From positions 62,001 through 126,000 of the forward strand of contig CP025095.1 of the NCBI GenBank assembly GCA_002831545.1: 64,000 nucleotides of DNA, in the 5' to 3' direction. The stretch comes from Streptococcus suis (lineage in GTDB: Bacteria > Bacillota > Bacilli > Lactobacillales > Streptococcaceae). The position numbers and the translations under genes were made by a program. Below, one piece after another: positions 1-64,000 of the stretch (the first letter of the stretch is position 1; each line of letters opens with the position of its first letter). The notes beneath the pieces are model-generated. The model had not been told where the DNA came from. It was given only the letters and a program-made list of their open reading frames with translations, and made no database searches.

Positions 1-1
1 A

Positions 2-502
2 ACATCTTTGGTTTTATTTAGCTCCAGTCAATTTTTACAGCTAGCCTACCTATTTTCTATTATGGTTGGAATGCCAGTAGGGTTTATTCTACTTCCATCT
101 ATGTTAACCAAACGTTACCAGCTTTGTCAGGAGCTATCGGAAGTGAAGTTCAGTTGGAAAAGCTTCGTTTTGCTGGCTATTGCAATTTTCTTGGTCAATT
201 TCTGGTTTATTCAGAGTGATGAGTATGTGAATCAATTTATTATTGCGACTTGTGAAGAATTCTTGTTCCGTTATCTTATCTATCGTATTCTAAAAAGTGA
301 ATACCCTACTTGGCTATCTATGTTGGTCGCTTCTCTCTTGTTTGGAGTTCTGCTACACATGAATTATCCCTTGCTGGATAATCTATTAATCCGAACTCCA
401 CTAGGTTTATTGTTCTCTGTGTTAGCTACTCGTTTTGGTTTGCAGTATGCTATCGGAGGACATTGGTTATACAATCTGTTAGTTTCGAGATTTCCATTTT
501 AA
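2..502 (+). CDS. CPBP-family intramembrane protease-like protein (5' end outside window)
   Basis: Membrane protein of the CPBP/Abi family, a group of putative intramembrane metalloproteases that includes CAAX prenyl endopeptidases and bacteriocin-immunity proteins. The reading frame is open from the window edge, so the true start may lie upstream; the first possible start seen is TTG at 8. Counting from there, the family signature is present: EEFLFR at residues 83-88 (catalytic glutamates and arginine), a histidine in FGVLLH near 117, and GHWLYN near 152-156. Several hydrophobic segments are visible. It heads a tightly packed same-strand cluster with ABC transporters, which suggests peptide processing or self-protection, but that is inference. 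Substrate unknown. Confidence 0.8.
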   Translation, partial: TSLVLFSSSQFLQLAYLFSIMVGMPVGFILLPSMLTKRYQLCQELSEVKFSWKSFVLLAIAIFLVNFWFIQSDEYVNQFIIATCEEFLFRYLIYRILKSEYPTWLSMLVASLLFGVLLHMNYPLLDNLLIRTPLGLLFSVLATRFGLQYAIGGHWLYNLLVSRFPF

Positions 503-513
503 TTGTGAGGGTC

Positions 514-945
514 ATGATGATATTTATTCTATTATTGAGTCTATTTTATATTTGTTTGACAGTTGCTAGTTCGCAACTATTGCTAAGTCTCTCTGTTCCT
601 GTTTTATTGTTGTTGACTTATTTGCTACCGCCCATTGTCAATTCAATCTGTATGGGATTACAAAAGACTGAGTCTTGGAAAGCATGGTCAGCGGGCATTT
701 TTCCAACAATGTCAATGATATTTTATGCCGCTTTTGCCTACCTTACGAGTAGCAATGGTCAGTGGGCTCAGTTTGCTCAACTGCATACAGTTTCAGATGA
801 TGTCATGAGTGTCGAGCTGGCAGGAGAATTGTTAGTTCCATCACAAATGCTATTTGTTGCCGTACTATATTATGGTGCAGCTATTGCCACTTATTTTATT
901 CAGCAGGCAGGTCGTAAGAAAGAAAAAGGAGTTACTTATGCTTAA
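514..945 (+). CDS. small hydrophobic membrane protein
   Basis: About 143 residues, almost wholly hydrophobic, with four or so predicted membrane spans and a short lysine/arginine-rich C-terminal tail. I do not recognise the family. The ATG at 514 is chosen because a GTGAGG ribosome-binding site lies just upstream and it starts 11 bp after the previous stop; earlier in-frame starts would overlap the CPBP gene. Its end overlaps the following ABC ATPase start by 8 bp, so translation of the two is probably coupled. By position it may be a permease partner or immunity-type membrane protein of the neighbouring ABC system. No catalytic motif is visible. Confidence 0.7.
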   Translation: MMIFILLLSLFYICLTVASSQLLLSLSVPVLLLLTYLLPPIVNSICMGLQKTESWKAWSAGIFPTMSMIFYAAFAYLTSSNGQWAQFAQLHTVSDDVMSVELAGELLVPSQMLFVAVLYYGAAIATYFIQQAGRKKEKGVTYA

Positions 946-1810
946 AATCAATCATTTATCAAAACAGTTTGCAGGAAACGAATTTTACTCACTAAAAGAT
1001 GTGAGTTTGGAGATCAATAAGGGCGAGATAGTTGGTCTGATTGGGAAAAACGGAGCTGGAAAATCCACACTCATGAAACTAATGGCTAAGTCCCTAAAAC
1101 CAAGTTCGGGAACCATTACATATAAGGGTACGGATATTTTTAGTCAGGATAATTTGTTAGCAGACTTTGGAATTATGATCGATCCAGTCTTCTATCCAGA
1201 AATGACTGTTATGGACAACCTCAAGTTTTATTTGGACTTGCATGGGAAAAAAGACCTCTATCCAAATATTGAGAAGACTTTGAAATTGGTAGAATTATGG
1301 GAAGCTCGCAATCGGAAACCCAAGGGATTCTCGTTTGGTATGAAACAACGGACTGCTTTGGCGATTGCCTTGGTTGCGGAGCCAGATTTCCTTATCTTAG
1401 ATGAGCCTTTTGTGGGCTTGGACCCGATTGGTGTTCAGAAATTGATTGATATCTTGAAGCAGTGGTCTAGTGAGCGACAAATTTCCATGCTGATTTCGAG
1501 TCACCAACTAGGTGAGTTGGAGGCCTTGTGCAGCCGCTATGTCTATATCGAATCGGGAGAATTGGCAGAGGCTTTTGAAGGCAAATCTCATCCAAGTGTG
1601 CTCGTGCAGTTGGACACAACTAAAAACCTAGATTCTGTAGAGGCTTTGCTCAATGACCATGTGGTGCTAGAGGGGGAAGTGCTAGAGATTTCCACTGCCA
1701 CGCCTACAAGTGAGCTAAATCAGATTTTTGGTGTGTTGGCTCGTCAAGAATTGATTGTGAAATTAGAAGTGAAAGAGAATCACTTGAAAGAAATCTTTAC
1801 GAAAGGGTAG
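938..1810 (+). CDS. ABC transporter ATP-binding protein
   Basis: Soluble nucleotide-binding subunit of an ABC transporter, 290 residues. Walker A GKNGAGKST lies near residues 37-45, a degenerate signature FSFGMKQR near 132, and Walker B FLILDEPFVGLDP near 150-162, followed by the switch histidine region SSHQLGELE. The single ATPase domain with a C-terminal extension of about 80 residues is typical of ABC-2 type exporters (the BcrA/CcmA-like group used for antibiotics, lantibiotics or polysaccharides). ATG 938 is preferred over the upstream in-frame start because a AAAGGAG site precedes it. The next gene, a six-span permease, follows immediately and is the obvious partner. Substrate not determinable from sequence. 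Confidence 0.93.
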   Translation: MLKINHLSKQFAGNEFYSLKDVSLEINKGEIVGLIGKNGAGKSTLMKLMAKSLKPSSGTITYKGTDIFSQDNLLADFGIMIDPVFYPEMTVMDNLKFYLDLHGKKDLYPNIEKTLKLVELWEARNRKPKGFSFGMKQRTALAIALVAEPDFLILDEPFVGLDPIGVQKLIDILKQWSSERQISMLISSHQLGELEALCSRYVYIESGELAEAFEGKSHPSVLVQLDTTKNLDSVEALLNDHVVLEGEVLEISTATPTSELNQIFGVLARQELIVKLEVKENHLKEIFTKG

Positions 1811-1815
1811 TGAGT

Positions 1816-2589
1816 ATGAAACAGATTTTTCCAGCTGTCTTTAGAACGATTTGGAAGCGAAAGGAGACGCAGATTTATCTCCTGTTCACTTTGTTTCCTT
1901 TTATCTATCTAGTCACTTCATTTATTGAAGGGTCGAATTTTATGCAGATTCATGCTGGTGAGGGCTATAAAGTCAGCCTTGTTGCCTTTACGAATATGAT
2001 GGTGAGCTCAGCAGATAGTTTCATTCTTCCTAGTTTGACCCTGTATTTCTTGGCTATATCTGTCTTTAGGAAAGAAGTAGATGAACATACCATGTTTTTG
2101 TATCGGGATCTTGGGCGGAAGCAGATTTTCTGGTCTAAATATCTTGGTCTACTAGCAACAATTGTTATTTTCTATGGTTTCTTCTTTGTAACCTCTGCAT
2201 TTGTACATTATGTTCGGGTAATCCATCTGCCTTTTGGTAGTCCAGCTGTTTTTGATGTTAGCTTAGCAGAGAGCCTGGGTAATGTATTTGGTATTGTTGC
2301 CTATCTATTGAAAGATATTCTCTCAGTTAGTTTGGCAACTGCTCTTTGCCTATATTTGAAAAACATTACCACAATGATTATAGGATTTTTGGTAACGATT
2401 ACGATGATGATTTTAGCAGTTATTGGCGGTCCAATCGCTATGCTTTTTCCAACTAGTTATGTAGCTTTGGCCAACGAAGGTCTTACAGGAGCGGGGCTGG
2501 CTTACTTGGGCGCTATTGGTGTAACGCTTGTTTACGTACTCGTATTTACTAAAATTGCTGCGAAAAAATTCAAGAATTTGGAGTTCTAG
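1816..2589 (+). CDS. ABC-2 type transporter permease
   Basis: Polytopic membrane protein of 257 residues with about six hydrophobic spans, consistent with the permease of an ABC-2 exporter. The ATG at 1816 has a GAAAGG site about nine bases upstream; a GTG at 1810 is an alternative start that would overlap the stop of the ATPase gene. It follows the ATPase without a gap and precedes the fused exporter by 2 bp, so all are likely one transcript. Sequence alone does not indicate what is exported. No frameshift or truncation seen. Confidence 0.85.
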   Translation: MKQIFPAVFRTIWKRKETQIYLLFTLFPFIYLVTSFIEGSNFMQIHAGEGYKVSLVAFTNMMVSSADSFILPSLTLYFLAISVFRKEVDEHTMFLYRDLGRKQIFWSKYLGLLATIVIFYGFFFVTSAFVHYVRVIHLPFGSPAVFDVSLAESLGNVFGIVAYLLKDILSVSLATALCLYLKNITTMIIGFLVTITMMILAVIGGPIAMLFPTSYVALANEGLTGAGLAYLGAIGVTLVYVLVFTKIAAKKFKNLEF

Positions 2590-2591
2590 TT

Positions 2592-4304
2592 ATGAATAAA
2601 AGACTCGTCGGAGTGTTGTTGAAGTCGCTCAATAAAACGATGTTCTTGTTTGGGATAGTTCTGAGTGCACTTGGGGTTGGAATGGGTTTGTTCCTGCCCC
2701 AGTTTATTGGTAGGTTGCTAGATCAAACCTATTTGAGCAATCTATTAACACGGCCAGAATTGCTGGCAGGTTTCATCCTTTTCTTTGTATCGGTCTATGC
2801 AGTACAGGCTCTATCTAATTATTTCATAGGGCGTAGTGGTAGTAATGCACTCAAACGGTTGCAACAATATATTTATGAATCCTTGTTGACTACATCTGTA
2901 AAGGACTTGGATCAGTACCAATCAGGCGATCTTGCTAGTCGTTTGACCAATGATATGTCGGTTGTTCTGAACTTCATCACCGTTATTCTTCCAAATTTCT
3001 TGATGAATGGTTTGATGGTTATGGGGTCAATTTATTTTCTGTGGACCATCAGTCCGTGGCTCACGGGTCTTAGTCTCTTCTTGCTTCCTATGTTGTCAAT
3101 GGTTATGATTCCAATGAATCAGCGGTTGGAGGGTTACTACTCTGCTTATCAAGAGGGATTAGGGCAGGTTTCTAGTAGAATTAGTCATAAATTTACAACG
3201 ATTCGTTTGATGAAGGCATTTCAGGGAGAAAAGCATGAACAGCGAGAGATGGGCAAGTCTTTTCAGTATCTGTCACAAACCTTTGAGAAAATGATTAGAC
3301 TGTCAGCGGTCCAACATGCCTTGGTTAGTAGCTTGATGACAGGATTTATTATCCTGATGTTACTTATAGCGGGGATAGAAGTAACCAAGGGAGTAATGAC
3401 CATGGCTACCTTGACCACCTTTGTATTGTACATGATGCAATTGATTGATCCAGTAACAGATATTGCTGCTTCCCTAAATGAACTGACGGAGTTTCATGCA
3501 GTGTCTAAACGTTTGGTAGAATTGCTGGAACTGAATAAGGAAGAACAGGAAGATACAGAGTTGGTTGATGCTGCTAGTATCCAATTGGAAAATGTTCGGT
3601 TCTCCTATCATACAGATCCGGTTTTGAATGGAGTATCGGTTAGAATTCCTGAAGGAGCTCACGTGGCGATTGTTGGGCCAAGCGGAGCCGGAAAGTCAAC
3701 GATTTTTTCTTTGCTGATGAAATACTATCAAGACTATCAAGGAGAGATTCGGATTGGTCAACAATGCTTAAGTGATATTTCAACCAAGGAGATGAGAAGG
3801 TTGATTTCCTTTATACCACAAGACAATACGCTCTTCCATGGAACGATTAGAGAAAATCTATTGTATGGAAAGAACGAGTCTGTGTCAGAAGAGCGTATTG
3901 CTTATATTCTCAAGGAGTTGGGATTGTCTCCTTTAGTAGCTGAGTTGGAAGATGGTTTAGATACTCGGATTTCAGAAAATGGGACAGGTTTGTCGGAAGG
4001 CCAAAAACAACGGTTTAGCATTGCGAGAGCCTTGCTGCTAGAACATCCGATTTATTTGTTAGATGAGGCGACAGCAAGTTTAGATACTGTCACAGAACGT
4101 GTCATTAGTAAAGCGATTGACCGGTTAACAGCTGGCAAAACAAGGCTAACCATTGCTCACCGTTTGCATACGGTGCGTGAAGCAGATGCTATTCTGGTCT
4201 TAGATAAAAACGGACAAGTGGCTGACTACGGTCATCACCAGCAGTTAGTGATACGAAGTCATTTGTATAATGATTTTCTAAAAAACTTACCAAATGCAAG
4301 TTAG
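2592..4304 (+). CDS. ABC exporter, fused membrane and ATPase domains
   Basis: Half-transporter of 570 residues. An N-terminal six-helix exporter domain (about residues 15-310) is followed by a nucleotide-binding domain. Walker A GPSGAGKST is near 362-370, the signature LSEGQKQR near 466-473, Walker B IYLLDEATASLD near 486-497, and the H-loop in TIAHRLHT. This is the MsbA/LmrA/multidrug architecture and should work as a dimer. No N-terminal C39 peptidase domain is present, so it is not a classical double-glycine bacteriocin processor. It begins 2 bp after the ABC-2 permease and ends the cluster at a terminator. Possible roles are drug or peptide export or immunity. Confidence 0.92.
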   Translation: MNKRLVGVLLKSLNKTMFLFGIVLSALGVGMGLFLPQFIGRLLDQTYLSNLLTRPELLAGFILFFVSVYAVQALSNYFIGRSGSNALKRLQQYIYESLLTTSVKDLDQYQSGDLASRLTNDMSVVLNFITVILPNFLMNGLMVMGSIYFLWTISPWLTGLSLFLLPMLSMVMIPMNQRLEGYYSAYQEGLGQVSSRISHKFTTIRLMKAFQGEKHEQREMGKSFQYLSQTFEKMIRLSAVQHALVSSLMTGFIILMLLIAGIEVTKGVMTMATLTTFVLYMMQLIDPVTDIAASLNELTEFHAVSKRLVELLELNKEEQEDTELVDAASIQLENVRFSYHTDPVLNGVSVRIPEGAHVAIVGPSGAGKSTIFSLLMKYYQDYQGEIRIGQQCLSDISTKEMRRLISFIPQDNTLFHGTIRENLLYGKNESVSEERIAYILKELGLSPLVAELEDGLDTRISENGTGLSEGQKQRFSIARALLLEHPIYLLDEATASLDTVTERVISKAIDRLTAGKTRLTIAHRLHTVREADAILVLDKNGQVADYGHHQQLVIRSHLYNDFLKNLPNAS

Positions 4305-4309
4305 TAAGG

Positions 4310-4342
4310 CAGGGGTCGATAGCTCCTGTTCTTATTTTTTTA
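4310..4342 (+). terminator. intrinsic terminator after the ABC cluster
   Basis: An imperfect stem (CAGGGGT pairing with AGCTCCTG, including G-T pairs) is followed by CTTATTTTTTTA, six bases after the exporter stop codon. Confidence 0.65.
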
Positions 4343-4549
4343 TACTCTTCGAAAATCAAACTCAGCCGTTGTTGACTTGATTTGATGGCTGAAAAGCTCC
4401 TGAGGAGGTTTTCAGCCTGTTCCCTTGAAATATAAAAGGAACAGAGTTCTATCTGCATAAGTAGAAACGAACTACGTTCGCTCTATCTCCAACCTCCAAA
4501 GGTTTCCCAAACCTTTGGAGCTAGCCTGATTTTGATTTTCATTGAGTAT
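4341..4549. repeat. BOX-like intergenic repeat, about 210 bp
   Basis: The left end TACTCTTCGAAAATCAAA and the reverse complement of the right end (AATACTCAATGAAAATCAAA) form a terminal inverted repeat. The two ends match the remembered outer ends of the pneumococcal BOX element (boxA start, boxC end). The interior holds further inverted segments such as CCAAAGGTTTCCCAAACCTTTGG. The element sits between the ABC cluster terminator and the MerR promoter and has no gene. Family assignment rests on memory of BOX consensus ends. Confidence 0.65.
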
Positions 4550-4570
4550 TATTTAATTTTTCAAAAATCC

Positions 4571-4601
4571 TTGACTCATCCCTAGGGGGATAGTGTATGC
4601 T
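4571..4601 (+). promoter_or_regulatory. MerR-type promoter with 19-bp spacer
   Basis: A TTGACT -35 (4571-4576) and TATGCT -10 (4596-4601) are separated by 19 bp. The spacer carries the dyad CCCTAGGGGG. An over-long spacer with a centred dyad is the hallmark of promoters activated by MerR-family proteins that untwist the DNA, so the downstream MerR gene probably controls itself. Confidence 0.75.
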
Positions 4602-4630
4602 AGGACTATCAAAACAGATGGAGGTTGCTT

Positions 4631-5899
4631 ATGCAGGTCAAAGATGTGGAGAAGTTGACAGGCTTGTCAACCAAGGCGATTCGGCTATATGAAGAAAAGG
4701 GCTTGATTGAAGTGGCGAGAAATCCACTCAACGACTACCGTGATTATTCAGAGGAAAATGTGCGGCAGCTCCGCTTGATTAAGTTGCTCCGCTATTTTGA
4801 ATGCTCTCTAGCAGAGATTACGGCCCTCCTAGCCTTGCCAGAGGAGGACTTGCAGTCAGCCTTGCGTGAGAAAAAGCGGGGAATCAACCAGCAAGCAGAA
4901 GAGTTGACAGACAAGGTTGATTTGCTGGACCAGGTGGTCAAGGAAATGGGCAAGAAAGAGGATTGGTTGGAAGAAGCACAGGACTCCATTGCCTTTGTGG
5001 AAAGTGGTGAATTTCAAGACTTCAAACAAGATTTAGAAGATGCCTTGTTGCCAAGTATTTGGATGACTTTCTTACAGACCTTGATGGCATCAGGTCCCAT
5101 CCTCTGGCTATTTACCCGCATCCAACAAGGTCGGCAGGAAAACCTTTTCTTATTAGCAGTGGTTTCCCTGCTAGCAACCGCTTGGATAACGCTTATCTGG
5201 CGAGACTACCTCGTAACCTGGTGGAAATATCGAGACAAGGTTCGTCAGAAGAATCGTAGTCAGGCCTGGTGGATTCCGATTGGTCTTATCTCCCTCGTAG
5301 GTGGGATTGCCTACTTTGTCCTTGTCGGCTGGTTGACCGAAAGATTTTTCCTACCAAGCGATTGGCTCTTCTATGAGTATTCGACTGGTCTGGGCGAGGT
5401 TGCTATATTTTTTATCATGGCTTTTCTCATTTTTCTTTTGGGAAAACTGGCGAGGCTGGTGAAGTTATCTTGGAAATACGGCTTGGGTCTGGCAGGCGGT
5501 TGTATCCTATTGACCGCTCTGCTGATTTCTACCACAGCAGCGGTGACCAAAGATCAGATTATCGACATCAATCTGCTGGCTCCGTCCAAGGAATATCTTT
5601 ACAGCGATGTCAAGTCTGTCTGGACAGGCTTTGGGAACAAGCTAGTGACAGTGAACAGGGCTGAAAGGCAAGGGGAATTTAGCTATCAAATTCAACTGGA
5701 TGGGAAAAAGATTGTGTTTATGCAACCAGCTGTTAATCAGAACTTGATCCCTGACGATACCTATATCGAGTTAGAGGAGTTTGATTGGCAGTTGATGAAT
5801 CTGGAAATTCCCAAAGAAAGTTCAACAGAAGGCAGTCAGTACAACGATTTAGATTCGCACTACCTAGAGCGATTTTTGCGAATAGTGGAAAATAAATAA
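4631..5899 (+). CDS. MerR-family regulator with membrane-spanning C-terminal half
   Basis: 422 residues. The N-terminal 70 residues are a MerR winged helix (QVKDVEKLTGLSTKAIRLYEE), followed by a charged helical linker (about 75-125). The rest holds about four hydrophobic spans (roughly residues 145-165, 173-192, 217-240, 260-300) and a hydrophilic C-terminal domain of about 100 residues. Classic MerR proteins are about 130-270 residues and soluble; this one appears to be a one-component, membrane-anchored sensor whose C-terminal part may face outward. ATG 4631 is chosen over TTG 4625 because GGAGG lies six bases upstream. It stands alone behind its own MerR-type promoter. Ligand unknown. Confidence 0.85.
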   Translation: MQVKDVEKLTGLSTKAIRLYEEKGLIEVARNPLNDYRDYSEENVRQLRLIKLLRYFECSLAEITALLALPEEDLQSALREKKRGINQQAEELTDKVDLLDQVVKEMGKKEDWLEEAQDSIAFVESGEFQDFKQDLEDALLPSIWMTFLQTLMASGPILWLFTRIQQGRQENLFLLAVVSLLATAWITLIWRDYLVTWWKYRDKVRQKNRSQAWWIPIGLISLVGGIAYFVLVGWLTERFFLPSDWLFYEYSTGLGEVAIFFIMAFLIFLLGKLARLVKLSWKYGLGLAGGCILLTALLISTTAAVTKDQIIDINLLAPSKEYLYSDVKSVWTGFGNKLVTVNRAERQGEFSYQIQLDGKKIVFMQPAVNQNLIPDDTYIELEEFDWQLMNLEIPKESSTEGSQYNDLDSHYLERFLRIVENK

Positions 5900-5924
5900 A
5901 ATGAATTCTGTTTTAGTTTCCCTT

Positions 5925-6030
5925 AAGCTTGGCGAGTTATACTATATCCAAGCTAGAAATAGCAGAAATACTTTTCACCTAAAGGTGTCCCTAGCTCTAA
6001 GTCGCAAGCGACAAGAGCTAGGTATCATAT
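5925..6030. repeat. hairpin-rich intergenic sequence
   Basis: Three consecutive stem-loops fill the space between the merR-type gene and ruvB: AGCTTGG/CCAAGCT, CACCT/AGGTG, and CCTAGCTCT/AGAGCTAGG (5990-6022). None is followed by a strong T run. It may be a decayed repeat element. Confidence 0.45.
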
Positions 6031-6041
6031 AATCTCCTGAG

Positions 6042-6077
6042 AATACTGGACTCATTGAGTCTGGTATTTTCATTTTG
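6042..6077. terminator. terminator immediately upstream of ruvB
   Basis: Inverted repeat AATACTGGACTCA / TTGAGTCTGGTATT followed by TTCATTTT. It would insulate ruvB from upstream transcription; the ruvB -10 element begins right after it. Confidence 0.6.
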
Positions 6078-6086
6078 TGCTATAAT
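6078..6086 (+). promoter_or_regulatory. extended -10 promoter of leaderless ruvB
   Basis: TGCTATAAT is a perfect extended -10. Only six bases (GGTTTC) separate it from the ruvB ATG, so the expected transcription start coincides with the start codon and there is no room for a ribosome-binding site. Confidence 0.7.
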
Positions 6087-6092
6087 GGTTTC

Positions 6093-7094
6093 ATGACAAA
6101 TCGAATTTTAGATATGGAACAAATGCAGGACGAGGAGTATGTTGAGCGTACCCTGCGTCCACAGAAATTAAATGAATACATCGGTCAGGACAAGGTTAAG
6201 GACCAGCTGAAAATCTTTATCGAAGCAGCCAAGCTCCGTGATGAAGCCTTGGATCATACGCTTCTTTTTGGCCCTCCAGGTTTGGGAAAGACCACCATGG
6301 CCTTTGTTATTGCCAACGAATTGGGGGTCAACATTAAGCAGACCAGTGGTCCTGTTATTGAAAAAGCAGGTGACTTGGTGGCCCTTCTCAACGACTTGGA
6401 GCCTGGCGACGTCCTTTTTATCGATGAAATCCACCGTATGCCCATGGCGGTCGAGGAAATTCTCTACTCTGCTATGGAGGATTTCTACATCGACATTATG
6501 ATTGGAGCAGGGGAGGCCAGTCGCTCCGTGCATTTGGAGTTGCCACCTTTTACTCTGATTGGAGCGACCACTCGTGCGGGTATGCTGTCCAATCCTCTGC
6601 GGGCCCGTTTTGGTATTACCGGTCACATGGAATACTATGAACTGGCTGATTTGACGGAGATTGTCGAGCGGACAGCGGATATCTTTGATATGGAGATTAC
6701 TCATGAAGCCGCTATCGAGCTGGCTCGTCGGTCTCGTGGAACTCCCCGTATCGCCAACCGTCTGCTCAAGCGGGTGCGGGATTTCGCACAGATTATGGGT
6801 GACGGCCTGATTGACGACACCATTACGGATAAGGCCTTGACTATGTTGGATGTGGACCGCGAGGGGCTGGACTATGTGGACCAGAAGATTCTCCGTACCA
6901 TGATTGAGATGTACGGTGGCGGTCCTGTCGGTCTCAACACCCTGTCGGTTAATATCGCCGAGGAGCGTGAGACGGTGGAGGACATGTACGAGCCTTACCT
7001 GATTCAGCAGGGCTTCCTCATGCGGACACGGACGGGGCGGGTTGCTACAGCCAAGGCCTACGAGCACTTGGGTTATCCCTATACGGAAAAATAA
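6093..7094 (+). CDS. ruvB: Holliday junction branch migration helicase RuvB
   Basis: AAA+ motor of the RuvAB complex, which drives branch migration of Holliday junctions in recombinational repair; a hexamer in the cytoplasm. 333 residues, the normal length. Walker [10 protein letters not shown] is near residue 60, Walker B LFIDEIHR near 109, sensor region GATTRAG and the arginine-rich [19 protein letters not shown] motif are intact, and the C-terminal winged-helix domain is complete. ATG 6093 is chosen because it matches the family N-terminus; it lacks a Shine-Dalgarno and lies six bases after the -10, implying leaderless translation. ruvA is encoded separately about 11 kb downstream, as usual in streptococci. 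Confidence 0.97.
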
Positions 7095-7161
7095 TGGCAG
7101 AGCAGATGAGATGAGTAACAAACTTATTGCGATTACAAATCAATTTAGGAATGGAGATAAG

Positions 7162-7776
7162 ATGACACCGACATTTATTTGGGATTTGGATGGAACGCTC
7201 TTGGATTCTTATGAGGCGATATTGGCTGGAATCCAAGAAACCTATGAACAATACAAACTTCCTTATGACCGTGAGGAAGTCAAACAATTTATACTGCGCT
7301 ATTCTGTCAAGGACTTGCTGGTGCGCGATGCAGACAAATACGGTCTGGATAGCGATGAACTCAATTGCGTGCGTGCAACCTCCCTGAAGGAGAAAAATAC
7401 GCAAATTCCCTTGATGGCTGGTGCGCGTGAAATTCTGGACTGGACAGCAGAGAAAGGAATTCAAAATTTTGTTTATACACACAAGAGTGACAATGCTTTT
7501 CAGGTTTTGGAGGATTTGGGTGTTCGTCACCATTTCACAGAAATCTTGACCAGCGATTCTGGTTTTGCTCGCAAACCAAGTCCAGAAGCTCTGCTATTTC
7601 TCATAGACAAATACGGACTGGATAGGGAAAATACCTACTATATCGGCGACCGTCTGCTCGATGTAGAGACTGCTGTTAATGCGGGGATTCATAGCATCAA
7701 CCTGCAAATTGATGGTGTGGAGCAGAATTGGAAGATTGAACATTTGGTGGATATTAAGGAAAAGTTTAAAGTGTAG
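7162..7776 (+). CDS. HAD-superfamily phosphatase (phosphoglycolate phosphatase-like)
   Basis: 204 residues. Motif I WDLDGTLLDS (residues 7-16) gives the nucleophile and general acid/base aspartates. Motif II is VYTHKSD, the conserved lysine is in FARKPSPEAL, and motif III is YYIGDRLLDVETA. An alpha-helical cap lies between motifs I and II, as in subclass IA (Gph/beta-phosphoglucomutase type). Substrate cannot be assigned. ATG 7162 is preferred over ATG 7111 because ATGGAGAT supplies a Shine-Dalgarno and motif I then sits at the usual distance from the N-terminus. It follows ruvB by 67 bp, probably on the same transcript. Confidence 0.88.
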   Translation: MTPTFIWDLDGTLLDSYEAILAGIQETYEQYKLPYDREEVKQFILRYSVKDLLVRDADKYGLDSDELNCVRATSLKEKNTQIPLMAGAREILDWTAEKGIQNFVYTHKSDNAFQVLEDLGVRHHFTEILTSDSGFARKPSPEALLFLIDKYGLDRENTYYIGDRLLDVETAVNAGIHSINLQIDGVEQNWKIEHLVDIKEKFKV

Positions 7777-7967
7777 ATATAGCTAGTAACTATGGCAAGT
7801 CATGAAAATATTCAATTAGTCATCTATAGCAAGTTTTGATACACTATATAGGTAAAGCGAAAAACTGAGGTTATCGGTGAAAGATAAGAAATTCGAATAA
7901 TCGGGGAAGGCAGCACGAAATAGTCAGTATGTAAATATACAATTTTTTTCAGAACGAAATGAAACCG

Positions 7968-7996
7968 TTTACAAAACGTAAGTTTTTTGTTATAAT
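7968..7996 (+). promoter_or_regulatory. promoter of the first regulator gene in the array
   Basis: TTTACA (7968-7973), 17-bp spacer, TATAAT (7991-7996). The 190 bases before it (7777-7967) contain no gene that I can support. The leader from here to the ATG (AGTATATTCGGAGGTAT) is repeated almost unchanged in front of the other three regulator genes. Confidence 0.65.
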
Positions 7997-8023
7997 GAAT
8001 AAAAGTATATTCGGAGGTATCTT

Positions 8024-8935
8024 ATGAACGATAAGGAATTTGGGCAGCGTGTGCGTCAACTGCGAGAAACTGCTAATCTGACACGTGAACAGTTTTGCGA
8101 TGACGAACTTGAGCTCTCCGTCCGCCAATTAACCCGTATCGAAGCAGGCACTTCCAAGCCGACTTTTTCAAAAATCCAATATATCGCAACCCGCTTAGGC
8201 ATGGGGCTCTACGAGCTTATGCCAGATTATGTATCCTTACCCGAAAGATACTCCAAGCTGAAATTTGATGTCCTCCGTACACCGACTTATGGAAACGAGG
8301 AATTAGTTGAAAAACGTGATGCTATCATGACGGAAATATATGATGACTATTATGATGACTTGCCTGAGGAGGAGAAAATCGTTATAGATACACTATGCTC
8401 CCTATTTGATGTATTGGATACAGATAGTCGGGAATACGGCAAAGAAATTCTTGATGATTATTTACATCAAAGTTACCACCGTTCCAAACTATCTATAAAT
8501 GACTTAATGATTTTGCGGTTATTTGTCGAACACTTTGAGTTAGAAACTTTAGATTCTGGAACCGCAAATTATACACTATTTATAGATTTAGTAGAGAAAT
8601 TGACTCAAACAACCTACGATGTGCATTCGGAATCCTTATTTATTGTTAGGGATTTATTGCTAGCTATTGTTCGTATTTTGTTTTCGAAGGAGCTGTATGG
8701 GTATGTTCCAGTATATATAGAAAAAATTGAGAATATTATGGAATTATCGCAAGATTTTCAGAAAAAACCAATTTTAAATCTGGTGAAATGGAAATATGAA
8801 TTAAAGGAGAAACAGAATCGCGAAGGTGCTGAAAGATACTATAATGAAGCTATTACGTTGGCTAGCTTGCTTAATCAAACACACTTAAAAGAAAAGCTTC
8901 AAACGGAGTGGGAACAAGATACGAAAATAACATAA
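8024..8935 (+). CDS. XRE/TPR peptide-sensor type regulator, array copy 1
   Basis: 303 residues. The N-terminal HTH_3 domain (about residues 5-62: FGQRVRQLRET, then SVRQLTRIEAGTSKPTF) is followed by a conserved linker LYELMPDYVSLPERYSKLK and an all-helical C-terminal region like the TPR repeats of PlcR/Rgg/TprA (RRNPP) regulators, which bind short secreted peptides after import. First of four tandem paralogs; the first 110 or so residues are nearly identical in all four while the C-terminal halves differ, so each probably binds a similar DNA site but senses a different ligand. This copy's C-terminal half is the most divergent from copies 2 and 3. ATG has the shared GGAGG site. Confidence 0.85.
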   Translation: MNDKEFGQRVRQLRETANLTREQFCDDELELSVRQLTRIEAGTSKPTFSKIQYIATRLGMGLYELMPDYVSLPERYSKLKFDVLRTPTYGNEELVEKRDAIMTEIYDDYYDDLPEEEKIVIDTLCSLFDVLDTDSREYGKEILDDYLHQSYHRSKLSINDLMILRLFVEHFELETLDSGTANYTLFIDLVEKLTQTTYDVHSESLFIVRDLLLAIVRILFSKELYGYVPVYIEKIENIMELSQDFQKKPILNLVKWKYELKEKQNREGAERYYNEAITLASLLNQTHLKEKLQTEWEQDTKIT

Positions 8936-9037
8936 TATTCAGGTAGTGTATCGCATCTAGATATTCATCTATAGATTAACAGCGTTGATAAACTTTGTTT
9001 TTTTATAATATAAAAAAAGTATATTCGGAGGTATTTT

Positions 9038-9961
9038 ATGAACGATAAGGGATTTGGGCAGCGTGTACGTCAACTTCGAGAAACCGTTAGTCTGACACGT
9101 GAACAGTTTTGCGATGACGAACTTGAGCTCTCCGTTCGACAATTAACCCGTATCGAAGCAGGTACTTCTAAGCCGACTTTTTCAAAAATCCAATATATCG
9201 CAACCCGCTTAGGCATGGGGCTCTACGAGCTTATGCCAGATTACGTGTCGCTACCTGAACGATATTCCAAACTGAAGTTTGATGTACTTCGTACACCGAC
9301 TTATGAAAATGAGGAATTGATGGAAAAACGGGCAGATATGATGACAGAAATCTATGATGACTATTATGATGACTTGCCCGAGGAGGAGAAAATAGCGATT
9401 GATGCCATTCAATCTATTATTGATGTATTTGAAACGAAGACAGCAGAATTTGGTCAAGATATTCTAGAAGATTATTTTGAACAAATCCAAAGAAAACCCC
9501 AATTTTCAGCCAACGATTTGTTGATAATTCGACTCTATTTAATCAATTTGAGAATGGAAATTAAACAGAGCAGTGATTTTCAGCACTTTTTAGAGTTGGT
9601 GGAAAAGTTACCAAGCCAAGTAGAATTGATTGAATCTGGAGAATTATTTATTTTAAGAGATGTGATGCTGACGTCGATAGGGATTCTTGGCGAACATGAA
9701 GAATATGGCAAGATACCTCCACTTTTTGATGCTCTAGATAGAATCATGGTTTCAACTCAAGATTTTCAAAAGAAACCCATTCTCAATCTGCTTAAGTGGA
9801 AATATGAGTTATATGTGAACAATGATAGCGAGGAGGCTAGACGGTTTTATGAAGAAGCAGTTATGTTCGCAAAATTAATTGGCAATGCGCACCTAATTGC
9901 TAAATTAGAAGAGGATTGGCAAATAGATGTGAAAACAGCAGAATATTCAGGTGGTGTGTAA
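9038..9961 (+). CDS. XRE/TPR peptide-sensor type regulator, array copy 2
   Basis: 307 residues with the same architecture as its neighbours: HTH_3 domain in the first 62 residues and a helical, TPR-like sensor region to the end. The sensor half closely resembles copy 3 (shared FETKTAEFGQDIL and SSDFQHFLELVEKLPSQVEL), with scattered differences, so copies 2 and 3 look like a recent duplication. The upstream leader, including TATAATATAAA and GGAGGTATTTTATG, is the same as for copies 3 and 4. The stop is followed by GTATAGGCCTTC, again shared with copy 3. No peptide gene lies in the 82-bp gap to copy 3. Confidence 0.85.
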   Translation: MNDKGFGQRVRQLRETVSLTREQFCDDELELSVRQLTRIEAGTSKPTFSKIQYIATRLGMGLYELMPDYVSLPERYSKLKFDVLRTPTYENEELMEKRADMMTEIYDDYYDDLPEEEKIAIDAIQSIIDVFETKTAEFGQDILEDYFEQIQRKPQFSANDLLIIRLYLINLRMEIKQSSDFQHFLELVEKLPSQVELIESGELFILRDVMLTSIGILGEHEEYGKIPPLFDALDRIMVSTQDFQKKPILNLLKWKYELYVNNDSEEARRFYEEAVMFAKLIGNAHLIAKLEEDWQIDVKTAEYSGGV

Positions 9962-10043
9962 GGTATAGGCCTTCATCCACGATTAACAGCGTTGATAAAC
10001 TTTGTTTTTTATAATATAAAAAAAGTATATTCGGAGGTATTTT

Positions 10044-10967
10044 ATGAACGATAAGGAATTTGGACAGCGTGTACGTCAACTGCGAGAAACTGCTAATCTG
10101 ACACGTGAACAGTTTTGTGATGATGAACTGGAGCTCTCCGTACGCCAATTAACCCGTATCGAGGTAGGTACTTCTAAGCCAACTTTTTCAAAAATCCAAT
10201 ATATCGCAACCCGCTTAGGCATGGGGCTCTACGAGCTTATGCCTGATTATGTATCCTTGCCAGAAAGATACTCCAAGTTGAAGTTTGATGTCCTCCGTAC
10301 ACCGACTTATGAAAATGAGGAATTGATGGAAAAACGGGCAGATATGATGACAGAAATCTATGATGACTATTATGATGACTTGCCCGAGGATGAGAAAATA
10401 GCAATCGATGCTATTCAATCAACCATTGACGTATTTGAAACGAAGACAGCAGAATTTGGTCAAGATATTCTAGATGACTATTTTGAACAGATACATAGAA
10501 AAAAACAATTTTCATCCAATGATTTGTTGATAATCCAGCTCTATTTAATCAATTTGAGAATGGAAGTTAAACAGAGCAGTGATTTTCAGCACTTTTTAGA
10601 CTTGGTGGAAAAGTTACCAAGCCAAGTAGAATTAGTTGAATCTGGGGATTTGTTTATTTTAAGGGATGTGATGATAACTTCTGTTGGACTTTTGGGACAA
10701 AAGGAAGAATTTAGCTATATTCCTACACTCTTTGAAGCACTTGATAAGATAATGCAGAAGACCCAAGATTTTCAAAAGAAACCTATTCTTAATCTGCTTA
10801 AGTGGAAATATGAGTTGTTAATAAATAAAGATAAAGATGCAGCAACTGCCTTATTTGAAGAAGCACTTCTTTTTGCAAGAATAATTGGTAATGCCCACCT
10901 AACGGCTAAATTAGAAGAAGAGTGGCAAATAGATGTGAAAACAGCAGAATATTCAGGTGGTGTGTAA
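10044..10967 (+). CDS. XRE/TPR peptide-sensor type regulator, array copy 3
   Basis: 307 residues, closest to copy 2. The HTH half carries one visible change (EVGTSKP where the others have EAGTSKP) and is otherwise the array consensus. The C-terminal helical half diverges from copy 2 mainly around residues 205-260 (QKEEFSYIPTLFEALDKI versus EHEEYGKIPPLFDALDRI), the region expected to line the peptide groove in RRNPP proteins; that mapping is inference. The same 5' leader and 3' flank as copy 2 bound the gene, so the duplicated unit is gene plus about 80 bp. Confidence 0.85.
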   Translation: MNDKEFGQRVRQLRETANLTREQFCDDELELSVRQLTRIEVGTSKPTFSKIQYIATRLGMGLYELMPDYVSLPERYSKLKFDVLRTPTYENEELMEKRADMMTEIYDDYYDDLPEDEKIAIDAIQSTIDVFETKTAEFGQDILDDYFEQIHRKKQFSSNDLLIIQLYLINLRMEVKQSSDFQHFLDLVEKLPSQVELVESGDLFILRDVMITSVGLLGQKEEFSYIPTLFEALDKIMQKTQDFQKKPILNLLKWKYELLINKDKDAATALFEEALLFARIIGNAHLTAKLEEEWQIDVKTAEYSGGV

Positions 10968-11050
10968 GGTATAGGCCTTCACCCACGATTAACAGCGTTG
11001 ATAAACTTTGTTTTTTATAATATAAAAAAAAGTATATTCGGAGGTATTTT

Positions 11051-11950
11051 ATGAACGATAAGGAATTTGGGCAGCGTGTGCGTCAACTGCGAGAAACTGC
11101 TAATCTGACACGTGAACAGTTTTGCGATGACGAACTTGAGCTCTCCGTCCGCCAACTAACCCGTATCGAAGCAGGTACTTCTAAGCCGACTTTTTCAAAA
11201 ATCCAATATATCGCAACCCGCTTAGGCATGGGGCTCTACGAGCTTATGCCTGATTATGTATCCTTACCAGAAAGATACTCCAAGCTGAAATTTGATGTCC
11301 TCCGTACACCGACTTATGGAAACGAGGAATTAGTTGAAAAACGTGATGCTATCATGACGGAAATCTATGATGACTATTATGATGACTTGCCTGAGGAGGA
11401 GAAAATAGCGATTGATGCCATTCAATCCCGAATTGACACCTTAGAGTCAGGGACAGCGGGCTTCGGGAAAGAGATACTGGAAGATTACTTTGAACAAATT
11501 TTTCGAAAACAAAAGTACGAAGTGAATGATTTACTGATTATTAGGCTCCAGCTTGAATACGTTAGATTGTCCAGTAGTGACTCAGAAATATTTAAACAGT
11601 TTTTGAAAATTATAGAATATTTACATGGACAAATTGATATTATCAATTCGAGTGATCTATTTGTTTTACGAGACACATTGTTATCTTGTGTAAATATTTT
11701 GGGAGGCAAAAAGTATTATGAACCAATACCAAAAATATTCGAAACTGTAGATAAAATTATACAGTCAACGCAAGATTTTCAGAAAAAGCCAATTGTCAGT
11801 GTGTTGAAATGGAAGTACGCACTTTTTGTAAATAAGGATAGAGGTGAGGCTGAAAAACATTACCTAGATGCGATGCTATTTGCAAAATTGATAGAAAATA
11901 GAGAGTTAGAACAGAAGATTGAAGAAGATTGGAAAGTTGACAATCAATAA
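11051..11950 (+). CDS. XRE/TPR peptide-sensor type regulator, array copy 4, next to peptide gene
   Basis: 299 residues. The HTH half is near identical to copy 1 (including TPTYGNEELVEKRDAIM), and the start of the linker matches copies 2 and 3 (IAIDAIQS). The sensor half from about residue 130 is distinct from all others, so this gene looks like a mosaic. It is the only copy followed by a small peptide gene (76 bp downstream), which is the arrangement expected for an RRNPP regulator and its cognate pheromone. The stop is followed directly by an inverted repeat overlapping the peptide promoter. Confidence 0.85.
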   Translation: MNDKEFGQRVRQLRETANLTREQFCDDELELSVRQLTRIEAGTSKPTFSKIQYIATRLGMGLYELMPDYVSLPERYSKLKFDVLRTPTYGNEELVEKRDAIMTEIYDDYYDDLPEEEKIAIDAIQSRIDTLESGTAGFGKEILEDYFEQIFRKQKYEVNDLLIIRLQLEYVRLSSSDSEIFKQFLKIIEYLHGQIDIINSSDLFVLRDTLLSCVNILGGKKYYEPIPKIFETVDKIIQSTQDFQKKPIVSVLKWKYALFVNKDRGEAEKHYLDAMLFAKLIENRELEQKIEEDWKVDNQ

Positions 11951-11958
11951 AGTGACAT

Positions 11959-11995
11959 TTTTGTCCTGTTGAAGGACAGAAAAAACTATTATACT
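11959..11995 (+). promoter_or_regulatory. promoter and inverted-repeat operator of the peptide gene
   Basis: TTTTGTCCT and AGGACAGAAAA form an imperfect dyad around 11959-11984. A -35-like TTGAAG (11969-11974) lies within it and TATACT (11990-11995) follows as -10. A dyad on the -35 is the position used by PlcR/Rgg-type activators or repressors. The binding partner is inferred to be one or more of the four HTH proteins. Confidence 0.55.
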
Positions 11996-12026
11996 AAACT
12001 CATAAAGATTAAAGGAGATTAGTGAT

Positions 12027-12092
12027 ATGTTTAACTTTTTGAAATTTTTTGGTCGTCTTGGTGGTAACTGGGGGACTTGGGTTGAAGAATAA
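12027..12092 (+). CDS. 21-residue peptide, candidate signal for the adjacent regulator
   Basis: Open reading frame of 21 codons with an excellent AAAGGAG site ten bases upstream, its own promoter-like sequence, and a rho-independent terminator eight bases after the stop, so it is a dedicated short transcript. The N-terminal part is hydrophobic and basic (MFNFLKFFGR), then LGG, and the C-terminal eight residues are NWGTWVEE. The Gly-Gly followed by a W-x-x-W octapeptide invites processing after the GG, or export and shortening as for SHP/Phr-type pheromones. No classical signal peptide cleavage site. Alternatives are a leaderless bacteriocin-like peptide or a small membrane toxin. I do not recognise the peptide family. 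Confidence 0.65.
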   Translation: MFNFLKFFGRLGGNWGTWVEE

Positions 12093-12099
12093 TATTATC

Positions 12100-12127
12100 A
12101 AAAAGCCAACATCCGTTAGGCTTTTTT
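12100..12127 (+). terminator. terminator of the peptide gene
   Basis: AAAAAGCCAAC, short loop, GTTAGGCTTTTTT: stem of about ten pairs with one bulge and a T run. Confidence 0.85.
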
Positions 12128-12157
12128 GCTATACTAGACAATATATAGGAGGTGGCT

Positions 12158-13378
12158 ATGTTAGAAAATTGGTTAAACACCAAACAAGGTCAGGTGTTTC
12201 ATTATAAGATGGAAAAGATTGAGTATGCCCTGGAACTGCTGGGGAATCCCCAGTTTGCTGTTCCGGTCATTCATGTGGCTGGAACCAACGGCAAGGGGTC
12301 GACCATTGCCTTTCTGCGCCAGCTATTTCAGGCACATGGTATGCGTGTCGGTAGTTTTGTATCCCCCCACATGGTGAGCGTGCACGACAGGATTTGTATT
12401 GACAGCCAGCCCATTTCAGACCATGATTTTCAGTGCTATTTACAGAAAGTCTACGACTTGGAGCAGGAAGTCGCTACACGCTATGAGCCTTTTCGCTATT
12501 TTGAGGTCATGGTGCTCATTATGTTCCTTTATTTCGAAGCTCAACAACCCGATGTGGCACTAGTAGAGGTGGGCATCGGAGGACTTTTGGATACGACCAA
12601 CGTCGCGGCACCGGCTCTCAGCGTCATCACCTCCATCGGCATGGACCATCAGGATTTACTAGGATCGACTTTAAGGGAAATAGCAGAGCAGAAAGCAGGG
12701 ATTATCAAGGAAAACGTGCCTGTCGTCTTAGGACCACTTTGTCCAGAAACCACAGCCATCTGTCGCCACATTGCCCAAGACAAACAAGCCTCTGTCTATC
12801 AATTTGGTCAGGAATTTACCTACAAAGCAGGACAGTTCAGCAATACGGACTTGGAACTGTCAGAATTAGTTCTGAGTCTGGCAGGCCATCATCAAGAAGA
12901 GAATGCGGCCGTAGCTCTACAAACTTTTCTACTCTATATGACCAATATCCAAAAAGACATTCAACCTCAGCTGATTAAACAAGCGCTTGCTCAAACCAGC
13001 TGGCCTGGTCGTTTGGAATTGGTTGCTCAAGAGCCAAAAATCTATTTGGACGGAGCCCACAATGTCCCAGCTATCGAACGTTTGGTTGAATTTATTCAGG
13101 TTCAAGAAGAGCCTGTCACCATTCTCTTTTCAGCCCTTCGGCGCAAGGACTTTCAAGAAACGCTGGAATTATTGGAAGAAAAGTTACCACATACTCCTCT
13201 TGTATTAACCAGCTTTGCTTATGATGGTGCCTTGTCTGAGAAAAACCGACAAGGACGAGATTATGTTGAAGACTACCAGCAATTTATAGAAGACTGGCAA
13301 TCTAGCGAGCAAGGTATTTTGATTGTCACAGGCTCTCTCTACTTTATCTCAGAAGTTCGTCGGATTTTTAAAAAATGA
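12158..13378 (+). CDS. folC: folylpolyglutamate synthase / dihydrofolate synthase
   Basis: Mur-ligase family enzyme that adds glutamate to dihydropteroate and/or tetrahydrofolate with ATP, cytoplasmic, folate pathway. 406 residues, normal for FolC. The P-loop HVAGTNGKGST lies near residues 43-53, the folate-binding SFVSPHM follows, EVGIGGLLDTTN carries the conserved metal-binding region, and the C-terminal Mur ligase domain includes YLDGAHNVPA. ATG 12158 is chosen over GTG 12152 because AGGAGG at 12147-12152 is then correctly spaced. Streptococci often carry two folC copies; this one is not next to other folate genes. It is separated from the peptide gene by a terminator. Confidence 0.93.
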   Translation: MLENWLNTKQGQVFHYKMEKIEYALELLGNPQFAVPVIHVAGTNGKGSTIAFLRQLFQAHGMRVGSFVSPHMVSVHDRICIDSQPISDHDFQCYLQKVYDLEQEVATRYEPFRYFEVMVLIMFLYFEAQQPDVALVEVGIGGLLDTTNVAAPALSVITSIGMDHQDLLGSTLREIAEQKAGIIKENVPVVLGPLCPETTAICRHIAQDKQASVYQFGQEFTYKAGQFSNTDLELSELVLSLAGHHQEENAAVALQTFLLYMTNIQKDIQPQLIKQALAQTSWPGRLELVAQEPKIYLDGAHNVPAIERLVEFIQVQEEPVTILFSALRRKDFQETLELLEEKLPHTPLVLTSFAYDGALSEKNRQGRDYVEDYQQFIEDWQSSEQGILIVTGSLYFISEVRRIFKK

Positions 13379-13402
13379 ATATCTTTTTGCGAATAAATAG
13401 GT

Positions 13403-13516
13403 ATGACACATGTAGAAAAACAAGCCTTTTTAAAGGAATTTGAAAAAACCAAACGCCATACCTTCCGTCAATTAGAGCAGTTTGCAAAAATTTCCAGAAC
13501 TCCCGATAGGAAATGA
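13403..13516 (+). pseudogene. 37-codon ORF, possible gene remnant
   Basis: Short frame starting MTHVEKQAFLKEFEK and ending inside the stem of a terminator. Its Shine-Dalgarno (TAGGT) is weak. The composition is that of a normal hydrophilic N-terminus rather than random sequence, so it may be the left-over 5' end of a deleted gene. I do not recognise the family. Could equally be untranslated. Confidence 0.3.
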
Positions 13517-13533
13517 CATCGGGAGTGCTTTTT
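13499..13533 (+). terminator. terminator downstream of folC region
   Basis: ACTCCCGAT / ATCGGGAGT nine-pair stem followed by GCTTTTT. A TATAAT (13536-13541) for the next gene follows directly. Confidence 0.85.
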
Positions 13534-13568
13534 GATATAATAAGGAAAGCAAATCTAAGGAGAAGAAA

Positions 13569-15092
13569 ATGACAGAATTAGATGTAGTTTCGGACGTAGT
13601 TACTCATCCTGAGGAAACTTATCGGCGTAGTCGTAGAGCATCACGCAGACAGCAAGTGCAACTGAATGGTGAATTTCATGAAAGAGTATTAAAGACAAAG
13701 TATTGGCCAGCTCTTGTTTGGAGCTTAGTTTTAAGTGTTTTTAGTGTAGCCAATCCACTGCTAATGCCATTTGCAACCAATATACAAACTCAAAATTTAT
13801 ATGCAGGGATGGCAATGGCAAATGGACAAATCCCTTATGGTGATTTCTTTGGTACAAGCGGGTTATTATTCTACTTACTTGCTTTCTTAGGTCATCTGGG
13901 AGGGAATTTCATTATCTTTGGAATCCTCCAGTTTATAGCATTACTGATAGCGGGAATCTATTTCTATAAGATTGTAGCTTATTTTAGTCAGTCAGAACAC
14001 CTAGCGACAAGTTCTAGTCATTGGTTCTATGTATTTATTTTTACACTTGGTTTTGGAGGGATGTATGCAGAAATGTTTGCTCTTCCATTTCTTTTGACTA
14101 GTGTGTGGTTTCTGGTCCGCTATTTTGAAAATGCAGTGCGTGATGAGGCGTTTATCCTCTACGGAATCGATGCGGCATTGGTATTTTTAATTTACCCAAA
14201 AAGTCTGATTCTTTGGTTAGTTGCGGGTCTAGTTTTATTTATTTTTAATATCCAACACCGCCAAGTTACTCGAGGAATCTATCAATTATTAGCGACTATT
14301 TTTGGTTTTCTTCTGATTCTATATGCGGTAGGTTATTATGCTTTTGAGGCGCAGATTCTGGGGACAGCTATTCAACAAACTTTCCTTTATAACTTACAGT
14401 TAGACTTTCACCATTCCTATCTATATTTAGACTTGGCGATTGTGTCTGTATTTTTACTCTTATCTGGATTCTTTAAAAGTTTCATCCAAATGCTGTTTTC
14501 TTTCAAACAAGGAAGACATACCTATATCAAAGTTCTCCTGTTATTGACTTTCTTAGTTCAATGTGTCTTTATTATTGGGAATGCTAATTTTCAATGGAGC
14601 CAACTCATTCTTCTTTTACCGTATGGTTTTGCGATGTCAGTCGTTTACCTGCGTGACGAGGATGTAGAAGATTATCGTGGGTATTTGCGTCGTCAATTCT
14701 TCCTTCCGTTAGCTATTTGCTTGGGTATTATCGCTCAACCTGCTTATCTTTATTTGGTACAAGGAGATTTGAGAACTGACCGTGAACAAGTTGCCAATTA
14801 CATTGGTAAACAAACAAAAGATTCGGATAAGATTTATGTTTGGGATAATAGCGCAAGTATATATCTTTCAAGTCAACGTTTATCTGCCGCAACGATTACT
14901 ACAGCAGAACCCTATCTGAATACTGACGACAATAAAAATAGCTTGATGTATGACATCAATAAAAATGAGGCAAAATTTGTAGTCGTCAATAAGACTTTAC
15001 CAATTCTAGATGAAATCAAGACAAATTTAGAATCACAATACCAGTCTGTTCAGACAACGGATTACTTTACGATTTATCAAAAGAATGAATGA
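13569..15092 (+). CDS. polytopic membrane protein, possible GT-C type glycosyltransferase
   Basis: 507 residues: a basic cytoplasmic N-terminus of about 48 residues, then about eleven to twelve membrane spans and a soluble C-terminal domain of about 110 residues. The segment QIPYGDFFGTSGLLFYLLAF after the first span resembles the first extracytoplasmic loop of PMT/ArnT-like GT-C transferases, where an acidic residue is catalytic; this is a resemblance, not a firm assignment. It has its own TATAAT promoter after the upstream terminator, an AAGGAG site before ATG 13569, and ends at a terminator, so it is monocistronic. Role unknown, perhaps cell-envelope glycan or lipid modification. Confidence 0.7.
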   Translation: MTELDVVSDVVTHPEETYRRSRRASRRQQVQLNGEFHERVLKTKYWPALVWSLVLSVFSVANPLLMPFATNIQTQNLYAGMAMANGQIPYGDFFGTSGLLFYLLAFLGHLGGNFIIFGILQFIALLIAGIYFYKIVAYFSQSEHLATSSSHWFYVFIFTLGFGGMYAEMFALPFLLTSVWFLVRYFENAVRDEAFILYGIDAALVFLIYPKSLILWLVAGLVLFIFNIQHRQVTRGIYQLLATIFGFLLILYAVGYYAFEAQILGTAIQQTFLYNLQLDFHHSYLYLDLAIVSVFLLLSGFFKSFIQMLFSFKQGRHTYIKVLLLLTFLVQCVFIIGNANFQWSQLILLLPYGFAMSVVYLRDEDVEDYRGYLRRQFFLPLAICLGIIAQPAYLYLVQGDLRTDREQVANYIGKQTKDSDKIYVWDNSASIYLSSQRLSAATITTAEPYLNTDDNKNSLMYDINKNEAKFVVVNKTLPILDEIKTNLESQYQSVQTTDYFTIYQKNE

Positions 15093-15114
15093 TTGCTCAG
15101 GCAGTCATTTTTTC
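15089..15114 (+). terminator. terminator before mutL
   Basis: ATGATTGC, TCAG loop, GCAGTCAT followed by TTTTTT, overlapping the stop codon of the membrane protein gene. An extended -10 (TGGTATAAT, ending 15160) for mutL follows. Confidence 0.75.
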
Positions 15115-15209
15115 TTTAGCCTATCTGGGAAAAGGAGGGAAAGTGGATATGTGGTATAATGGAAAAATAAGCATTCGGGAAAAATTATTAAAGAAATGTA
15201 GGAGAAATG

Positions 15210-17147
15210 ATGTCACATATTATTGAACTACCAGAAATACTAGCCAACCAGATTGCGGCTGGTGAGGTCATTGAGCGACCAGCCAGTGTGGTTAAGGAGT
15301 TGGTGGAAAATTCCATTGACGCAGGGGCTAGTCAGATTGAAATTAGTGTTGAAGAGGCTGGCCTCAAAATGATTCAAATTACGGATAACGGTGAGGGGAT
15401 TGCCCCTGATGAAGTAGCGCTTGCCCTCCGCCGTCACGCCACCAGTAAGATAAAAAATCAATCGGATTTGTTTCGTATTCGCACCCTCGGTTTTCGTGGA
15501 GAAGCTCTGCCCTCCATTGCTTCTGTCAGTCATATGATCATTGAGACAGCTACGGCAGACTCTGCACACGGACTTCATTTGGAGGCCAAAGGTGGTGTCA
15601 TCGAGAAAGAGGAGCCAGTTAGTCGTCCAGTTGGTACGCAGATTACTGTTTCGGATTTATTTTACAATACCCCTGCTCGTCTCAAATACGTTCGCAGTCA
15701 ACAGGCTGAATTATCACATATTGTTGATGTTGTAAATCGATTGAGTCTAGCTCATCCGGAAATAGCTTTTGCCTTAGTAAACGAAGGACGAGAATTAATT
15801 AGAACTGCAGGGACAGGGAAACTTCGTCAGGCAATTTCAGGGATTTATGGGATTGCTTCTGCCAAAAAAATGGTTGAAATTGAGGCAGAAGATCTGGATT
15901 TTCAGATTTCAGGTTACGTTTCCTTGCCAGAGTTGACTCGTGCCAACCGCAACTACATTTCCATTTTCATCAACGGTCGCTATATCAAGAATTTTTTGCT
16001 GAATCGAGCGATTTTGGAAGGTTATGGCAGTAAGTTGATGGTAGGACGTTTTCCATTGGCAGTGATTTCTATAGAAATTGACCCCTATCTTGCTGATGTC
16101 AATGTGCATCCGACCAAGCAGGAAGTTCGCATCTCCAAGGAAAAAGAACTCATGACCTTGATTCGAGAGGCGATTAGTCAAGCGCTTAAAGAGCAGGACT
16201 TGATACCAGATGCTCTTGAGAATTTAGCTCAGTCAAGTACTCGACCAAAAGTAAAAGCAGAGCAAGGTACCTTACCACTCAGAGAGCCAAAAATCTATTA
16301 TGATACGATTAGGCAAGACTTCTTCTTAAAACCAGATGTTGTCGCTGAGGATGTCAAACCTCTCGAAGAGGATAGGCAAGAGATTGTTGAGTCGCCTGTC
16401 GAAAATAAACCTACATCTGTTCAATTTGCAGAACGTCAATCGGTGGAATCAGAAGATCAGGAGCATCCTAATCTAAGCGCAAAAGAATTGGCAAAACTGG
16501 CAGATAAATTAGACCGGGAGGAAACATCGACATTTCCAGAGTTAGAATATTTTGGTCAGATGCACGGGACGTATTTATTTGCACAAGGCAAGACAGGACT
16601 TTATATCATTGACCAGCATGCCGCGCAAGAGAGGGTCAAATACGAATACTACCGTGAGAAAATTGGTCAGGTTGACAATTCAGCTCAACAGTTATTGGTG
16701 CCCTATATTTTTGAATTTCCGCAGAATGATGCCCTTGACCTTGTCCACAAAATGGATGCCCTTCGTCAAGTTGGTGTCAACTTGGAAGAATATGGAGCTA
16801 ATCAATTTATTCTGCGTGAACATCCTATTTGGATGAAGGAAGAAGAGATTGAGTCTGGCATTTATGAGATGTGCGACATGTTGCTCTTGACGGATCAGGT
16901 GTCAATCAAGCAGTATCGGGCAGAACTGGCTATCATGATGTCTTGTAAACGGTCAATCAAGGCCAATCATGCTTTGGATGATTATTCGGCGCGTGATTTA
17001 TTGAGACAATTGTCTTACTGCCAAAATCCCTATAACTGCCCGCACGGCCGCCCAGTCTTAGTGCATTTTAGCAAGTCAGATATGGAAAAAATGTTCCGTC
17101 GCATTCAAGAAAATCACACGAGTTTGCGAGAGTTGGGCAAGTATTAA
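15210..17147 (+). CDS. mutL: DNA mismatch repair protein MutL
   Basis: GHKL ATPase that couples mismatch recognition by MutS to excision. 645 residues from ATG 15210 (MSHIIELPE, the usual family start, five bases after TAGGAG; ATG 15207 is too close). ATP-binding motifs ENSIDAG, DNGEGI and GFRGEAL are intact in the N-terminal domain, followed by a charged linker (about 335-445). The C-terminal domain has [12 protein letters not shown], the DQHAxxExxxxE endonuclease motif of MutL from bacteria lacking MutH, and CPHGRP. mutS is not adjacent: the gene upstream is an unrelated membrane protein behind a terminator. Confidence 0.96.
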
Positions 17148-17220
17148 GGATTTTAACACCCCTGTAAAAGCATTTGGACTAGCTATTTTTACTGCCAGCT
17201 TGTAAAGTAAAGGAGGAAAC

Positions 17221-17586
17221 ATGACCAATCTTGGACAGCTCATTCACATGGAGCGAACAAAACGACAGGAATCGCAAGAAACCTTGGCAAAAGCAATCGG
17301 AGTGTCACGGCAAACAGTCTTGAACTGGGAAAAAGGTCGCACTCTACCAGATAGTGCCAGTTTAGTCAACATTGCCCGCCGTTATCACCTGTCTTTTGAC
17401 CAGCTAATCGGCCTACAAGTTAAGGAGAAGAAAAGACGAGTTTGGATAAACTACCTCTTTCTCTTAATCCTATTCAGTCTGGGTATCTTTGTTGGTGGTA
17501 ACGCCACTCTCTTGCTTCCTTTCCTTATCGTTTTTTTCCTCATCGGCTTCCTTATCCAAGAATTCATGTTGACCAAATCTTTATAA
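17221..17586 (+). CDS. XRE-family regulator with C-terminal membrane helices
   Basis: 121 residues. HTH_3 domain in residues 4-60 (ETLAKAIGVSRQTVLNWEKGRTLPD), then a basic stretch and two hydrophobic segments (about 74-92 and 96-113). Small membrane-tethered XRE proteins like this often sit with and control the gene that follows. GGAGGAA lies before ATG. The next gene, a CPBP protease, starts 14 bp downstream and is the likely partner. Target unknown. Confidence 0.85.
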   Translation: MTNLGQLIHMERTKRQESQETLAKAIGVSRQTVLNWEKGRTLPDSASLVNIARRYHLSFDQLIGLQVKEKKRRVWINYLFLLILFSLGIFVGGNATLLLPFLIVFFLIGFLIQEFMLTKSL

Positions 17587-17600
17587 AGCGAGGTCATCGT

Positions 17601-18248
17601 ATGGTCCGAAAGGATAGACTATTTATTGCATTTATTGTTCTTGGTGTGCTCAGTCTGCTGGTCAAGCTTCACCGCTATTTAGGATTTAGTTCGACTCATA
17701 GTCTTTACTACCAGCTTACTAGTTTTATCTTGCTATTTGCACTTGGTATGTACCACTATAGAGAGTTGCTTTGGACTGATTTTGGAAAAATGTGGAGCTG
17801 GAAACTGCTTTATCAATTCCCTTTGTTTTATCTTGCAGACTTTTTGGTCATGTATGGAGGAAGTTTTCTCCAATATTTGCTAATGAAATCATTCCATATC
17901 TCAGAAGGTATAGGCAATGTCACAGCAGTTAATAAGATAAACCAAATCGTCCCACTTCCAATCTTTTTGCTGATAGTGGGAATCATCGGTCCAATTGTTG
18001 AAGAACTTTTTTATCGAAAATTTTTACAGGATAGTCTGAAAAATGTTTTAAATCCATGGTTTGCTATTGTCTTGCAAGGTCTCATTTTTGGCTTAGGGCA
18101 TGCTAAATCTCTGGATAGTTCAGAAATTATCAACACGATTCCCCAGATTTGTACGGGTATTTACTTGGGTTATCTCTACCACAGAACAGGGAATCTTTGT
18201 TATCCAATGCTCGTTCATTGTGCAGGAAATCTCTCCGTCGGATACTGA
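17601..18248 (+). CDS. CPBP-family intramembrane protease-like protein
   Basis: 215 residues with six to seven membrane spans. Family motifs are complete: EELFYRKF (residues 134-141 region), FGLGHA, and HCAGN near the C-terminus. Such proteins are putative membrane metalloproteases; some give bacteriocin self-immunity. It is probably co-transcribed with the preceding membrane-bound XRE regulator, giving a two-gene regulator/protease module inserted between mutL and ruvA. It is distinct from the CPBP gene at the window start. Ends at a strong terminator. Confidence 0.85.
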   Translation: MVRKDRLFIAFIVLGVLSLLVKLHRYLGFSSTHSLYYQLTSFILLFALGMYHYRELLWTDFGKMWSWKLLYQFPLFYLADFLVMYGGSFLQYLLMKSFHISEGIGNVTAVNKINQIVPLPIFLLIVGIIGPIVEELFYRKFLQDSLKNVLNPWFAIVLQGLIFGLGHAKSLDSSEIINTIPQICTGIYLGYLYHRTGNLCYPMLVHCAGNLSVGY

Positions 18249-18254
18249 AATACG

Positions 18255-18280
18255 GCTTCGCTATCAATAGCGAGGCTTTT
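18255..18280 (+). terminator. terminator before ruvA
   Basis: GCTTCGCTA, TCAA loop, TAGCGAGGC, TTTT. A TACAAT-type -10 for ruvA follows within ten bases. Confidence 0.8.
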
Positions 18281-18325
18281 ATGATACAATATTAAGAATA
18301 AAATTATCATCGATAAGGGAAAAAT

Positions 18326-18916
18326 ATGTACGACTATATCAAAGGAATTTTAACGAAAATAACCGCAAAATATATTGTGGTAGAAACGTGTGGAGTAGGC
18401 TATATCTTGCAGGTTGCTAATCCCTACGCCTATTCAGGACAAGTTCAGCAAGAAGTGACGGTCTATACTCATCAGGTGATTCGTGAAGATGCTCATTTGC
18501 TCTACGGATTTGCTACAGAAAATGAAAAATCCGTCTTTCTGAGTCTGATTTCAGTATCAGGTATTGGTCCAACAACAGCTCTGGCTATTATTGCTGTTGA
18601 TGATAATGATGGCCTTGTTCATGCTATCGAGCAGAAAAACATTACCTACCTGACCAAGTTTCCGAAGATTGGCAAGAAAACAGCCCAGCAGATGATTTTG
18701 GACCTAGAAGGCAAGTTTGTCATGAGTGAAGAAGCAGGCCCTGTCCAACAAGTAGCACCATCCAGTGAAAATATCGCCCTCGAAGAAGCCATGGAAGCCA
18801 TGGAAGCCCTTGGTTACCGTCCAGCCGAACTCAAGAAAATCAAGAAATTCTTCGACGGCACCAACGACACCGCAGAAAACTACATCAAATCAGCCCTTAA
18901 AATGCTGATGAAGTAA
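18326..18916 (+). CDS. ruvA: Holliday junction DNA helicase subunit RuvA
   Basis: Junction-binding subunit of the RuvAB branch migration complex, acting as a tetramer that loads RuvB hexamers. 196 residues. Domain I is an OB fold ([12 protein letters not shown]..), domain II has the helix-hairpin-helix pairs ([29 protein letters not shown]), and domain III at the C-terminus ([17 protein letters not shown]) contacts RuvB. All three are complete. It starts behind its own promoter and leads into tag after a 252-bp gap, so the two may be transcribed together. Confidence 0.97.
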
Positions 18917-18947
18917 TAAGATACAAAGGACGTAAAGGATAAAGAGA

Positions 18948-19060
18948 AAATAGACGGCCGAACAGAAATTTTGCTAGAAATTTCGTTGTGAGACCTCCGC
19001 AATGACAACTAGGTAAAAGGCGAGTTTTGACGAAGCCTTTTGCCAGATGTCAACTGCGTT
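18948..19060. repeat. structured intergenic sequence between ruvA and tag
   Basis: Contains GAAATTTT/AAATTTC and a long imperfect palindrome GGTAAAAGGCGAGTTTTG / ACGAAGCCTTTTGCC. The ACGAAG core resembles the palindromic repeats in the ribosomal protein region (see 25607), so it may be a diverged relative. No gene seen in the 252-bp gap other than the leader of tag. Confidence 0.4.
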
Positions 19061-19168
19061 ATTCAGTGATATTTAGGATTCAGTTTGACAATTTTACAAA
19101 GTATCGTAGCCGTGTTTCAGTCAGTTTATTCTGATTCGCACTTTAGTTATTCACGAAAAGGAGTTTCT

Positions 19169-19738
19169 ATGTCCCGTTGTGCTTGGGTCAATCCCAACAA
19201 TCCACTCTATATTGCTTACCATGATGAAGAATGGGGCAAGCCACTTCACGATGAGCAGTCTTTGTTTGAGTTGCTTTGCTTGGAATCCTACCAAGCAGGA
19301 CTTTCCTGGGAAATTGTTCTCAATAAACGTCAGGCTTTTCGCTCTGCTTTTTTCAACTATGATATTCAAAAGGTTGCGGCTATGACAGATAGCGAGTTAG
19401 ATAGCCTTCTGACCAATCCAGACATCATTCGTCATAAGGCAAAGCTGTACGCTACCCGCGCCAATGCTCAGGCCTTTCTTCGAGTACAGGAGGAATTCGG
19501 TACGTTTGATACGTATCTTTGGGAATGGGTTAACTTTACATCTATCGACAACCCTGTCAAGTCCTTCCGAGAATTGCCGACCAAGAACGACTTGTCTGAG
19601 CGAATTTCAAAAGATTTGAAGAAACGAGGTTTCAAGTTTGTAGGGCCTGTCTGTATTTACTCCTATTTGCAGGCAGCAGGTCTGTTGAATGAACATGAAG
19701 AAACTTGCGAGATTGGAAAGAAATTGCGAACTAATTAG
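19169..19738 (+). CDS. tag: DNA-3-methyladenine glycosylase I
   Basis: Removes 3-methyladenine from alkylated DNA in base-excision repair. 189 residues, normal size. MSRCAWVNPNNPLYIAYHDEEWGKPLHD is the family start (given here in part: CAWV, YHDEEWG), with the zinc-binding cysteine early and the second cluster in the C-terminal region (EHEETCE). ESYQAGLSWEIVLNKR forms the catalytic pocket. ATG 19169 is chosen because AAAGGAG precedes it; the frame is open further upstream but lacks conservation there. It ends one base before the cinA leader, so it is in an operon with cinA. Confidence 0.94.
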   Translation: MSRCAWVNPNNPLYIAYHDEEWGKPLHDEQSLFELLCLESYQAGLSWEIVLNKRQAFRSAFFNYDIQKVAAMTDSELDSLLTNPDIIRHKAKLYATRANAQAFLRVQEEFGTFDTYLWEWVNFTSIDNPVKSFRELPTKNDLSERISKDLKKRGFKFVGPVCIYSYLQAAGLLNEHEETCEIGKKLRTN

Positions 19739-19774
19739 ATGAGCGAGCAATCGCACCCTAGACAGAGGAGGAAT

Positions 19775-20956
19775 ATGAAAGCAGAACTAATCGCCGTTGG
19801 GACGGAGATTTTGACAGGTCAAATCATTAATACCAATGCTCAGTTCCTTTCGGAGAAATGTGCAGAGCTGGGAATTGATGTTTATTTCCACACAGCTGTT
19901 GGAGATAATGAACAGAGGCTTTTGTCTGTACTGGAGATAGCCAGCAAGCGTAGTGAGCTAGTCATTCTCTGTGGAGGACTTGGTCCAACAGAAGATGACT
20001 TGACCAAGCAGACCCTGGCGACCTTCTTAGGTAGAAATCTTGTGTTTGATGAGTTGGCTATGGCAAAATTAGACCGTTTCTTTGCCAGTCGCCCAGGTCG
20101 TGTCCGTACACTAAATAATGAACGTCAGGCACAGATTGTGGAGGGAAGTCAGGCGCTTCAGAATCCAGCTGGTTTAGCTGTTGGTGGTATGATTGAGCAA
20201 GATGGTGTAACCTATATTGTTTTGCCTGGCCCACCAAGTGAGCTCAAGGCCATGTTTTCTGAGAGTCTCTTACCTTTACTGTCCCAATCTCAGCAGCAAC
20301 TTTATTCGCGTGTCCTACGCTTTTTTGGCATTGGTGAAAGCCAGTTAGTGACTGTTTTGGCGGACTTGATTGACAAGCAGACAGACCCAACTCTTGCTCC
20401 TTATGCAAAAGTTGGAGAGGTGACTTTACGCTTGTCCACCAAAGCGACCAGCCAAGAAGAAGCAAATCTACGTTTAAATCAGTTGGAAGAAGACATCTTA
20501 CAACGTGATAAACTGAGAGAATATTTCTATGCTTACGGTGAGGACAATAGTTTGGTCAAAACGGTAGCGACTCGTTTGGCGGAGAAAAGACAAACCATCG
20601 CTATCGTCGAACAGGGGACAGGTGGTCTCTTGCAAGCTGAATTGAGCCTGGCTTTGGCTGATCAGCCGTATTTTAGCGGAGGAAAAGTCATCGGTCAGCT
20701 AGGAACAGAATCGGGTAGGTTATCAGAGGAAGCTGACTGCATTCGGCAGGAGCTGCAAGCTGATTTGGGTTTGGCTGTGTCTGTGCTTATCAAACCGGAA
20801 TCAACAGAGGATAACGTACTTGCAAAAGTATACCTCACTTTGGCTACGACCTCGGGTATTTCCCAAAAAGAGATAGATTTAGGTGGTTATTCGTGGCAAT
20901 ACCTTCGCCAGCTTGCTTGTCTGCAGGCCTGGGATTTTGTACGAAACACTTTGTGA
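19775..20956 (+). CDS. cinA: CinA-family protein with degenerate C-terminal deamidase domain
   Basis: 393 residues, shorter than the 415-420 usual for streptococcal CinA. The N-terminal MoCF/COG1058 domain (about 1-250) is well kept: AVGTEILTGQI, TGGLGPTEDDLTKQ-like CGGLGPTEDDLTKQ, and LPGPPSEL. The C-terminal domain, normally nicotinamide mononucleotide deamidase with an AESxTGG motif and a TGVAGP loop, reads VEQGTGGLLQ and has no recognisable TGVAGP, so catalytic activity is doubtful. GAGGAGG before ATG 19775. Sits between tag and recA; in pneumococcus cinA-recA is induced in competence, but no combox was recognised here. Confidence 0.88.
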   Translation: MKAELIAVGTEILTGQIINTNAQFLSEKCAELGIDVYFHTAVGDNEQRLLSVLEIASKRSELVILCGGLGPTEDDLTKQTLATFLGRNLVFDELAMAKLDRFFASRPGRVRTLNNERQAQIVEGSQALQNPAGLAVGGMIEQDGVTYIVLPGPPSELKAMFSESLLPLLSQSQQQLYSRVLRFFGIGESQLVTVLADLIDKQTDPTLAPYAKVGEVTLRLSTKATSQEEANLRLNQLEEDILQRDKLREYFYAYGEDNSLVKTVATRLAEKRQTIAIVEQGTGGLLQAELSLALADQPYFSGGKVIGQLGTESGRLSEEADCIRQELQADLGLAVSVLIKPESTEDNVLAKVYLTLATTSGISQKEIDLGGYSWQYLRQLACLQAWDFVRNTL

Positions 20957-20978
20957 AATAGCAGATATTTGCTATAAT
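20951..20978 (+). promoter_or_regulatory. recA promoter at the cinA stop codon
   Basis: TTGTGA (20951-20956), 16-bp spacer, TATAAT (20973-20978) with TGC extension. The -35 overlaps the cinA stop, giving recA its own transcription start besides read-through. Confidence 0.7.
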
Positions 20979-21007
20979 AGTTTGACTAAGAAAAGAGGAG
21001 AAAATCA

Positions 21008-22159
<1,152 letters not shown>

Positions 22160-22164
22160 AAGCG

Positions 22165-22192
22165 AAAAAGTTTGGGGAGACCAAACTTTTTT
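22165..22192 (+). terminator. recA terminator
   Basis: AAAAAGTTTGG, GGAGA loop, CCAAACTTTTTT. Confidence 0.9.
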
Positions 22193-22317
22193 CTTACCAA
22201 AACCCGAATTTTCCCCCAAAAATTTAAAGTTTTTTAAAAATAGGTCTACAGACGGATGGAATATGTGGTATAATAGTCTATAATGTGCTTACTAAGATGT
22301 AGCAAAGGAGTGACTAC

Positions 22318-22716
22318 ATGATTAAAATTTATACAGTATCTAGTTGTACTTCTTGTAAGAAAGCAAAGAACTGGTTGAATGCCCATCAATTGTCCTATAA
22401 CGAACATAACCTAGCTAAAGAGGCAATCACCAAGGAAGAAATTTTAAATATCTTGACCAAGACGGAAAACGGCATTGCAAGTATTGTATCGTCAAAAAAT
22501 CGCTATGCTAAGAGTTTGGATTTTGATATTGAAGATTTGAGTGTCAATGAAGTGATTGACTTGATTACTTCTAATCCACGCATCTTAAAAAGTCCAATTC
22601 TGATTGACGAGAAACGATTGCAGGTTGGATATAAAGAAGATGACATTCGTGCCTTCTTACCACGAGCAGTTCGAAATGTTGAAAATGCACAAGCTCGTAT
22701 GCGAGCAGCCCTATAA
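22318..22716 (+). CDS. spx: Spx/ArsC-family transcriptional regulator
   Basis: 132 residues. Thioredoxin-like fold with the redox switch CTSC at residues 10-13, the signature of Spx, which binds the RNA polymerase alpha subunit C-terminal domain and reprogrammes transcription in oxidative stress. ILIDEKRLQVGYKEDDIRAF at 95-115 matches the Spx family core. Streptococci usually have two Spx paralogs (SpxA1/SpxA2); position after recA cannot by itself decide which this is. Own promoter region upstream and terminator downstream, so monocistronic. Confidence 0.9.
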   Translation: MIKIYTVSSCTSCKKAKNWLNAHQLSYNEHNLAKEAITKEEILNILTKTENGIASIVSSKNRYAKSLDFDIEDLSVNEVIDLITSNPRILKSPILIDEKRLQVGYKEDDIRAFLPRAVRNVENAQARMRAAL

Positions 22717-22725
22717 AGAGTAGGA

Positions 22726-22751
22726 AGAACTCTATTTATGGAGTTCTTTTT
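22726..22751 (+). terminator. spx terminator
   Basis: AGAACTC, TATTTATG loop, GAGTTCT, TTTTTG. Confidence 0.85.
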
Positions 22752-22822
22752 GCACTTTCTTTGTGCTTGTTCTAGAAATATGATATAATGAAAATGAATA
22801 AAAATTGAAAGAAGGTGTAAGT

Positions 22823-23089
22823 ATGGGATTCACAGAAGAAACAGTTCGTTTTCGTCTGGATGACACAGATAAGCAAGAAATTAGTCAAACGCTGACTGGT
22901 GTTTATCGTTCACTGGAAGAAAAAGGCTATAATCCAATCAACCAAATCATTGGTTATGTATTAAGTGGGGACCCTGCTTATATTCCTCGCTACAATGATG
23001 CTCGTAACCAAATTCGCAAGTATGAACGCGATGAAATCATAGAAGAATTGGTACGTTACTACCTGAAAGGGAATGGGATTGACCTCTAA
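22823..23089 (+). CDS. ireB: IreB family regulatory phosphoprotein (UPF0297)
   Basis: 88 residues from ATG 22823 ([14 protein letters not shown]), the family's normal start; upstream in-frame codons are not conserved. IreB in Enterococcus is phosphorylated on threonines near the N-terminus by the PASTA kinase IreK and lowers cephalosporin resistance; the TEET segment is present here. In Firmicutes it is always followed by the ruvX gene, as here, where the stop and the next start overlap (TAATG). First gene of a three-gene operon. Confidence 0.93.
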
Positions 23090-23508
23090 TGAGAATAATG
23101 GGATTAGATGTTGGTTCTAAGACGGTTGGTGTAGCTATTTCAGACCCCTTGGGATTTACAGCTCAAGGTTTGGAAATCATCCCAATTGACGAAGTAAAGG
23201 GTGAATTTGGTTTAGAGCGCTTAACTGAGTTAGTAGAGCAGTATAAGGTTGATAAGTTTGTTGTAGGCCTACCTAAGAATATGAATAATACTAGCGGACC
23301 TCGTGTCGAAGCTAGTCAAGCTTATGGAAATTTATTGATTGAACAATACAAACTACCAGTTGATTACCAGGACGAACGGTTAACAACCGTAGCGGCAGAG
23401 CGCATGCTGATTGAGCAGGCGGATATTAGTCGCGGAAAACGTAAAAAAGTTATTGACAAATTGGCAGCCCAGCTGATTTTACAAAATTATTTAGATAGAA
23501 CATTTTAA
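23089..23508 (+). CDS. ruvX: Holliday junction resolvase-like RuvX/YqgF
   Basis: 139 residues, RNase H-like fold. [19 protein letters not shown] carries the first acidic catalytic residue (D in GLDVGSK), VGLPKNMNN the middle motif, and DERLTT plus the C-terminal DKLAAQLIL the remaining acidic residues. YqgF proteins act in 16S rRNA 5' end maturation and are candidates for junction resolution. Overlaps the ireB stop by one base, so coupled translation is likely. An upstream ATG at 23089 gives MRIMGLD; the second ATG at 23098 is an alternative. Confidence 0.94.
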
Positions 23509-23519
23509 AGGAGATACTA

Positions 23520-23837
23520 ATGGCACATCATCATGACCATGAACACGACCACAATCACGACGAGCGTGAATTGATTACTTTGGTAGACGACCAAGGTAAT
23601 GAAACACTTTTTGAAATTTTATTGACAATTGATGGTCAAGAAGAATTTGGTAAAAACTACGTTCTTTTAATTCCTGCAAGTGCAGAAGAAGATGAGAACG
23701 GAGAAGTTGAAATCCAAGCCTACTCATATATTGAAAATGAGAATGGCACAGAAGGCGATTTGCAACCTATCCCAGAAGACGCAACAGCAGAATGGGATAT
23801 GATTGAAGAAGTCTTCAACAGCTTTATGGAGGAATAA
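23520..23837 (+). CDS. DUF1292 family protein with histidine-rich N-terminus
   Basis: 105 residues, very acidic. The first 16 residues are dominated by histidine and aspartate ([14 protein letters not shown]), followed by the DUF1292 core [20 protein letters not shown] and a glutamate-rich C-terminus. Third gene of the ireB-ruvX-DUF1292 operon conserved in Firmicutes. The family has no firm function; the H/D tract could bind Zn, Ni or Cu, which is inference. An AAAGGAG site lies before ATG. Confidence 0.9.
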
Positions 23838-23883
23838 AAAGGTCCGGTGGACCTTTTTATCAGGTCCGGTGGGCCTTTTTATT
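23838..23883 (+). terminator. two tandem terminators from a duplicated unit
   Basis: AAAAGGTCCGGTGGACCTTTTTAT is followed directly by CAGGTCCGGTGGGCCTTTTTATTA. A third partial copy (AAAGGTCTGGTGG) lies at 23910-23922. The array probably arose by duplication and gives a strong stop to the ireB operon. Confidence 0.85.
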
Positions 23884-23920
23884 ATGAGTTTGAAAACCAA
23901 GGAGCTAATAAAGGTCTGGT

Positions 23921-23979
23921 GGAGTGAAGCAGTCTGGGGGAGACTGTTTCAGCCCGAGTTAAGAAACAGCAAGGCGAGG
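23921..23979 (+). repeat. short hairpin repeat, copy 1 of a three-copy family
   Basis: Starts GGAGTGAAGCAGTCTGGG, then AGACTGTTTCAGCCCGAG and a purine-rich tail ending AAGGCGAGG. The hairpin is GAAGCAGTCT/AGACTGTTTC. A close copy lies at 40809-40869 and a more diverged one at 41520-41577 (reverse orientation). It reaches to within two bases of an ATG in the next gene's leader. Confidence 0.7.
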
Positions 23980-24016
23980 AATGAATCATAAGCCAGAAAA
24001 TCAAAAGGGAGGCCAG

Positions 24017-24595
24017 ATGAAAGATAGTTTTACAGAAAGAAGTAAGAAGCTGAGTGAGGAATTAGAGAGGCATCTACTGGCTGATAAAAATATTTTGGTC
24101 ATATTAGATATAATGGATAGACTGAATTTATCAGATTGCTGGCTCTGTGCGGGAACTATCCGTAATTTCATTTGGAATCAATACAGTTTTGATGAAGAAA
24201 CAGATGTTGATTTTGTGTTTTTTGATGAAAATATTTCTTATGAAGAGACAATGGAAATAGAAGGCGATTTATATCAAAACTATCCAGCCTATCGATGGGA
24301 ATTAAAAAATCAAGTGTATATGCATATCCATAGTCCGAATACTAAACCGTATCAATCATCAAGGGATGCGATTGAAAAATTTCCAGAAAGATGCACAGCG
24401 ATAGGTATTTGTCGAACAGAAAGAAATAAATTAGAAATATTTGCTCCTTTTGGATTGGATGACATTTATGCTTACCAAGTACGGCCAACACCACATTTCT
24501 TAGCGGATCCTAATCGCATGGAATTGTATCGACAAAGAATTCTTAAGAAACAGTGGAAAAATAGGTGGCTATCGCTAACAGTAAAAGAGACCTAA
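24017..24595 (+). CDS. nucleotidyltransferase family protein
   Basis: 192 residues. WLCAGTIRNFIWN followed by DVDFVFFD matches the small nucleotidyltransferase family (DUF925/COG3575 type) in which a G-x-x-R motif precedes an acidic D-x-D-like metal site. Substrate unknown. ATG 24017 is chosen since GGGAGG lies eight bases upstream; ATG 23981 would place translation through the hairpin repeat. AT-richer codon use than the operon upstream, and flanked by repeats, so possibly a later arrival. No operon partner is clear. Confidence 0.75.
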   Translation: MKDSFTERSKKLSEELERHLLADKNILVILDIMDRLNLSDCWLCAGTIRNFIWNQYSFDEETDVDFVFFDENISYEETMEIEGDLYQNYPAYRWELKNQVYMHIHSPNTKPYQSSRDAIEKFPERCTAIGICRTERNKLEIFAPFGLDDIYAYQVRPTPHFLADPNRMELYRQRILKKQWKNRWLSLTVKET

Positions 24596-24673
24596 CTCCC
24601 ACCAAGTAAGTAGGCAAAAAACAGTATTTTTTTTATAAAGTAAAACAATCAACTACGGGAGACTGACTATGTT

Positions 24674-24940
24674 ATGGGATTTGAAATGGTTTGTTTGAAG
24701 GTTAGAAACTTAGGTAGGCTATATTGCTACTTCAAAGTTAAATTTAGAAACCATATCGAGGCTATAATTCGTAAACAGGAAAGTCAAAAATGTAAATTTG
24801 ATCGTCTCCTCCATGAAGATATTCATGGTTTGATTCAATCACCGAGCTTGGGTAATGATGAGTTGCTGATGTTATGGGGTCTCCTGAGAGATTATCGAAA
24901 AAAATTAATCAATGACCGACTTGAAAATATGAAAAATTGA
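24674..24940 (+). CDS. hypothetical protein, 88 residues
   Basis: Frame of 88 codons with a basic N-terminal half and a C-terminal half (GNDELLMLWGLLRDYRKKL) that looks helical. The best Shine-Dalgarno (GGGAG) is about 12 bases from this ATG and better placed for a nine-codon frame starting at 24669, so expression is uncertain. I do not recognise it. It may be a fragment of an older gene. The 150 bases after it hold no gene until the rpsJ promoter. Confidence 0.35.
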   Translation: MGFEMVCLKVRNLGRLYCYFKVKFRNHIEAIIRKQESQKCKFDRLLHEDIHGLIQSPSLGNDELLMLWGLLRDYRKKLINDRLENMKN

Positions 24941-25094
24941 TAAGCGGACAGAGTTTTACTGGCAGTCAAAAAAATAATTCGAGACTTACAAGGATATTTG
25001 AAAAAAGCGTTGATAGTTAACTCAAATAAAAAATAAGTAATGAAGAATCCTGAAATAAAAGTTTTGGGATTTTTAAATTTTTAAGTAAAAACTC

Positions 25095-25123
25095 TTGCAA
25101 TGCACAAAATAATTTGATAGAAT
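25095..25123 (+). promoter_or_regulatory. promoter of the S10-spc-alpha cluster
   Basis: TTGCAA (25095-25100), 17-bp spacer, TAGAAT (25118-25123). Confidence 0.8.
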
Positions 25124-25260
25124 GACCTAGTGCCGTAAAAATTACGGCTGTAGCTTTGATGCAAGAGGTTGCGACACGCTCGGTTGCATTGCCACGCAAC
25201 ACGTGTTGGTTTTCTTGTGGAGCTAGCCTATTATGTTAAATAGACGAAAAGGAGAAAAAG
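25124..25260 (+). promoter_or_regulatory. structured leader of rpsJ, likely r-protein control element
   Basis: Leader of about 130 nt with a GCCGTA/TACGGC hairpin (25132-25148), a GGTTGCG...CGCAAC pairing, and the perfect palindrome CAACACGTGTTG. Long structured leaders before S10 operons are sites of ribosomal-protein feedback; the binding protein here is not established. AAAAGGAG precedes rpsJ. Confidence 0.55.
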
Positions 25261-25569
25261 ATGGCAAACAAAAAAATTCGCATCCGCTTGAAAGCGTACG
25301 AACACCGTACACTTGATACAGCAGCTGCAAAAATCGTTGAAACTGCAACACGTACAGGTGCTCAAGTAGCTGGTCCAGTTCCGCTTCCAACAGAACGTAG
25401 CCTCTACACAATCATCCGTGCGACTCACAAGTACAAAGACTCTCGTGAGCAGTTCGAAATGCGTACACACAAACGTTTGATCGACATCATCAACCCAACT
25501 CAAAAAACAGTTGATGCTTTGATGAAATTGGATCTTCCAAGTGGTGTAAACGTAGAAATTAAATTGTAA
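25261..25569 (+). CDS. rpsJ: ribosomal protein uS10
   Basis: 102 residues, complete. [19 protein letters not shown] is the family start and VNVEIKL the end. Small-subunit head protein that also joins NusB in antitermination of rRNA operons. First gene of the cluster, behind the structured leader. A 190-bp gap with a palindromic repeat separates it from rplC, which is unusual for this operon. Confidence 0.98.
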
Positions 25570-25606
25570 TCTGATTTCGCTTAATTGAGCACAGGCTAAA
25601 CTCTGT

Positions 25607-25665
25607 GCAAAAAAGATAAATCTTCCTAGAAACCACGGTTTCTTCGTCAGATTTCCTATTTTTGC
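25607..25665 (+). repeat. palindromic repeat copy A in the rpsJ-rplC gap
   Basis: Imperfect palindrome of about 59 bp: GCAAAAAAGATAAATCTTCC, TAGAAACC, GGTTTCT, TCGTCAGATTTCCTATTTTTGC. Copies B (32088-32144, inverted) and C (32224-32282) lie in the rpsN-rpsH gap. Confidence 0.7.
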
Positions 25666-25759
25666 TGTGAGTTTGACGCCTTCTGCATCTTACCTTGAGC
25701 ATGAAAAACGCTCGTTAAAAACTTTTTAAATACAAAATAAGAAAAGGAATATTTTTCTC

Positions 25760-26386
25760 ATGACAAAAGGAATCTTAGGGAAAAAAGTGGGAATGACTCA
25801 AATCTTCACTGAATCTGGTGAATTTATCCCTGTTACTGTCATCGAAGCAACTCCAAACGTTGTTCTTCAAGTGAAAACAGTTGAAACTGACGGTTATGCG
25901 GCAGTTCAAGTTGGTTTTGATGACAAACGCGAAGTATTGAGCAACAAACCTGCCAAAGGCCATGTAGCTAAAGCTAACACAGCTCCTAAGCGCTTCATTC
26001 GTGAATTCAAAAACATTGAAGGCTTGGAAGTTGGACAAGAAATTACAGTTGAAACTTTCGCAGCTGGTGATGTTGTTGATGTAACTGGTACATCTAAAGG
26101 TAAAGGTTTCCAAGGTGTTATCAAACGCCATGGTCAATCACGTGGTCCTATGGCTCACGGTTCTCGTTACCACCGTCGTCCAGGTTCTATGGGTCCTGTT
26201 GCACCTAACCGTGTATTCAAAGGTAAAAACCTTGCAGGTCGCATGGGCGGCAACCGTGTAACAATTCAAAACCTTGAAGTTGTACAAGTTGTTCCAGAAA
26301 AGAACGTTATCCTTATCAAAGGTAACGTACCAGGTGCTAAGAAATCTCTTATCACTATCAAGTCAGCAGTTAAAGCTGGTAAATAA
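25760..26386 (+). CDS. rplC: ribosomal protein uL3
   Basis: 208 residues. Binds near the 3' end of 23S rRNA and helps start large-subunit assembly. [16 protein letters not shown] and the [10 protein letters not shown] loop that reaches the peptidyl transferase centre are intact. Shine-Dalgarno AAAGGAAT is weak-to-moderate. Followed closely by rplD. Confidence 0.98.
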
Positions 26387-26410
26387 TAAGGAAAGGGGAA
26401 ATCAGTCGAA

Positions 26411-27034
26411 ATGGCAAACGTAACATTATTTGACCAAACTGGTAAACAAGCTGGTGAAGTAGTTCTTAACGATGCGATCTTTGGTATCGAGCCAAACCAA
26501 GCAGTTGTATTTGAAGTGATCATCAGCCAACGTGCTAGCCTTCGTCAAGGTACTCACGCAGTTAAAAACCGTTCAGCAGTCTCAGGTGGCGGACGCAAAC
26601 CATGGCGTCAAAAAGGAACTGGACGTGCTCGTCAAGGTTCTATCCGTTCACCACAATGGCGTGGCGGTGGCGTAGTCTTCGGACCAACTCCACGTTCATA
26701 CGCGTACAAACTTCCACAAAAAGTTCGTCGCTTGGCACTTAAATCTGTTTACTCAGAAAAAGTTGCTGAAAACAAATTTGTAGCTGTTAACTCACTTGAA
26801 TTCACAGCTCCAAAAACTGCTGAATTTGCAAAAGTACTTGCAGCATTGAGCATTGATTCTAAAGTCCTTGTTATTCTTGAAGAAGGCAACGAATTCGCAG
26901 CTCTTTCTGCTCGTAACATCCCAGGAGTTAAAGTTGCAACTGCAACAACTGCAAGCGTACTTGACATCGCAAATGCAGACAAACTTCTTGTAACTCAAGC
27001 AGCTATCTCTAAAATTGAGGAGGTTCTTGCATAA
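26411..27034 (+). CDS. rplD: ribosomal protein uL4
   Basis: 207 residues with the basic tunnel-wall loop ([18 protein letters not shown]) intact. Constricts the peptide exit tunnel together with uL22 and, in E. coli, represses the S10 operon; whether it does so here is unknown. The stop overlaps the rplW start (TAATG). Confidence 0.98.
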
Positions 27035-27333
27035 TGAATTTGTATGATGTTATCAAAAAACCTGTCATCACAGAAAGCTCAATGGGCCAACTCGAAGCAG
27101 GCAAGTATGTATTTGAAGTTGACACTCGTGCACATAAACTCTTGATCAAGCAAGCTGTTGAAGCTGCATTCGAGGGTGTTAAAGTTGCAAATGTTAACAC
27201 AATCAACGTGAAACCTAAAACAAAACGCGTAGGTCGTTATGTAGGTCGCACAAACAAAGTGAAAAAAGCAATCATCACATTGGCTGCTGATTCAAAAGCG
27301 ATCGAATTGTTCGCTACAGCTGACGCTGAATAA
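27034..27333 (+). CDS. rplW: ribosomal protein uL23
   Basis: 99 residues. [16 protein letters not shown] start and the [15 protein letters not shown] extension are standard. Located at the tunnel exit, docking site for trigger factor and SRP. Translationally coupled to rplD by a one-base overlap. Confidence 0.98.
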
Positions 27334-27350
27334 TCAAAGGAGGAATTAAC

Positions 27351-28184
27351 GTGGGTATTAAAGTTTATAAACCAACGACAAATGGCCGTCGTAACATGAC
27401 TTCTTTGGACTTCGCTGAAATCACAACAAGCACTCCAGAAAAAAGCTTGCTTGTTGCTTTGAAGAGCAAAGCTGGTCGTAACAACAACGGTCGCATCACT
27501 GTTCGTCACCAAGGTGGCGGTCACAAACGTTTCTACCGTTTGGTAGACTTCAAACGTAACAAAGATGGCGTTGAAGCAATCGTTAAAACGATCGAGTATG
27601 ATCCAAACCGTTCAGCAAACATCGCTCTTGTACACTACACAGACGGTGTTAAAGCTTATATCATTGCTCCTAAAGGTCTTGAAGTTGGTCAACGCATCGT
27701 TTCAGGTCCAGAAGCAGATATCAAAGTTGGTAACGCACTTCCACTTGCAAACATCCCAGTCGGTACTGTTGTTCACAACATCGAGTTGAAACCAGGTCGT
27801 GGTGGTGAGTTGGTTCGTGCTGCTGGTGCATCTGCACAGGTTCTTGGTCAAGAAGGTAAATACGTTCTTGTTCGCCTTCAATCAGGTGAAGTTCGTATGA
27901 TCCTTGGTACTTGCCGTGCTACTGTTGGTACTGTAGGTAACGAACAACATGGCCTTGTTAACCTTGGTAAAGCAGGTCGTAGCCGTTGGAAAGGTATCCG
28001 TCCAACAGTTCGCGGTTCTGTAATGAACCCTAACGATCACCCACACGGTGGTGGTGAAGGTAAAGCACCAGTTGGTCGTAAAGCACCATCTACACCATGG
28101 GGTAAACCAGCTCTTGGTTTGAAAACTCGTAACAAGAAAGCTAAATCTGACAAACTTATCGTTCGTCGTCGCAACCAAAAATAA
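27351..28184 (+). CDS. rplB: ribosomal protein uL2
   Basis: 277 residues, initiated at GTG with AAAGGAGG upstream. Required for subunit association and peptidyl transfer. The conserved HPHGGGEG segment near the C-terminus, with its key histidine, is present. Confidence 0.98.
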
Positions 28185-28224
28185 TCTATTCTTAGTTGCT
28201 TAGCATTCTATATCATCCGCCAAC

Positions 28225-28256
28225 TCGGTAGCCCGCTATGCGGGCAAGCCGCTGTG
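28225..28256 (+). promoter_or_regulatory. hairpin in the rplB-rpsS gap
   Basis: GCCCGC, TAT, GCGGGC stem-loop inside a 101-bp gap. It lacks a T run, so is more likely an RNA processing or stability structure than a terminator. Confidence 0.4.
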
Positions 28257-28285
28257 GTACATATTTTAAAGGAGAAAACACTAAA

Positions 28286-28567
28286 ATGGGACGTAGTCTT
28301 AAAAAAGGACCTTTCGTCGATGAGCATTTGATGAAAAAAGTTGAAGCTCAAGCAAACGACGAAAAGAAAAAAGTAATTAAAACTTGGTCACGTCGTTCAA
28401 CGATCTTCCCAAGTTTCATCGGTTATACAATCGCAGTTTACGATGGACGTAAACACGTACCTGTATACATTCAAGAAGACATGGTAGGTCACAAACTTGG
28501 TGAATTTGCACCAACTCGTACTTACAAAGGTCATGCTGCTGACGACAAGAAAACTCGTCGTAAATAA
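28286..28567 (+). CDS. rpsS: ribosomal protein uS19
   Basis: 93 residues from ATG 28286 ([15 protein letters not shown]), the family start, with AAAGGAG upstream; the longer frame from 28238 runs through the intergenic hairpin and is not conserved. Head protein of the 30S subunit, forms a pair with uS13. Confidence 0.98.
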
Positions 28568-28584
28568 TTTAGGAGGAAAACACA

Positions 28585-28929
28585 ATGGCAGAAATTACTT
28601 CAGCTAAAGCAACTGCTCGCACAGTACGTGTTTCACCTCGTAAATCACGTCTTGTCTTGGATAACATCCGTGGCAAAAGCGTAGCAGACGCAATCGCAAT
28701 CTTGAAATTCACACCAAACAAAGCTGCAGGCATTATCGAGGGAGTTTTGAACTCAGCAATCGCTAACGCTGAAAACAACTTTGGTTTGGAAAAAGCTAAC
28801 TTGGTAGTCAGCGAAGCATTCGCAAACGAAGGACCAACATTGAAACGTTTCCGTCCACGTGCGAAAGGTTCTGCTTCACCAATCAACAAACGCACAGCTC
28901 ACATCACTGTAGTTGTGGCAGAGAAATAA
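28585..28929 (+). CDS. rplV: ribosomal protein uL22
   Basis: 114 residues. Tunnel beta-hairpin region ([18 protein letters not shown]) intact; mutations or insertions there are linked to macrolide resistance in streptococci, and none is apparent. TAGGAGGA site. Confidence 0.98.
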
Positions 28930-28941
28930 GGAGGTAAAAAC

Positions 28942-29595
28942 GTGGGTCAAAAAGTACATCCAATTGGTATGCGTGTTGGCATCATCCGTGATTGGGATGC
29001 TAAATGGTATGCTGAAAAAGAATACGCGGATTACCTTCATGAAGATCTTGCAATCCGCAACTTTATCAAAAAAGAATTGGCTGATGCGTCAACATCAACA
29101 ATCGAAATCGAACGTGCTGTAAATAAAGTAATCGTTTCTATCCACACTGCTAAACCAGGTATGGTTATCGGTAAAGCTGGTAGCAACGTTGATGCACTTC
29201 GTGCTCAATTGAACAAATTGACTGGTAAGCAAGTACACATCAACATCATCGAAATCAAACAACCTGATTTGGATGCACACCTTGTTGGTGAGTCAATCGC
29301 TCGTCAATTGGAGCAACGTGTGGCATTCCGCCGTGCTCAAAAACAAGCTATCCAACGTGCAATGCGCGCTGGTGCAAAAGGTATCAAAACACAAGTTTCT
29401 GGTCGTTTGAACGGTGCTGATATTGCCCGTGCAGAAGGCTACTCAGAAGGAACTGTTCCTCTTCATACACTTCGTGCGGATATCGACTACGCTTGGGAAG
29501 AAGCTTTGACAACTTACGGTAAACTTGGTGTTAAAGTATGGATCTACCGTGGTGAAGTTCTTCCAGCTCGTAAAAACACTAAAGGAGGTAAATAA
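28942..29595 (+). CDS. rpsC: ribosomal protein uS3
   Basis: 217 residues, GTG start after AAGGAGG. KH domain with the [12 protein letters not shown] loop is present. Lines the mRNA entry channel. Stop is followed after three bases by rplP. Confidence 0.98.
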
Positions 29596-29598
29596 CAA

Positions 29599-30012
29599 AT
29601 GTTAGTACCTAAACGTGTAAAACACCGTCGTGAATTCCGTGGAAAAATGCGCGGTGAAGCTAAAGGTGGAAAACAAGTAGACTTTGGTCAATACGGTCTT
29701 CAAGCAACTACTAGCTCATGGATTACAAACCGCCAAATCGAAGCTGCCCGTATCGCTATGACGCGTTACATGAAACGTGGTGGTAAAGTTTGGATCAAGA
29801 TCTTCCCACACAAATCATACACTGCTAAAGCTATCGGTGTACGTATGGGTTCTGGTAAAGGTGCTCCTGAAGGTTGGGTAGCTCCAGTTAAACGCGGTAA
29901 GGTTATGTTTGAAGTAGCTGGCGTTTCTGAAGAAATCGCACGTGAAGCATTCCGCCTTGCTGGTCACAAATTGCCAGTTAAAGTAAAATTCGTAAAACGT
30001 GAAGCAGAATAA
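29599..30012 (+). CDS. rplP: ribosomal protein uL16
   Basis: 137 residues. [15 protein letters not shown] start and [15 protein letters not shown] segment near the A-site tRNA elbow are intact. The upstream Shine-Dalgarno (AAAGGAGG) lies within the last codons of rpsC. Confidence 0.98.
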
Positions 30013-30021
30013 GGAGAAGAC

Positions 30022-30228
30022 ATGAAACTTCAAGAAATTAAAGATTTTGTAAAAGAACTTCGTGGCCTTTCTCAAGAAGAACTTGCTAAGAAAGAAAACG
30101 AATTGAAGAAAGAACTCTTCGAACTTCGTTTCCAAGCTGCTGCTGGTCAACTTGAGCAAACTGCTCGTTTGAACGAAGTGAAGAAACAAATTGCACGTAT
30201 CAAAACTGTGCAATCAGAAACCAAATAA
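30022..30228 (+). CDS. rpmC: ribosomal protein uL29
   Basis: 68 residues, two-helix protein near the tunnel exit next to uL23. Lysine/glutamate-rich; the family signature LxxLRxxxAxGQLxxxxxxxxVKKxIAR is matched ([17 protein letters not shown]). Confidence 0.97.
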
Positions 30229-30251
30229 TAGATTGGGAAAGGAGAATTTCA

Positions 30252-30512
30252 ATGGAACGCAATAATCGTAAAGTTCTTGTTGGACGCGTAGTATCTGACA
30301 AAATGGACAAAACAATCACAGTTGTAGTTGAAACTAAACGTAACCACCCAGTCTATGGTAAACGTATTAACTACTCTAAAAAGTACAAAGCTCATGATGA
30401 AAACAATGTTGCTAAAGAAGGCGATATCGTTCGTATCATGGAAACTCGCCCACTTTCAGCTACAAAACGTTTCCGCCTTGTAGAAGTTGTGGAAGAGGCA
30501 GTTATCATTTAA
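30252..30512 (+). CDS. rpsQ: ribosomal protein uS17
   Basis: 86 residues, OB-fold protein of the 30S body. [15 protein letters not shown] start and the [16 protein letters not shown] segment are standard. Confidence 0.98.
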
Positions 30513-30536
30513 TCAACCTGAAAGGAGAAAATTGAC

Positions 30537-30905
30537 ATGATTCAAACAGAAACTCGTTTGAAAGTTGCTGACAACAGTGGCGCACGCGAAATCTTGACAA
30601 TCAAAGTTCTTGGTGGTTCAGGACGCAAATTCGCGAACATCGGCGACATCATCGTTGCTTCAGTAAAACAAGCTACTCCTGGTGGTGCGGTTAAAAAAGG
30701 TGACGTTGTAAAAGCCGTTATCGTTCGTACTAAGACAGGTGCTCGTCGTGCTGATGGTTCTTACATCAAATTCGATGAGAATGCTGCAGTTATCATCCGT
30801 GAAGACAAAACTCCTCGCGGAACTCGTATCTTCGGCCCAGTGGCACGCGAATTGCGTGACGGCGGTTTTATGAAAATCGTTTCATTGGCACCAGAAGTAC
30901 TTTAA
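30537..30905 (+). CDS. rplN: ribosomal protein uL14
   Basis: 122 residues, complete ([16 protein letters not shown] to LAPEVL). Sits at the subunit interface and binds the silencing factor RsfS. An 80-bp gap with two hairpins follows. Confidence 0.98.
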
Positions 30906-30918
30906 TCTAACAAACTAA

Positions 30919-30965
30919 GTCCCCTGTTATCTCGCCAGAGTAACAGGGTGCCCATTAGGGCGTAA
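30919..30965 (+). promoter_or_regulatory. double hairpin in the rplN-rplX gap
   Basis: CCCCTGTTA / TAACAGGG followed by GCCCATTAGGGC. No T run. It could be an attenuator-like or feedback structure at the start of the spc part of the cluster; no direct evidence. Confidence 0.45.
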
Positions 30966-30985
30966 GAAATCATAGGAGAAATCAA

Positions 30986-31291
30986 ATGTTTGTAAAAAAA
31001 GGCGATAAAGTTCGCGTAATCGCTGGTAAAGACAAAGGCGTTGAAGCTCTTGTTGTAACAGCACTTCCAAAAGTAAACAAAGTTATTGTTGAAGGTGTTA
31101 ACATCGTTAAGAAACACCAAAAACCAAATAGCGAAAACCCTCAAGGTGCTATCGTTGAAAAAGAAGCTCCAATCCATGTGTCAAACGTTCAAGTTCTTGA
31201 CAAAAATGGTGTTGCAGGACGCGTTGGTTACAAGTTTGTAGATGGCAAAAAAGTTCGCTACAACAAAAAATCAGGCGAAGTGCTTGATTAA
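30986..31291 (+). CDS. rplX: ribosomal protein uL24
   Basis: 101 residues. KOW motif [13 protein letters not shown] at the N-terminus. One of the proteins that start 50S assembly. ATAGGAGA site. Confidence 0.98.
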
Positions 31292-31314
31292 TCACGAAGG
31301 AAAGGAGAAGTATA

Positions 31315-31857
31315 ATGGCAAATCGTTTAAAAGAAAAATATCTTAATGAAGTAGTTCCTGCTTTGACTGAACAATTTAACTATTCTTCAGTGATGGCTGT
31401 GCCAAAAGTTGATAAGATCGTTTTGAACATGGGTGTTGGTGACGCTGTTTCTAACGCTAAAAACCTTGAGAAAGCTGCTCAAGAATTGGCTTTGATCTCA
31501 GGTCAAAAACCACTTATCACTAAAGCTAAGAAATCAATCGCCGGCTTCCGTCTTCGTGAGGGTGTTGCAATCGGTGCGAAAGTAACTCTTCGTGGCGAAC
31601 GTATGTATGAGTTCTTGGACAAATTGGTTACAGTTTCACTTCCACGTGTACGTGACTTCCACGGTGTACCAACTAAGTCATTTGACGGACGTGGTAACTA
31701 CACACTTGGTGTGAAAGAGCAATTGATCTTCCCAGAAATCAACTTCGACGATGTTGATAAAACTCGCGGTATGGATATCGTTATCGTTACAACTGCTAAC
31801 ACTGACGAAGAATCACGTGCATTGCTTACTGGCCTTGGTATGCCGTTTGCAAAATAA
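31315..31857 (+). CDS. rplE: ribosomal protein uL5
   Basis: 180 residues, full length. Binds 5S rRNA and contacts P-site tRNA. The loop [16 protein letters not shown] and the C-terminal [10 protein letters not shown] are standard. Confidence 0.98.
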
Positions 31858-31871
31858 GAGGGAGAGAATAA

Positions 31872-32057
31872 ATGGCTAAAAAATCAATGATCGCTAAGAA
31901 CAAACGCCCAGCTAAGTTCTCTACACAAGCTTACACACGCTGTGAAAAATGTGGACGTCCACACTCAGTTTACCGCAAATTCAAATTGTGCCGTGTATGC
32001 TTCCGCGACTTGGCTTACCTTGGACAAATACCAGGCGTAACAAAAGCTTCTTGGTAA
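31872..32057 (+). CDS. rpsN: ribosomal protein uS14, zinc-binding short form
   Basis: 61 residues, type Z. Two CxxC pairs (CEKCGRPH and CRVC) bind zinc, which marks the C+ form; many Firmicutes have a second zinc-free paralog elsewhere. Followed by an unusual 306-bp gap with repeat copies B and C. Confidence 0.98.
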
Positions 32058-32087
32058 GATAAGATGTGAGAGCGTTTAGCTGCCAAC

Positions 32088-32144
32088 GCAAAGATAGGAG
32101 ATTTTACGACGAAGTTTACTTCTAGGAAAATCTCTCTTCTTTGC
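32088..32144 (-). repeat. palindromic repeat copy B in the rpsN-rpsH gap
   Basis: Read on the minus strand it begins GCAAAGAAGAGAGATTTTCC and continues TAGAAGTAAACTTCGTC, matching copy A (25607-25665) in core TAGAAA/CTTCGTC layout and in the outer GCAAA arms. Confidence 0.65.
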
Positions 32145-32223
32145 TAAGCTTGTAGCTCGAACTCAATTAAAACAACCCCGCTACAAAGTTTGCTTGCCGA
32201 TTTGAACACGGGCGAAAGCCTGT

Positions 32224-32282
32224 GTGAAAAAGACAAACTTTCCTAGAAACCAAAGTTTCTACGTCAAGTTTTCTATTTTCAC
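32224..32282 (+). repeat. palindromic repeat copy C in the rpsN-rpsH gap
   Basis: GTGAAAAAGACAAACTTTCC, TAGAAACC, GTTTCTACGTCAAGTTTTC, TATTTTCAC: same plan as copy A with changed outer arms that still pair. The remaining bases of the 306-bp gap carry no gene I can support. Confidence 0.7.
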
Positions 32283-32363
32283 TTTGGCTTTTTTGCACCC
32301 TTTGTATCATGAATTAACTAGCAAGTGATCCAATCAAACTGCTAGTAAGAGGAGAAACAACAA

Positions 32364-32762
32364 ATGGTTATGACTGACCCAATTGCAGATTTTTTGACAC
32401 GTATTCGTAACGCTAACCAAGCAAAACACGAAGTGCTTGAAGTACCTGCATCAAACATCAAAAAAGGTATTGCTACAATCCTTAAAAACGAAGGTTTTGT
32501 AAAAAACGTTGAATTCATCGAAGATGACAAACAAGGCATCATCCGCGTATTCTTGAAATATGGACCAAACGGTGAAAAAGTTATCACTAACTTGAAACGC
32601 GTTTCAAAACCAGGTCTTCGTGTTTACTCAAAACGTGAAGATATTCCAAAAGTTCTTAACGGACTTGGTATCGCAATCATCTCAACATCAGAAGGTCTTT
32701 TGACTGACAAACAAGCTCGTCAAAAGAACGTTGGTGGTGAGGTTATCGCATACGTTTGGTAA
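32364..32762 (+). CDS. rpsH: ribosomal protein uS8
   Basis: 132 residues ([18 protein letters not shown] start). Key 16S central-domain binder; in E. coli it also represses the spc operon. The C-terminal [27 protein letters not shown] is standard (given in part). Confidence 0.98.
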
Positions 32763-33043
32763 TCTTTTAGCTTCCAATTTCGTCATGTGCCTGTGTTAGA
32801 GCGTCTTGACATACTCAAGTATGGTCTGCGTCGCTCTGCCTTGCCACATTTAGAAATTGAAACCTAAAAGCATGATACAAATGCGAGAGGACTGGTTCTT
32901 CGTGCGTATTCAAATCAGACTTGCTGATAATTTAGTATCATGTAACCTGCTCAATCGAACACGGGCTATTGTCCATGTTTAAATGAGCCCCCGTGAAAAC
33001 TAGTCGCTTGATGGCTTGATAATTTAACAGGAGAATTAAAAAT
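32763..33043. other. 281-bp gap between rpsH and rplF
   Basis: No gene seen. It contains GCATGATACAAA and TTAGTATCATGTA about 70 bp apart as an inverted repeat (32870-32945), and a GAACACGGGC motif that also occurs at 32204 in the previous gap, so it is probably another diverged repeat insertion. Confidence 0.5.
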
Positions 33044-33580
33044 ATGTCACGTATTGGTAATAAAGTAATTACATTGCCTGCTGGCGTTGAGCTTGCTCAA
33101 AACAACGGCGTGGTAACTGTAAAAGGACCTAAAGGGGAATTGACTCGTGAATTCCCAACTGCTATTGAAATCCGTGTGGAAGGTACAGAAGTTACACTTC
33201 ACCGTCCAAACGATTCAAAAGAAATGAAGACTATTCACGGTACTAGCCGTGCTAACCTCAACAACATGGTTGTTGGTGTTTCTGAAGGCTTCAAAAAAGA
33301 ACTTGAAATGCGTGGTGTCGGTTACCGTGCTCAATTGGCTGGTAACAAATTGACACTTGCTGTTGGTAAATCACATCCAGATGAAGTGGTTGCACCAGAA
33401 GGTATTACATTTGAAGTTCCAACACCAACACAAATTGTCGTGTCTGGTATCAACAAAGAAGTTGTTGGTCAAACAGCAGCTTACATCCGTAGCCTTCGCG
33501 CTCCTGAGCCATACAAAGGTAAAGGTATCCGCTACGTTGGTGAATTCGTTCGCCGTAAAGAAGGTAAAACAGGTAAATAA
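33044..33580 (+). CDS. rplF: ribosomal protein uL6
   Basis: 178 residues, two-domain protein near the factor-binding site. [15 protein letters not shown] start, [10 protein letters not shown] near the C-terminus. A stem AGGTGGCTTAGCCACCT lies just after the stop. Confidence 0.98.
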
Positions 33581-33668
33581 TAGCTTGCTGAGGTGGCTTA
33601 GCCACCTGGCTGACTATTTCTCAAATTGTTTCGTAAGAAACAGAATCATACATTAAGAGGTGAATATT

Positions 33669-34025
33669 GTGATTTCAAAACCAGATAAAAACAAAATCCG
33701 CCAAAAACGCCACCGTCGCGTTCGCGGTAAAATCTCTGGAACTGCTGCTCGCCCACGTTTGAACATTTTCCGTTCTAATACAGGCATCTACGCTCAAGTG
33801 ATTGATGACGTAGCGGGTGTAACGCTCGCAAGCGCTTCTACTCTTGATAAAGAAGTTTCAAAAGGTACTAAGACAGAACAAGCTGTTGTTGTAGGTAAAC
33901 TCGTTGCTGAACGCGCGGTAGCTAAAGGTATTTCTGAAGTGGTCTTTGACCGCGGTGGATATCTCTATCACGGACGTGTGAAAGCTTTGGCTGAATCAGC
34001 TCGTGAAAACGGATTGAAATTCTAA
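33669..34025 (+). CDS. rplR: ribosomal protein uL18
   Basis: 118 residues from GTG 33669 (read [15 protein letters not shown]), the normal family start, with GAGGTGA six bases upstream; a GTG at 33660 is less likely because it lies inside that site. Binds 5S rRNA together with uL5. Confidence 0.97.
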
Positions 34026-34043
34026 TAGGGAGGACACTAAGAA

Positions 34044-34538
34044 ATGGCATTCAAAGATAACGCAGTTGAAATTGAAGAACGCGTAGTAGCCATCAACCGT
34101 GTTACAAAAGTTGTTAAAGGTGGACGTCGTCTTCGTTTTGCAGCTCTTGTGGTTGTTGGTGACCGTAACGGTCGCGTAGGTTTCGGTACTGGTAAAGCTC
34201 AAGAAGTACCAGAAGCTATCCGTAAAGCAGTTGAATCTGCTAAGAAAAACATGATTGAAGTACCAATGGTTGGTACAACAATCCCTCACGAAGTTCGCTC
34301 AGAATTTGGCGGCGCTCGTGTATTGTTGAAACCTGCTTCAGAAGGTTCTGGGGTTGCTGCCGGTGGTGCAACTCGTGCTGTAATCGAATTGGCAGGTATC
34401 GCAGATGTGACTTCTAAGTCACTTGGTTCAAACACACCAATCAACATCGTTCGCGCAACAGTTGAAGGTTTGAAACAATTGAAACGTGCTGAAGAAGTGG
34501 CTGCACTTCGTGGCATCTCAGTTTCTGATTTAGCATAA
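34044..34538 (+). CDS. rpsE: ribosomal protein uS5
   Basis: 164 residues. dsRNA-binding N-terminal domain ([23 protein letters not shown], given in part) where spectinomycin-resistance changes map; the sequence there looks wild type. AGGGAGGA site. Confidence 0.98.
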
Positions 34539-34552
34539 GAAAGGAGATACTC

Positions 34553-34735
34553 ATGGCTCAAATTAAAATCACTTTGACTAAGTCTCCAATCGGTCGCAAA
34601 CCAGAACAACGTAAAACAGTTGTTGCACTTGGACTTGGCAAATTGAACTCTTCAGTTGTTAAAGAAGATAACCCAGCTATTCTTGGAATGGTTAACGCTA
34701 TCTCTCACTTGGTAACTGTAGAAGAAGTTAAATAA
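34553..34735 (+). CDS. rpmD: ribosomal protein uL30
   Basis: 60 residues, complete ([19 protein letters not shown]). Gap of 135 bp follows, with a GTCGCA/TGCGAC stem-loop at about 34752-34779. Confidence 0.97.
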
Positions 34736-34870
34736 TCTAACAAATAGACTAAGTCGCATTGAGAAATCTTTGCGACTTCTAGTCCATTTTACATATTTAC
34801 ATACAGCGAGTTTGTGGAGGAAGACTCTTGTACTTCACAGGCGCTAGCATATATAAGAGGAGAAATAATA

Positions 34871-35311
34871 ATGAAACTTCATGAATTACAACCTGCTACA
34901 GGTTCTCGTAAAGTCCGCAACCGTGTAGGTCGTGGTACATCATCAGGTAACGGTAAAACATCTGGCCGTGGTCAAAAAGGTCAAAAAGCTCGTAGCGGTG
35001 GCGGTGTTCGCCCAGGTTTTGAAGGTGGACAAACTCCATTGTTCCGTCGTCTTCCAAAACGTGGATTTACAAATATCAACGCTAAAGAGTACGCAATCGT
35101 TAACCTTGATCAATTGAACGCTTTTGAAGATGGTGCAGAAGTAACACCAGTTGTGCTTATTGAAGCTGGAATCGTTAAAGCTGAAAAATCAGGAATCAAA
35201 ATTCTTGGTAACGGCGAATTAACTAAAAAATTGACAGTGAAAGCTGCGAAATTCTCTAAATCAGCTGAGGAAGCAATCACTTCTAAAGGTGGCTCAGTAG
35301 AAGTCATCTAA
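34871..35311 (+). CDS. rplO: ribosomal protein uL15
   Basis: 146 residues from ATG 34871 ([21 protein letters not shown], given in part), preceded by AGAGGAG. The frame is open 57 bp further upstream but that part is intergenic-like. Glycine/arginine-rich N-terminal extension enters the 50S core. Confidence 0.98.
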
Positions 35312-35324
35312 GAGGTGACAGCCT

Positions 35325-36635
35325 ATGTTTTTTAAACTTTTAAAAGATGCCTTAAAGGTAAAATTGGTACGTAGTAAAATTCTATTTACTATCTTTATCC
35401 TTTTTGTCTTCCGCGTAGGAACCCACATTACAGTACCAGGAGTAAACGCAAAGAGTCTTGAAGCCTTGTCAAACGTTCCATTTTTGAACATGTTGAGTTT
35501 GGTTTCGGGAAATGCTATGCGTAATTTCTCAGTTTTCGCACTAGGTGTTAGTCCTTATATTACAGCTTCCATCATTGTTCAACTTTTGCAAATGGATATT
35601 TTACCTAAATTTGTTGAATGGGGTAAGCAAGGTGAAGTTGGTCGTCGTAAACTGAATCAGGCAACACGCTACATTTCTTTGGTACTGGCATTTGTTCAAT
35701 CTATTGGTATTACAGCAGGCTTTAATGCCTTGTCTGGTGCAAAATTGACCAATATGCCATTAAATTGGCAAACATATTTGTTGATTGGATCAATCTTGAC
35801 AACAGGTTCGATTATTGTAACCTGGTTGGGGGAACAGATTTCTGAAAAGGGCTATGGTAATGGTACATCAATGATCATCTTCGCGGGTATCATTTCATCA
35901 CTACCAGGAACTTTTCACGAGATTTACATTGATCGCTTTGTTAATATTGAATCAAGTCGTTTGGGGGAATCAGCAATCTTTGTTGCTGCACTCGTCGTAT
36001 TAATATTCTTTGTTGTGTATTTTACAACTTTTGTACAACAAGCAGAATATAAATTACCAATTCAATATACAAAACGTGCACAAGGAGCACCTTCTAGCTC
36101 ATATTTACCGCTGAAATTGAATCCATCAGGAGTCATTCCCGTAATCTTTGCAGGCTCAATCACTGCAGTTCCAACTTCTTTGATTCAATATTTCGCAAGT
36201 CAAAATAAGAGTGCCGGGTGGTTATTGACGGTTCAGGAATACTTTGATTATTCAACTGCTAAAGGTATGATTGTATATGCTGGTTTAATTATTGCCTTTA
36301 CATTCTTCTATACCTTTGTTCAAGTAAATCCTGAGAAGACTGCAGAAAGCCTTCAGAAAAGTGCAGCCTATATCCATGGAGTTCGTCCTGGTAATGGCAC
36401 TGAACAGTTTTTGTCAAAATTATTGACAAGATTGGCAGTAATCGGCGCGCTCTTCTTGAGTTTTGTAGCTTTGTTGCCTATCCTTGCGCAAAATCTCTTT
36501 GGGCTTTCTTCAAGCATTGCGTTCCTTGGTACAAGTTTGATTATCGTAATCTCTACAAGTATCGAAGGCATCAAGCAATTAGAAGGCTACCTTCTTAAGA
36601 GAAAATATGTAGGTTTCTTAGAAATTACAGAATAG
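35325..36635 (+). CDS. secY: preprotein translocase subunit SecY
   Basis: 436 residues, ten membrane helices forming the protein-conducting channel with SecE and SecG. Conserved GVSPYITASII and the cytoplasmic loop arginine in KSAAYIHGVRPG, which contacts SecA and the ribosome, are present. Starts 13 bp after rplO and ends at a perfect-palindrome terminator. Confidence 0.98.
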   Translation: MFFKLLKDALKVKLVRSKILFTIFILFVFRVGTHITVPGVNAKSLEALSNVPFLNMLSLVSGNAMRNFSVFALGVSPYITASIIVQLLQMDILPKFVEWGKQGEVGRRKLNQATRYISLVLAFVQSIGITAGFNALSGAKLTNMPLNWQTYLLIGSILTTGSIIVTWLGEQISEKGYGNGTSMIIFAGIISSLPGTFHEIYIDRFVNIESSRLGESAIFVAALVVLIFFVVYFTTFVQQAEYKLPIQYTKRAQGAPSSSYLPLKLNPSGVIPVIFAGSITAVPTSLIQYFASQNKSAGWLLTVQEYFDYSTAKGMIVYAGLIIAFTFFYTFVQVNPEKTAESLQKSAAYIHGVRPGNGTEQFLSKLLTRLAVIGALFLSFVALLPILAQNLFGLSSSIAFLGTSLIIVISTSIEGIKQLEGYLLKRKYVGFLEITE

Positions 36636-36639
36636 AATA

Positions 36640-36676
36640 TAGGTTGACCTAGTCAACCTTCTATTTTGTTTTTAGA
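36640..36676 (+). terminator. hairpin/terminator between secY and adk
   Basis: AGGTTGACCTAGTCAACCT palindrome followed by TCTATTTTGTTTTTAG. Probably partial, since adk and the alpha genes downstream usually need read-through or their own promoter. Confidence 0.7.
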
Positions 36677-36728
36677 TAAGTTTGTCAATAATGGCAAATT
36701 TATGTGAAAACAAAATAAGGAGTTTGTC

Positions 36729-37370
36729 ATGAATCTTTTAATTATGGGTTTACCAGGTGCTGGTAAAGGGACACAAGCGGCCAAGATTGTTGAGAAATTC
36801 AATGTTGCTCATATCTCAACAGGAGATATGTTCCGTGCAGCAATGGCCAATCAGACTGAAATGGGTATTCTTGCCAAGTCGTACATTGATAAGGGTGACC
36901 TCGTTCCTGATGAAGTTACTAATGGCATTGTCAAAGAACGTTTGGTTCAGGATGACATCAAGGAAAAAGGCTTTTTACTAGATGGCTATCCTCGTACGAT
37001 TGAACAAGCCCATGCCTTGGATGAAAATTTGGCTGACTTAGGAATTGAGTTGCAAGGTGTTATCAATATTGAGATTGATCCTTCAAAATTGGTAGAGCGT
37101 CTCAGCGGTCGCATTATTCATAAAGAAACCGGAGAGACTTTCCACAAAGTATTCAATCCACCTGTTGGAGACTACAAAGAGGAAGACTTCTATCAACGTG
37201 AAGATGACAAGCCAGAATCTGTCAAACGTCGTTTAGAGGTCAATATCGCACAAGGACAGCCAATCATTGATCATTATCGTGCAAAAGGGCTGGTCCATGA
37301 TATTGAAGGTGATCAAGACATTGACCTTGTTTTCCAAGCAATTGATACAGTACTATCAAAATTGCAATAA
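36729..37370 (+). CDS. adk: adenylate kinase
   Basis: 213 residues. Converts AMP + ATP to 2 ADP. P-loop [11 protein letters not shown] (residues 7-17), AMP-binding STGDMFRA and DGYPRT, and LID arginines. The LID lacks the four zinc cysteines ([19 protein letters not shown]), as in streptococcal enzymes. Conserved position after secY. Confidence 0.98.
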
Positions 37371-37491
37371 ACTAATAGATTTGGCTTGCATTTTTTATAC
37401 AAAGATGATAAAATAGCCTAGTCTGACTTATAATTGTTACCTCTGTGTTCAGAGGACATCAAATCGATATTTAGAGAGGGGTTACTTTTGC

Positions 37492-37710
37492 ATGGCAAAA
37501 GAAGATGTGATTGAAATTGAAGGCAAAGTAGTCGATACAATGCCAAATGCTATGTTTACTGTTGAGTTGGAGAACGGACACCAAGTCCTTGCAACTGTTT
37601 CAGGTAAAATCCGTAAAAACTACATTCGTATTTTGGTCGGTGACCGCGTAACTGTTGAGCTTAGTCCATACGACTTGACACGTGGACGTATCACATACCG
37701 CTTTAAATAG
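37492..37710 (+). CDS. infA: translation initiation factor IF-1
   Basis: 72 residues, single S1/OB domain. [19 protein letters not shown] start and [12 protein letters not shown] end are standard. Binds the 30S A site. The 121-bp leader includes a GTTACCTCTGTGTTCAGAGGACA stem. Confidence 0.98.
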
Positions 37711-37734
37711 TCGAAATACTTGGAGGGATTAAAC

Positions 37735-37851
37735 ATGAAAGTAAGACCATCGGTCAAACCAATTTGCGAATACTGCAAAGTTATTCGTCGTAATGGTCGT
37801 GTTATGGTGATTTGCCCAGCAAACCCTAAACACAAGCAACGTCAAGGTTAA
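37735..37851 (+). CDS. rpmJ: ribosomal protein bL36
   Basis: 38 residues. Zinc site is the CEYC pair, a further cysteine in VICPANP and a histidine in PKHKQ, so this is the zinc-binding (C+) form. AGGGA site before ATG 37735. Confidence 0.97.
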
Positions 37852-37870
37852 GAAATAGAAAGGAGAAAAC

Positions 37871-38236
37871 ATGGCTCGTATTGCTGGAGTTGACATTCCA
37901 AATGACAAACGTGTAGTTATTTCATTAACTTATGTTTATGGTATCGGTCTTGCAACATCTAAAAAAATTCTTGCAGCTGCAGGTATTTCAGAAGATGTAC
38001 GCGTGAAAGATTTGACATCAGATCAAGAAGATGCTATTCGTCGTGAAGTTGATGCAATCAAAGTTGAAGGTGACCTCCGTCGTGAAGTTAACTTGAACAT
38101 CAAACGTTTGATGGAAATCGGTTCATACCGTGGTATCCGTCACCGTCGTGGACTTCCTGTCCGTGGACAAAACACTAAAAACAATGCCCGTACTCGTAAA
38201 GGTAAAGCTGTTGCGATTGCAGGTAAGAAAAAATAA
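37871..38236 (+). CDS. rpsM: ribosomal protein uS13
   Basis: 121 residues ([19 protein letters not shown] start, basic C-terminal tail reaching tRNA). Head protein, bridges to the 50S subunit. AAAGGAG site. Confidence 0.98.
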
Positions 38237-38253
38237 TATAGGAGGTAGAAAAA

Positions 38254-38637
38254 TTGGCTAAACCAACACGTAAACGTCGTGTGAAAAAGAATATCGAATC
38301 TGGTATTGCTCATATTCACGCTACATTTAATAACACTATTGTTATGATTACTGATGTGCATGGTAACGCTATTGCTTGGTCATCAGCTGGTGCTCTTGGT
38401 TTCAAAGGTTCTCGTAAATCTACACCATTCGCAGCCCAAATGGCTTCAGAAGCAGCTGCTAAATCTGCACAAGAACACGGTCTTAAAACAGTTGAAGTTA
38501 CCGTTAAAGGCCCAGGTTCAGGTCGTGAGTCTGCTATCCGCGCTCTTGCTGCCGCTGGTCTTGAAGTAACAGCAATTCGTGATGTGACTCCTGTACCACA
38601 CAATGGTGCTCGTCCTCCAAAACGTCGCCGTGTATAA
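38254..38637 (+). CDS. rpsK: ribosomal protein uS11
   Basis: 127 residues, TTG start with AGGAGG ten bases upstream (read [12 protein letters not shown]). Platform protein near the E site; ends in the usual RPPKRRRV. Confidence 0.98.
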
Positions 38638-38681
38638 TCATACATTCCATACACAGCTTTTCGTTTAAGAGGGAGTAAGAA

Positions 38682-39620
38682 ATGATTGAGTTTGAAAAAC
38701 CAACAATAACAAAAATTGATGAAAATAAAGATTACGGCAGATTTGTAATCGAACCATTAGAACGTGGTTACGGTACAACTCTTGGTAACTCTCTTCGTCG
38801 TGTACTTCTTGCCTCACTTCCAGGTGCTGCAGTAACATCAATTAAAATTGATGGTGTACTCCACGAATTCGACACAGTTCCAGGTGTTCGTGAAGATGTT
38901 ATGCAAATTATTCTTAACATCAAAGGCATTGCTGTAAAATCTTATGTCGAAGACGAAAAGAAAATTGAACTTGATGTAGTAGGTCCAGCTGAAGTAACAG
39001 CAGGAGACATTCTTACAGATAGTGACATTGAAATTGTAAACCCTGACCATTATCTCTTTACCATTGCTGATGGTGCCACTTTTAAAGCTGTTTTGACTGT
39101 CAATTCAGGTCGTGGTTATGTACCAGCTGAGGGTAATAAGAAAGATGATGCACCAGTGGGAACACTTGCTGTAGATTCTATCTATACGCCAGTGAAGAAA
39201 GTCAATTATCAAGTTGAACCAGCTCGTGTTGGTAGCAACGATGGTTTTGACAAATTAACACTTGAAATCAACACAAATGGCACCATTATTCCAGAAGATG
39301 CTTTAGGTCTTTCTGCACGCATTTTGATGGAGCACTTAGGTCTCTTCACTGACTTGACTGAAGTTGCAAAATCTGCAGAAGTGATGAAAGAAGCTGAAGT
39401 GGCTTCAGATGATCGTATGCTTGATCGTACGATTGAAGAATTGGATCTATCTGTTCGCTCATATAACTGTCTGAAACGTGCAGGCATTAACACTGTATTC
39501 GACTTGACAGAGAAAACTGAGCCAGAAATGATGAAAGTGCGCAATCTTGGTCGCAAGAGTCTTGAAGAAGTTAAAGTTAAATTGGCTGATCTTGGTCTAG
39601 GATTGAAAAAAGATAAATAA
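38682..39620 (+). CDS. rpoA: RNA polymerase subunit alpha
   Basis: 312 residues. N-terminal dimerisation domain ([18 protein letters not shown]) and a C-terminal domain ([29 protein letters not shown], given in part) that binds UP elements and Spx. Intact; the Spx contact region around the Y in RSYNCLKR is conserved, matching the spx gene at 22318. Confidence 0.98.
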
Positions 39621-39634
39621 TATAGGAGGAAATC

Positions 39635-40021
39635 ATGGCATACCGTAAACTAGGACGCACTAGCTCACAACGTAAAGCAATGTTGCGCGATTTGACAACT
39701 GACCTTTTGATCAACGAATCAATCGTTACAACTGAAGCTCGTGCTAAAGAAATCCGTAAAACAGTTGAAAAAATGATCACACTTGGTAAACGTGGTGATT
39801 TGCACGCACGTCGTCAAGCAGCAGCATTTGTTCGTAACGAAATTGCATCTGAAAACTATGATGAAGCAACTGATAAGTACACTTCTACTACAGCACTTCA
39901 AAAATTGTTCTCTGAAATTGCACCTCGTTATGCAGAACGTAATGGTGGATATACTCGTGTCCTCAAAACTGAACCACGTCGTGGTGATGCTGCACCAATG
40001 GCAATTATCGAACTTGTATAA
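39635..40021 (+). CDS. rplQ: ribosomal protein bL17
   Basis: 128 residues, last gene of the cluster ([20 protein letters not shown] start). Tunnel-exit protein. ATAGGAGG site. Followed by two hairpins and then the ISL3 insertion. Confidence 0.98.
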
Positions 40022-40133
40022 GATCATCAATTTTGTTGAGTGTTATGATGATGGAATCCTATTCTGATTCTTAGTCTAGCTCTGGTCTACCGCTGAGCTT
40101 GTCTCAGCGGTAACACTCATCATGTTGATCGGA

Positions 40134-40190
40134 CGCTTGTTTACGAAATTACTCTAAGATAGAATAATTTCGTAAGCAGGCGTTTTTATT
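40134..40190 (+). terminator. terminator of the ribosomal protein cluster
   Basis: Long stem CGCTTGTTTACGAAATTA / AATAATTTCGTAAGCAGGCG followed by TTTTTATT. The insertion element begins right after the T run, whose TTTTTATT was duplicated as its target site. A smaller stem ACCGCTGAG/CTCAGCGGT lies at 40090-40112. Confidence 0.85.
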
Positions 40191-40224
40191 GGCTCATTGT
40201 CAACTGTAGTGGGTAGACGAAAAG

Positions 40225-41463
40225 CTAACACCTAGAGAGGACGAAATTCGTTCTCTCATTTTTGATGTTCAAAGCAATATATATCTTGGTTTTAAAGTTC
40301 GTAAAGTTCCTAAAGCCGAACGCTTGCCTCTTGATGTCTTTGATGAGTTTATTGGTCGCTTCCAGCTTAGCGTTGGAATATGGAAGCTCCATGGCGTTCG
40401 TGATGTACGTTTTATACTTTAGAAAAGTTTTAAAAACAGTTTTAAAGGCAGGATTGACAAGATCCAAATTGTCTTCTAGAAGCTCGAAGAAATATTTCGA
40501 GTTCATCTCTTGGAAATGGAAGAGAAGGATCTGGTAGAGTTCGTAATAGAATTTCAATTCATTTGAGAAATCCAATGTCTTCTGGACAACCTCTCTCGGT
40601 GTTACTGTTTGCCCAAAAGTGCGGGAATAGAAGCGATTTCGAGACAGTTTTCGACTATCTTTTTGGAGAATACGCCAGTGATTTTTCATGGATCGATAAG
40701 GTAGGGAACGCGTATCGAAAGTCTTCATAATATCAATTCTAGTCGTCATCATAGCACGGCTCAGGTGTTGTATAATGTGAAATCTATCAAGGACAATTTT
40801 AGCTCTTGGGAGTGAAACAGTCTGGGAATAGACTGTTTCAGCCTGAGCCTAGAGATAGGAAAGCGAAGGGGCTAGCCAATTTGTAGTAGGCGCCAAACAT
40901 AGCATGGTCACGACCTCGACAGTTTCTCTGACTGCCCTAGGATACTTGTAGAAATAGTTCTTTATGGTTGCTTGGCGGTTATTCTCTAGAATGGTCACAA
41001 TGCGTCTCGTCTCAAAATCCTGAGCAATAAAGGCGAGTTTTCCCTTGTTCCGACTAAATTCATCCCAGCTCAAGACTTGTGGTAATTTCGTAAAATCATG
41101 CTCAAATTGAAACTGAGCCAGTTTCCTCTGGACGACCGATACGGAGATATGTAGTCTCCTAGCGATGGCTATATTGGTCATGTTTTCTGTATGGAGTTGT
41201 GTCACTTTCTCCCAAATAGGTTGGGAAATCTGACAGTTTTTCTTGACTAGAGTTGTCTCAGCTACAGTCACTTTTTGGTAAGATTTGCATTGAAACCGCC
41301 GTTTCTTAAGCAAGAGGAGGGTCGGAAAGCCCTGGCAATCCAAAATCGGAATCTTTGACGACTTTTGAAAGTCGTACTTGATACACTTTCCTTGGCAATG
41401 AGGACAACCGGGGCTGTCGTAATCTAGCTTTGCCCTGATTTCTAGATGGGTCTGATGTTTCAA
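40225..41463 (-). pseudogene. ISL3-family transposase, broken
   Basis: Two parts on the minus strand. The N-terminal part (41463-40849) has the CPHC zinc motif and HTH; the C-terminal part (40752-40225) has the ISL3 end NAFGFRNF-like QAFGFRNFTNFKTKIYIAL. Between them the second catalytic region can be read as MFGAYYKLA, then a 60-bp foreign repeat, then PRAKIVLDRFHIIQHLSRAMM. A one-base deletion just before MFGAYY shifts the frame. The normal N-terminal 20 or so codons can be read upstream to about 41520 (LIGIKDKN) but have no start codon, because another repeat copy abuts them. Not functional. Confidence 0.85.
40809..40869 (+). repeat. short hairpin repeat, copy 2, inside the transposase gene
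   Basis: GGAGTGAAACAGTCTGGG, hairpin AAACAGTCT/AGACTGTTT, tail GCCTGAGCCTAGAGATAGG and AAAGCGAAGG. About 59 bases of it replace roughly four codons of the ISL3 transposase between YYKLAS and PRAKIV. Matches copy 1 at 23921. Confidence 0.75.
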
Positions 41464-41519
41464 AATGAAGAGAATTTTGATGTTTTTGTCTTTGATTCCA
41501 ATTAGTTCTGTGGTATGAT

Positions 41520-41577
41520 CTTCGCTTTTTTATTTCTAGGCTCAGGAATCCAGAGTCACTTCCCTGACTCTGGATTT
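41520..41577 (-). repeat. short hairpin repeat, copy 3, at the transposase 5' end
   Basis: On the minus strand: AATCCAGAGTCAGGGAAGTG, ACTCTGGATT, then tail CCTGAGCCTAGAAATAAAA and AAGCGAAG, matching copy 2's tail. The stem sequence differs from copies 1-2 but still pairs. It ends where the transposase start codon should be. Confidence 0.6.
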
Positions 41578-41729
41578 ATTCCATATGAGTCTTTCTAATG
41601 TGAGTGTGGTTGCTTTTCATTATAGGTCATATGGGACTTTTTGTATATATTCAAAAAGGCTCCATAATCTCTATGGTGGATTTACCCACTACAGAAATTA
41701 TAGAGCCTTTTTATTTTGCTCAAAAATTT

Positions 41730-41738
41730 TGATATACT
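41730..41738 (+). promoter_or_regulatory. extended -10 of the leaderless ligase gene
   Basis: TGATATACT with only six bases (TATAAA) before the ATG. The -35 region coincides with the end of the ISL3 element and its target duplication, so the insertion replaced whatever stood upstream. Confidence 0.6.
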
Positions 41739-41744
41739 TATAAA

Positions 41745-43040
41745 ATGAATAGAGAAGACATGACATCCTTAGGCAATTGTTTTGAAGAATACTATTTTGC
41801 TAACATTAAAGAAAAGCCAGAATTGTTTATAGGTGTAGAATTAGAATATCCGATAGTTAATATCTCAGGGAAAGCAACTTCTATCCAAGTGGCTACAGAT
41901 ATGATGCGACATATATCTAATCAAAATGGGTTTACCATCGTCAAAAGAGATGATAGAGGAAATCCGATAGAACTCCAGCACGAGTCGGGAGACCTCATAC
42001 TATTTGAAGTCACGTATAATACACTAGAATTTGCATTCGCAAAAGCAAAAAATATTGGTAGTGTAGAAGAGCGTCATAAAGAATATCTAGAGAATATTCA
42101 ATATTATTTGCGCCAAAATGGACACGAATTGCAGGGGTTAGGGATAAATCCCAACTGGGAAAACAATGACAATAGACCGGTAGATACGGGCCGATATAGG
42201 ATGTTGATGAACTATCTCAAGCTAGGAGAAGGCAAACCTAATATGCATCCCTATACTGGATATGCTGGCTTTATTTGCGGAAATCAAGTGCAGTTTGATG
42301 TGAGTCGAAAATCCTTTTTACGAGTCATTAATGCGTTTAATAGAATTGAAGCAGCGAAGGCGTTTTTGTTTGCAAATTCACCATTCGATCATATGGATGA
42401 TATGGCCCTTACTAGGGATTATTTTTGGGAATATTCAATGCATGGCCTCTTAAAGAATAACGTTGGTATCTATTCAGAGGAATTTCGTACTGAGGCAGAA
42501 TATCGTCAATACCAAGAAGAGTCCGCAATGTTTTATGTCATCAGGGATAACTGCTATTATTATTTTAAACCAATTACTGTCAAATCTTTTTTTGAGCAAG
42601 AAAAATTTGCAGCATATTCAGAAACTGGCGAGATATGTTACTTTGTTCCGAAAGCAGATGATTTCAAAAACCATCGCTCATACCACTATCAAGAGCTTAC
42701 CAAACGAGGAACTATTGAATTTCGAAGTACATGTACACAACCATTTGAAACGACATTTGCTCCCATAGCCTTTCATTTAGGTCTGCTCGCCAATCTCGTG
42801 AAATTGGAAGAAATTCTAGAAAGTACGGAGTTTTTTAAAGAATTTGGCAGAAATTATTCAAAGTTACGTAGACAATTTTCGAGAAAAAAACTTTCTGATT
42901 TAGAACAAAGAATGGTGAAAGACTTTTCTAAGACATTATTAGATTGTGCACATGAAGCTCTCCTTTTGAGAGGATACAGTGAAGAAAAATATTTAACTCC
43001 ACTGTACAATTTATTAATCGATGACTTCGGGGTATTGTGA
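41745..43040 (+). CDS. glutamate-cysteine ligase-like protein (GCS2/GshA family)
   Basis: 431 residues. FIGVELEYPIV near residue 29, with its glutamates, and TIEFRSTCTQPF near 327 fit the metal/ATP sites of the glutamate-cysteine ligase superfamily. MHPYTGYAGFICGNQVQFDVS resembles the substrate-binding stretch of bacterial gamma-glutamylcysteine synthetases (given in part). It could ligate glutamate to cysteine or to another amine. Much shorter than the bifunctional GshF (about 750 residues) common in streptococci, and with no ATP-grasp domain. No Shine-Dalgarno; the start directly follows a -10 box, implying a leaderless mRNA. AT-rich and flanked by IS elements, so possibly acquired. Confidence 0.75.
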   Translation: MNREDMTSLGNCFEEYYFANIKEKPELFIGVELEYPIVNISGKATSIQVATDMMRHISNQNGFTIVKRDDRGNPIELQHESGDLILFEVTYNTLEFAFAKAKNIGSVEERHKEYLENIQYYLRQNGHELQGLGINPNWENNDNRPVDTGRYRMLMNYLKLGEGKPNMHPYTGYAGFICGNQVQFDVSRKSFLRVINAFNRIEAAKAFLFANSPFDHMDDMALTRDYFWEYSMHGLLKNNVGIYSEEFRTEAEYRQYQEESAMFYVIRDNCYYYFKPITVKSFFEQEKFAAYSETGEICYFVPKADDFKNHRSYHYQELTKRGTIEFRSTCTQPFETTFAPIAFHLGLLANLVKLEEILESTEFFKEFGRNYSKLRRQFSRKKLSDLEQRMVKDFSKTLLDCAHEALLLRGYSEEKYLTPLYNLLIDDFGVL

Positions 43041-43184
43041 CAGTCTACTAAAATATGAGTAGGTAGCCATAGATTTTCACAAAAAACATAAAGACCGGTA
43101 AAATTTTGATATACTGGAGGCATACGAAGACAAATATACAATCTCTGATTAGTATGTCTCTCAGTTTTTCGCCAAATTTCCCAA
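43041..43184. other. gap with orphan promoter-like sequence
   Basis: AAAATTTTGATATACT (43100-43115) repeats the ligase promoter core (41723-41738) almost exactly, followed by GGAGG but no ATG (CATACG stands where a start would be). It probably is the promoter of a gene whose body was removed by the IS30-linked rearrangement downstream. Confidence 0.45.
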
Positions 43185-44241
43185 ATTTCAAGTTGAAGTT
43201 AGCCACCCAAAAGAAATTCACTTGGCGACTTGTAGTCCAAGCATTTTTTAGGGTAGTTGTTAATCCAATTTTCGATAAAAGCTACTTCTTTCGGAGTCGT
43301 TTTCTTGGTTCCTTTAGGTAACCATCTCCGAATCAATCGATTATGGTTTTCATTTGAACCTCTTTCCCATGAAGAGTAGGGATGTGCATAGTAGATATGT
43401 TCCTCAGGAAATACCTCAGACAATCGTTTGAACTCCGAACCATTATCTGCAGTTATTGATAAAATATGATACTCAGCCAATAGTAACCTAAGTGCCTGAT
43501 TGACAGCTTCAGCAGTTTTACTTGGAATTAATCTTATGATTTGGTGTCTACTTCGTCGGTCGGTTAAGACTAAAAGACACTGATTTTTCGCTCTGGTTAG
43601 TAGAACTGTATCAATTTCATAATGACCGTTTTCCAATCGAAGATTGATGACCTCTGGTCGCTCTTCGATTGATTTACCAGCTGGCTTAAAGTTCGGACTA
43701 GCTTGCTTCTTGCCACCTTTCCCTTTTCTAGGATAAAGCATGTCCGATTTCTTCAATCCTAAATGACCATTATGAAACCAATAGTAGATGGTTGAAATAC
43801 CTACTTTCACTTGCTTCTTCTTCACTATCATTTCAGGTGAAAATTTTTGCTTATGATAGTGTAAAATCTTCTCTTTCATTTCTTTCGTTAGGATTATCTT
43901 TTTAACCGACCGTTTTCGATTGGAATGGTAAACAGTTTGTGCATAATCAGCAGAATAAACTTTTTTGTAGACCCCTTTTCGCACTTGTTGTAAGGTTGTC
44001 CCACGCTTGATTTCATTATGAATCGTTTGAGGCGCCTTTCCTAACAAGCCTGCAATTTCACGATTTGACTTATTTTCAAGTTTCCACCGCTCAATCAAGC
44101 GACGGTTATCTATTGTCAAATGTTTCCCTTTTGGGGTATAATGTCCTTGCATCTCTGTGCCTTTCCTTGTGTTTGTGGTGAACAACAAGTATAGCACAGA
44201 GGTGTTTTCTTATACCTTAAATCACATTTCATTTGACACCA
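43185..44241 (-). mobile_element. IS30-family insertion sequence
   Basis: Element of about 1.05 kb with an apparently intact transposase. Left end TTCAAGTTGAAGTTAGCC, right end (reverse complement) GTGTCAAATGAAATGTG are imperfect inverted repeats; exact ends are uncertain. A second IR-like sequence, GGTGGCTAACTTCA at 44384-44397, is the exact inverse of TGAAGTTAGCCACC at 43193-43206, so the right side may hold the end of another copy. Confidence 0.7.
43199..44152 (-). CDS. IS30-family transposase
   Basis: 317 residues from ATG at 44152 (MQGHYTPKGKHLTID). N-terminal helix-turn-helix (NREIAGLLGKAPQTIHNEIKRG) and the C-terminal DDE core with aspartate in YEIDTVL, aspartate in ITADNGSEF, and glutamate in WERGSNENHNRLIR are all present, so it may be active. 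The stop codon lies in the left inverted repeat. An upstream in-frame start (44197) lacks the usual family N-terminus. Confidence 0.9.
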   Translation of the reverse strand: MQGHYTPKGKHLTIDNRRLIERWKLENKSNREIAGLLGKAPQTIHNEIKRGTTLQQVRKGVYKKVYSADYAQTVYHSNRKRSVKKIILTKEMKEKILHYHKQKFSPEMIVKKKQVKVGISTIYYWFHNGHLGLKKSDMLYPRKGKGGKKQASPNFKPAGKSIEERPEVINLRLENGHYEIDTVLLTRAKNQCLLVLTDRRSRHQIIRLIPSKTAEAVNQALRLLLAEYHILSITADNGSEFKRLSEVFPEEHIYYAHPYSSWERGSNENHNRLIRRWLPKGTKKTTPKEVAFIENWINNYPKKCLDYKSPSEFLLGG

Positions 44242-44247
44242 GGCACC

Positions 44248-44312
44248 CTTGAAGCTGTTTTTTCAGCTAAACCAAGGCTATGATTAGCCTTGGGCAACTA
44301 GCCTAACAGCTT
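44248..44312. repeat. nested hairpins right of IS30
   Basis: Outer stem CTTGAAGCTGTT/AACAGCTTCAAG (12 bp, perfect) encloses an inner stem CCAAGGCTA/TAGCCTTGG. No T run and no gene. Origin unknown; perhaps a remnant of an IS end or a small non-autonomous element. Confidence 0.5.
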
Positions 44313-44457
44313 CAAGCCTGTTATCAAATGAAATCATCAACTTACTCAAACATAGTGAAACATCTAATTCTTGACTAAGGTAAGGTGGCTAACTTCATTA
44401 TAGAACTTTCGTTTTCGCCAAATTTCATAAAAAATCCAAAAAATCCCAAAAAACTGG

Positions 44458-44486
44458 TTGACAAAGTATATAAGTCGTGATAGAAT
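44458..44486 (+). promoter_or_regulatory. rRNA promoter P1
   Basis: TTGACA, 17-bp spacer, TAGAAT, preceded by an A-rich tract (AAAAAATCC, AAAAAATCCC) that could serve as UP element. The following 65 bp are repeated after P2. Confidence 0.8.
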
Positions 44487-44547
44487 GATTGAGTTGTCTC
44501 TTGAAGGGCTAGTTAACAGAGAAACGAAAAAAAGTTTCGAAAAAGTG

Positions 44548-44576
44548 TTGACAAGACCATCAGAAGATGATAGAAT
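44548..44576 (+). promoter_or_regulatory. rRNA promoter P2
   Basis: TTGACA, 17-bp spacer, TAGAAT. The 90-bp unit from P1 to P2 (including GATTGAGTTGTCTCTTGA) is tandemly duplicated. Confidence 0.8.
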
Positions 44577-44638
44577 GATTGAGTTGTCTCTTGAGGGACT
44601 GGTTAACAGAGGAACGAAAAAAAAGTTTCAAAAAAGTG

Positions 44639-44667
44639 TTGACAAAGTTCACAAGAAATGATAAACT
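44639..44667 (+). promoter_or_regulatory. rRNA promoter P3
   Basis: TTGACA, 17-bp spacer, TAAACT, nearest the 16S gene. A GACCTTTGAAAA sequence at 44701 may be the BoxA-type antitermination signal. Confidence 0.75.
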
Positions 44668-44825
44668 AAGATAGTTGTCGCGAGAGCGCGATAACGACAA
44701 GACCTTTGAAAATTAAAGAAGACGAACCAAACGTGCAGGGTGATTTATCAAATGATAAATCGTCAATGACAAAACAAAACAATAAAACGGAAAGCTAGCA
44801 ATAGCTTGAGTTTGAATCAAAACTT

Positions 44826-46379
<1,554 letters not shown>

Positions 46380-46426
46380 AAATGGAAACCTGTACGTCAG
46401 TCTTCTTTAATTTTGAGAGGTCTTGT

Positions 46427-46443
46427 GGGGCCTTAGCTCAGCT
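46427..46443 (+). other. 17-nt duplicated tRNA-Ala 5' fragment in the 16S-tRNA spacer
   Basis: GGGGCCTTAGCTCAGCT is identical to the first 17 bases of the true tRNA-Ala at 46569. After it the sequence diverges (AAGCGAAACC...). It cannot fold as a tRNA. Confidence 0.8.
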
Positions 46444-46568
46444 AAGCGAAACCTTTAGGTTGAAGCTTTGTCGAAACTAGCGGAGCTAGTGCACGACAGG
46501 GGCCAGCGTCTCAAAAATGATATTATATCGAAACAATTAAATACGTTAACAGGTACATAAAAATGTAC

Positions 46569-46641
46569 GGGGCCTTAGCTCAGCTGGGAGAGCGCCTGCT
46601 TTGCACGCAGGAGGTCAGCGGTTCGATCCCGCTAGGCTCCA
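46569..46641 (+). tRNA. tRNA-Ala (TGC)
   Basis: 73 nt, acceptor GGGGCCT/AGGCTCC, anticodon TGC, GTTCGATCC T-loop, discriminator A. CCA not encoded. Typical position in the 16S-23S spacer. Confidence 0.97.
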
Positions 46642-46948
46642 TTATCTAGAATACAGAGTAACCTAGATAACTAAGATAACTGAATACGAACCTAAACTTC
46701 CTAGGAATAAGTCAAAACCACCTAGTGTCTAAAGACACGTCGTTGGTTATCTCCTTATTCTACGAAAGTTTTGCGACAAGTCGCATCGGTTCTTAATATC
46801 TTAGAACTTGTCCATTGAAAATTGAATATCTATCAAACATTCCTGATGTATCTGAAAGGATACATTAAGAAATAGTAACAAGAAAATAAACCGAAAACGC
46901 TGTGAATATTTAATGAGTTTTCTAGTTTAGAAAAAAACTAGTAATTAA

Positions 46949-49851
<2,903 letters not shown>

Positions 49852-50056
49852 AGAATAAGTAATGAGAACGTTAAGAAAAGCGTATGATTTTAGGAAATCA
49901 ACGCGGAAGTCGGTTAGACTTCAAGGCGATTTATCTAAATCACTAGCTTTTTAGTTCGAATACAATTACTTATTAAAACTAGAGTCGATATTGACAAGCG
50001 ATCGGTTTCTTGTTAGAATATAGATATTCAATTTTGAGTTGACAAGACTCAGTAGT

Positions 50057-50172
50057 TAAGTGACGATAGCCTAGGAGATACACCTGTTCCCATACCGAAC
50101 ACAGCAGTTAAGCCCTAGAACGCCTGAAGTAGTTGGGGGTTGCCCCCTGTTAGATACGGTAGTCGCTTAGCA
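50057..50172 (+). rRNA. 5S ribosomal RNA
   Basis: About 116 nt: TTAAGTGACGATAGCC start, CCGAACACAGCAGTTAAGC core, GTCGCTTAGC end. Confidence 0.95.
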
Positions 50173-50176
50173 AATT

Positions 50177-50249
50177 GGGAGTTTAGCTCAGCTGGGAGAG
50201 CATCTGCCTTACAAGCAGAGGGTCAGCGGTTCGATCCCGTTAACTCCCA
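50177..50249 (+). tRNA. tRNA-Val (TAC)
   Basis: 73 nt, acceptor GGGAGTT/AACTCCC, anticodon loop CTTACAA. First of twelve tandem tRNA genes after the 5S. Confidence 0.97.
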
Positions 50250-50254
50250 TATAA

Positions 50255-50325
50255 GCGGGTGTAGTTTAGTGGTAAAACTACAGCCTTCCAAGCTGTTGTC
50301 GCGAGTTCGATTCTCGTCACCCGCT
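50255..50325 (+). tRNA. tRNA-Gly (TCC)
   Basis: 71 nt, acceptor GCGGGTG/CACCCGC, anticodon loop CTTCCAA, discriminator T. Confidence 0.96.
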
Positions 50326-50355
50326 TTGAACATAGTTCATACCCAAACTTGGTTT

Positions 50356-50429
<74 letters not shown>

Positions 50430-50435
50430 TTATAT

Positions 50436-50507
50436 GGTCCGTTGGTCAAGGGGTTAAGACACCGCCTTTTCACGGCGGTAACACGGGTTCGAATCCCGTA
50501 CGGACTA
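50436..50507 (+). tRNA. tRNA-Glu (TTC)
   Basis: 72 nt, acceptor GGTCCGT/ACGGACT, anticodon loop TTTTCAC. Confidence 0.96.
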
Positions 50508-50515
50508 TATTATTC

Positions 50516-50605
50516 GGAGGATTACCCAAGTCCGGCTGAAGGGAACGGTCTTGAAAACCGTCAGGCGTGTAAAAGCGTGCGTGGGTTCGAATCCCACATC
50601 CTCCT
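50516..50605 (+). tRNA. tRNA-Ser (TGA)
   Basis: 90 nt with long variable arm, acceptor GGAGGAT/ATCCTCC, anticodon TGA in CTTGAAA. Confidence 0.96.
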
Positions 50606-50614
50606 TAGTATTAT

Positions 50615-50688
<74 letters not shown>

Positions 50689-50703
50689 TTTCTTTAAGAA
50701 TTT

Positions 50704-50776
50704 GGCTCGGTAGCTCAGTTGGTAGAGCAATGGATTGAAGCTCCATGTGTCGGCGGTTCGATTCCGTCTCGCGCCA
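50704..50776 (+). tRNA. tRNA-Phe (GAA)
   Basis: 73 nt, anticodon GAA in TTGAAGC. Acceptor GGCTCGG faces TCGCGCC, which leaves a T-C mismatch at the fourth pair and one G-T pair. Confidence 0.93.
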
Positions 50777-50796
50777 TTAACTTAATATTATATTTC

Positions 50797-50877
50797 GGAG
50801 AGATAGCGAAGAGGCTAAACGCGGCGGACTGTAAATCCGCTCCTTCGGGTTCGGGGGTTCGAATCCCTCTCTCTCCA
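50797..50877 (+). tRNA. tRNA-Tyr (GTA)
   Basis: 81 nt with long variable arm, acceptor GGAGAGA/TCTCTCC, anticodon GTA in CTGTAAA. Confidence 0.96.
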
Positions 50878-50884
50878 TACCTTT

Positions 50885-50955
50885 ACGGGCATAGTTTAAA
50901 GGTAGAACTAAGGTCTCCAAAACCTTCAGTGTGGGTTCAATTCCTACTGCCCGTG
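50885..50955 (+). tRNA. tRNA-Trp (CCA)
   Basis: 71 nt, acceptor ACGGGCA/TGCCCGT, anticodon loop CTCCAAA, discriminator G. Confidence 0.96.
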
Positions 50956-50961
50956 TTATAT

Positions 50962-51035
50962 GGCGGGTGTGGTGAAGTGGTTAACACATCAGATTGTGGC
51001 TCTGACATTCGGGGGTTCGATTCCCCTCACTCGCC
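50962..51035 (+). tRNA. tRNA-His (GTG)
   Basis: About 74 nt with the extra 5' G(-1) facing C73 (GGCGGGTG/CACTCGCC), anticodon GTG in TTGTGGC. Confidence 0.95.
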
Positions 51036-51046
51036 TATTTTAATAT

Positions 51047-51118
51047 TGGGGTATCGCCAAGCGGTAAGGCAAGGGACTTTGACTCCCTCATGCGTTGGTT
51101 CGAATCCAGCTACCCCAG
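51047..51118 (+). tRNA. tRNA-Gln (TTG)
   Basis: 72 nt, acceptor TGGGGTA/TACCCCA, anticodon loop CTTTGAC, discriminator G. Confidence 0.96.
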
Positions 51119-51129
51119 TTCAACTATAT

Positions 51130-51213
51130 GCCGGCGTGGCGGAATTGGCAGACGCGCTGGACTCAAAATCCAGTGTCCGCAAGGACGTGCCGGTTCGACC
51201 CCGGCCGCCGGTA
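51130..51213 (+). tRNA. tRNA-Leu (CAA), integration site of the mobile element
   Basis: 84 nt with long variable arm, anticodon loop CTCAAAA, acceptor GCCGGCG/CGCCGGT. It is the last gene of the tRNA run; an integrase gene pointing toward it ends 66 bp downstream, the usual layout when an element uses the 3' end of a tRNA gene as attachment site. CGCCGGTA or part of it would be the att core; a second copy was not found in the window. Confidence 0.95.
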
Positions 51214-51278
51214 TAGTTTATGTAGGAGAAACGTTGATTTATCAGCATTTCTTTTGTTTTTTGGTCAACTTTTGGTCA

Positions 51279-52443
51279 CTATTTATCATTTTCAATTAAA
51301 CTCTTTAATACTGAACGAACTTTATTGTTCTCAATCTCTGCTTTTTCTTTGATAAGATGTCCGTATGTTTCAGTGATTTCAGTAATATCTTTATGACCCA
51401 TGAGTTTTGATACTGCCCAAATATCGACGCCCATAGCTAACATTGTGGAGCAATAGGTATGTGGAGCAATAGGTATGCCGTAAACCTGTGCTTGTCATAT
51501 TTTGGGGAAAGATGCGTAATGTTTTTAAGATTTGTTTTAAGTGTTTGTTGATGCCTGCATTAGTCACGATATTATAATTTATATCTACGAAAATCATATT
51601 TTCATCATTTGTGATGGTTCCATTTTCGATAAACACATCTTGTTCTTGTTTTAGTTTTTCAAGAACGTTTAGTGTATCTGCATCAATAGGGATTGTCCGT
51701 ATTGAATCTTCTGTTTTAGCTTTGCTCCAACGCTGTCTAACTGTATCATACCGTCGATATGTCTTTATTTCAAATGTATCCCATAACACACAGTCCCATG
51801 TTAGTCCTGCCACTTCACCTGCACGTAGTCCAGTTTTTAGTTGGATTAGTAGTAAGTGAGGAATGATAGAACTAGTCATGTCTAAATTCTCTTCTAAGTA
51901 ACTAACCAGTTTTTGATAATCCTTAAAACTATGAATATACTTATCTTCTTTCCGTTTTTTAGGAGGACGACCAGATAAAATAACACCTTCTGTAAAATCT
52001 TCAATATTGAGTTTGTCACGTTTAGCAAAGACAATGACATTTCGGATTTCCGCATTCATTCTACTTACGTTATCACGACAATTTGTTTCAGCGTATTTAT
52101 TGATAAAAGCTTGATATTCACTAGCTTTTATCTGAATAGCTGGTTTATCTTCAAATTGTGCTTTGATGAATTTTCCACGTAACATATGCTTGTTTAGTGT
52201 TGTATCAGCTTTACCAAGCGGTTTTACAGTCAGTTCTAGCCATTTTTCCCATAAGTCATAAAATGTAATGTTTTTATCTATGATTGCACCTTGCATTAAT
52301 TTTATTTCGATGCTAAGCGCTTCAATTTCGGCTTCACGTTTAGTTTTGAAGCCTGAATTTGATGCAATTACTTTTTTGTTCTTATCAAAGATACGGTAGT
52401 CCCAAGTTTTATTTTTACCTCTTTTTCTATATGAAATTGCCAT
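51279..52443 (-). pseudogene. tyrosine integrase disrupted by a 16-bp tandem duplication
   Basis: Tn916-type integrase: N-terminal arm-binding region (YRKRGKNKTWDYRIFD), SAM-like domain, catalytic domain with TGLRAGEVAGL (first Arg) and GLRHTYCS (HxxR-type box). After TYCST a 16-bp duplication (51445-51476) shifts the frame and translation stops after a few codons. Removing one copy restores a frame of 382 residues: STMLAMGVDIWAVSKLMGHK, then the nucleophile region ITETYGHL, ending ENDK. As it stands the protein of about 350 residues lacks the catalytic tyrosine, so excision should be blocked. Confidence 0.9.
51445..51476. repeat. 16-bp perfect tandem duplication in the integrase gene
   Basis: GTGGAGCAATAGGTAT occurs twice head to tail. 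Its length is not a multiple of three. Confidence 0.97.
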
Positions 52444-52494
52444 TGATTACCTCTTTCTAAAAGCGATAACCAAGATATTATCTTGGTTATCATA

Positions 52495-52836
52495 TCATAA
52501 TTCAAAAATTTCTGCAAAATGTTCTTCAAAATATTTTTTGGTTTTACTTGCTAAAAAATAGTAACGTCCGCCTTGATTCTGAGGATATTTCACAAATCCC
52601 TCTTTATTATTTTTATCAATATCAATTTTTGAGCGGATATCTGGCTTGTATAGCACGTTTTCTAAAAACCAAGGTCTAGACACCGAAAGCATTTCTAAAA
52701 CTTCGTTTAAGGTCATATAACGCCCTTGAGAAGCTTGCTTAGTCAAATGATCATAATCACTTTTAGGAATGATGACATGGCTTTCAGGAAGCTGTATAGT
52801 GATAGGATCTAGTTTTAATTCAAATTGTGTGATCAT
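52495..52836 (-). CDS. DUF771 protein, excisionase-like
   Basis: 113 residues. The central YMTLNEVLEMLSVSRPWFLENVL looks like a winged-helix/MerR-type DNA-binding segment (given in part), as in DUF771 proteins encoded beside integrases of Gram-positive phages and IMEs. Position directly upstream of int suggests a recombination directionality factor. Its start overlaps the stop of the preceding 88-residue gene by four bases (ATGA), so they are translationally coupled. Confidence 0.7.
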   Translation of the reverse strand: MITQFELKLDPITIQLPESHVIIPKSDYDHLTKQASQGRYMTLNEVLEMLSVSRPWFLENVLYKPDIRSKIDIDKNNKEGFVKYPQNQGGRYYFLASKTKKYFEEHFAEIFEL

Positions 52837-53099
52837 AATTTTTTCCTTTCGTTTGTAGGATCATACTGATATCGAATATTGAAATACTCACCGACAAAAT
52901 CTGTTAGGCGGTTCATTAACCACCTTTCATTGTCTCTTTGAGAAGTTAAACATTCTAAAACTTGCTCAGAGCTCATCATAAGATTGTTAGTTAAAAAGTA
53001 GTCATAGCAGTTGAAACCTGTTTCTAGTTCAATAGTAGCTTCCATATTTTCAATTTCAAGCAATAAGCAAATCAGATCTGTTTTTGTTAGTTTTATCAT
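52833..53099 (-). CDS. hypothetical protein, 88 residues
   Basis: Acidic small protein (LEIENMEATIELETGFNCYDYF) of no family I recognise. Lies between rep and the DUF771 gene in the element's main operon, overlapping the latter by four bases. A probable role in replication or excision control is inferred from position only. Confidence 0.6.
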   Translation of the reverse strand: MIKLTKTDLICLLLEIENMEATIELETGFNCYDYFLTNNLMMSSEQVLECLTSQRDNERWLMNRLTDFVGEYFNIRYQYDPTNERKKL

Positions 53100-53157
53100 T
53101 TTACTTTACCTCATTTTAGTAATATGAGATAATCAAGTAAGAGATTAGCTTACTTGA

Positions 53158-54519
53158 CTAATCTTCTAATTGGTTTGAGTTGTCGTTCGAATCGCTTTGG
53201 TCGGTAGATTTTTCGGCAACTTTTTTTGTTTGTTTAGAATTATTGTTATTGATCTGAATTTCACTCAAAATTTCTTGTGCAACTATTGTCAAATCTGGTT
53301 CAGAATCTTGAGTGATAGAATCTAACTTCCAATCCTTGATTTTCTGAAATTGTAGTTTCGCCTTTTCTTTTAAATCTCGGATAGCGTGATAGTACCATAA
53401 TTCAATAATGAGTTTATTTTGATCATTATGATACATTTTGATTACAAAACGAATTCTTCGCATGAGTTGATGATACTCTCTTTTCTTTTCTTCGAACCAA
53501 CCATCAACCCAATCCCAGTATGTCTCTGAATTTGTCATAATTGTTAAATCATTGATAATGTATGCATCTTTGAAACGAGAACTAAGCTGATTGGCTGAAT
53601 TTGGTTCTAAAATTTGAAAGAGCTCACGATATGCCATACCACACGATCCATCAAATTCATTGATGATAATTGTTTTTTGTCCTTTGTAGCCAGATCCTAG
53701 ATCAAATCTCTTTTTATTTATAGATGGAGTATGAGCACCTAAACGATCATGCTGTTCTGCGATCAACCTCGCAAGAAACGATTTGCCACTATTACCTAAA
53801 CCGTGAATATAAATTCCGTTGTGATTCCGTTCTCCACGGTTCATCCGCTCAAATTCTTGTTGGATAAATTCTTGACGATTTTCTTCAAATTGCCGTTTGT
53901 TTGTATTCCATGCTTTTTGTGCTGTGCGCTGTGTAAATTGCTCGAATAAACGTTCTTTAGCTTCTTCAGGTAGTAAACCCTCTGATGAAATTTGATAACA
54001 TAATTCTAAACAATAATCATCAACTTCTAAGCCGTCATCTGATTTCTCTTTACTGTGGTCTTTGATTTCGCCCATGATACTGTTGATATAGTCTCCATTT
54101 GATGATTGAATGACTTCCTCAACAGAATATGGATATTTCCCCTCAGCCATATTTCGCTCATTTCTATGTGTCAAATACCTACAAGCTTTGATTGAACTCC
54201 TTACAAATTCAAGGTTTTCTTCTCGTGAAATTTTTAATGCTTTGTAAACGGGAGAAAAAGGGCGAGCATTTTTAAATTCAAGATAAAAATGTGCGTGTAA
54301 TGGTTTAAGTGTTCCCTTATCGTCGATATCTTTATCATGGAAGATAATGTAGTATGTATCTTCATCGTGTTGACAATATTCTTTGATACGTTTTTCAACG
54401 GATTTTTTAAAATCATCTTCTGTAAGTTTCGGATCAGCATTTGCCTCATATTCATACGAAATCTGTCCAAAGAATTTACGTTTGCGAGTGTTTGGATCAA
54501 TCGCTTTCTTTTTAACCAT
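53158..54519 (-). CDS. Rep protein: HUH endonuclease plus superfamily 3 helicase
   Basis: 453 residues from ATG 54519 (MVKKKAIDPNTRKRKF), with AAAGGAGA upstream; earlier starts are not supported. N-terminal Rep_2-type HUH domain: IIFHDKD, LHAHFYL with the metal-binding H75-x-H77, and ACRYLTH with nucleophile Y115. C-terminal SF3 helicase: Walker A GLGNSGKSF near 239, Walker B TIIINEFDG near 281, motif C LTIMTNSE near 325. This two-domain plan is shared by CRESS-DNA virus Reps and by bacterial pCRESS-type replicons; in streptococcal IMEs such proteins serve as relaxases. Should nick the element's origin, possibly in the adjacent hairpin. C-terminal tail is Q/N/S-rich. Confidence 0.85.
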   Translation of the reverse strand: MVKKKAIDPNTRKRKFFGQISYEYEANADPKLTEDDFKKSVEKRIKEYCQHDEDTYYIIFHDKDIDDKGTLKPLHAHFYLEFKNARPFSPVYKALKISREENLEFVRSSIKACRYLTHRNERNMAEGKYPYSVEEVIQSSNGDYINSIMGEIKDHSKEKSDDGLEVDDYCLELCYQISSEGLLPEEAKERLFEQFTQRTAQKAWNTNKRQFEENRQEFIQQEFERMNRGERNHNGIYIHGLGNSGKSFLARLIAEQHDRLGAHTPSINKKRFDLGSGYKGQKTIIINEFDGSCGMAYRELFQILEPNSANQLSSRFKDAYIINDLTIMTNSETYWDWVDGWFEEKKREYHQLMRRIRFVIKMYHNDQNKLIIELWYYHAIRDLKEKAKLQFQKIKDWKLDSITQDSEPDLTIVAQEILSEIQINNNNSKQTKKVAEKSTDQSDSNDNSNQLED

Positions 54520-54600
54520 ATTGAGGTCTCCTTTGTATTTGTATTTTTTTGACACAAAATTATTGTGATGTGTCATTTTTGTTAGGATAGATTTGATTGT

Positions 54601-54642
54601 TTTTTGGACGCCACAGACGGAGAGAAATGTGGCGTCCAAAAA
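54601..54642. promoter_or_regulatory. candidate nicking origin (oriT/dso) hairpin
   Basis: Perfect 15-bp arms TTTTTGGACGCCACA and TGTGGCGTCCAAAAA around the 12-base loop GACGGAGAGAAA, between tcpA and rep. Neither strand has a T run after the stem, so it is not a terminator. A second dyad TGACACA/TGTGTCA lies at 54550-54574. HUH enzymes commonly nick in such a loop. Confidence 0.6.
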
Positions 54643-54697
54643 CATCAAATAGGGTTCAAAATTTGGCACAACACAGATTCAAATGATGTTCCAAATG

Positions 54698-56137
54698 TTA
54701 AGTGTTAGACGTGGGTTGTTCCAATGATTTTCGTTTCTTGATACCGTACAGATAAGCTTGTTCAAAAATACTTATCTTTTCAAGCTCATGTTCGTGCATG
54801 TTAATGTTCCAAAATCGTCTAGGTTTAGAGAATTGACCGTCAGAGGTCATGATGTAACCACTAAAGCGTGGGGCATGGTTTTCAATATTATCAGCTTCTC
54901 CGAATACCATACGTGCTAATTCATCTGTGATTGCACCGTTTGAGAGACAGATACGAACACCAAGATTATCGCGAACAGCCGTTGAAATCAGCTCGGAACG
55001 TGGTTGCTGCATACAGATACACATATAGACCCCACTAGAACGTGAGCGAGAGACGATTGACAAGACTAAATCTTGTACTCTTTTTCGCTTTTTAGCATCA
55101 GTGATACTTGATAGCATTGCAGAATATTCTTCAATGATAACAAGCTTCATTCTCATTTCTTTACCAAAGTTGACAAATGTTGCACCTGTTATATCATCTC
55201 TTGCAGCTAATTGAGCAATCTCTTTTTCACGATTAATTACTAAATCAAGCAAAGTTTCAAAATAAGCGAGGATTTCGTCACTATCTGAAATAATGGTACC
55301 TTTAGGTAAAAAGTCCCACGAACTGAATTCCGATTTGACATCAAATATTGTTAAATCAACGTCTGATTCAAACATAAATACTTGAGCCAGCATGGATTTT
55401 AGAAAAGTGGTCTTAGATGATGACGTATTACCGACTAATAATAAATGGATATTCTTAAGCATTGAAAAGGTCAATCCTGTCTCCACTGTTATTGCATAGT
55501 CATTTGCTGGCTTTAATTCTGTGATACGCTTTGGCTTCAGCTGTCTTGCTTTAGCTTCTACGATATCCTCGAGTAAATATGTAAATTTTGTATTATCCTC
55601 AGATAACCAGTAATCAAGAACTATTAAAGAGCGATTTTTTCCCACTAAACAAGCTGAAAGCATCTCCGCAAACTTTTCTAAATCATCAGTTGTCTGATCA
55701 GCTAATTTATTGATCGTAACTGTAATGCGCCTGCTTTGCTTCGAGAAGCACGCAGTCGCTTTTGAAACATCTATGAATTTGCTGCCGACTTTGCGATTAG
55801 CAATCGCAGAATCTTTCAATGCGGTATGGGCTTGACGTTCAATCAATCTTAATTGCTGATATTGAGAAAAAGAATCCGATTCTTTAACACGATAAAGGAA
55901 ACGCAAGAGTAATGAGCCATTAACAAGAAGCAAGACAGCTGAGCCAAATAACATGAGATAGAATGCCCATGTCATTGGTCTAGCTATCACTTTTAGTTCA
56001 ACAGCCTTTATAATCAACCAGTTGCAGATGAATCCTACAATCAGTAACACTGATCCAAAAAGTTGAATCAATGTTACTAAACTAGGATAGGCTTTCATCA
56101 TATAACCTAAATGTGGATTTAAACGATATCTAATCAT
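54698..56137 (-). CDS. TcpA/FtsK-type coupling protein
   Basis: 479 residues. Two N-terminal membrane spans (about 20-42 and 52-75), then a FtsK/SpoIIIE-like ATPase domain: Walker A VGNTSSSKTTFL near 245, DVKSEFSSWDFLP, Walker B LVIIEEYSAML and QQPRSE. Such proteins bring the relaxase-bound DNA to a conjugation pore (TcpA in pCW3, Orf21 in Tn916). The start overlaps the stop of the preceding small gene (ATGA), indicating coupled translation. Shorter than FtsK and lacking the gamma domain, so a chromosome-segregation role is unlikely. Confidence 0.85.
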   Translation of the reverse strand: MIRYRLNPHLGYMMKAYPSLVTLIQLFGSVLLIVGFICNWLIIKAVELKVIARPMTWAFYLMLFGSAVLLLVNGSLLLRFLYRVKESDSFSQYQQLRLIERQAHTALKDSAIANRKVGSKFIDVSKATACFSKQSRRITVTINKLADQTTDDLEKFAEMLSACLVGKNRSLIVLDYWLSEDNTKFTYLLEDIVEAKARQLKPKRITELKPANDYAITVETGLTFSMLKNIHLLLVGNTSSSKTTFLKSMLAQVFMFESDVDLTIFDVKSEFSSWDFLPKGTIISDSDEILAYFETLLDLVINREKEIAQLAARDDITGATFVNFGKEMRMKLVIIEEYSAMLSSITDAKKRKRVQDLVLSIVSRSRSSGVYMCICMQQPRSELISTAVRDNLGVRICLSNGAITDELARMVFGEADNIENHAPRFSGYIMTSDGQFSKPRRFWNINMHEHELEKISIFEQAYLYGIKKRKSLEQPTSNT

Positions 56138-56373
56138 AACTTCTTACAGAGTTTTTCCATTTCTTCCAACATATGACGACGCATTAATTCATAATACATG
56201 TATGCTCGAATAAAATCTGTATATTTACCATTTGAATAAGCTAGACTCAGATAGATAAAAGAGTCAATGATTTTCGGATCTTCAGTACGCAGATATTTAG
56301 CAAATATTCGTCGCAATTCGATTGGTAGATCCCAAGCAGATAAATCTGATAATTCTTCATGAATGTTTTTCAT
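56134..56373 (-). CDS. hypothetical protein, 79 residues
   Basis: Small soluble protein (NIHEELSDLSAWDLPIELRRIFAKYL), helical by appearance, with no recognised family. Coupled to tcpA by a four-base overlap and preceded by the 133-residue gene with one base between, so part of the transfer operon. Confidence 0.6.
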   Translation of the reverse strand: MKNIHEELSDLSAWDLPIELRRIFAKYLRTEDPKIIDSFIYLSLAYSNGKYTDFIRAYMYYELMRRHMLEEMEKLCKKL

Positions 56374-56374
56374 A

Positions 56375-56776
56375 TTACTGTCCCCCTGATGATCGTGTCA
56401 CGTTTTCTTCTTTAAGTTGCAAGAGTGGCTTAGCACTGACTAATTCCGTTAACCAGTATCCGCCGTTTTTGAAATTGTATCCAAATGCTGTAATATCATA
56501 AACGACCAGTGGTTCAATTGATAGAGGTTTATTAATTGGCGTTAGCAATGTTACAGTTTTACACTCTTGTCCAACTGTTGCAAATTGATACTTAAGTTTT
56601 GAAGCTGTATCTTCTTTTTTATCGAAACCACGATTATCCTTAACTTTTTGCCCATTTTCATCACGAACATAATCTTTATAAGGAGTAGCAACTGAACCTA
56701 GATTCACAGCTGTAACATTAATAGTCTCTTCAGAAGACTTATTAGCATTTGATACGATTTGTTTAAACATTGACAT
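56375..56776 (-). CDS. hypothetical protein, 133 residues, first gene of the transfer operon
   Basis: Soluble protein with mixed beta-type sequence (LKYQFATVGQECKTVTLLTP..YDITAFGYNF). Its position, first in the operon before tcpA, is that of the DUF961 accessory proteins in Tn916-like elements, but I cannot confirm the family. GGAGA site before ATG 56776. Confidence 0.6.
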   Translation of the reverse strand: MSMFKQIVSNANKSSEETINVTAVNLGSVATPYKDYVRDENGQKVKDNRGFDKKEDTASKLKYQFATVGQECKTVTLLTPINKPLSIEPLVVYDITAFGYNFKNGGYWLTELVSAKPLLQLKEENVTRSSGGQ

Positions 56777-56858
56777 AAAAATTCTCCACTTTCCATTACA
56801 GAAAGGCTTCTAAAAAAATTACATTGTAAATAGTTGCGCGCTATTTATTTACCTTCTT

Positions 56859-56943
56859 ATTCTACTCTAAATAAAGTTATACAACAATCATACAAAAAAT
56901 AGAAAGTTAAATACTTCACATGTATAACTTTTTGTGTTATAAT
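56859..56943. promoter_or_regulatory. divergent promoter region of the element
   Basis: Plus strand: TTCACA, 17 bp, TATAAT (56938-56943) for the regulator. Minus strand: TTGTTG, 17 bp, TAGAAT (56864-56859) for the transfer operon. AAAGTTATAC (56873-56882) and GTATAACTTT (56922-56931) form a 10-bp inverted repeat between them, a likely operator. Confidence 0.65.
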
Positions 56944-56974
56944 GAACTTGTAATTAGATAAGGAGTAATTAATA

Positions 56975-58072
56975 ATGCACAATACAAAAGAAATGATTTG
57001 CAGATTCACATTAGATTCTATCCCACAAAAAATATTGGACTATCAGGAAAAGTATCTGAAAGAACACCCTAAAAAGAAAAAATATTTCTTGTACAAATTC
57101 TTATATGATGCAGTAATAGATAATGGTTATGGTGAGGCCTATTATGGGGGTTCGAAGAAATCTGCTAAACAGCGAATGACTAATATCAAGAAAGGCGACC
57201 GAAAAGCCATGACTCCAACGCCAATTAGGCTGATTGCCCAAAATGTGGAAATTTCTGCATCTGAATTGTTGTGGGAAAAAGAAAAAGACTGGAAACCACT
57301 TCTCCCAGCTCTGTTTTATCTTGTAATTTTTGATGCATTGAATGATATTGATAAGGGTACAAAAGAGAAGTTTTCTCTCCAAGAAAGAGCTATAGAAGCT
57401 TTAAAGCCATCTGTTGTCTTTGCATCTGAATTGGCTAAAAAAGAAATTGAATCTGATTTCTCACTTGAGAGTATCTCTTTTGATATTCACGATAAAAAGT
57501 TAGCTCAAGTAATTTTTCGACTATATCAGCCTGAGATTGAGCAACAATTTTATCAATTATTTAAACAAGTCTTTATTGACAGTGATTATGAACTAGGCTA
57601 TTTAGATGCTAAACTTAAGGAATTTGCTCATCAAGTGATTGATGAAATTGAGCACTGGAATGAGAAACAGACTGCAATCATTGCAGATTCTCTTGGCTCT
57701 CAAATTTATCAAACATACAATTTATACTATTCACATGAGATGCGGGAATATAGGAGTAGTTTATTAATTAAGAGTGATAAACGTTATTCGCAGTTAAACT
57801 ACTCGCATTATTTAGAAGAAGAACAACAGATGATGGTGGAAGCAATTGAACATTTTGTGACAGAATTAGAGAAAGTTCAGACATTACAAGATAAACGATT
57901 AGGTTATCGTAAAACTGACACAGAGTTGTTCAAGATTGGATTTGACCTAGTAGGATTTGATAAAGATTATTTTCGAACAACAGAAGTTCAAATTGAACCG
58001 AAGCTGCTAACGGTTGATGAAATAAATGAAGGTATTGAAAAGGCAAATAAGGATAATACTTTACCTATTTAA
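56975..58072 (+). CDS. divergent regulator-like protein of the element
   Basis: 365 residues, charged and mostly helical. Around residues 60-105 (AKQRMTNIKKGDRKAMTPTPI) a region resembles a Cro/C1-type helix-turn-helix; the rest has no recognised domain. Divergent orientation from the transfer operon, with an inverted repeat between the two promoters, suggests it controls transfer genes, as in other ICE/IME regulators. AAGGAG before the ATG. Ends at a hairpin that it shares with the convergent XRE gene (now displaced by IS66). Confidence 0.65.
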   Translation: MHNTKEMICRFTLDSIPQKILDYQEKYLKEHPKKKKYFLYKFLYDAVIDNGYGEAYYGGSKKSAKQRMTNIKKGDRKAMTPTPIRLIAQNVEISASELLWEKEKDWKPLLPALFYLVIFDALNDIDKGTKEKFSLQERAIEALKPSVVFASELAKKEIESDFSLESISFDIHDKKLAQVIFRLYQPEIEQQFYQLFKQVFIDSDYELGYLDAKLKEFAHQVIDEIEHWNEKQTAIIADSLGSQIYQTYNLYYSHEMREYRSSLLIKSDKRYSQLNYSHYLEEEQQMMVEAIEHFVTELEKVQTLQDKRLGYRKTDTELFKIGFDLVGFDKDYFRTTEVQIEPKLLTVDEINEGIEKANKDNTLPI

Positions 58073-58080
58073 GTAGAAGA

Positions 58081-58107
58081 AAACCGCTAGGATTGAATCT
58101 TAGCGGT
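58081..58107. terminator. bidirectional terminator
   Basis: AACCGCTAGG/CTTAGCGGTT stem. Before the IS66 insertion it lay between the convergent regulator and XRE genes; the ancestral XRE stop (TAA, minus strand 58108-58106) is at its edge. Confidence 0.7.
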
Positions 58108-58200
58108 TACTTTAGTTTTAACTGATTGATGATAGGTAACCGCCCAATAACAAGGTATATTGAAAAGGTTCCAAAGTCCTGTCGACTCTGGAACCTTTTT

Positions 58201-59713
58201 CTATTTGCACTTTTCTTGAATATTTTCAGCCCATGGTAAATAAGCCTCCAGAACTTCTTTTTTTGCGAGCGTCTCTTCGTTAGGTAAGTGTTCTAGAAGA
58301 TAGGTCATATATTTCTCTGCATCAAGACCGTGTCGTTTAGCAGTTTCTAAAAGACTCAAAATGATAGCTGTCGACTTGGCCCCCTCAAAGCTTTGAGAGA
58401 ACAGCCAATTTTTACGTCCCATCACCAAGGTCTTCATAGCCCTCTCAGCCATATTGTTGGACAGGACTAAATCGCCATCCGAGAGAACGGTTCGGAAGGT
58501 GGTTTCGTATTTGAGGCTATACTCTATTGCAGTGCCCAATTTGGAACCTGGCAAGACAGCCTGATTGCGACACCAATCAAAGAACTCGTCCATCAAGGGA
58601 GCCAACTCTGTCTGCCGTTTATGCAGCCGCTCCTCAGTAGACAAGTCAGTCCAGTCATTCTCCAAGGCAAACAGGCGGTCGCAATAGGCTAAGCCCTTGG
58701 CTCCTAAAGAAGTCTTGTCTGTCTTCTTAGGAGTCGCCTCAAAGAATTTTCTTCTGACATGAGCCCAACAGCCAACCAGCTGAGCCTTGTCTAACTGCCG
58801 ATAGGCTGACCACATGTCACAATGTACATAGCCCGCATAGTCCCCAAGAACTTCCTCCACAACCAAGCCACTCCGTCGTTTGTCATGATGATAGAGGGTG
58901 ATGCCCTTTTTCTCATGCTTCCCAGACAAGAAAGTCCAGTAGAAGGTCAACTGGCTATCATTTTCTAAGACCTTGTAGGAGGTTTCATCCGCATGGAGAA
59001 TAGGCTGCTCCAACAATTTCTCGTGCAACAGGTTATAAATCGGTTCGAAATAATACTGACTAGACTTGATGTGCCAATTGGCTATTTCCTTGCGACTGAT
59101 GGGCAGACCGAGCTTGTTCCAATCCTCTTCCTGACGGTAATTGGGCACCTTCAGATTGAACTTCTGGTGAATGGTGTGGGCAATGATAGAGGCTGAACCC
59201 AAGCTGTGTGCCAAAGGTGCCTTAGGAATGGGAGCCTTGATAATCTTATCGCTCAGATTCTTCTGACTACATGCCTGACACTTGTATGCGTGTTGAACAT
59301 GGTCAATCCGCTTTAATTGTGCAGGAATGAAGACCAACTCTTGTCGTTGAACAGTTGAACCAATCTCCTTTAATTGACCATGACAGTCTGGACAGGTACA
59401 ATCTTCGCCTTGCAATTCGTGATGCACTATCTCTGGAGTGAATTGGCTGAAAATAGCCTGACGAACTCCCTTAGCTTTCTTGCGTTTATAGGTAATCGTT
59501 TCTGTTTCAACTGGGTAAGTCAGCTTCTTCTTCAGGGAGAATTTCCTCCCCAAACAAGCTCAGCTGACCGGGTTGATACACAACCTTCTCTGATGATTTT
59601 CCGTAGAGTTTCTGTCTCAGATACTCAATCTGTTCACGAAGGAGGGTAAGTTCATTAGCCATCATATCTATCGTTTTTGACTGTGTTTCAATAATTTTTT
59701 CTAGTGATGACAT
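58201..59713 (-). pseudogene. tnpC: IS66 transposase TnpC, frameshifted
   Basis: Start ATG 59713 (MSSLEKIIETQSKTIDMMAN), coiled N-terminal part, then the frame is lost at the GAAGAAGAAG run near 59515-59525. The rest continues in another frame: TYPVETETIT, zinc-type CTCPDCHG and CQAC pairs, DDE core with ILHADETSY, CDMWSAYRQL and SNNMAERAMK. Total span is one base more than a multiple of three, consistent with a single-base insertion. Could be rescued by programmed slippage on the repeated GAA, but IS66 TnpC is normally a single frame. Confidence 0.8.
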
Positions 59714-59763
59714 AACCAATCTCCTTCTTTTTATCTCATTATACACAAAGAAAAGCCATGATT

Positions 59764-60114
59764 TCAATAGAAATCACGACTTTTTGAAAGATTTATTTTT
59801 GGATTGATAGAAAATCCTTTCATGAGCCAGTCCACCTGCTCGGAAGTTAGAGCCTTGACCTCTTCTTCATTGTTTGGCCAGGTCAATTTTCCATTCTCAA
59901 AACGTTTATACAATAACCAAAATCCTTGTCCGTCCCAGTAAAGAGCTTTGAATCGGTCTTTTCGACCTCCGCAGAAGAGATAGACCTGACCTGAAAAGGG
60001 ATCCAGATTGAATTGACTTTTGACAAGGTAGGCGAGAGAATCAATCCCTTGACGCATGTCCGTTTTACCGCAAACCAAGTAGACTTGACCTAAATCACTG
60101 AGTCGGATGGTCAT
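59764..60114 (-). CDS. tnpB: IS66 TnpB accessory protein
   Basis: 116 residues (IS66 Orf2). VYLVCGKTDMRQGIDSLAYLV and LFCGGRKDRFKALYWDGQGFWLLYKR are the family signatures (given in part). Overlaps tnpA by 20 bp. Needed for IS66 transposition; mechanism unknown. Confidence 0.92.
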   Translation of the reverse strand: MTIRLSDLGQVYLVCGKTDMRQGIDSLAYLVKSQFNLDPFSGQVYLFCGGRKDRFKALYWDGQGFWLLYKRFENGKLTWPNNEEEVKALTSEQVDWLMKGFSINPKINLSKSRDFY

Positions 60115-60280
60115 AGTGCAGTACCTTATCCAAGATTGTTTCTAATATTTTTTGGTTGATAGAGTGAAAGAATGTGACTTCCACTTTTCCGAGACGAATT
60201 TTCATCAGAATATCATTTCTGCCTTTCTTCTCAAAGCGGCGAGATAGGGGAATAGTCAATGGGACGATGGGGTGTGACAT
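60095..60280 (-). CDS. tnpA: IS66 TnpA-like small protein
   Basis: 61 residues: MSHPIVPLTIPLSRRFEKKG then RLGKVEVTFFHSINQ. Small Orf1 form found in streptococcal IS66 elements. First gene of the IS operon; overlaps tnpB. Confidence 0.75.
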   Translation of the reverse strand: MSHPIVPLTIPLSRRFEKKGRNDILMKIRLGKVEVTFFHSINQKILETILDKVLHYDHPTQ

Positions 60281-60348
60281 AATAAATCCTCCAGTTTTGT
60301 TTTTTATAACAGTATACAGGAGGAGGGAGTGATTAGATAGATACCTTG

Positions 60349-60678
60349 TTATTGGGCGGTTACGATGATAGTATTAAAAGCAGCGAGAATTTCTTCTTGT
60401 TGACCTTCAGGAATACTTTTAAGATTAGTAATTAAATCTGCAATATGAGGATTATCATCTTTAGGGGTTATATCAAAAAATGATGCTATATCACAATCAA
60501 GTGCTTCCATTATTTTTTCAAGTGTATTTATCTTAATATTAGTTTCTAAATGTTCCAATTTATAAACATAGTTTGTACCAAGATCAGCCAATTCTTCAAC
60601 TCGTTCTTGGGTTAACCCTTTTTGCAACCTTAAAAGGCGAATTCGTTTGCCAATAAATGTTCGTAATGATTGTTTCAT
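60349..60678 (-). CDS. XRE-family repressor-like protein, C-terminus altered by IS66
   Basis: 109 residues from ATG 60678 (GTGAGG upstream). HTH_3 domain residues 8-65 (GLTQERVEELADLGTNYVYKLE). The last four residues VTAQ and the stop are supplied by the IS66 inverted repeat; joining the flanks across the insertion restores an end NQLKLK. DNA-binding part is intact, so it probably still works. Divergent from the surface-protein gene with a repeat-rich operator between, so it is the likely regulator of that gene. Confidence 0.85.
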   Translation of the reverse strand: MKQSLRTFIGKRIRLLRLQKGLTQERVEELADLGTNYVYKLEHLETNIKINTLEKIMEALDCDIASFFDITPKDDNPHIADLITNLKSIPEGQQEEILAAFNTIIVTAQ

Positions 60679-60733
60679 GATATACCTCACGATACCAATA
60701 TTACAGCTTTTGACAACAAATATTAACTTCTTA

Positions 60734-60812
60734 AAAAGTTGTAAGCAACTTTACAAAGCTGTTTATATGTGTTAAAATCTATGTAAAAGCAACTTCAAAA
60801 GGTTGTTTATAT
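60734..60812. promoter_or_regulatory. operator array and promoter of the surface-protein gene
   Basis: AGCAACTTTACAAAGCTGTT (60744-) and AGCAACTTCAAAAGGTTGTT (60788-), each continuing TATAT, are 25-bp direct repeats that are also dyads; AAAGTTG/CAACTTT (60734-60752) adds a palindrome. TTACAA (60751-60756) and TAAAAT (60773-60778) give a promoter whose -35 is covered by the first repeat and whose start region is followed by the second. Confidence 0.65.
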
Positions 60813-60828
60813 AATAGGAGAAAAAACC

Positions 60829-63351
60829 ATGAACAAAAAATCAATCAAAACTCTTGCAACAGGTGCGGCAATCGCAACAGCAATCGGTGCTACTGGCACA
60901 CCAGCATTCGCTGAGGAAGTAAAACCAGTTACAACTGAAACACCAGCAGTGGAAACTACAGCTGTCGAAGCACCTAAAACATCAGCTGATGTCAAACCAG
61001 CTCTTGATGCTCAACAAGCTATTGTTGATGCTACTGCTCAAGATACAACTAACGCTCAAGCTGATGCAGACGCAACTAACCAAGCTGTTACCACTGCTGA
61101 AGCAGACGTTGATACTGCAACACAAGCTGTCAAAGACGCTGAAACAAACGCAACAAATGCTACACCAGACAACATTGCAGCAAACCAAGCTGACCAAACA
61201 GCTAACCTTGCTGACCAAACAGCAAACGCTGCTGAAACAGATGAAGTCAATGCTGAAATCACAGCACAGACACAAGCTGTTGCAGATGCACAAACAGCTG
61301 TTGATACTGCCCAAGCAGAAAAAGACCAAGCGGATGCCACAGTAGCATCTAAAGAAGCTGATGTTAAAGCAGCACAAGATGCTCTTTCTGGTACTGGTCT
61401 TGCAGAGGCTCAAGCAACCCTTGACCAAGCTACAGCTGACGTCAAAACAGCACAAGATAATGTTACAACTGCTACTACAGCCGTTGATACAGCTAAAAAG
61501 GCAGACGCAGATCGTCAAACTAAGATTGATGCAGCAACAACTGACGTTGCAGTCAAAACAGACGCTGTTGATACAGCAAAAGCAAAATTGACTACTGCAC
61601 AAGATACTGTTAAAACAACAACTGAAGCAGTAAGTAATGCTACTGACGCTGTCAAATCAGCAACAGACGCTCTTGCAAATGTGGATACTGTTACGTTCAC
61701 AGGAACTAAACAAGATATTGACAATTTTAAAGAATCCCTCGATATGTGGAAACAAAACAAAACCGACCAATTGTGGAAAAACACATTGATCGGTGATGGT
61801 GTCAAAATGGCACAAAATTTTAACACCACTATTAGTTCAGCTGATAAAAACGAGCTTGTTGACTTCACAAATATCACAAAAGAGCAAGCAGAAGAACTTG
61901 CACTTTACAATTTGCAAGTAATCAATGCTATTCGTCAACAACTTGGTTTGCCTGCATTTGAACTAAATACAGGTTCAATGAAAGCTGCCCAAGACCAAAT
62001 GAACAAATATGTAGCTCGCAACCAAGATATTCTAACAGCTGGTCATTTGCCAGGTGATTACTTTGGTGAAAATGGTGGTCCAATTGCACTAGCTAAATTT
62101 GGTACATCAATGACTATGTATGATGTTAAGCACGAAATCTACAAGTTTGTAATGACTCAAGCCTTCGCTGATGCACCATCAAATTGGGGTCACTCAAATA
62201 ACATCCAAAAACAAGTATCTGATTTTGGTGCTTCATTTGGTATCATTGCTGGTGAATTGTACTCAATCAACGTATTTGGTATCTACACTGGCACCCCAAT
62301 CACCAACCCAGAAGATGTCGCAACACTCCAAGCAGCACTCACTCAAGCTCAAGCAGCTCTTGCAGCGGCCCAAACTGCATCTGATGAAGCAAAAGCTAAG
62401 TTGACCCAAGCAAGCTCAGATTATGCTACCGCACTTGAAGCTAAAACACAGGCAGAAAAAGTCCTTGCTGATGCTACTGCCACACCGCTTCAAACACAGG
62501 TGGCAGAAAATAACTTGCGTCTTGCTATTATTGCTTTGCAAAATGCTGAAACTCGCAAAGCAGACGCTCAAAAGGCTGTTGACAACTTCTCAGCAAATCT
62601 TGCTGAAAAGAAAGCAGCTCTTGATACTGCTAAAGCTGAACTTGCTACAGCACAAGCTACTGCAACTGCAAAAGCTGAAGCACTTAAAACAGCACAAGCT
62701 AACCTTGCAAGCCAACAAGCAACCCTTGATAGCTTGAACAAAGAACGTGACACACTTCTTGCAGAAAAAGACCGCTTAGTTGAAGAAGCTAAAGCACTTG
62801 CTGAAGAACTTGATGGTTATTTGAACGCACCAGCACGCCTTGCTGACGCTCAAGCAACCCTTACAGAAAAACAAACTGCTCTTGCAGACGCACAAGCTAA
62901 AGCTGAAACAGCACAAAACAAACTTGAAACTGTTACTGCTAAACTTGCAGCAGAAGAAAGCAAATTGGCTGAACTTCAAGCAGAGTACGACAAACTCAAA
63001 GACCTTGAAGACAAAGCAAAAGACAATGTCATTGCAACGCTTCCAGACGGAACAGTGATTGCAGTACCAAAAGTTGCACCAACTGTTGCTGAAAAACCAG
63101 CTATTGATATTGATGCAGTCAAACAAGCTCTTGATAAAGGTCAAGATGTGAAGGTTGTTGACGGTAAGGTTGTGGTGGCGAACCCACAAGCAGGTGTCAC
63201 CGTCACACCACAAGGTATTACTTACTCACGTGTAGAACGTGCTAAGACCTTGCCAAACACAGGGGAGCAAACAAGTTTGTTGGCACTCGCAGGTGTGGCA
63301 GTATTATCTAGTCTTGGTCTTGCAAGTGCAAGAAGACGCAAACAAGGATAG
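60829..63351 (+). CDS. LPXTG surface protein with CAP domain, SEC10/PgrA surface-exclusion type
   Basis: 840 residues. Signal peptide to about residue 28 (ATGTPAFA-EE). A long alanine/threonine-rich coiled-coil (about 50-285), a CAP/SCP-like globular domain (about 345-495: ALYNLQVINAIRQQLGLPAF, AGHLPGDYFGENGG), a second coiled-coil (about 500-745), a short linker, and the sortase signal LPNTG at 808-812 with membrane helix and RRRKQG tail. The stalk-CAP-stalk plan is that of PrgA/Sec10, which on enterococcal conjugative plasmids blocks redundant uptake of the same plasmid. On this element it probably gives surface exclusion; an adhesin role is the alternative. Codon use is alanine-biased by repeats. 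Confidence 0.85.
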   Translation: MNKKSIKTLATGAAIATAIGATGTPAFAEEVKPVTTETPAVETTAVEAPKTSADVKPALDAQQAIVDATAQDTTNAQADADATNQAVTTAEADVDTATQAVKDAETNATNATPDNIAANQADQTANLADQTANAAETDEVNAEITAQTQAVADAQTAVDTAQAEKDQADATVASKEADVKAAQDALSGTGLAEAQATLDQATADVKTAQDNVTTATTAVDTAKKADADRQTKIDAATTDVAVKTDAVDTAKAKLTTAQDTVKTTTEAVSNATDAVKSATDALANVDTVTFTGTKQDIDNFKESLDMWKQNKTDQLWKNTLIGDGVKMAQNFNTTISSADKNELVDFTNITKEQAEELALYNLQVINAIRQQLGLPAFELNTGSMKAAQDQMNKYVARNQDILTAGHLPGDYFGENGGPIALAKFGTSMTMYDVKHEIYKFVMTQAFADAPSNWGHSNNIQKQVSDFGASFGIIAGELYSINVFGIYTGTPITNPEDVATLQAALTQAQAALAAAQTASDEAKAKLTQASSDYATALEAKTQAEKVLADATATPLQTQVAENNLRLAIIALQNAETRKADAQKAVDNFSANLAEKKAALDTAKAELATAQATATAKAEALKTAQANLASQQATLDSLNKERDTLLAEKDRLVEEAKALAEELDGYLNAPARLADAQATLTEKQTALADAQAKAETAQNKLETVTAKLAAEESKLAELQAEYDKLKDLEDKAKDNVIATLPDGTVIAVPKVAPTVAEKPAIDIDAVKQALDKGQDVKVVDGKVVVANPQAGVTVTPQGITYSRVERAKTLPNTGEQTSLLALAGVAVLSSLGLASARRRKQG

Positions 63352-63363
63352 GTAGCGAATATG

Positions 63364-63403
63364 AAAAAAATCTTCTTACTATGATGACAGTAGGAAGATT
63401 TTT
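63364..63403 (+). terminator. terminator of the surface-protein gene
   Basis: AAAAAAATCTTCTTACT / AGTAGGAAGATTTTTT stem with T run. A second AT-rich inverted pair CTAAAAATT/AATTTTTAG follows (63414-63455). Confidence 0.85.
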
Positions 63404-63529
63404 TGGATTGCTAAAAATTTCGGAAAGACTACGCTATTCCAACAATTTTTAGGGATGAAATATGATACACTAGATGAGTAGAAAAGTGAAGACGGTAGCT
63501 CTTGATTTTCTGAAAATGAGGTGATGCCT

Positions 63530-63586
63530 ATGGGCAATTCATCAAAATCTGACGGAAAGGAGGAGCGTTCTTTTGACAGCTTTTGA
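63530..63586 (+). CDS. 18-codon frame overlapping the toxin start
   Basis: ATG after GAGGTGATGCCT, reading MGNSSKSDGKEERSFDSF, with its stop 11 bases inside the toxin gene in another frame. It may act as a coupling leader for the toxin and need not have its own function. Confidence 0.4.
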   Translation: MGNSSKSDGKEERSFDSF

Positions 63587-63677
63587 AGTTGTGCAGACGA
63601 TTTTAAGTTTCGGTGGTTTCACAGTTGCTTTGATTGGTTTGTGCTATAAAATCTTCAAAGATGAAGACAAAAAATAA
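63573..63677 (+). CDS. putative holin-like type I toxin
   Basis: 34 residues from TTG 63573 with AAAGGAGG about nine bases upstream: a short start (TAFEVVQTILSFGG), one membrane span (FTVALIGLCYKIF) and a charged tail (KDEDKK). This is the plan of the Hol_Tox/TxpA-like small toxins of Gram-positive bacteria. An antisense RNA promoter faces it from downstream. It would help keep the element in the population. Untested; very short genes are easily mis-called. Confidence 0.65.
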   Translation: MTAFEVVQTILSFGGFTVALIGLCYKIFKDEDKK

Positions 63678-63784
63678 CCCGTCCCCACTTTTGCGCGAGT
63701 AGGACGGATTAAATCTGTAATACGAGCCGCCGTCTTTTTAACGGTTCTACATTTGGATCTGGACGGCAATCCAGCTCCTTTTCT
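63663..63784 (-). ncRNA. candidate antisense antitoxin RNA
   Basis: Minus-strand promoter TTGCAT (63818-63813), 16 bp, TATAAT (63796-63791). The transcript of about 120 nt would contain hairpins CTGGATTGCCGTCCAG and CCGTTAAAAAGACGG, and end at CCGTCCTACT/AGTGGGGACGG followed by GTTATTTTTTG, which overlaps the toxin's last codons. Convergent overlap at the 3' end is typical of TxpA/RatA-like type I systems. Confidence 0.55.
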
Positions 63785-63799
63785 ATTTTCATTATAACA

Positions 63800-64000
63800 G
63801 ATTACTTGTAAAATGCAAATAATCTGTCAATGTTGGCTGTTAGCTTGTGCTATGAAATTTTAATCTAAGTTGTATTTGAAATTTAGCATCTTTAAAACTT
63901 ATTGAAAAGCCGCACTCGGTATCAAACTACTTGTATAAAATTCAATACAAGTAACGGAATGATGGAAGTTTTCCTTTTTTAGTTCAGGAAATAACTTGGT
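63800..64000. other. unannotated tail
   Basis: AT-rich; a pair ACTTGTATAAAATTC / GAATTTTATACAAGT-like (AATTCAATACAAGT) stem at 63927-63954. No gene or attachment site recognised before the window ends. Confidence 0.4.

Follow-up and report, generated by a model that had tools for sequence, protein, structure and literature searches.

A tandem array of four ComR-type receptor genes beside a single comS in Streptococcus suis

Streptococcal competence pherotypes are thought to divide a species into groups that signal, and hence exchange DNA, internally but not with one another, as stated for Streptococcus suis in the excerpt of PMC4072589. As published, the ComRS system of an S. suis strain consists of a single comR with a single comS. 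In the window, the 64,000-nucleotide stretch of S. suis DNA analysed here, four comR genes of four types were found with one comS.

Four comR genes and one comS

Reading of the open frames revealed four intact tandem comR-type genes on the forward strand, encoding proteins of 303, 307, 307, and 299 amino acids: copy 1 at 8024 to 8935, copy 2 at 9038 to 9961, copy 3 at 10044 to 10967, and copy 4 at 11051 to 11950. The leader AAAGTATATTCGGAGGTAT precedes all four with zero mismatches (chance expectation, 0.02 at up to 3 mismatches). In pairwise comparisons, amino acid identity is 92.7 to 100% over residues 1 to 110 versus 39.3 to 78.8% over residues 111 to 299; relative to copy 4, the DNA-binding halves (the first 110 residues) of copies 1 to 3 are 93 to 100% identical, copy 1 reaching 100%. 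These data bore out the preliminary description of tandem genes with the same leader, near-identical N-terminal halves, and distinct C-terminal halves. A few substitutions in this half set copies 2 and 3 apart (E5G, A17V, N18S; A41V), and the DNA-binding-domain residues R19, Q28, Q40, T42, and R43 of ComR (PMC5131902, in excerpt), which correspond to R14, Q23, Q35, T37, and R38 here, are the same in every copy.

The combination of a helix-turn-helix with ComR_TPR, which marks a ComR, was present in all four products, with PF18710 ComR_TPR scores of 198.6, 239.1, 224.1, and 215.5 bits for copies 1 to 4 (cut-off, 26.5). Copy 4 matched the solved S. suis ComR 5fd4_A at 604.5 bits (E value, 2.5e-181) in an alignment over residues 1 to 299; this comparison with the PDB was made with copy 4, and copies 1 to 3 show 62% overall identity to the first row of their own mutual alignment. 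The genes had been placed among the RRNPP peptide-sensing regulators and likened to PlcR, Rgg, and TprA; the type stands, whereas the family, by Pfam and by the solved protein, is ComR.

Directly 3′ of copy 4 lies comS, MFNFLKFFGRLGGNWGTWVEE, with 21 codons plus a stop (12027 to 12092, forward strand), and its last nine residues, GNWGTWVEE, are the published S. suis XIP pheromone, the signal of S. suis ComRS (PMC4072589, in excerpt). Upstream of comS are AAAGGAGAT, TATACT at 11990 to 11995 (read by eye), and a ComR-box-like repeat, GACATTTTTGTCCTGT, at 11954 to 11969 on the forward strand (core GACATTTTTGTCC at 11954 to 11966), the sole match in the whole genome at no more than 1 mismatch. An automatic scan of positions 7700 to 12250 found no terminator; by eye, a stem of about 7 pairs, an 11-base loop that exceeds the limit of the scan, and a T run can be read near 12101 to 12127. 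Thus, the 21-codon gene was confirmed, with AAAGGAGAT and TATACT before it and a terminator read by eye. A short comS with a C-terminal Trp motif directly 3′ of comR and behind a ComR box defines a ComRS pair, and such an arrangement was found for copy 4. Judged from the sequence, copy 4 (type A, pherotype I) and the 21-codon gene are the known S. suis competence pair ComR-ComS, sharing with the described system (pherotypes I to III; XIP types A, B, and C) the receptor, comS, the ComR box, and the place between ruvB-HAD and folC. Since GNWGTWVEE was already published as XIP, the peptide is not new, and the initial statement that no described pheromone has this tail has to be withdrawn; the proposed pairing of the peptide, as signal, with copy 4 agrees with what the same excerpt reports for S. 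suis ComRS. The preliminary description named a peptide frame not conserved beside related regulators as a refutation, and this did not apply: in 29 of 29 comR-folC loci, which were picked from the best matches and are not a random sample, the last comR has a short frame with Trp behind it.

The strongest sigma-70-like site that the promoter scan gave in the region, TTTACA-17-TATAAT at 7968 to 7996 on the forward strand, lies before copy 1. It is a consensus match alone (11/12), one of 19 promoter-like sites that show no excess over shuffles (16.1, sd 3.4), and the scan gave no site in the gaps between the copies.

Sensor halves of other pherotypes without their comS

The sensor halves of copies 1 to 3 are far closer to comS-linked receptors of other genomes than to each other. 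Over residues 111 to 299, copy 1 is 89.5, 93.7, and 93.2% identical to the comS-linked L038_2, L040_2, and L041_2, respectively, and 78.0% identical to L051; the sensor half of copy 2 shares 94.2% with the comS-linked L039_2 and L045_1, and that of copy 3 shares 94.2% with the comS-linked L043 and L044 and 83.1% with L042. Beside these linked relatives, which belong to S. suis-type genomes, comS ends with NWWVK for the sensor type of copy 1 (published type C or ComS_II), with GNWGKWTDG for that of copy 2 (published type B), and with STSWWNF for that of copy 3 ("type D," a label used here). All three endings have been reported for S. suis pheromones, and each sensor type in the array matches a known or reported pherotype. 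Furthermore, among the 15 genes of sensor types A to D that are linked to comS, the ComS peptide class agrees with the sensor type every time. This result and that on the DNA-binding halves given below are the only independent tests; a sensor nearest-neighbour result of 22/22 was not counted as evidence, being circular because the types were assigned by sensor similarity. Since the sensors of copies 1 to 3 match receptors linked to other ComS classes, the array brings together receptors typed to four pherotypes at a locus with a single comS.

Residues of the binding pocket were then compared. Those on its conserved face (R103, K250, and K260; PMC5131902, in excerpt) are kept in the copies. At the selectivity residue N220, type A has N, type C has R, and types B and D have G, with no exceptions among the genes compared; as B and D both have G, N220 alone cannot separate them. 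Position 172, a site of our own choice whose location in the pocket is not established, is E in type C and R in types A, B, and D. The differences at N220 bear on whether the extra ComR proteins could be decoys or brakes, damping or delaying competence by capturing XIP or by dimerising with copy 4. The near-identical DNA-binding halves, the domain that sits on DNA, would suit such a role, and SarF mildly inhibits ScuR in Streptococcus salivarius, according to a source available in excerpt. However, the sensors of copies 1 to 3 are of types that go with other pheromones and have the published selectivity residue changed, so that the strain's own XIP should bind poorly; operator binding by published ComR requires XIP (source in excerpt), and damping would not require four distinct sensors. 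We regard this role as highly improbable.

No comS was found in the gaps after copies 1 to 3 (about 83 to 103 bases), and the three forward-strand junctions carry no ComR box. The copy 2-3 junction (9962 to 10043) is common to orphan copies of four other genomes, the copy 3-4 junction (10968 to 11050) is of the same kind, and the copy 1-2 junction (8936 to 9037) is a diverged form of it, with the ribosome-binding site (RBS) GGAGGT for copy 2. Having neither ComR box nor comS, copies 1 to 3 are therefore ComR proteins and not complete ComRS pairs. The comS at the locus is of one type only, and degenerate NWWVK, WWNF, and GKWTD patterns matched nowhere in the genome exactly; all one-mismatch matches (6, 1, and 3, respectively) were inspected, and none was a short frame with such an ending, in a search that would miss more diverged comS genes.

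Four other genomes each have a single orphan copy with the same tail and promoter junction as copies 1 to 3. Because this junction recurs and the genome is a single contig, an assembly artefact is unlikely to be the source of the array. Orphan-type receptors were seen in 4 genomes among the 14 others that have sensor types A to D and in 17 database proteins retrieved; as comparison genomes were one per species and cluster sizes are not counts, such recurrence is not a population frequency. At this locus, all seven orphan copies are full-length open frames, every one retains its own RBS, and none is followed by a ComR box. No orphan is of the same type as the linked receptor of its host (0/7), which is not significant, since shuffling gives this in 43% of arrangements, or in 17% when all three window copies are also to differ. 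No type A sensor was found in an orphan slot among the retrieved proteins, a weak result given that type A collapsed into one full-length cluster.

Probable exchange of sensor cassettes

Comparison of copy 2 with the comS-linked L045 revealed a mosaic: sensor codons 115 to 270 differ at 3 of 468 bases, versus 18 of 342 in the part before them and 22 of 81 in the part after (Fisher test, 5.1e-5 and 5.6e-17, respectively). For copy 3, the same codons show 20 differences in 468 bases relative to L044 and 4 in 468 relative to the orphan L041_1. Divergence of the DNA-binding halves is 0.094 within a sensor type and 0.095 between types, and their nearest neighbour is of the same sensor type in 8 of 22 cases, as reached in 304 of 2,000 shuffles (mean, 5.1). 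DNA-binding halves thus recombine independently of sensor type. The type B linked locus combines a D-like sensor with a comS promoter and leader resembling those of type A, an example of such a chimaera.

The mosaic DNA of copy 2, the lack of linkage between DNA-binding half and sensor type, and the chimaeric type B locus would also fit extra copies that are mere by-products of comRS recombination, a short-lived store of sensor cassettes for remaking the linked receptor with no useful sensing. Against this, the orphan copies at the locus are open in 7 of 7 cases, each with its own RBS, and the sensor dN/dS against same-type genes is low in most pairs (0.08 to 0.20 in 9 of 11). The two pairs without a sign of purifying selection both involve copy 3, compared with L041_1 (0 synonymous and 4 non-synonymous changes) and with L040_1 (dN/dS, 0.39). 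In addition, a sensor moved without its comS would mismatch the resident pheromone. We consider the by-product explanation unlikely, albeit one to be reckoned with.

The array would most likely have grown by natural transformation and unequal crossing-over between units of about 1 kb, the sensor half being exchanged as a cassette between conserved ends. Such a structure, in which the sensor is exchangeable while the DNA-binding half and the tail are fixed, shows a way for new pairs of receptor and signal to arise.

A putative response to foreign pheromones

The genome has a probable comX, a 156-aa sigma-like frame 55 bases after a near-identical box, GACAAAAATGTCCTGT (G000:C1:16162); its score against the sigma-70 superfamily model is weak (22.5 bits; cut-off, 42.9), with no Pfam match. 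XIP-dependent comX activation is published for S. suis type A (source in excerpt). Open ComEC and DprA frames are present as well, and a second ComR-like locus lies beside a bacteriocin-like gene.

We reasoned that the locus is a ComR-ComS switch with three extra receptors lacking a pheromone gene of their own, which would answer foreign pheromones through the strain's own comS and comX promoters; we hold this reading to be rather probable, and such a response is the most likely function of the array. Foreign XIP would enter through the Opp peptide importer and bind the matching extra ComR, freeing its DNA-binding half; the resulting dimer would activate the common ComR boxes before comS and comX, and the cell would turn competent and also produce type A XIP, so that the signal of a neighbour is passed on as the cell's own. 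Among the roles first suggested for copies 1 to 3, namely cross-listeners, decoys, and sensors of foreign variants, the last is the best reading, by the sensor matches to linked ComS. In the published test-bed (source in excerpt), ComR of S. suis 05ZYH33 responds to its own XIP only, so extra receptors would widen the range. Several observations count against this reading, namely the weak comX score, the gaps between the copies without a promoter-like site in the scan, the substitutions in the DNA-binding halves of copies 2 and 3, and the two copy 3 pairs without a sign of purifying selection.

The extra regulators might instead control genes other than comS and comX, as the S. salivarius paralogues ScuR and SarF do (source in excerpt). 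Those regulators have DNA-binding halves similar to that of ComR and do not activate comX, so a shared half is no guarantee of shared targets, and the second ComR-like locus would fit such a division of labour. Arguing against it, the halves are 93 to 100% identical to copy 4 over 110 residues, an argument to be set against recombination homogenising them; no ComR box follows an orphan copy (0/7), and the genome has a single exact copy of the comS box. This is the least probable of the alternatives. The S. salivarius ComR-ScuR-SarF set resembles the array in its different sensors and, in the excerpted source, the absence of a short peptide gene beside ScuR or SarF; there, however, the paralogues lie elsewhere in the genome and are about 42% identical to ComR, in contrast to the tandem copies with near-identical DNA-binding halves found here.

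In S. suis itself, several types are likewise combined in a genome whose three comR genes are of types I, II, and III, and the authors ask if three pheromones are sensed (PMC10995628, in excerpt). The four-copy array with one comS is thus a variant of a kind already mentioned. In that excerpt the genome is mentioned without order, junction, orphan status, or sequence, whereas here four tandem genes are given with structure, recurrence, and mosaic history.

A bolder version of the foreign-pheromone reading, which we put forward tentatively and at somewhat less than an even chance, is that the strain has working receptors for four published S. suis pheromones with one shared output and is free of pherotype isolation: foreign pheromone would lead to competence and own pheromone, and DNA uptake to further receptor cassettes. 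If true, a competence locus would gather the receptors of its neighbours, and a strain that sends one signal while having receptors of four types would link the pherotype groups in one direction. LuxR solos, too, are receptors without a cognate signal gene that can read the signals of other cells; they differ from this array in family and signal, and the likeness is one of analogy.

Four further genomes of streptococci (L132 to L135) have comR genes in tandem pairs, which were considered as the same pattern and rejected. Their DNA-binding halves are 59 to 77% alike and their sensors 37 to 43%; since both halves are much less alike, these pairs are older duplicates.

The comR array and its comS-linked copy

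At positions 8024-12092, four comR genes stand in tandem ahead of a single comS; the array is flanked upstream by a HAD-family gene (7042-7776), with ruvB also upstream, and downstream by folC (12152-13378). The host genome is a single contig of 2,719,245 bases, in which the window corresponds to G000:C1:62001-126000. Copy 4 (11051-11950) gave a full-length match to the solved S. suis ComR (5fd4; 604.5 bits), and the adjoining comS (12027-12092) encodes MFNFLKFFGRLGGNWGTWVEE. The exact string GNWGTWVEE is already in the published literature, in 16 papers: in S. suis strain 10 it (ComS13-21) was the best competence inducer, with induction requiring comR and comX (PMC4072589). Since copy 4 matches S. 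suis ComR and GNWGTWVEE is a published inducer, the copy 4-comS pair is a known system. One genome with three comR genes is already in print, in a single sentence (PMC10995628), and no published description of such a multi-comR array was found in the accessible parts of the literature on S. suis comR copies, ComRS types, pherotypes, and eavesdropping.

The array was compared with 15-kb regions (some shorter) from 29 further places (30 loci, 2 of them a different, ComR2 locus), chosen mainly among the best matches, with 206 of 284 Streptococcus genomes matching. Among the 29 comR-folC loci thus compared, window included, five carry more than one comR: the window with four, and L038, L039, L040, and L041 with two each. 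A short Trp-containing frame lies 3′ of the last comR in all 29, and a ComR-box-like repeat follows that gene in 27 (exceptions, L059 and L060) versus 0 of the 7 upstream copies in the same set.

Sensor types and linked peptides

Receptor types were assigned from residues 111-299, over which copies 1 to 4 share 39 to 79% identity. Copy 4 (type A) is 90.5 to 98.4% identical to the receptors of L031-L036, whose ComS carries GNWGTWVEE or GNWGTWIEE. Copy 2 (type B; 9038-9961) shares 94.2% with L039 and L045 (GNWGKWTDG). Copy 1 (type C; 8024-8935) shares 89.5, 93.7, and 93.2% with the comS-linked ComR of L038, L040, and L041, whose ComS ends in GEDNWWVK, and 78.0% with that of L051, which has the same ComS ending. 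Copy 3 (type D; 10044-10967) shares 94.2% with L043 and L044 (DFSTSWWNF) and 83.1% with L042 (DFSTHWWNQ). These types are discrete by definition; the independent fact is that the ComS class tracks the linked sensor type in 15/15 comS-linked genes.

Each linked peptide either is a published pheromone or resembles one. A table in a 2026 review gives GNWGTWVEE, GNWGKWTDG, and LGDENWWVK as the S. suis type A, B, and C pheromones (PMC13361665); the type C loci compared here share NWWVK with the last, but the preceding residues differ. ENWWVK was used as active ComS_II (PMC5398294), and strain WUSS351 was transformed with DFSTSWWNF (PMC9067509).

Junctions and exchange between receptor halves

All seven orphans that lack their own comS, namely copies 1-3 plus the first copy in each of L038-L041, have in common a junction of ~80 bases that replaces the ComR box and comS and reads …AATATTCAGGTGGTGTGTAA… ATTAACAGCGTTGATAAACTTTG…TATAATAT…GTATATTCGGAGGT, in a diverged form after copy 1. 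Copies 2 and 3 both end in KTAEYSGGV. Among database proteins whose DNA-binding half is at least 85% like the window copies, 17 have a tail of the orphan kind: 13 belong to type D, 3 to type B, 1 to type C, and none to type A. One of the 17, P0016, has no source recorded and may represent the cluster to which the window copies belong.

Copy 2 differs from comS-linked L045 at 18/342 bases before the sensor, 3/468 inside, and 22/81 after it (Fisher 5.1e-5 for the sensor versus before, 5.6e-17 versus after). Copy 3 differs from the orphan L041_1 at 23, 4, and 5 bases before, inside, and after the sensor, and from comS-linked L044 at 31, 20, and 4, the sensor-tail contrast being absent in the L044 comparison (p = 0.77). 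Across 22 genes from 15 genomes, restricted to types A-D (14 loci with other types left out), the DNA-binding half diverged by 0.094 within types and by 0.095 between them, and its nearest neighbor was of the same type in 8/22 (shuffled mean 5.1; reached in 304/2000). The DNA-binding half of comR thus moves independently of the sensor.

In the type B loci L039 and L045, a type D-like sensor is joined to a comS promoter and leader near type A, as in L034 (MFNFLNFFGRLGGNWG), and the ComR box contains the comR stop codon. The type B locus is likely a natural chimaera and the origin of a new pherotype. L043 and L044 carry the STSWWNF-type comS and ComR box in two copies with a copy of the folC head between, and in L036 an insertion of ~3 kb separates comS from folC (gap, 3178 bases).

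Copies 1-3 and related loci

Subtracting 5 from the published S. suis ComR numbering gives that of copy 4, which fits 10/10 positions tried. DNA-binding-domain and interface residues are identical across the four copies, and R103, K250, and K260 are retained in all. At N220, for which a role in selectivity on the variable face has been proposed (PMC5131902), type A has N, type C has R, and types B and D have G; R170 is replaced by Q in copy 3, as it is in the linked L043 and L044. Sensor dN/dS of copies 1-3 versus same-type genes was 0.08 to 0.20 in 9/11 comparisons, the other two giving 0.39 and no synonymous change. The main alternative, that copies 1-3 are remnants or a reserve of sensor cassettes, is considered unlikely. 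We think it more likely than not that copies 1-3 work as receptors for foreign XIPs and act on the same promoters, because the DNA-binding-domain and interface residues are kept, N220 differs by type, sensor dN/dS has the values given, the ComR of S. suis 05ZYH33 is published as "strict", and the window's genome has a probable comX downstream of GACAAAAATGTCCTGT and open ComEC and DprA frames.

A second ComR-like locus, ComR2 (37 to 41% to ComR), with two TGACA-N-TGTCA repeats, was seen in the window's genome (L055; G000:C1:2655000-2665000), where a short peptide frame is absent, and in L056, L136, and L137, where a ComS-like short peptide with WW follows it. Beyond this peptide in L136 and L056 starts another small secreted-protein-like gene, which we take to be lactococcin-972-like. 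Two ComR2 copies occur in L056 and in L137; the tandem L137 genes are 94% identical over the first 100 residues and 41% later, and resemble the window array at a second locus, with a shared DNA-binding half and different sensors. Four other streptococcal genomes (L132-L135) carry ruvB-adjacent tandem comR-like pairs, whose DNA-binding halves, however, are only 59 to 77% alike.
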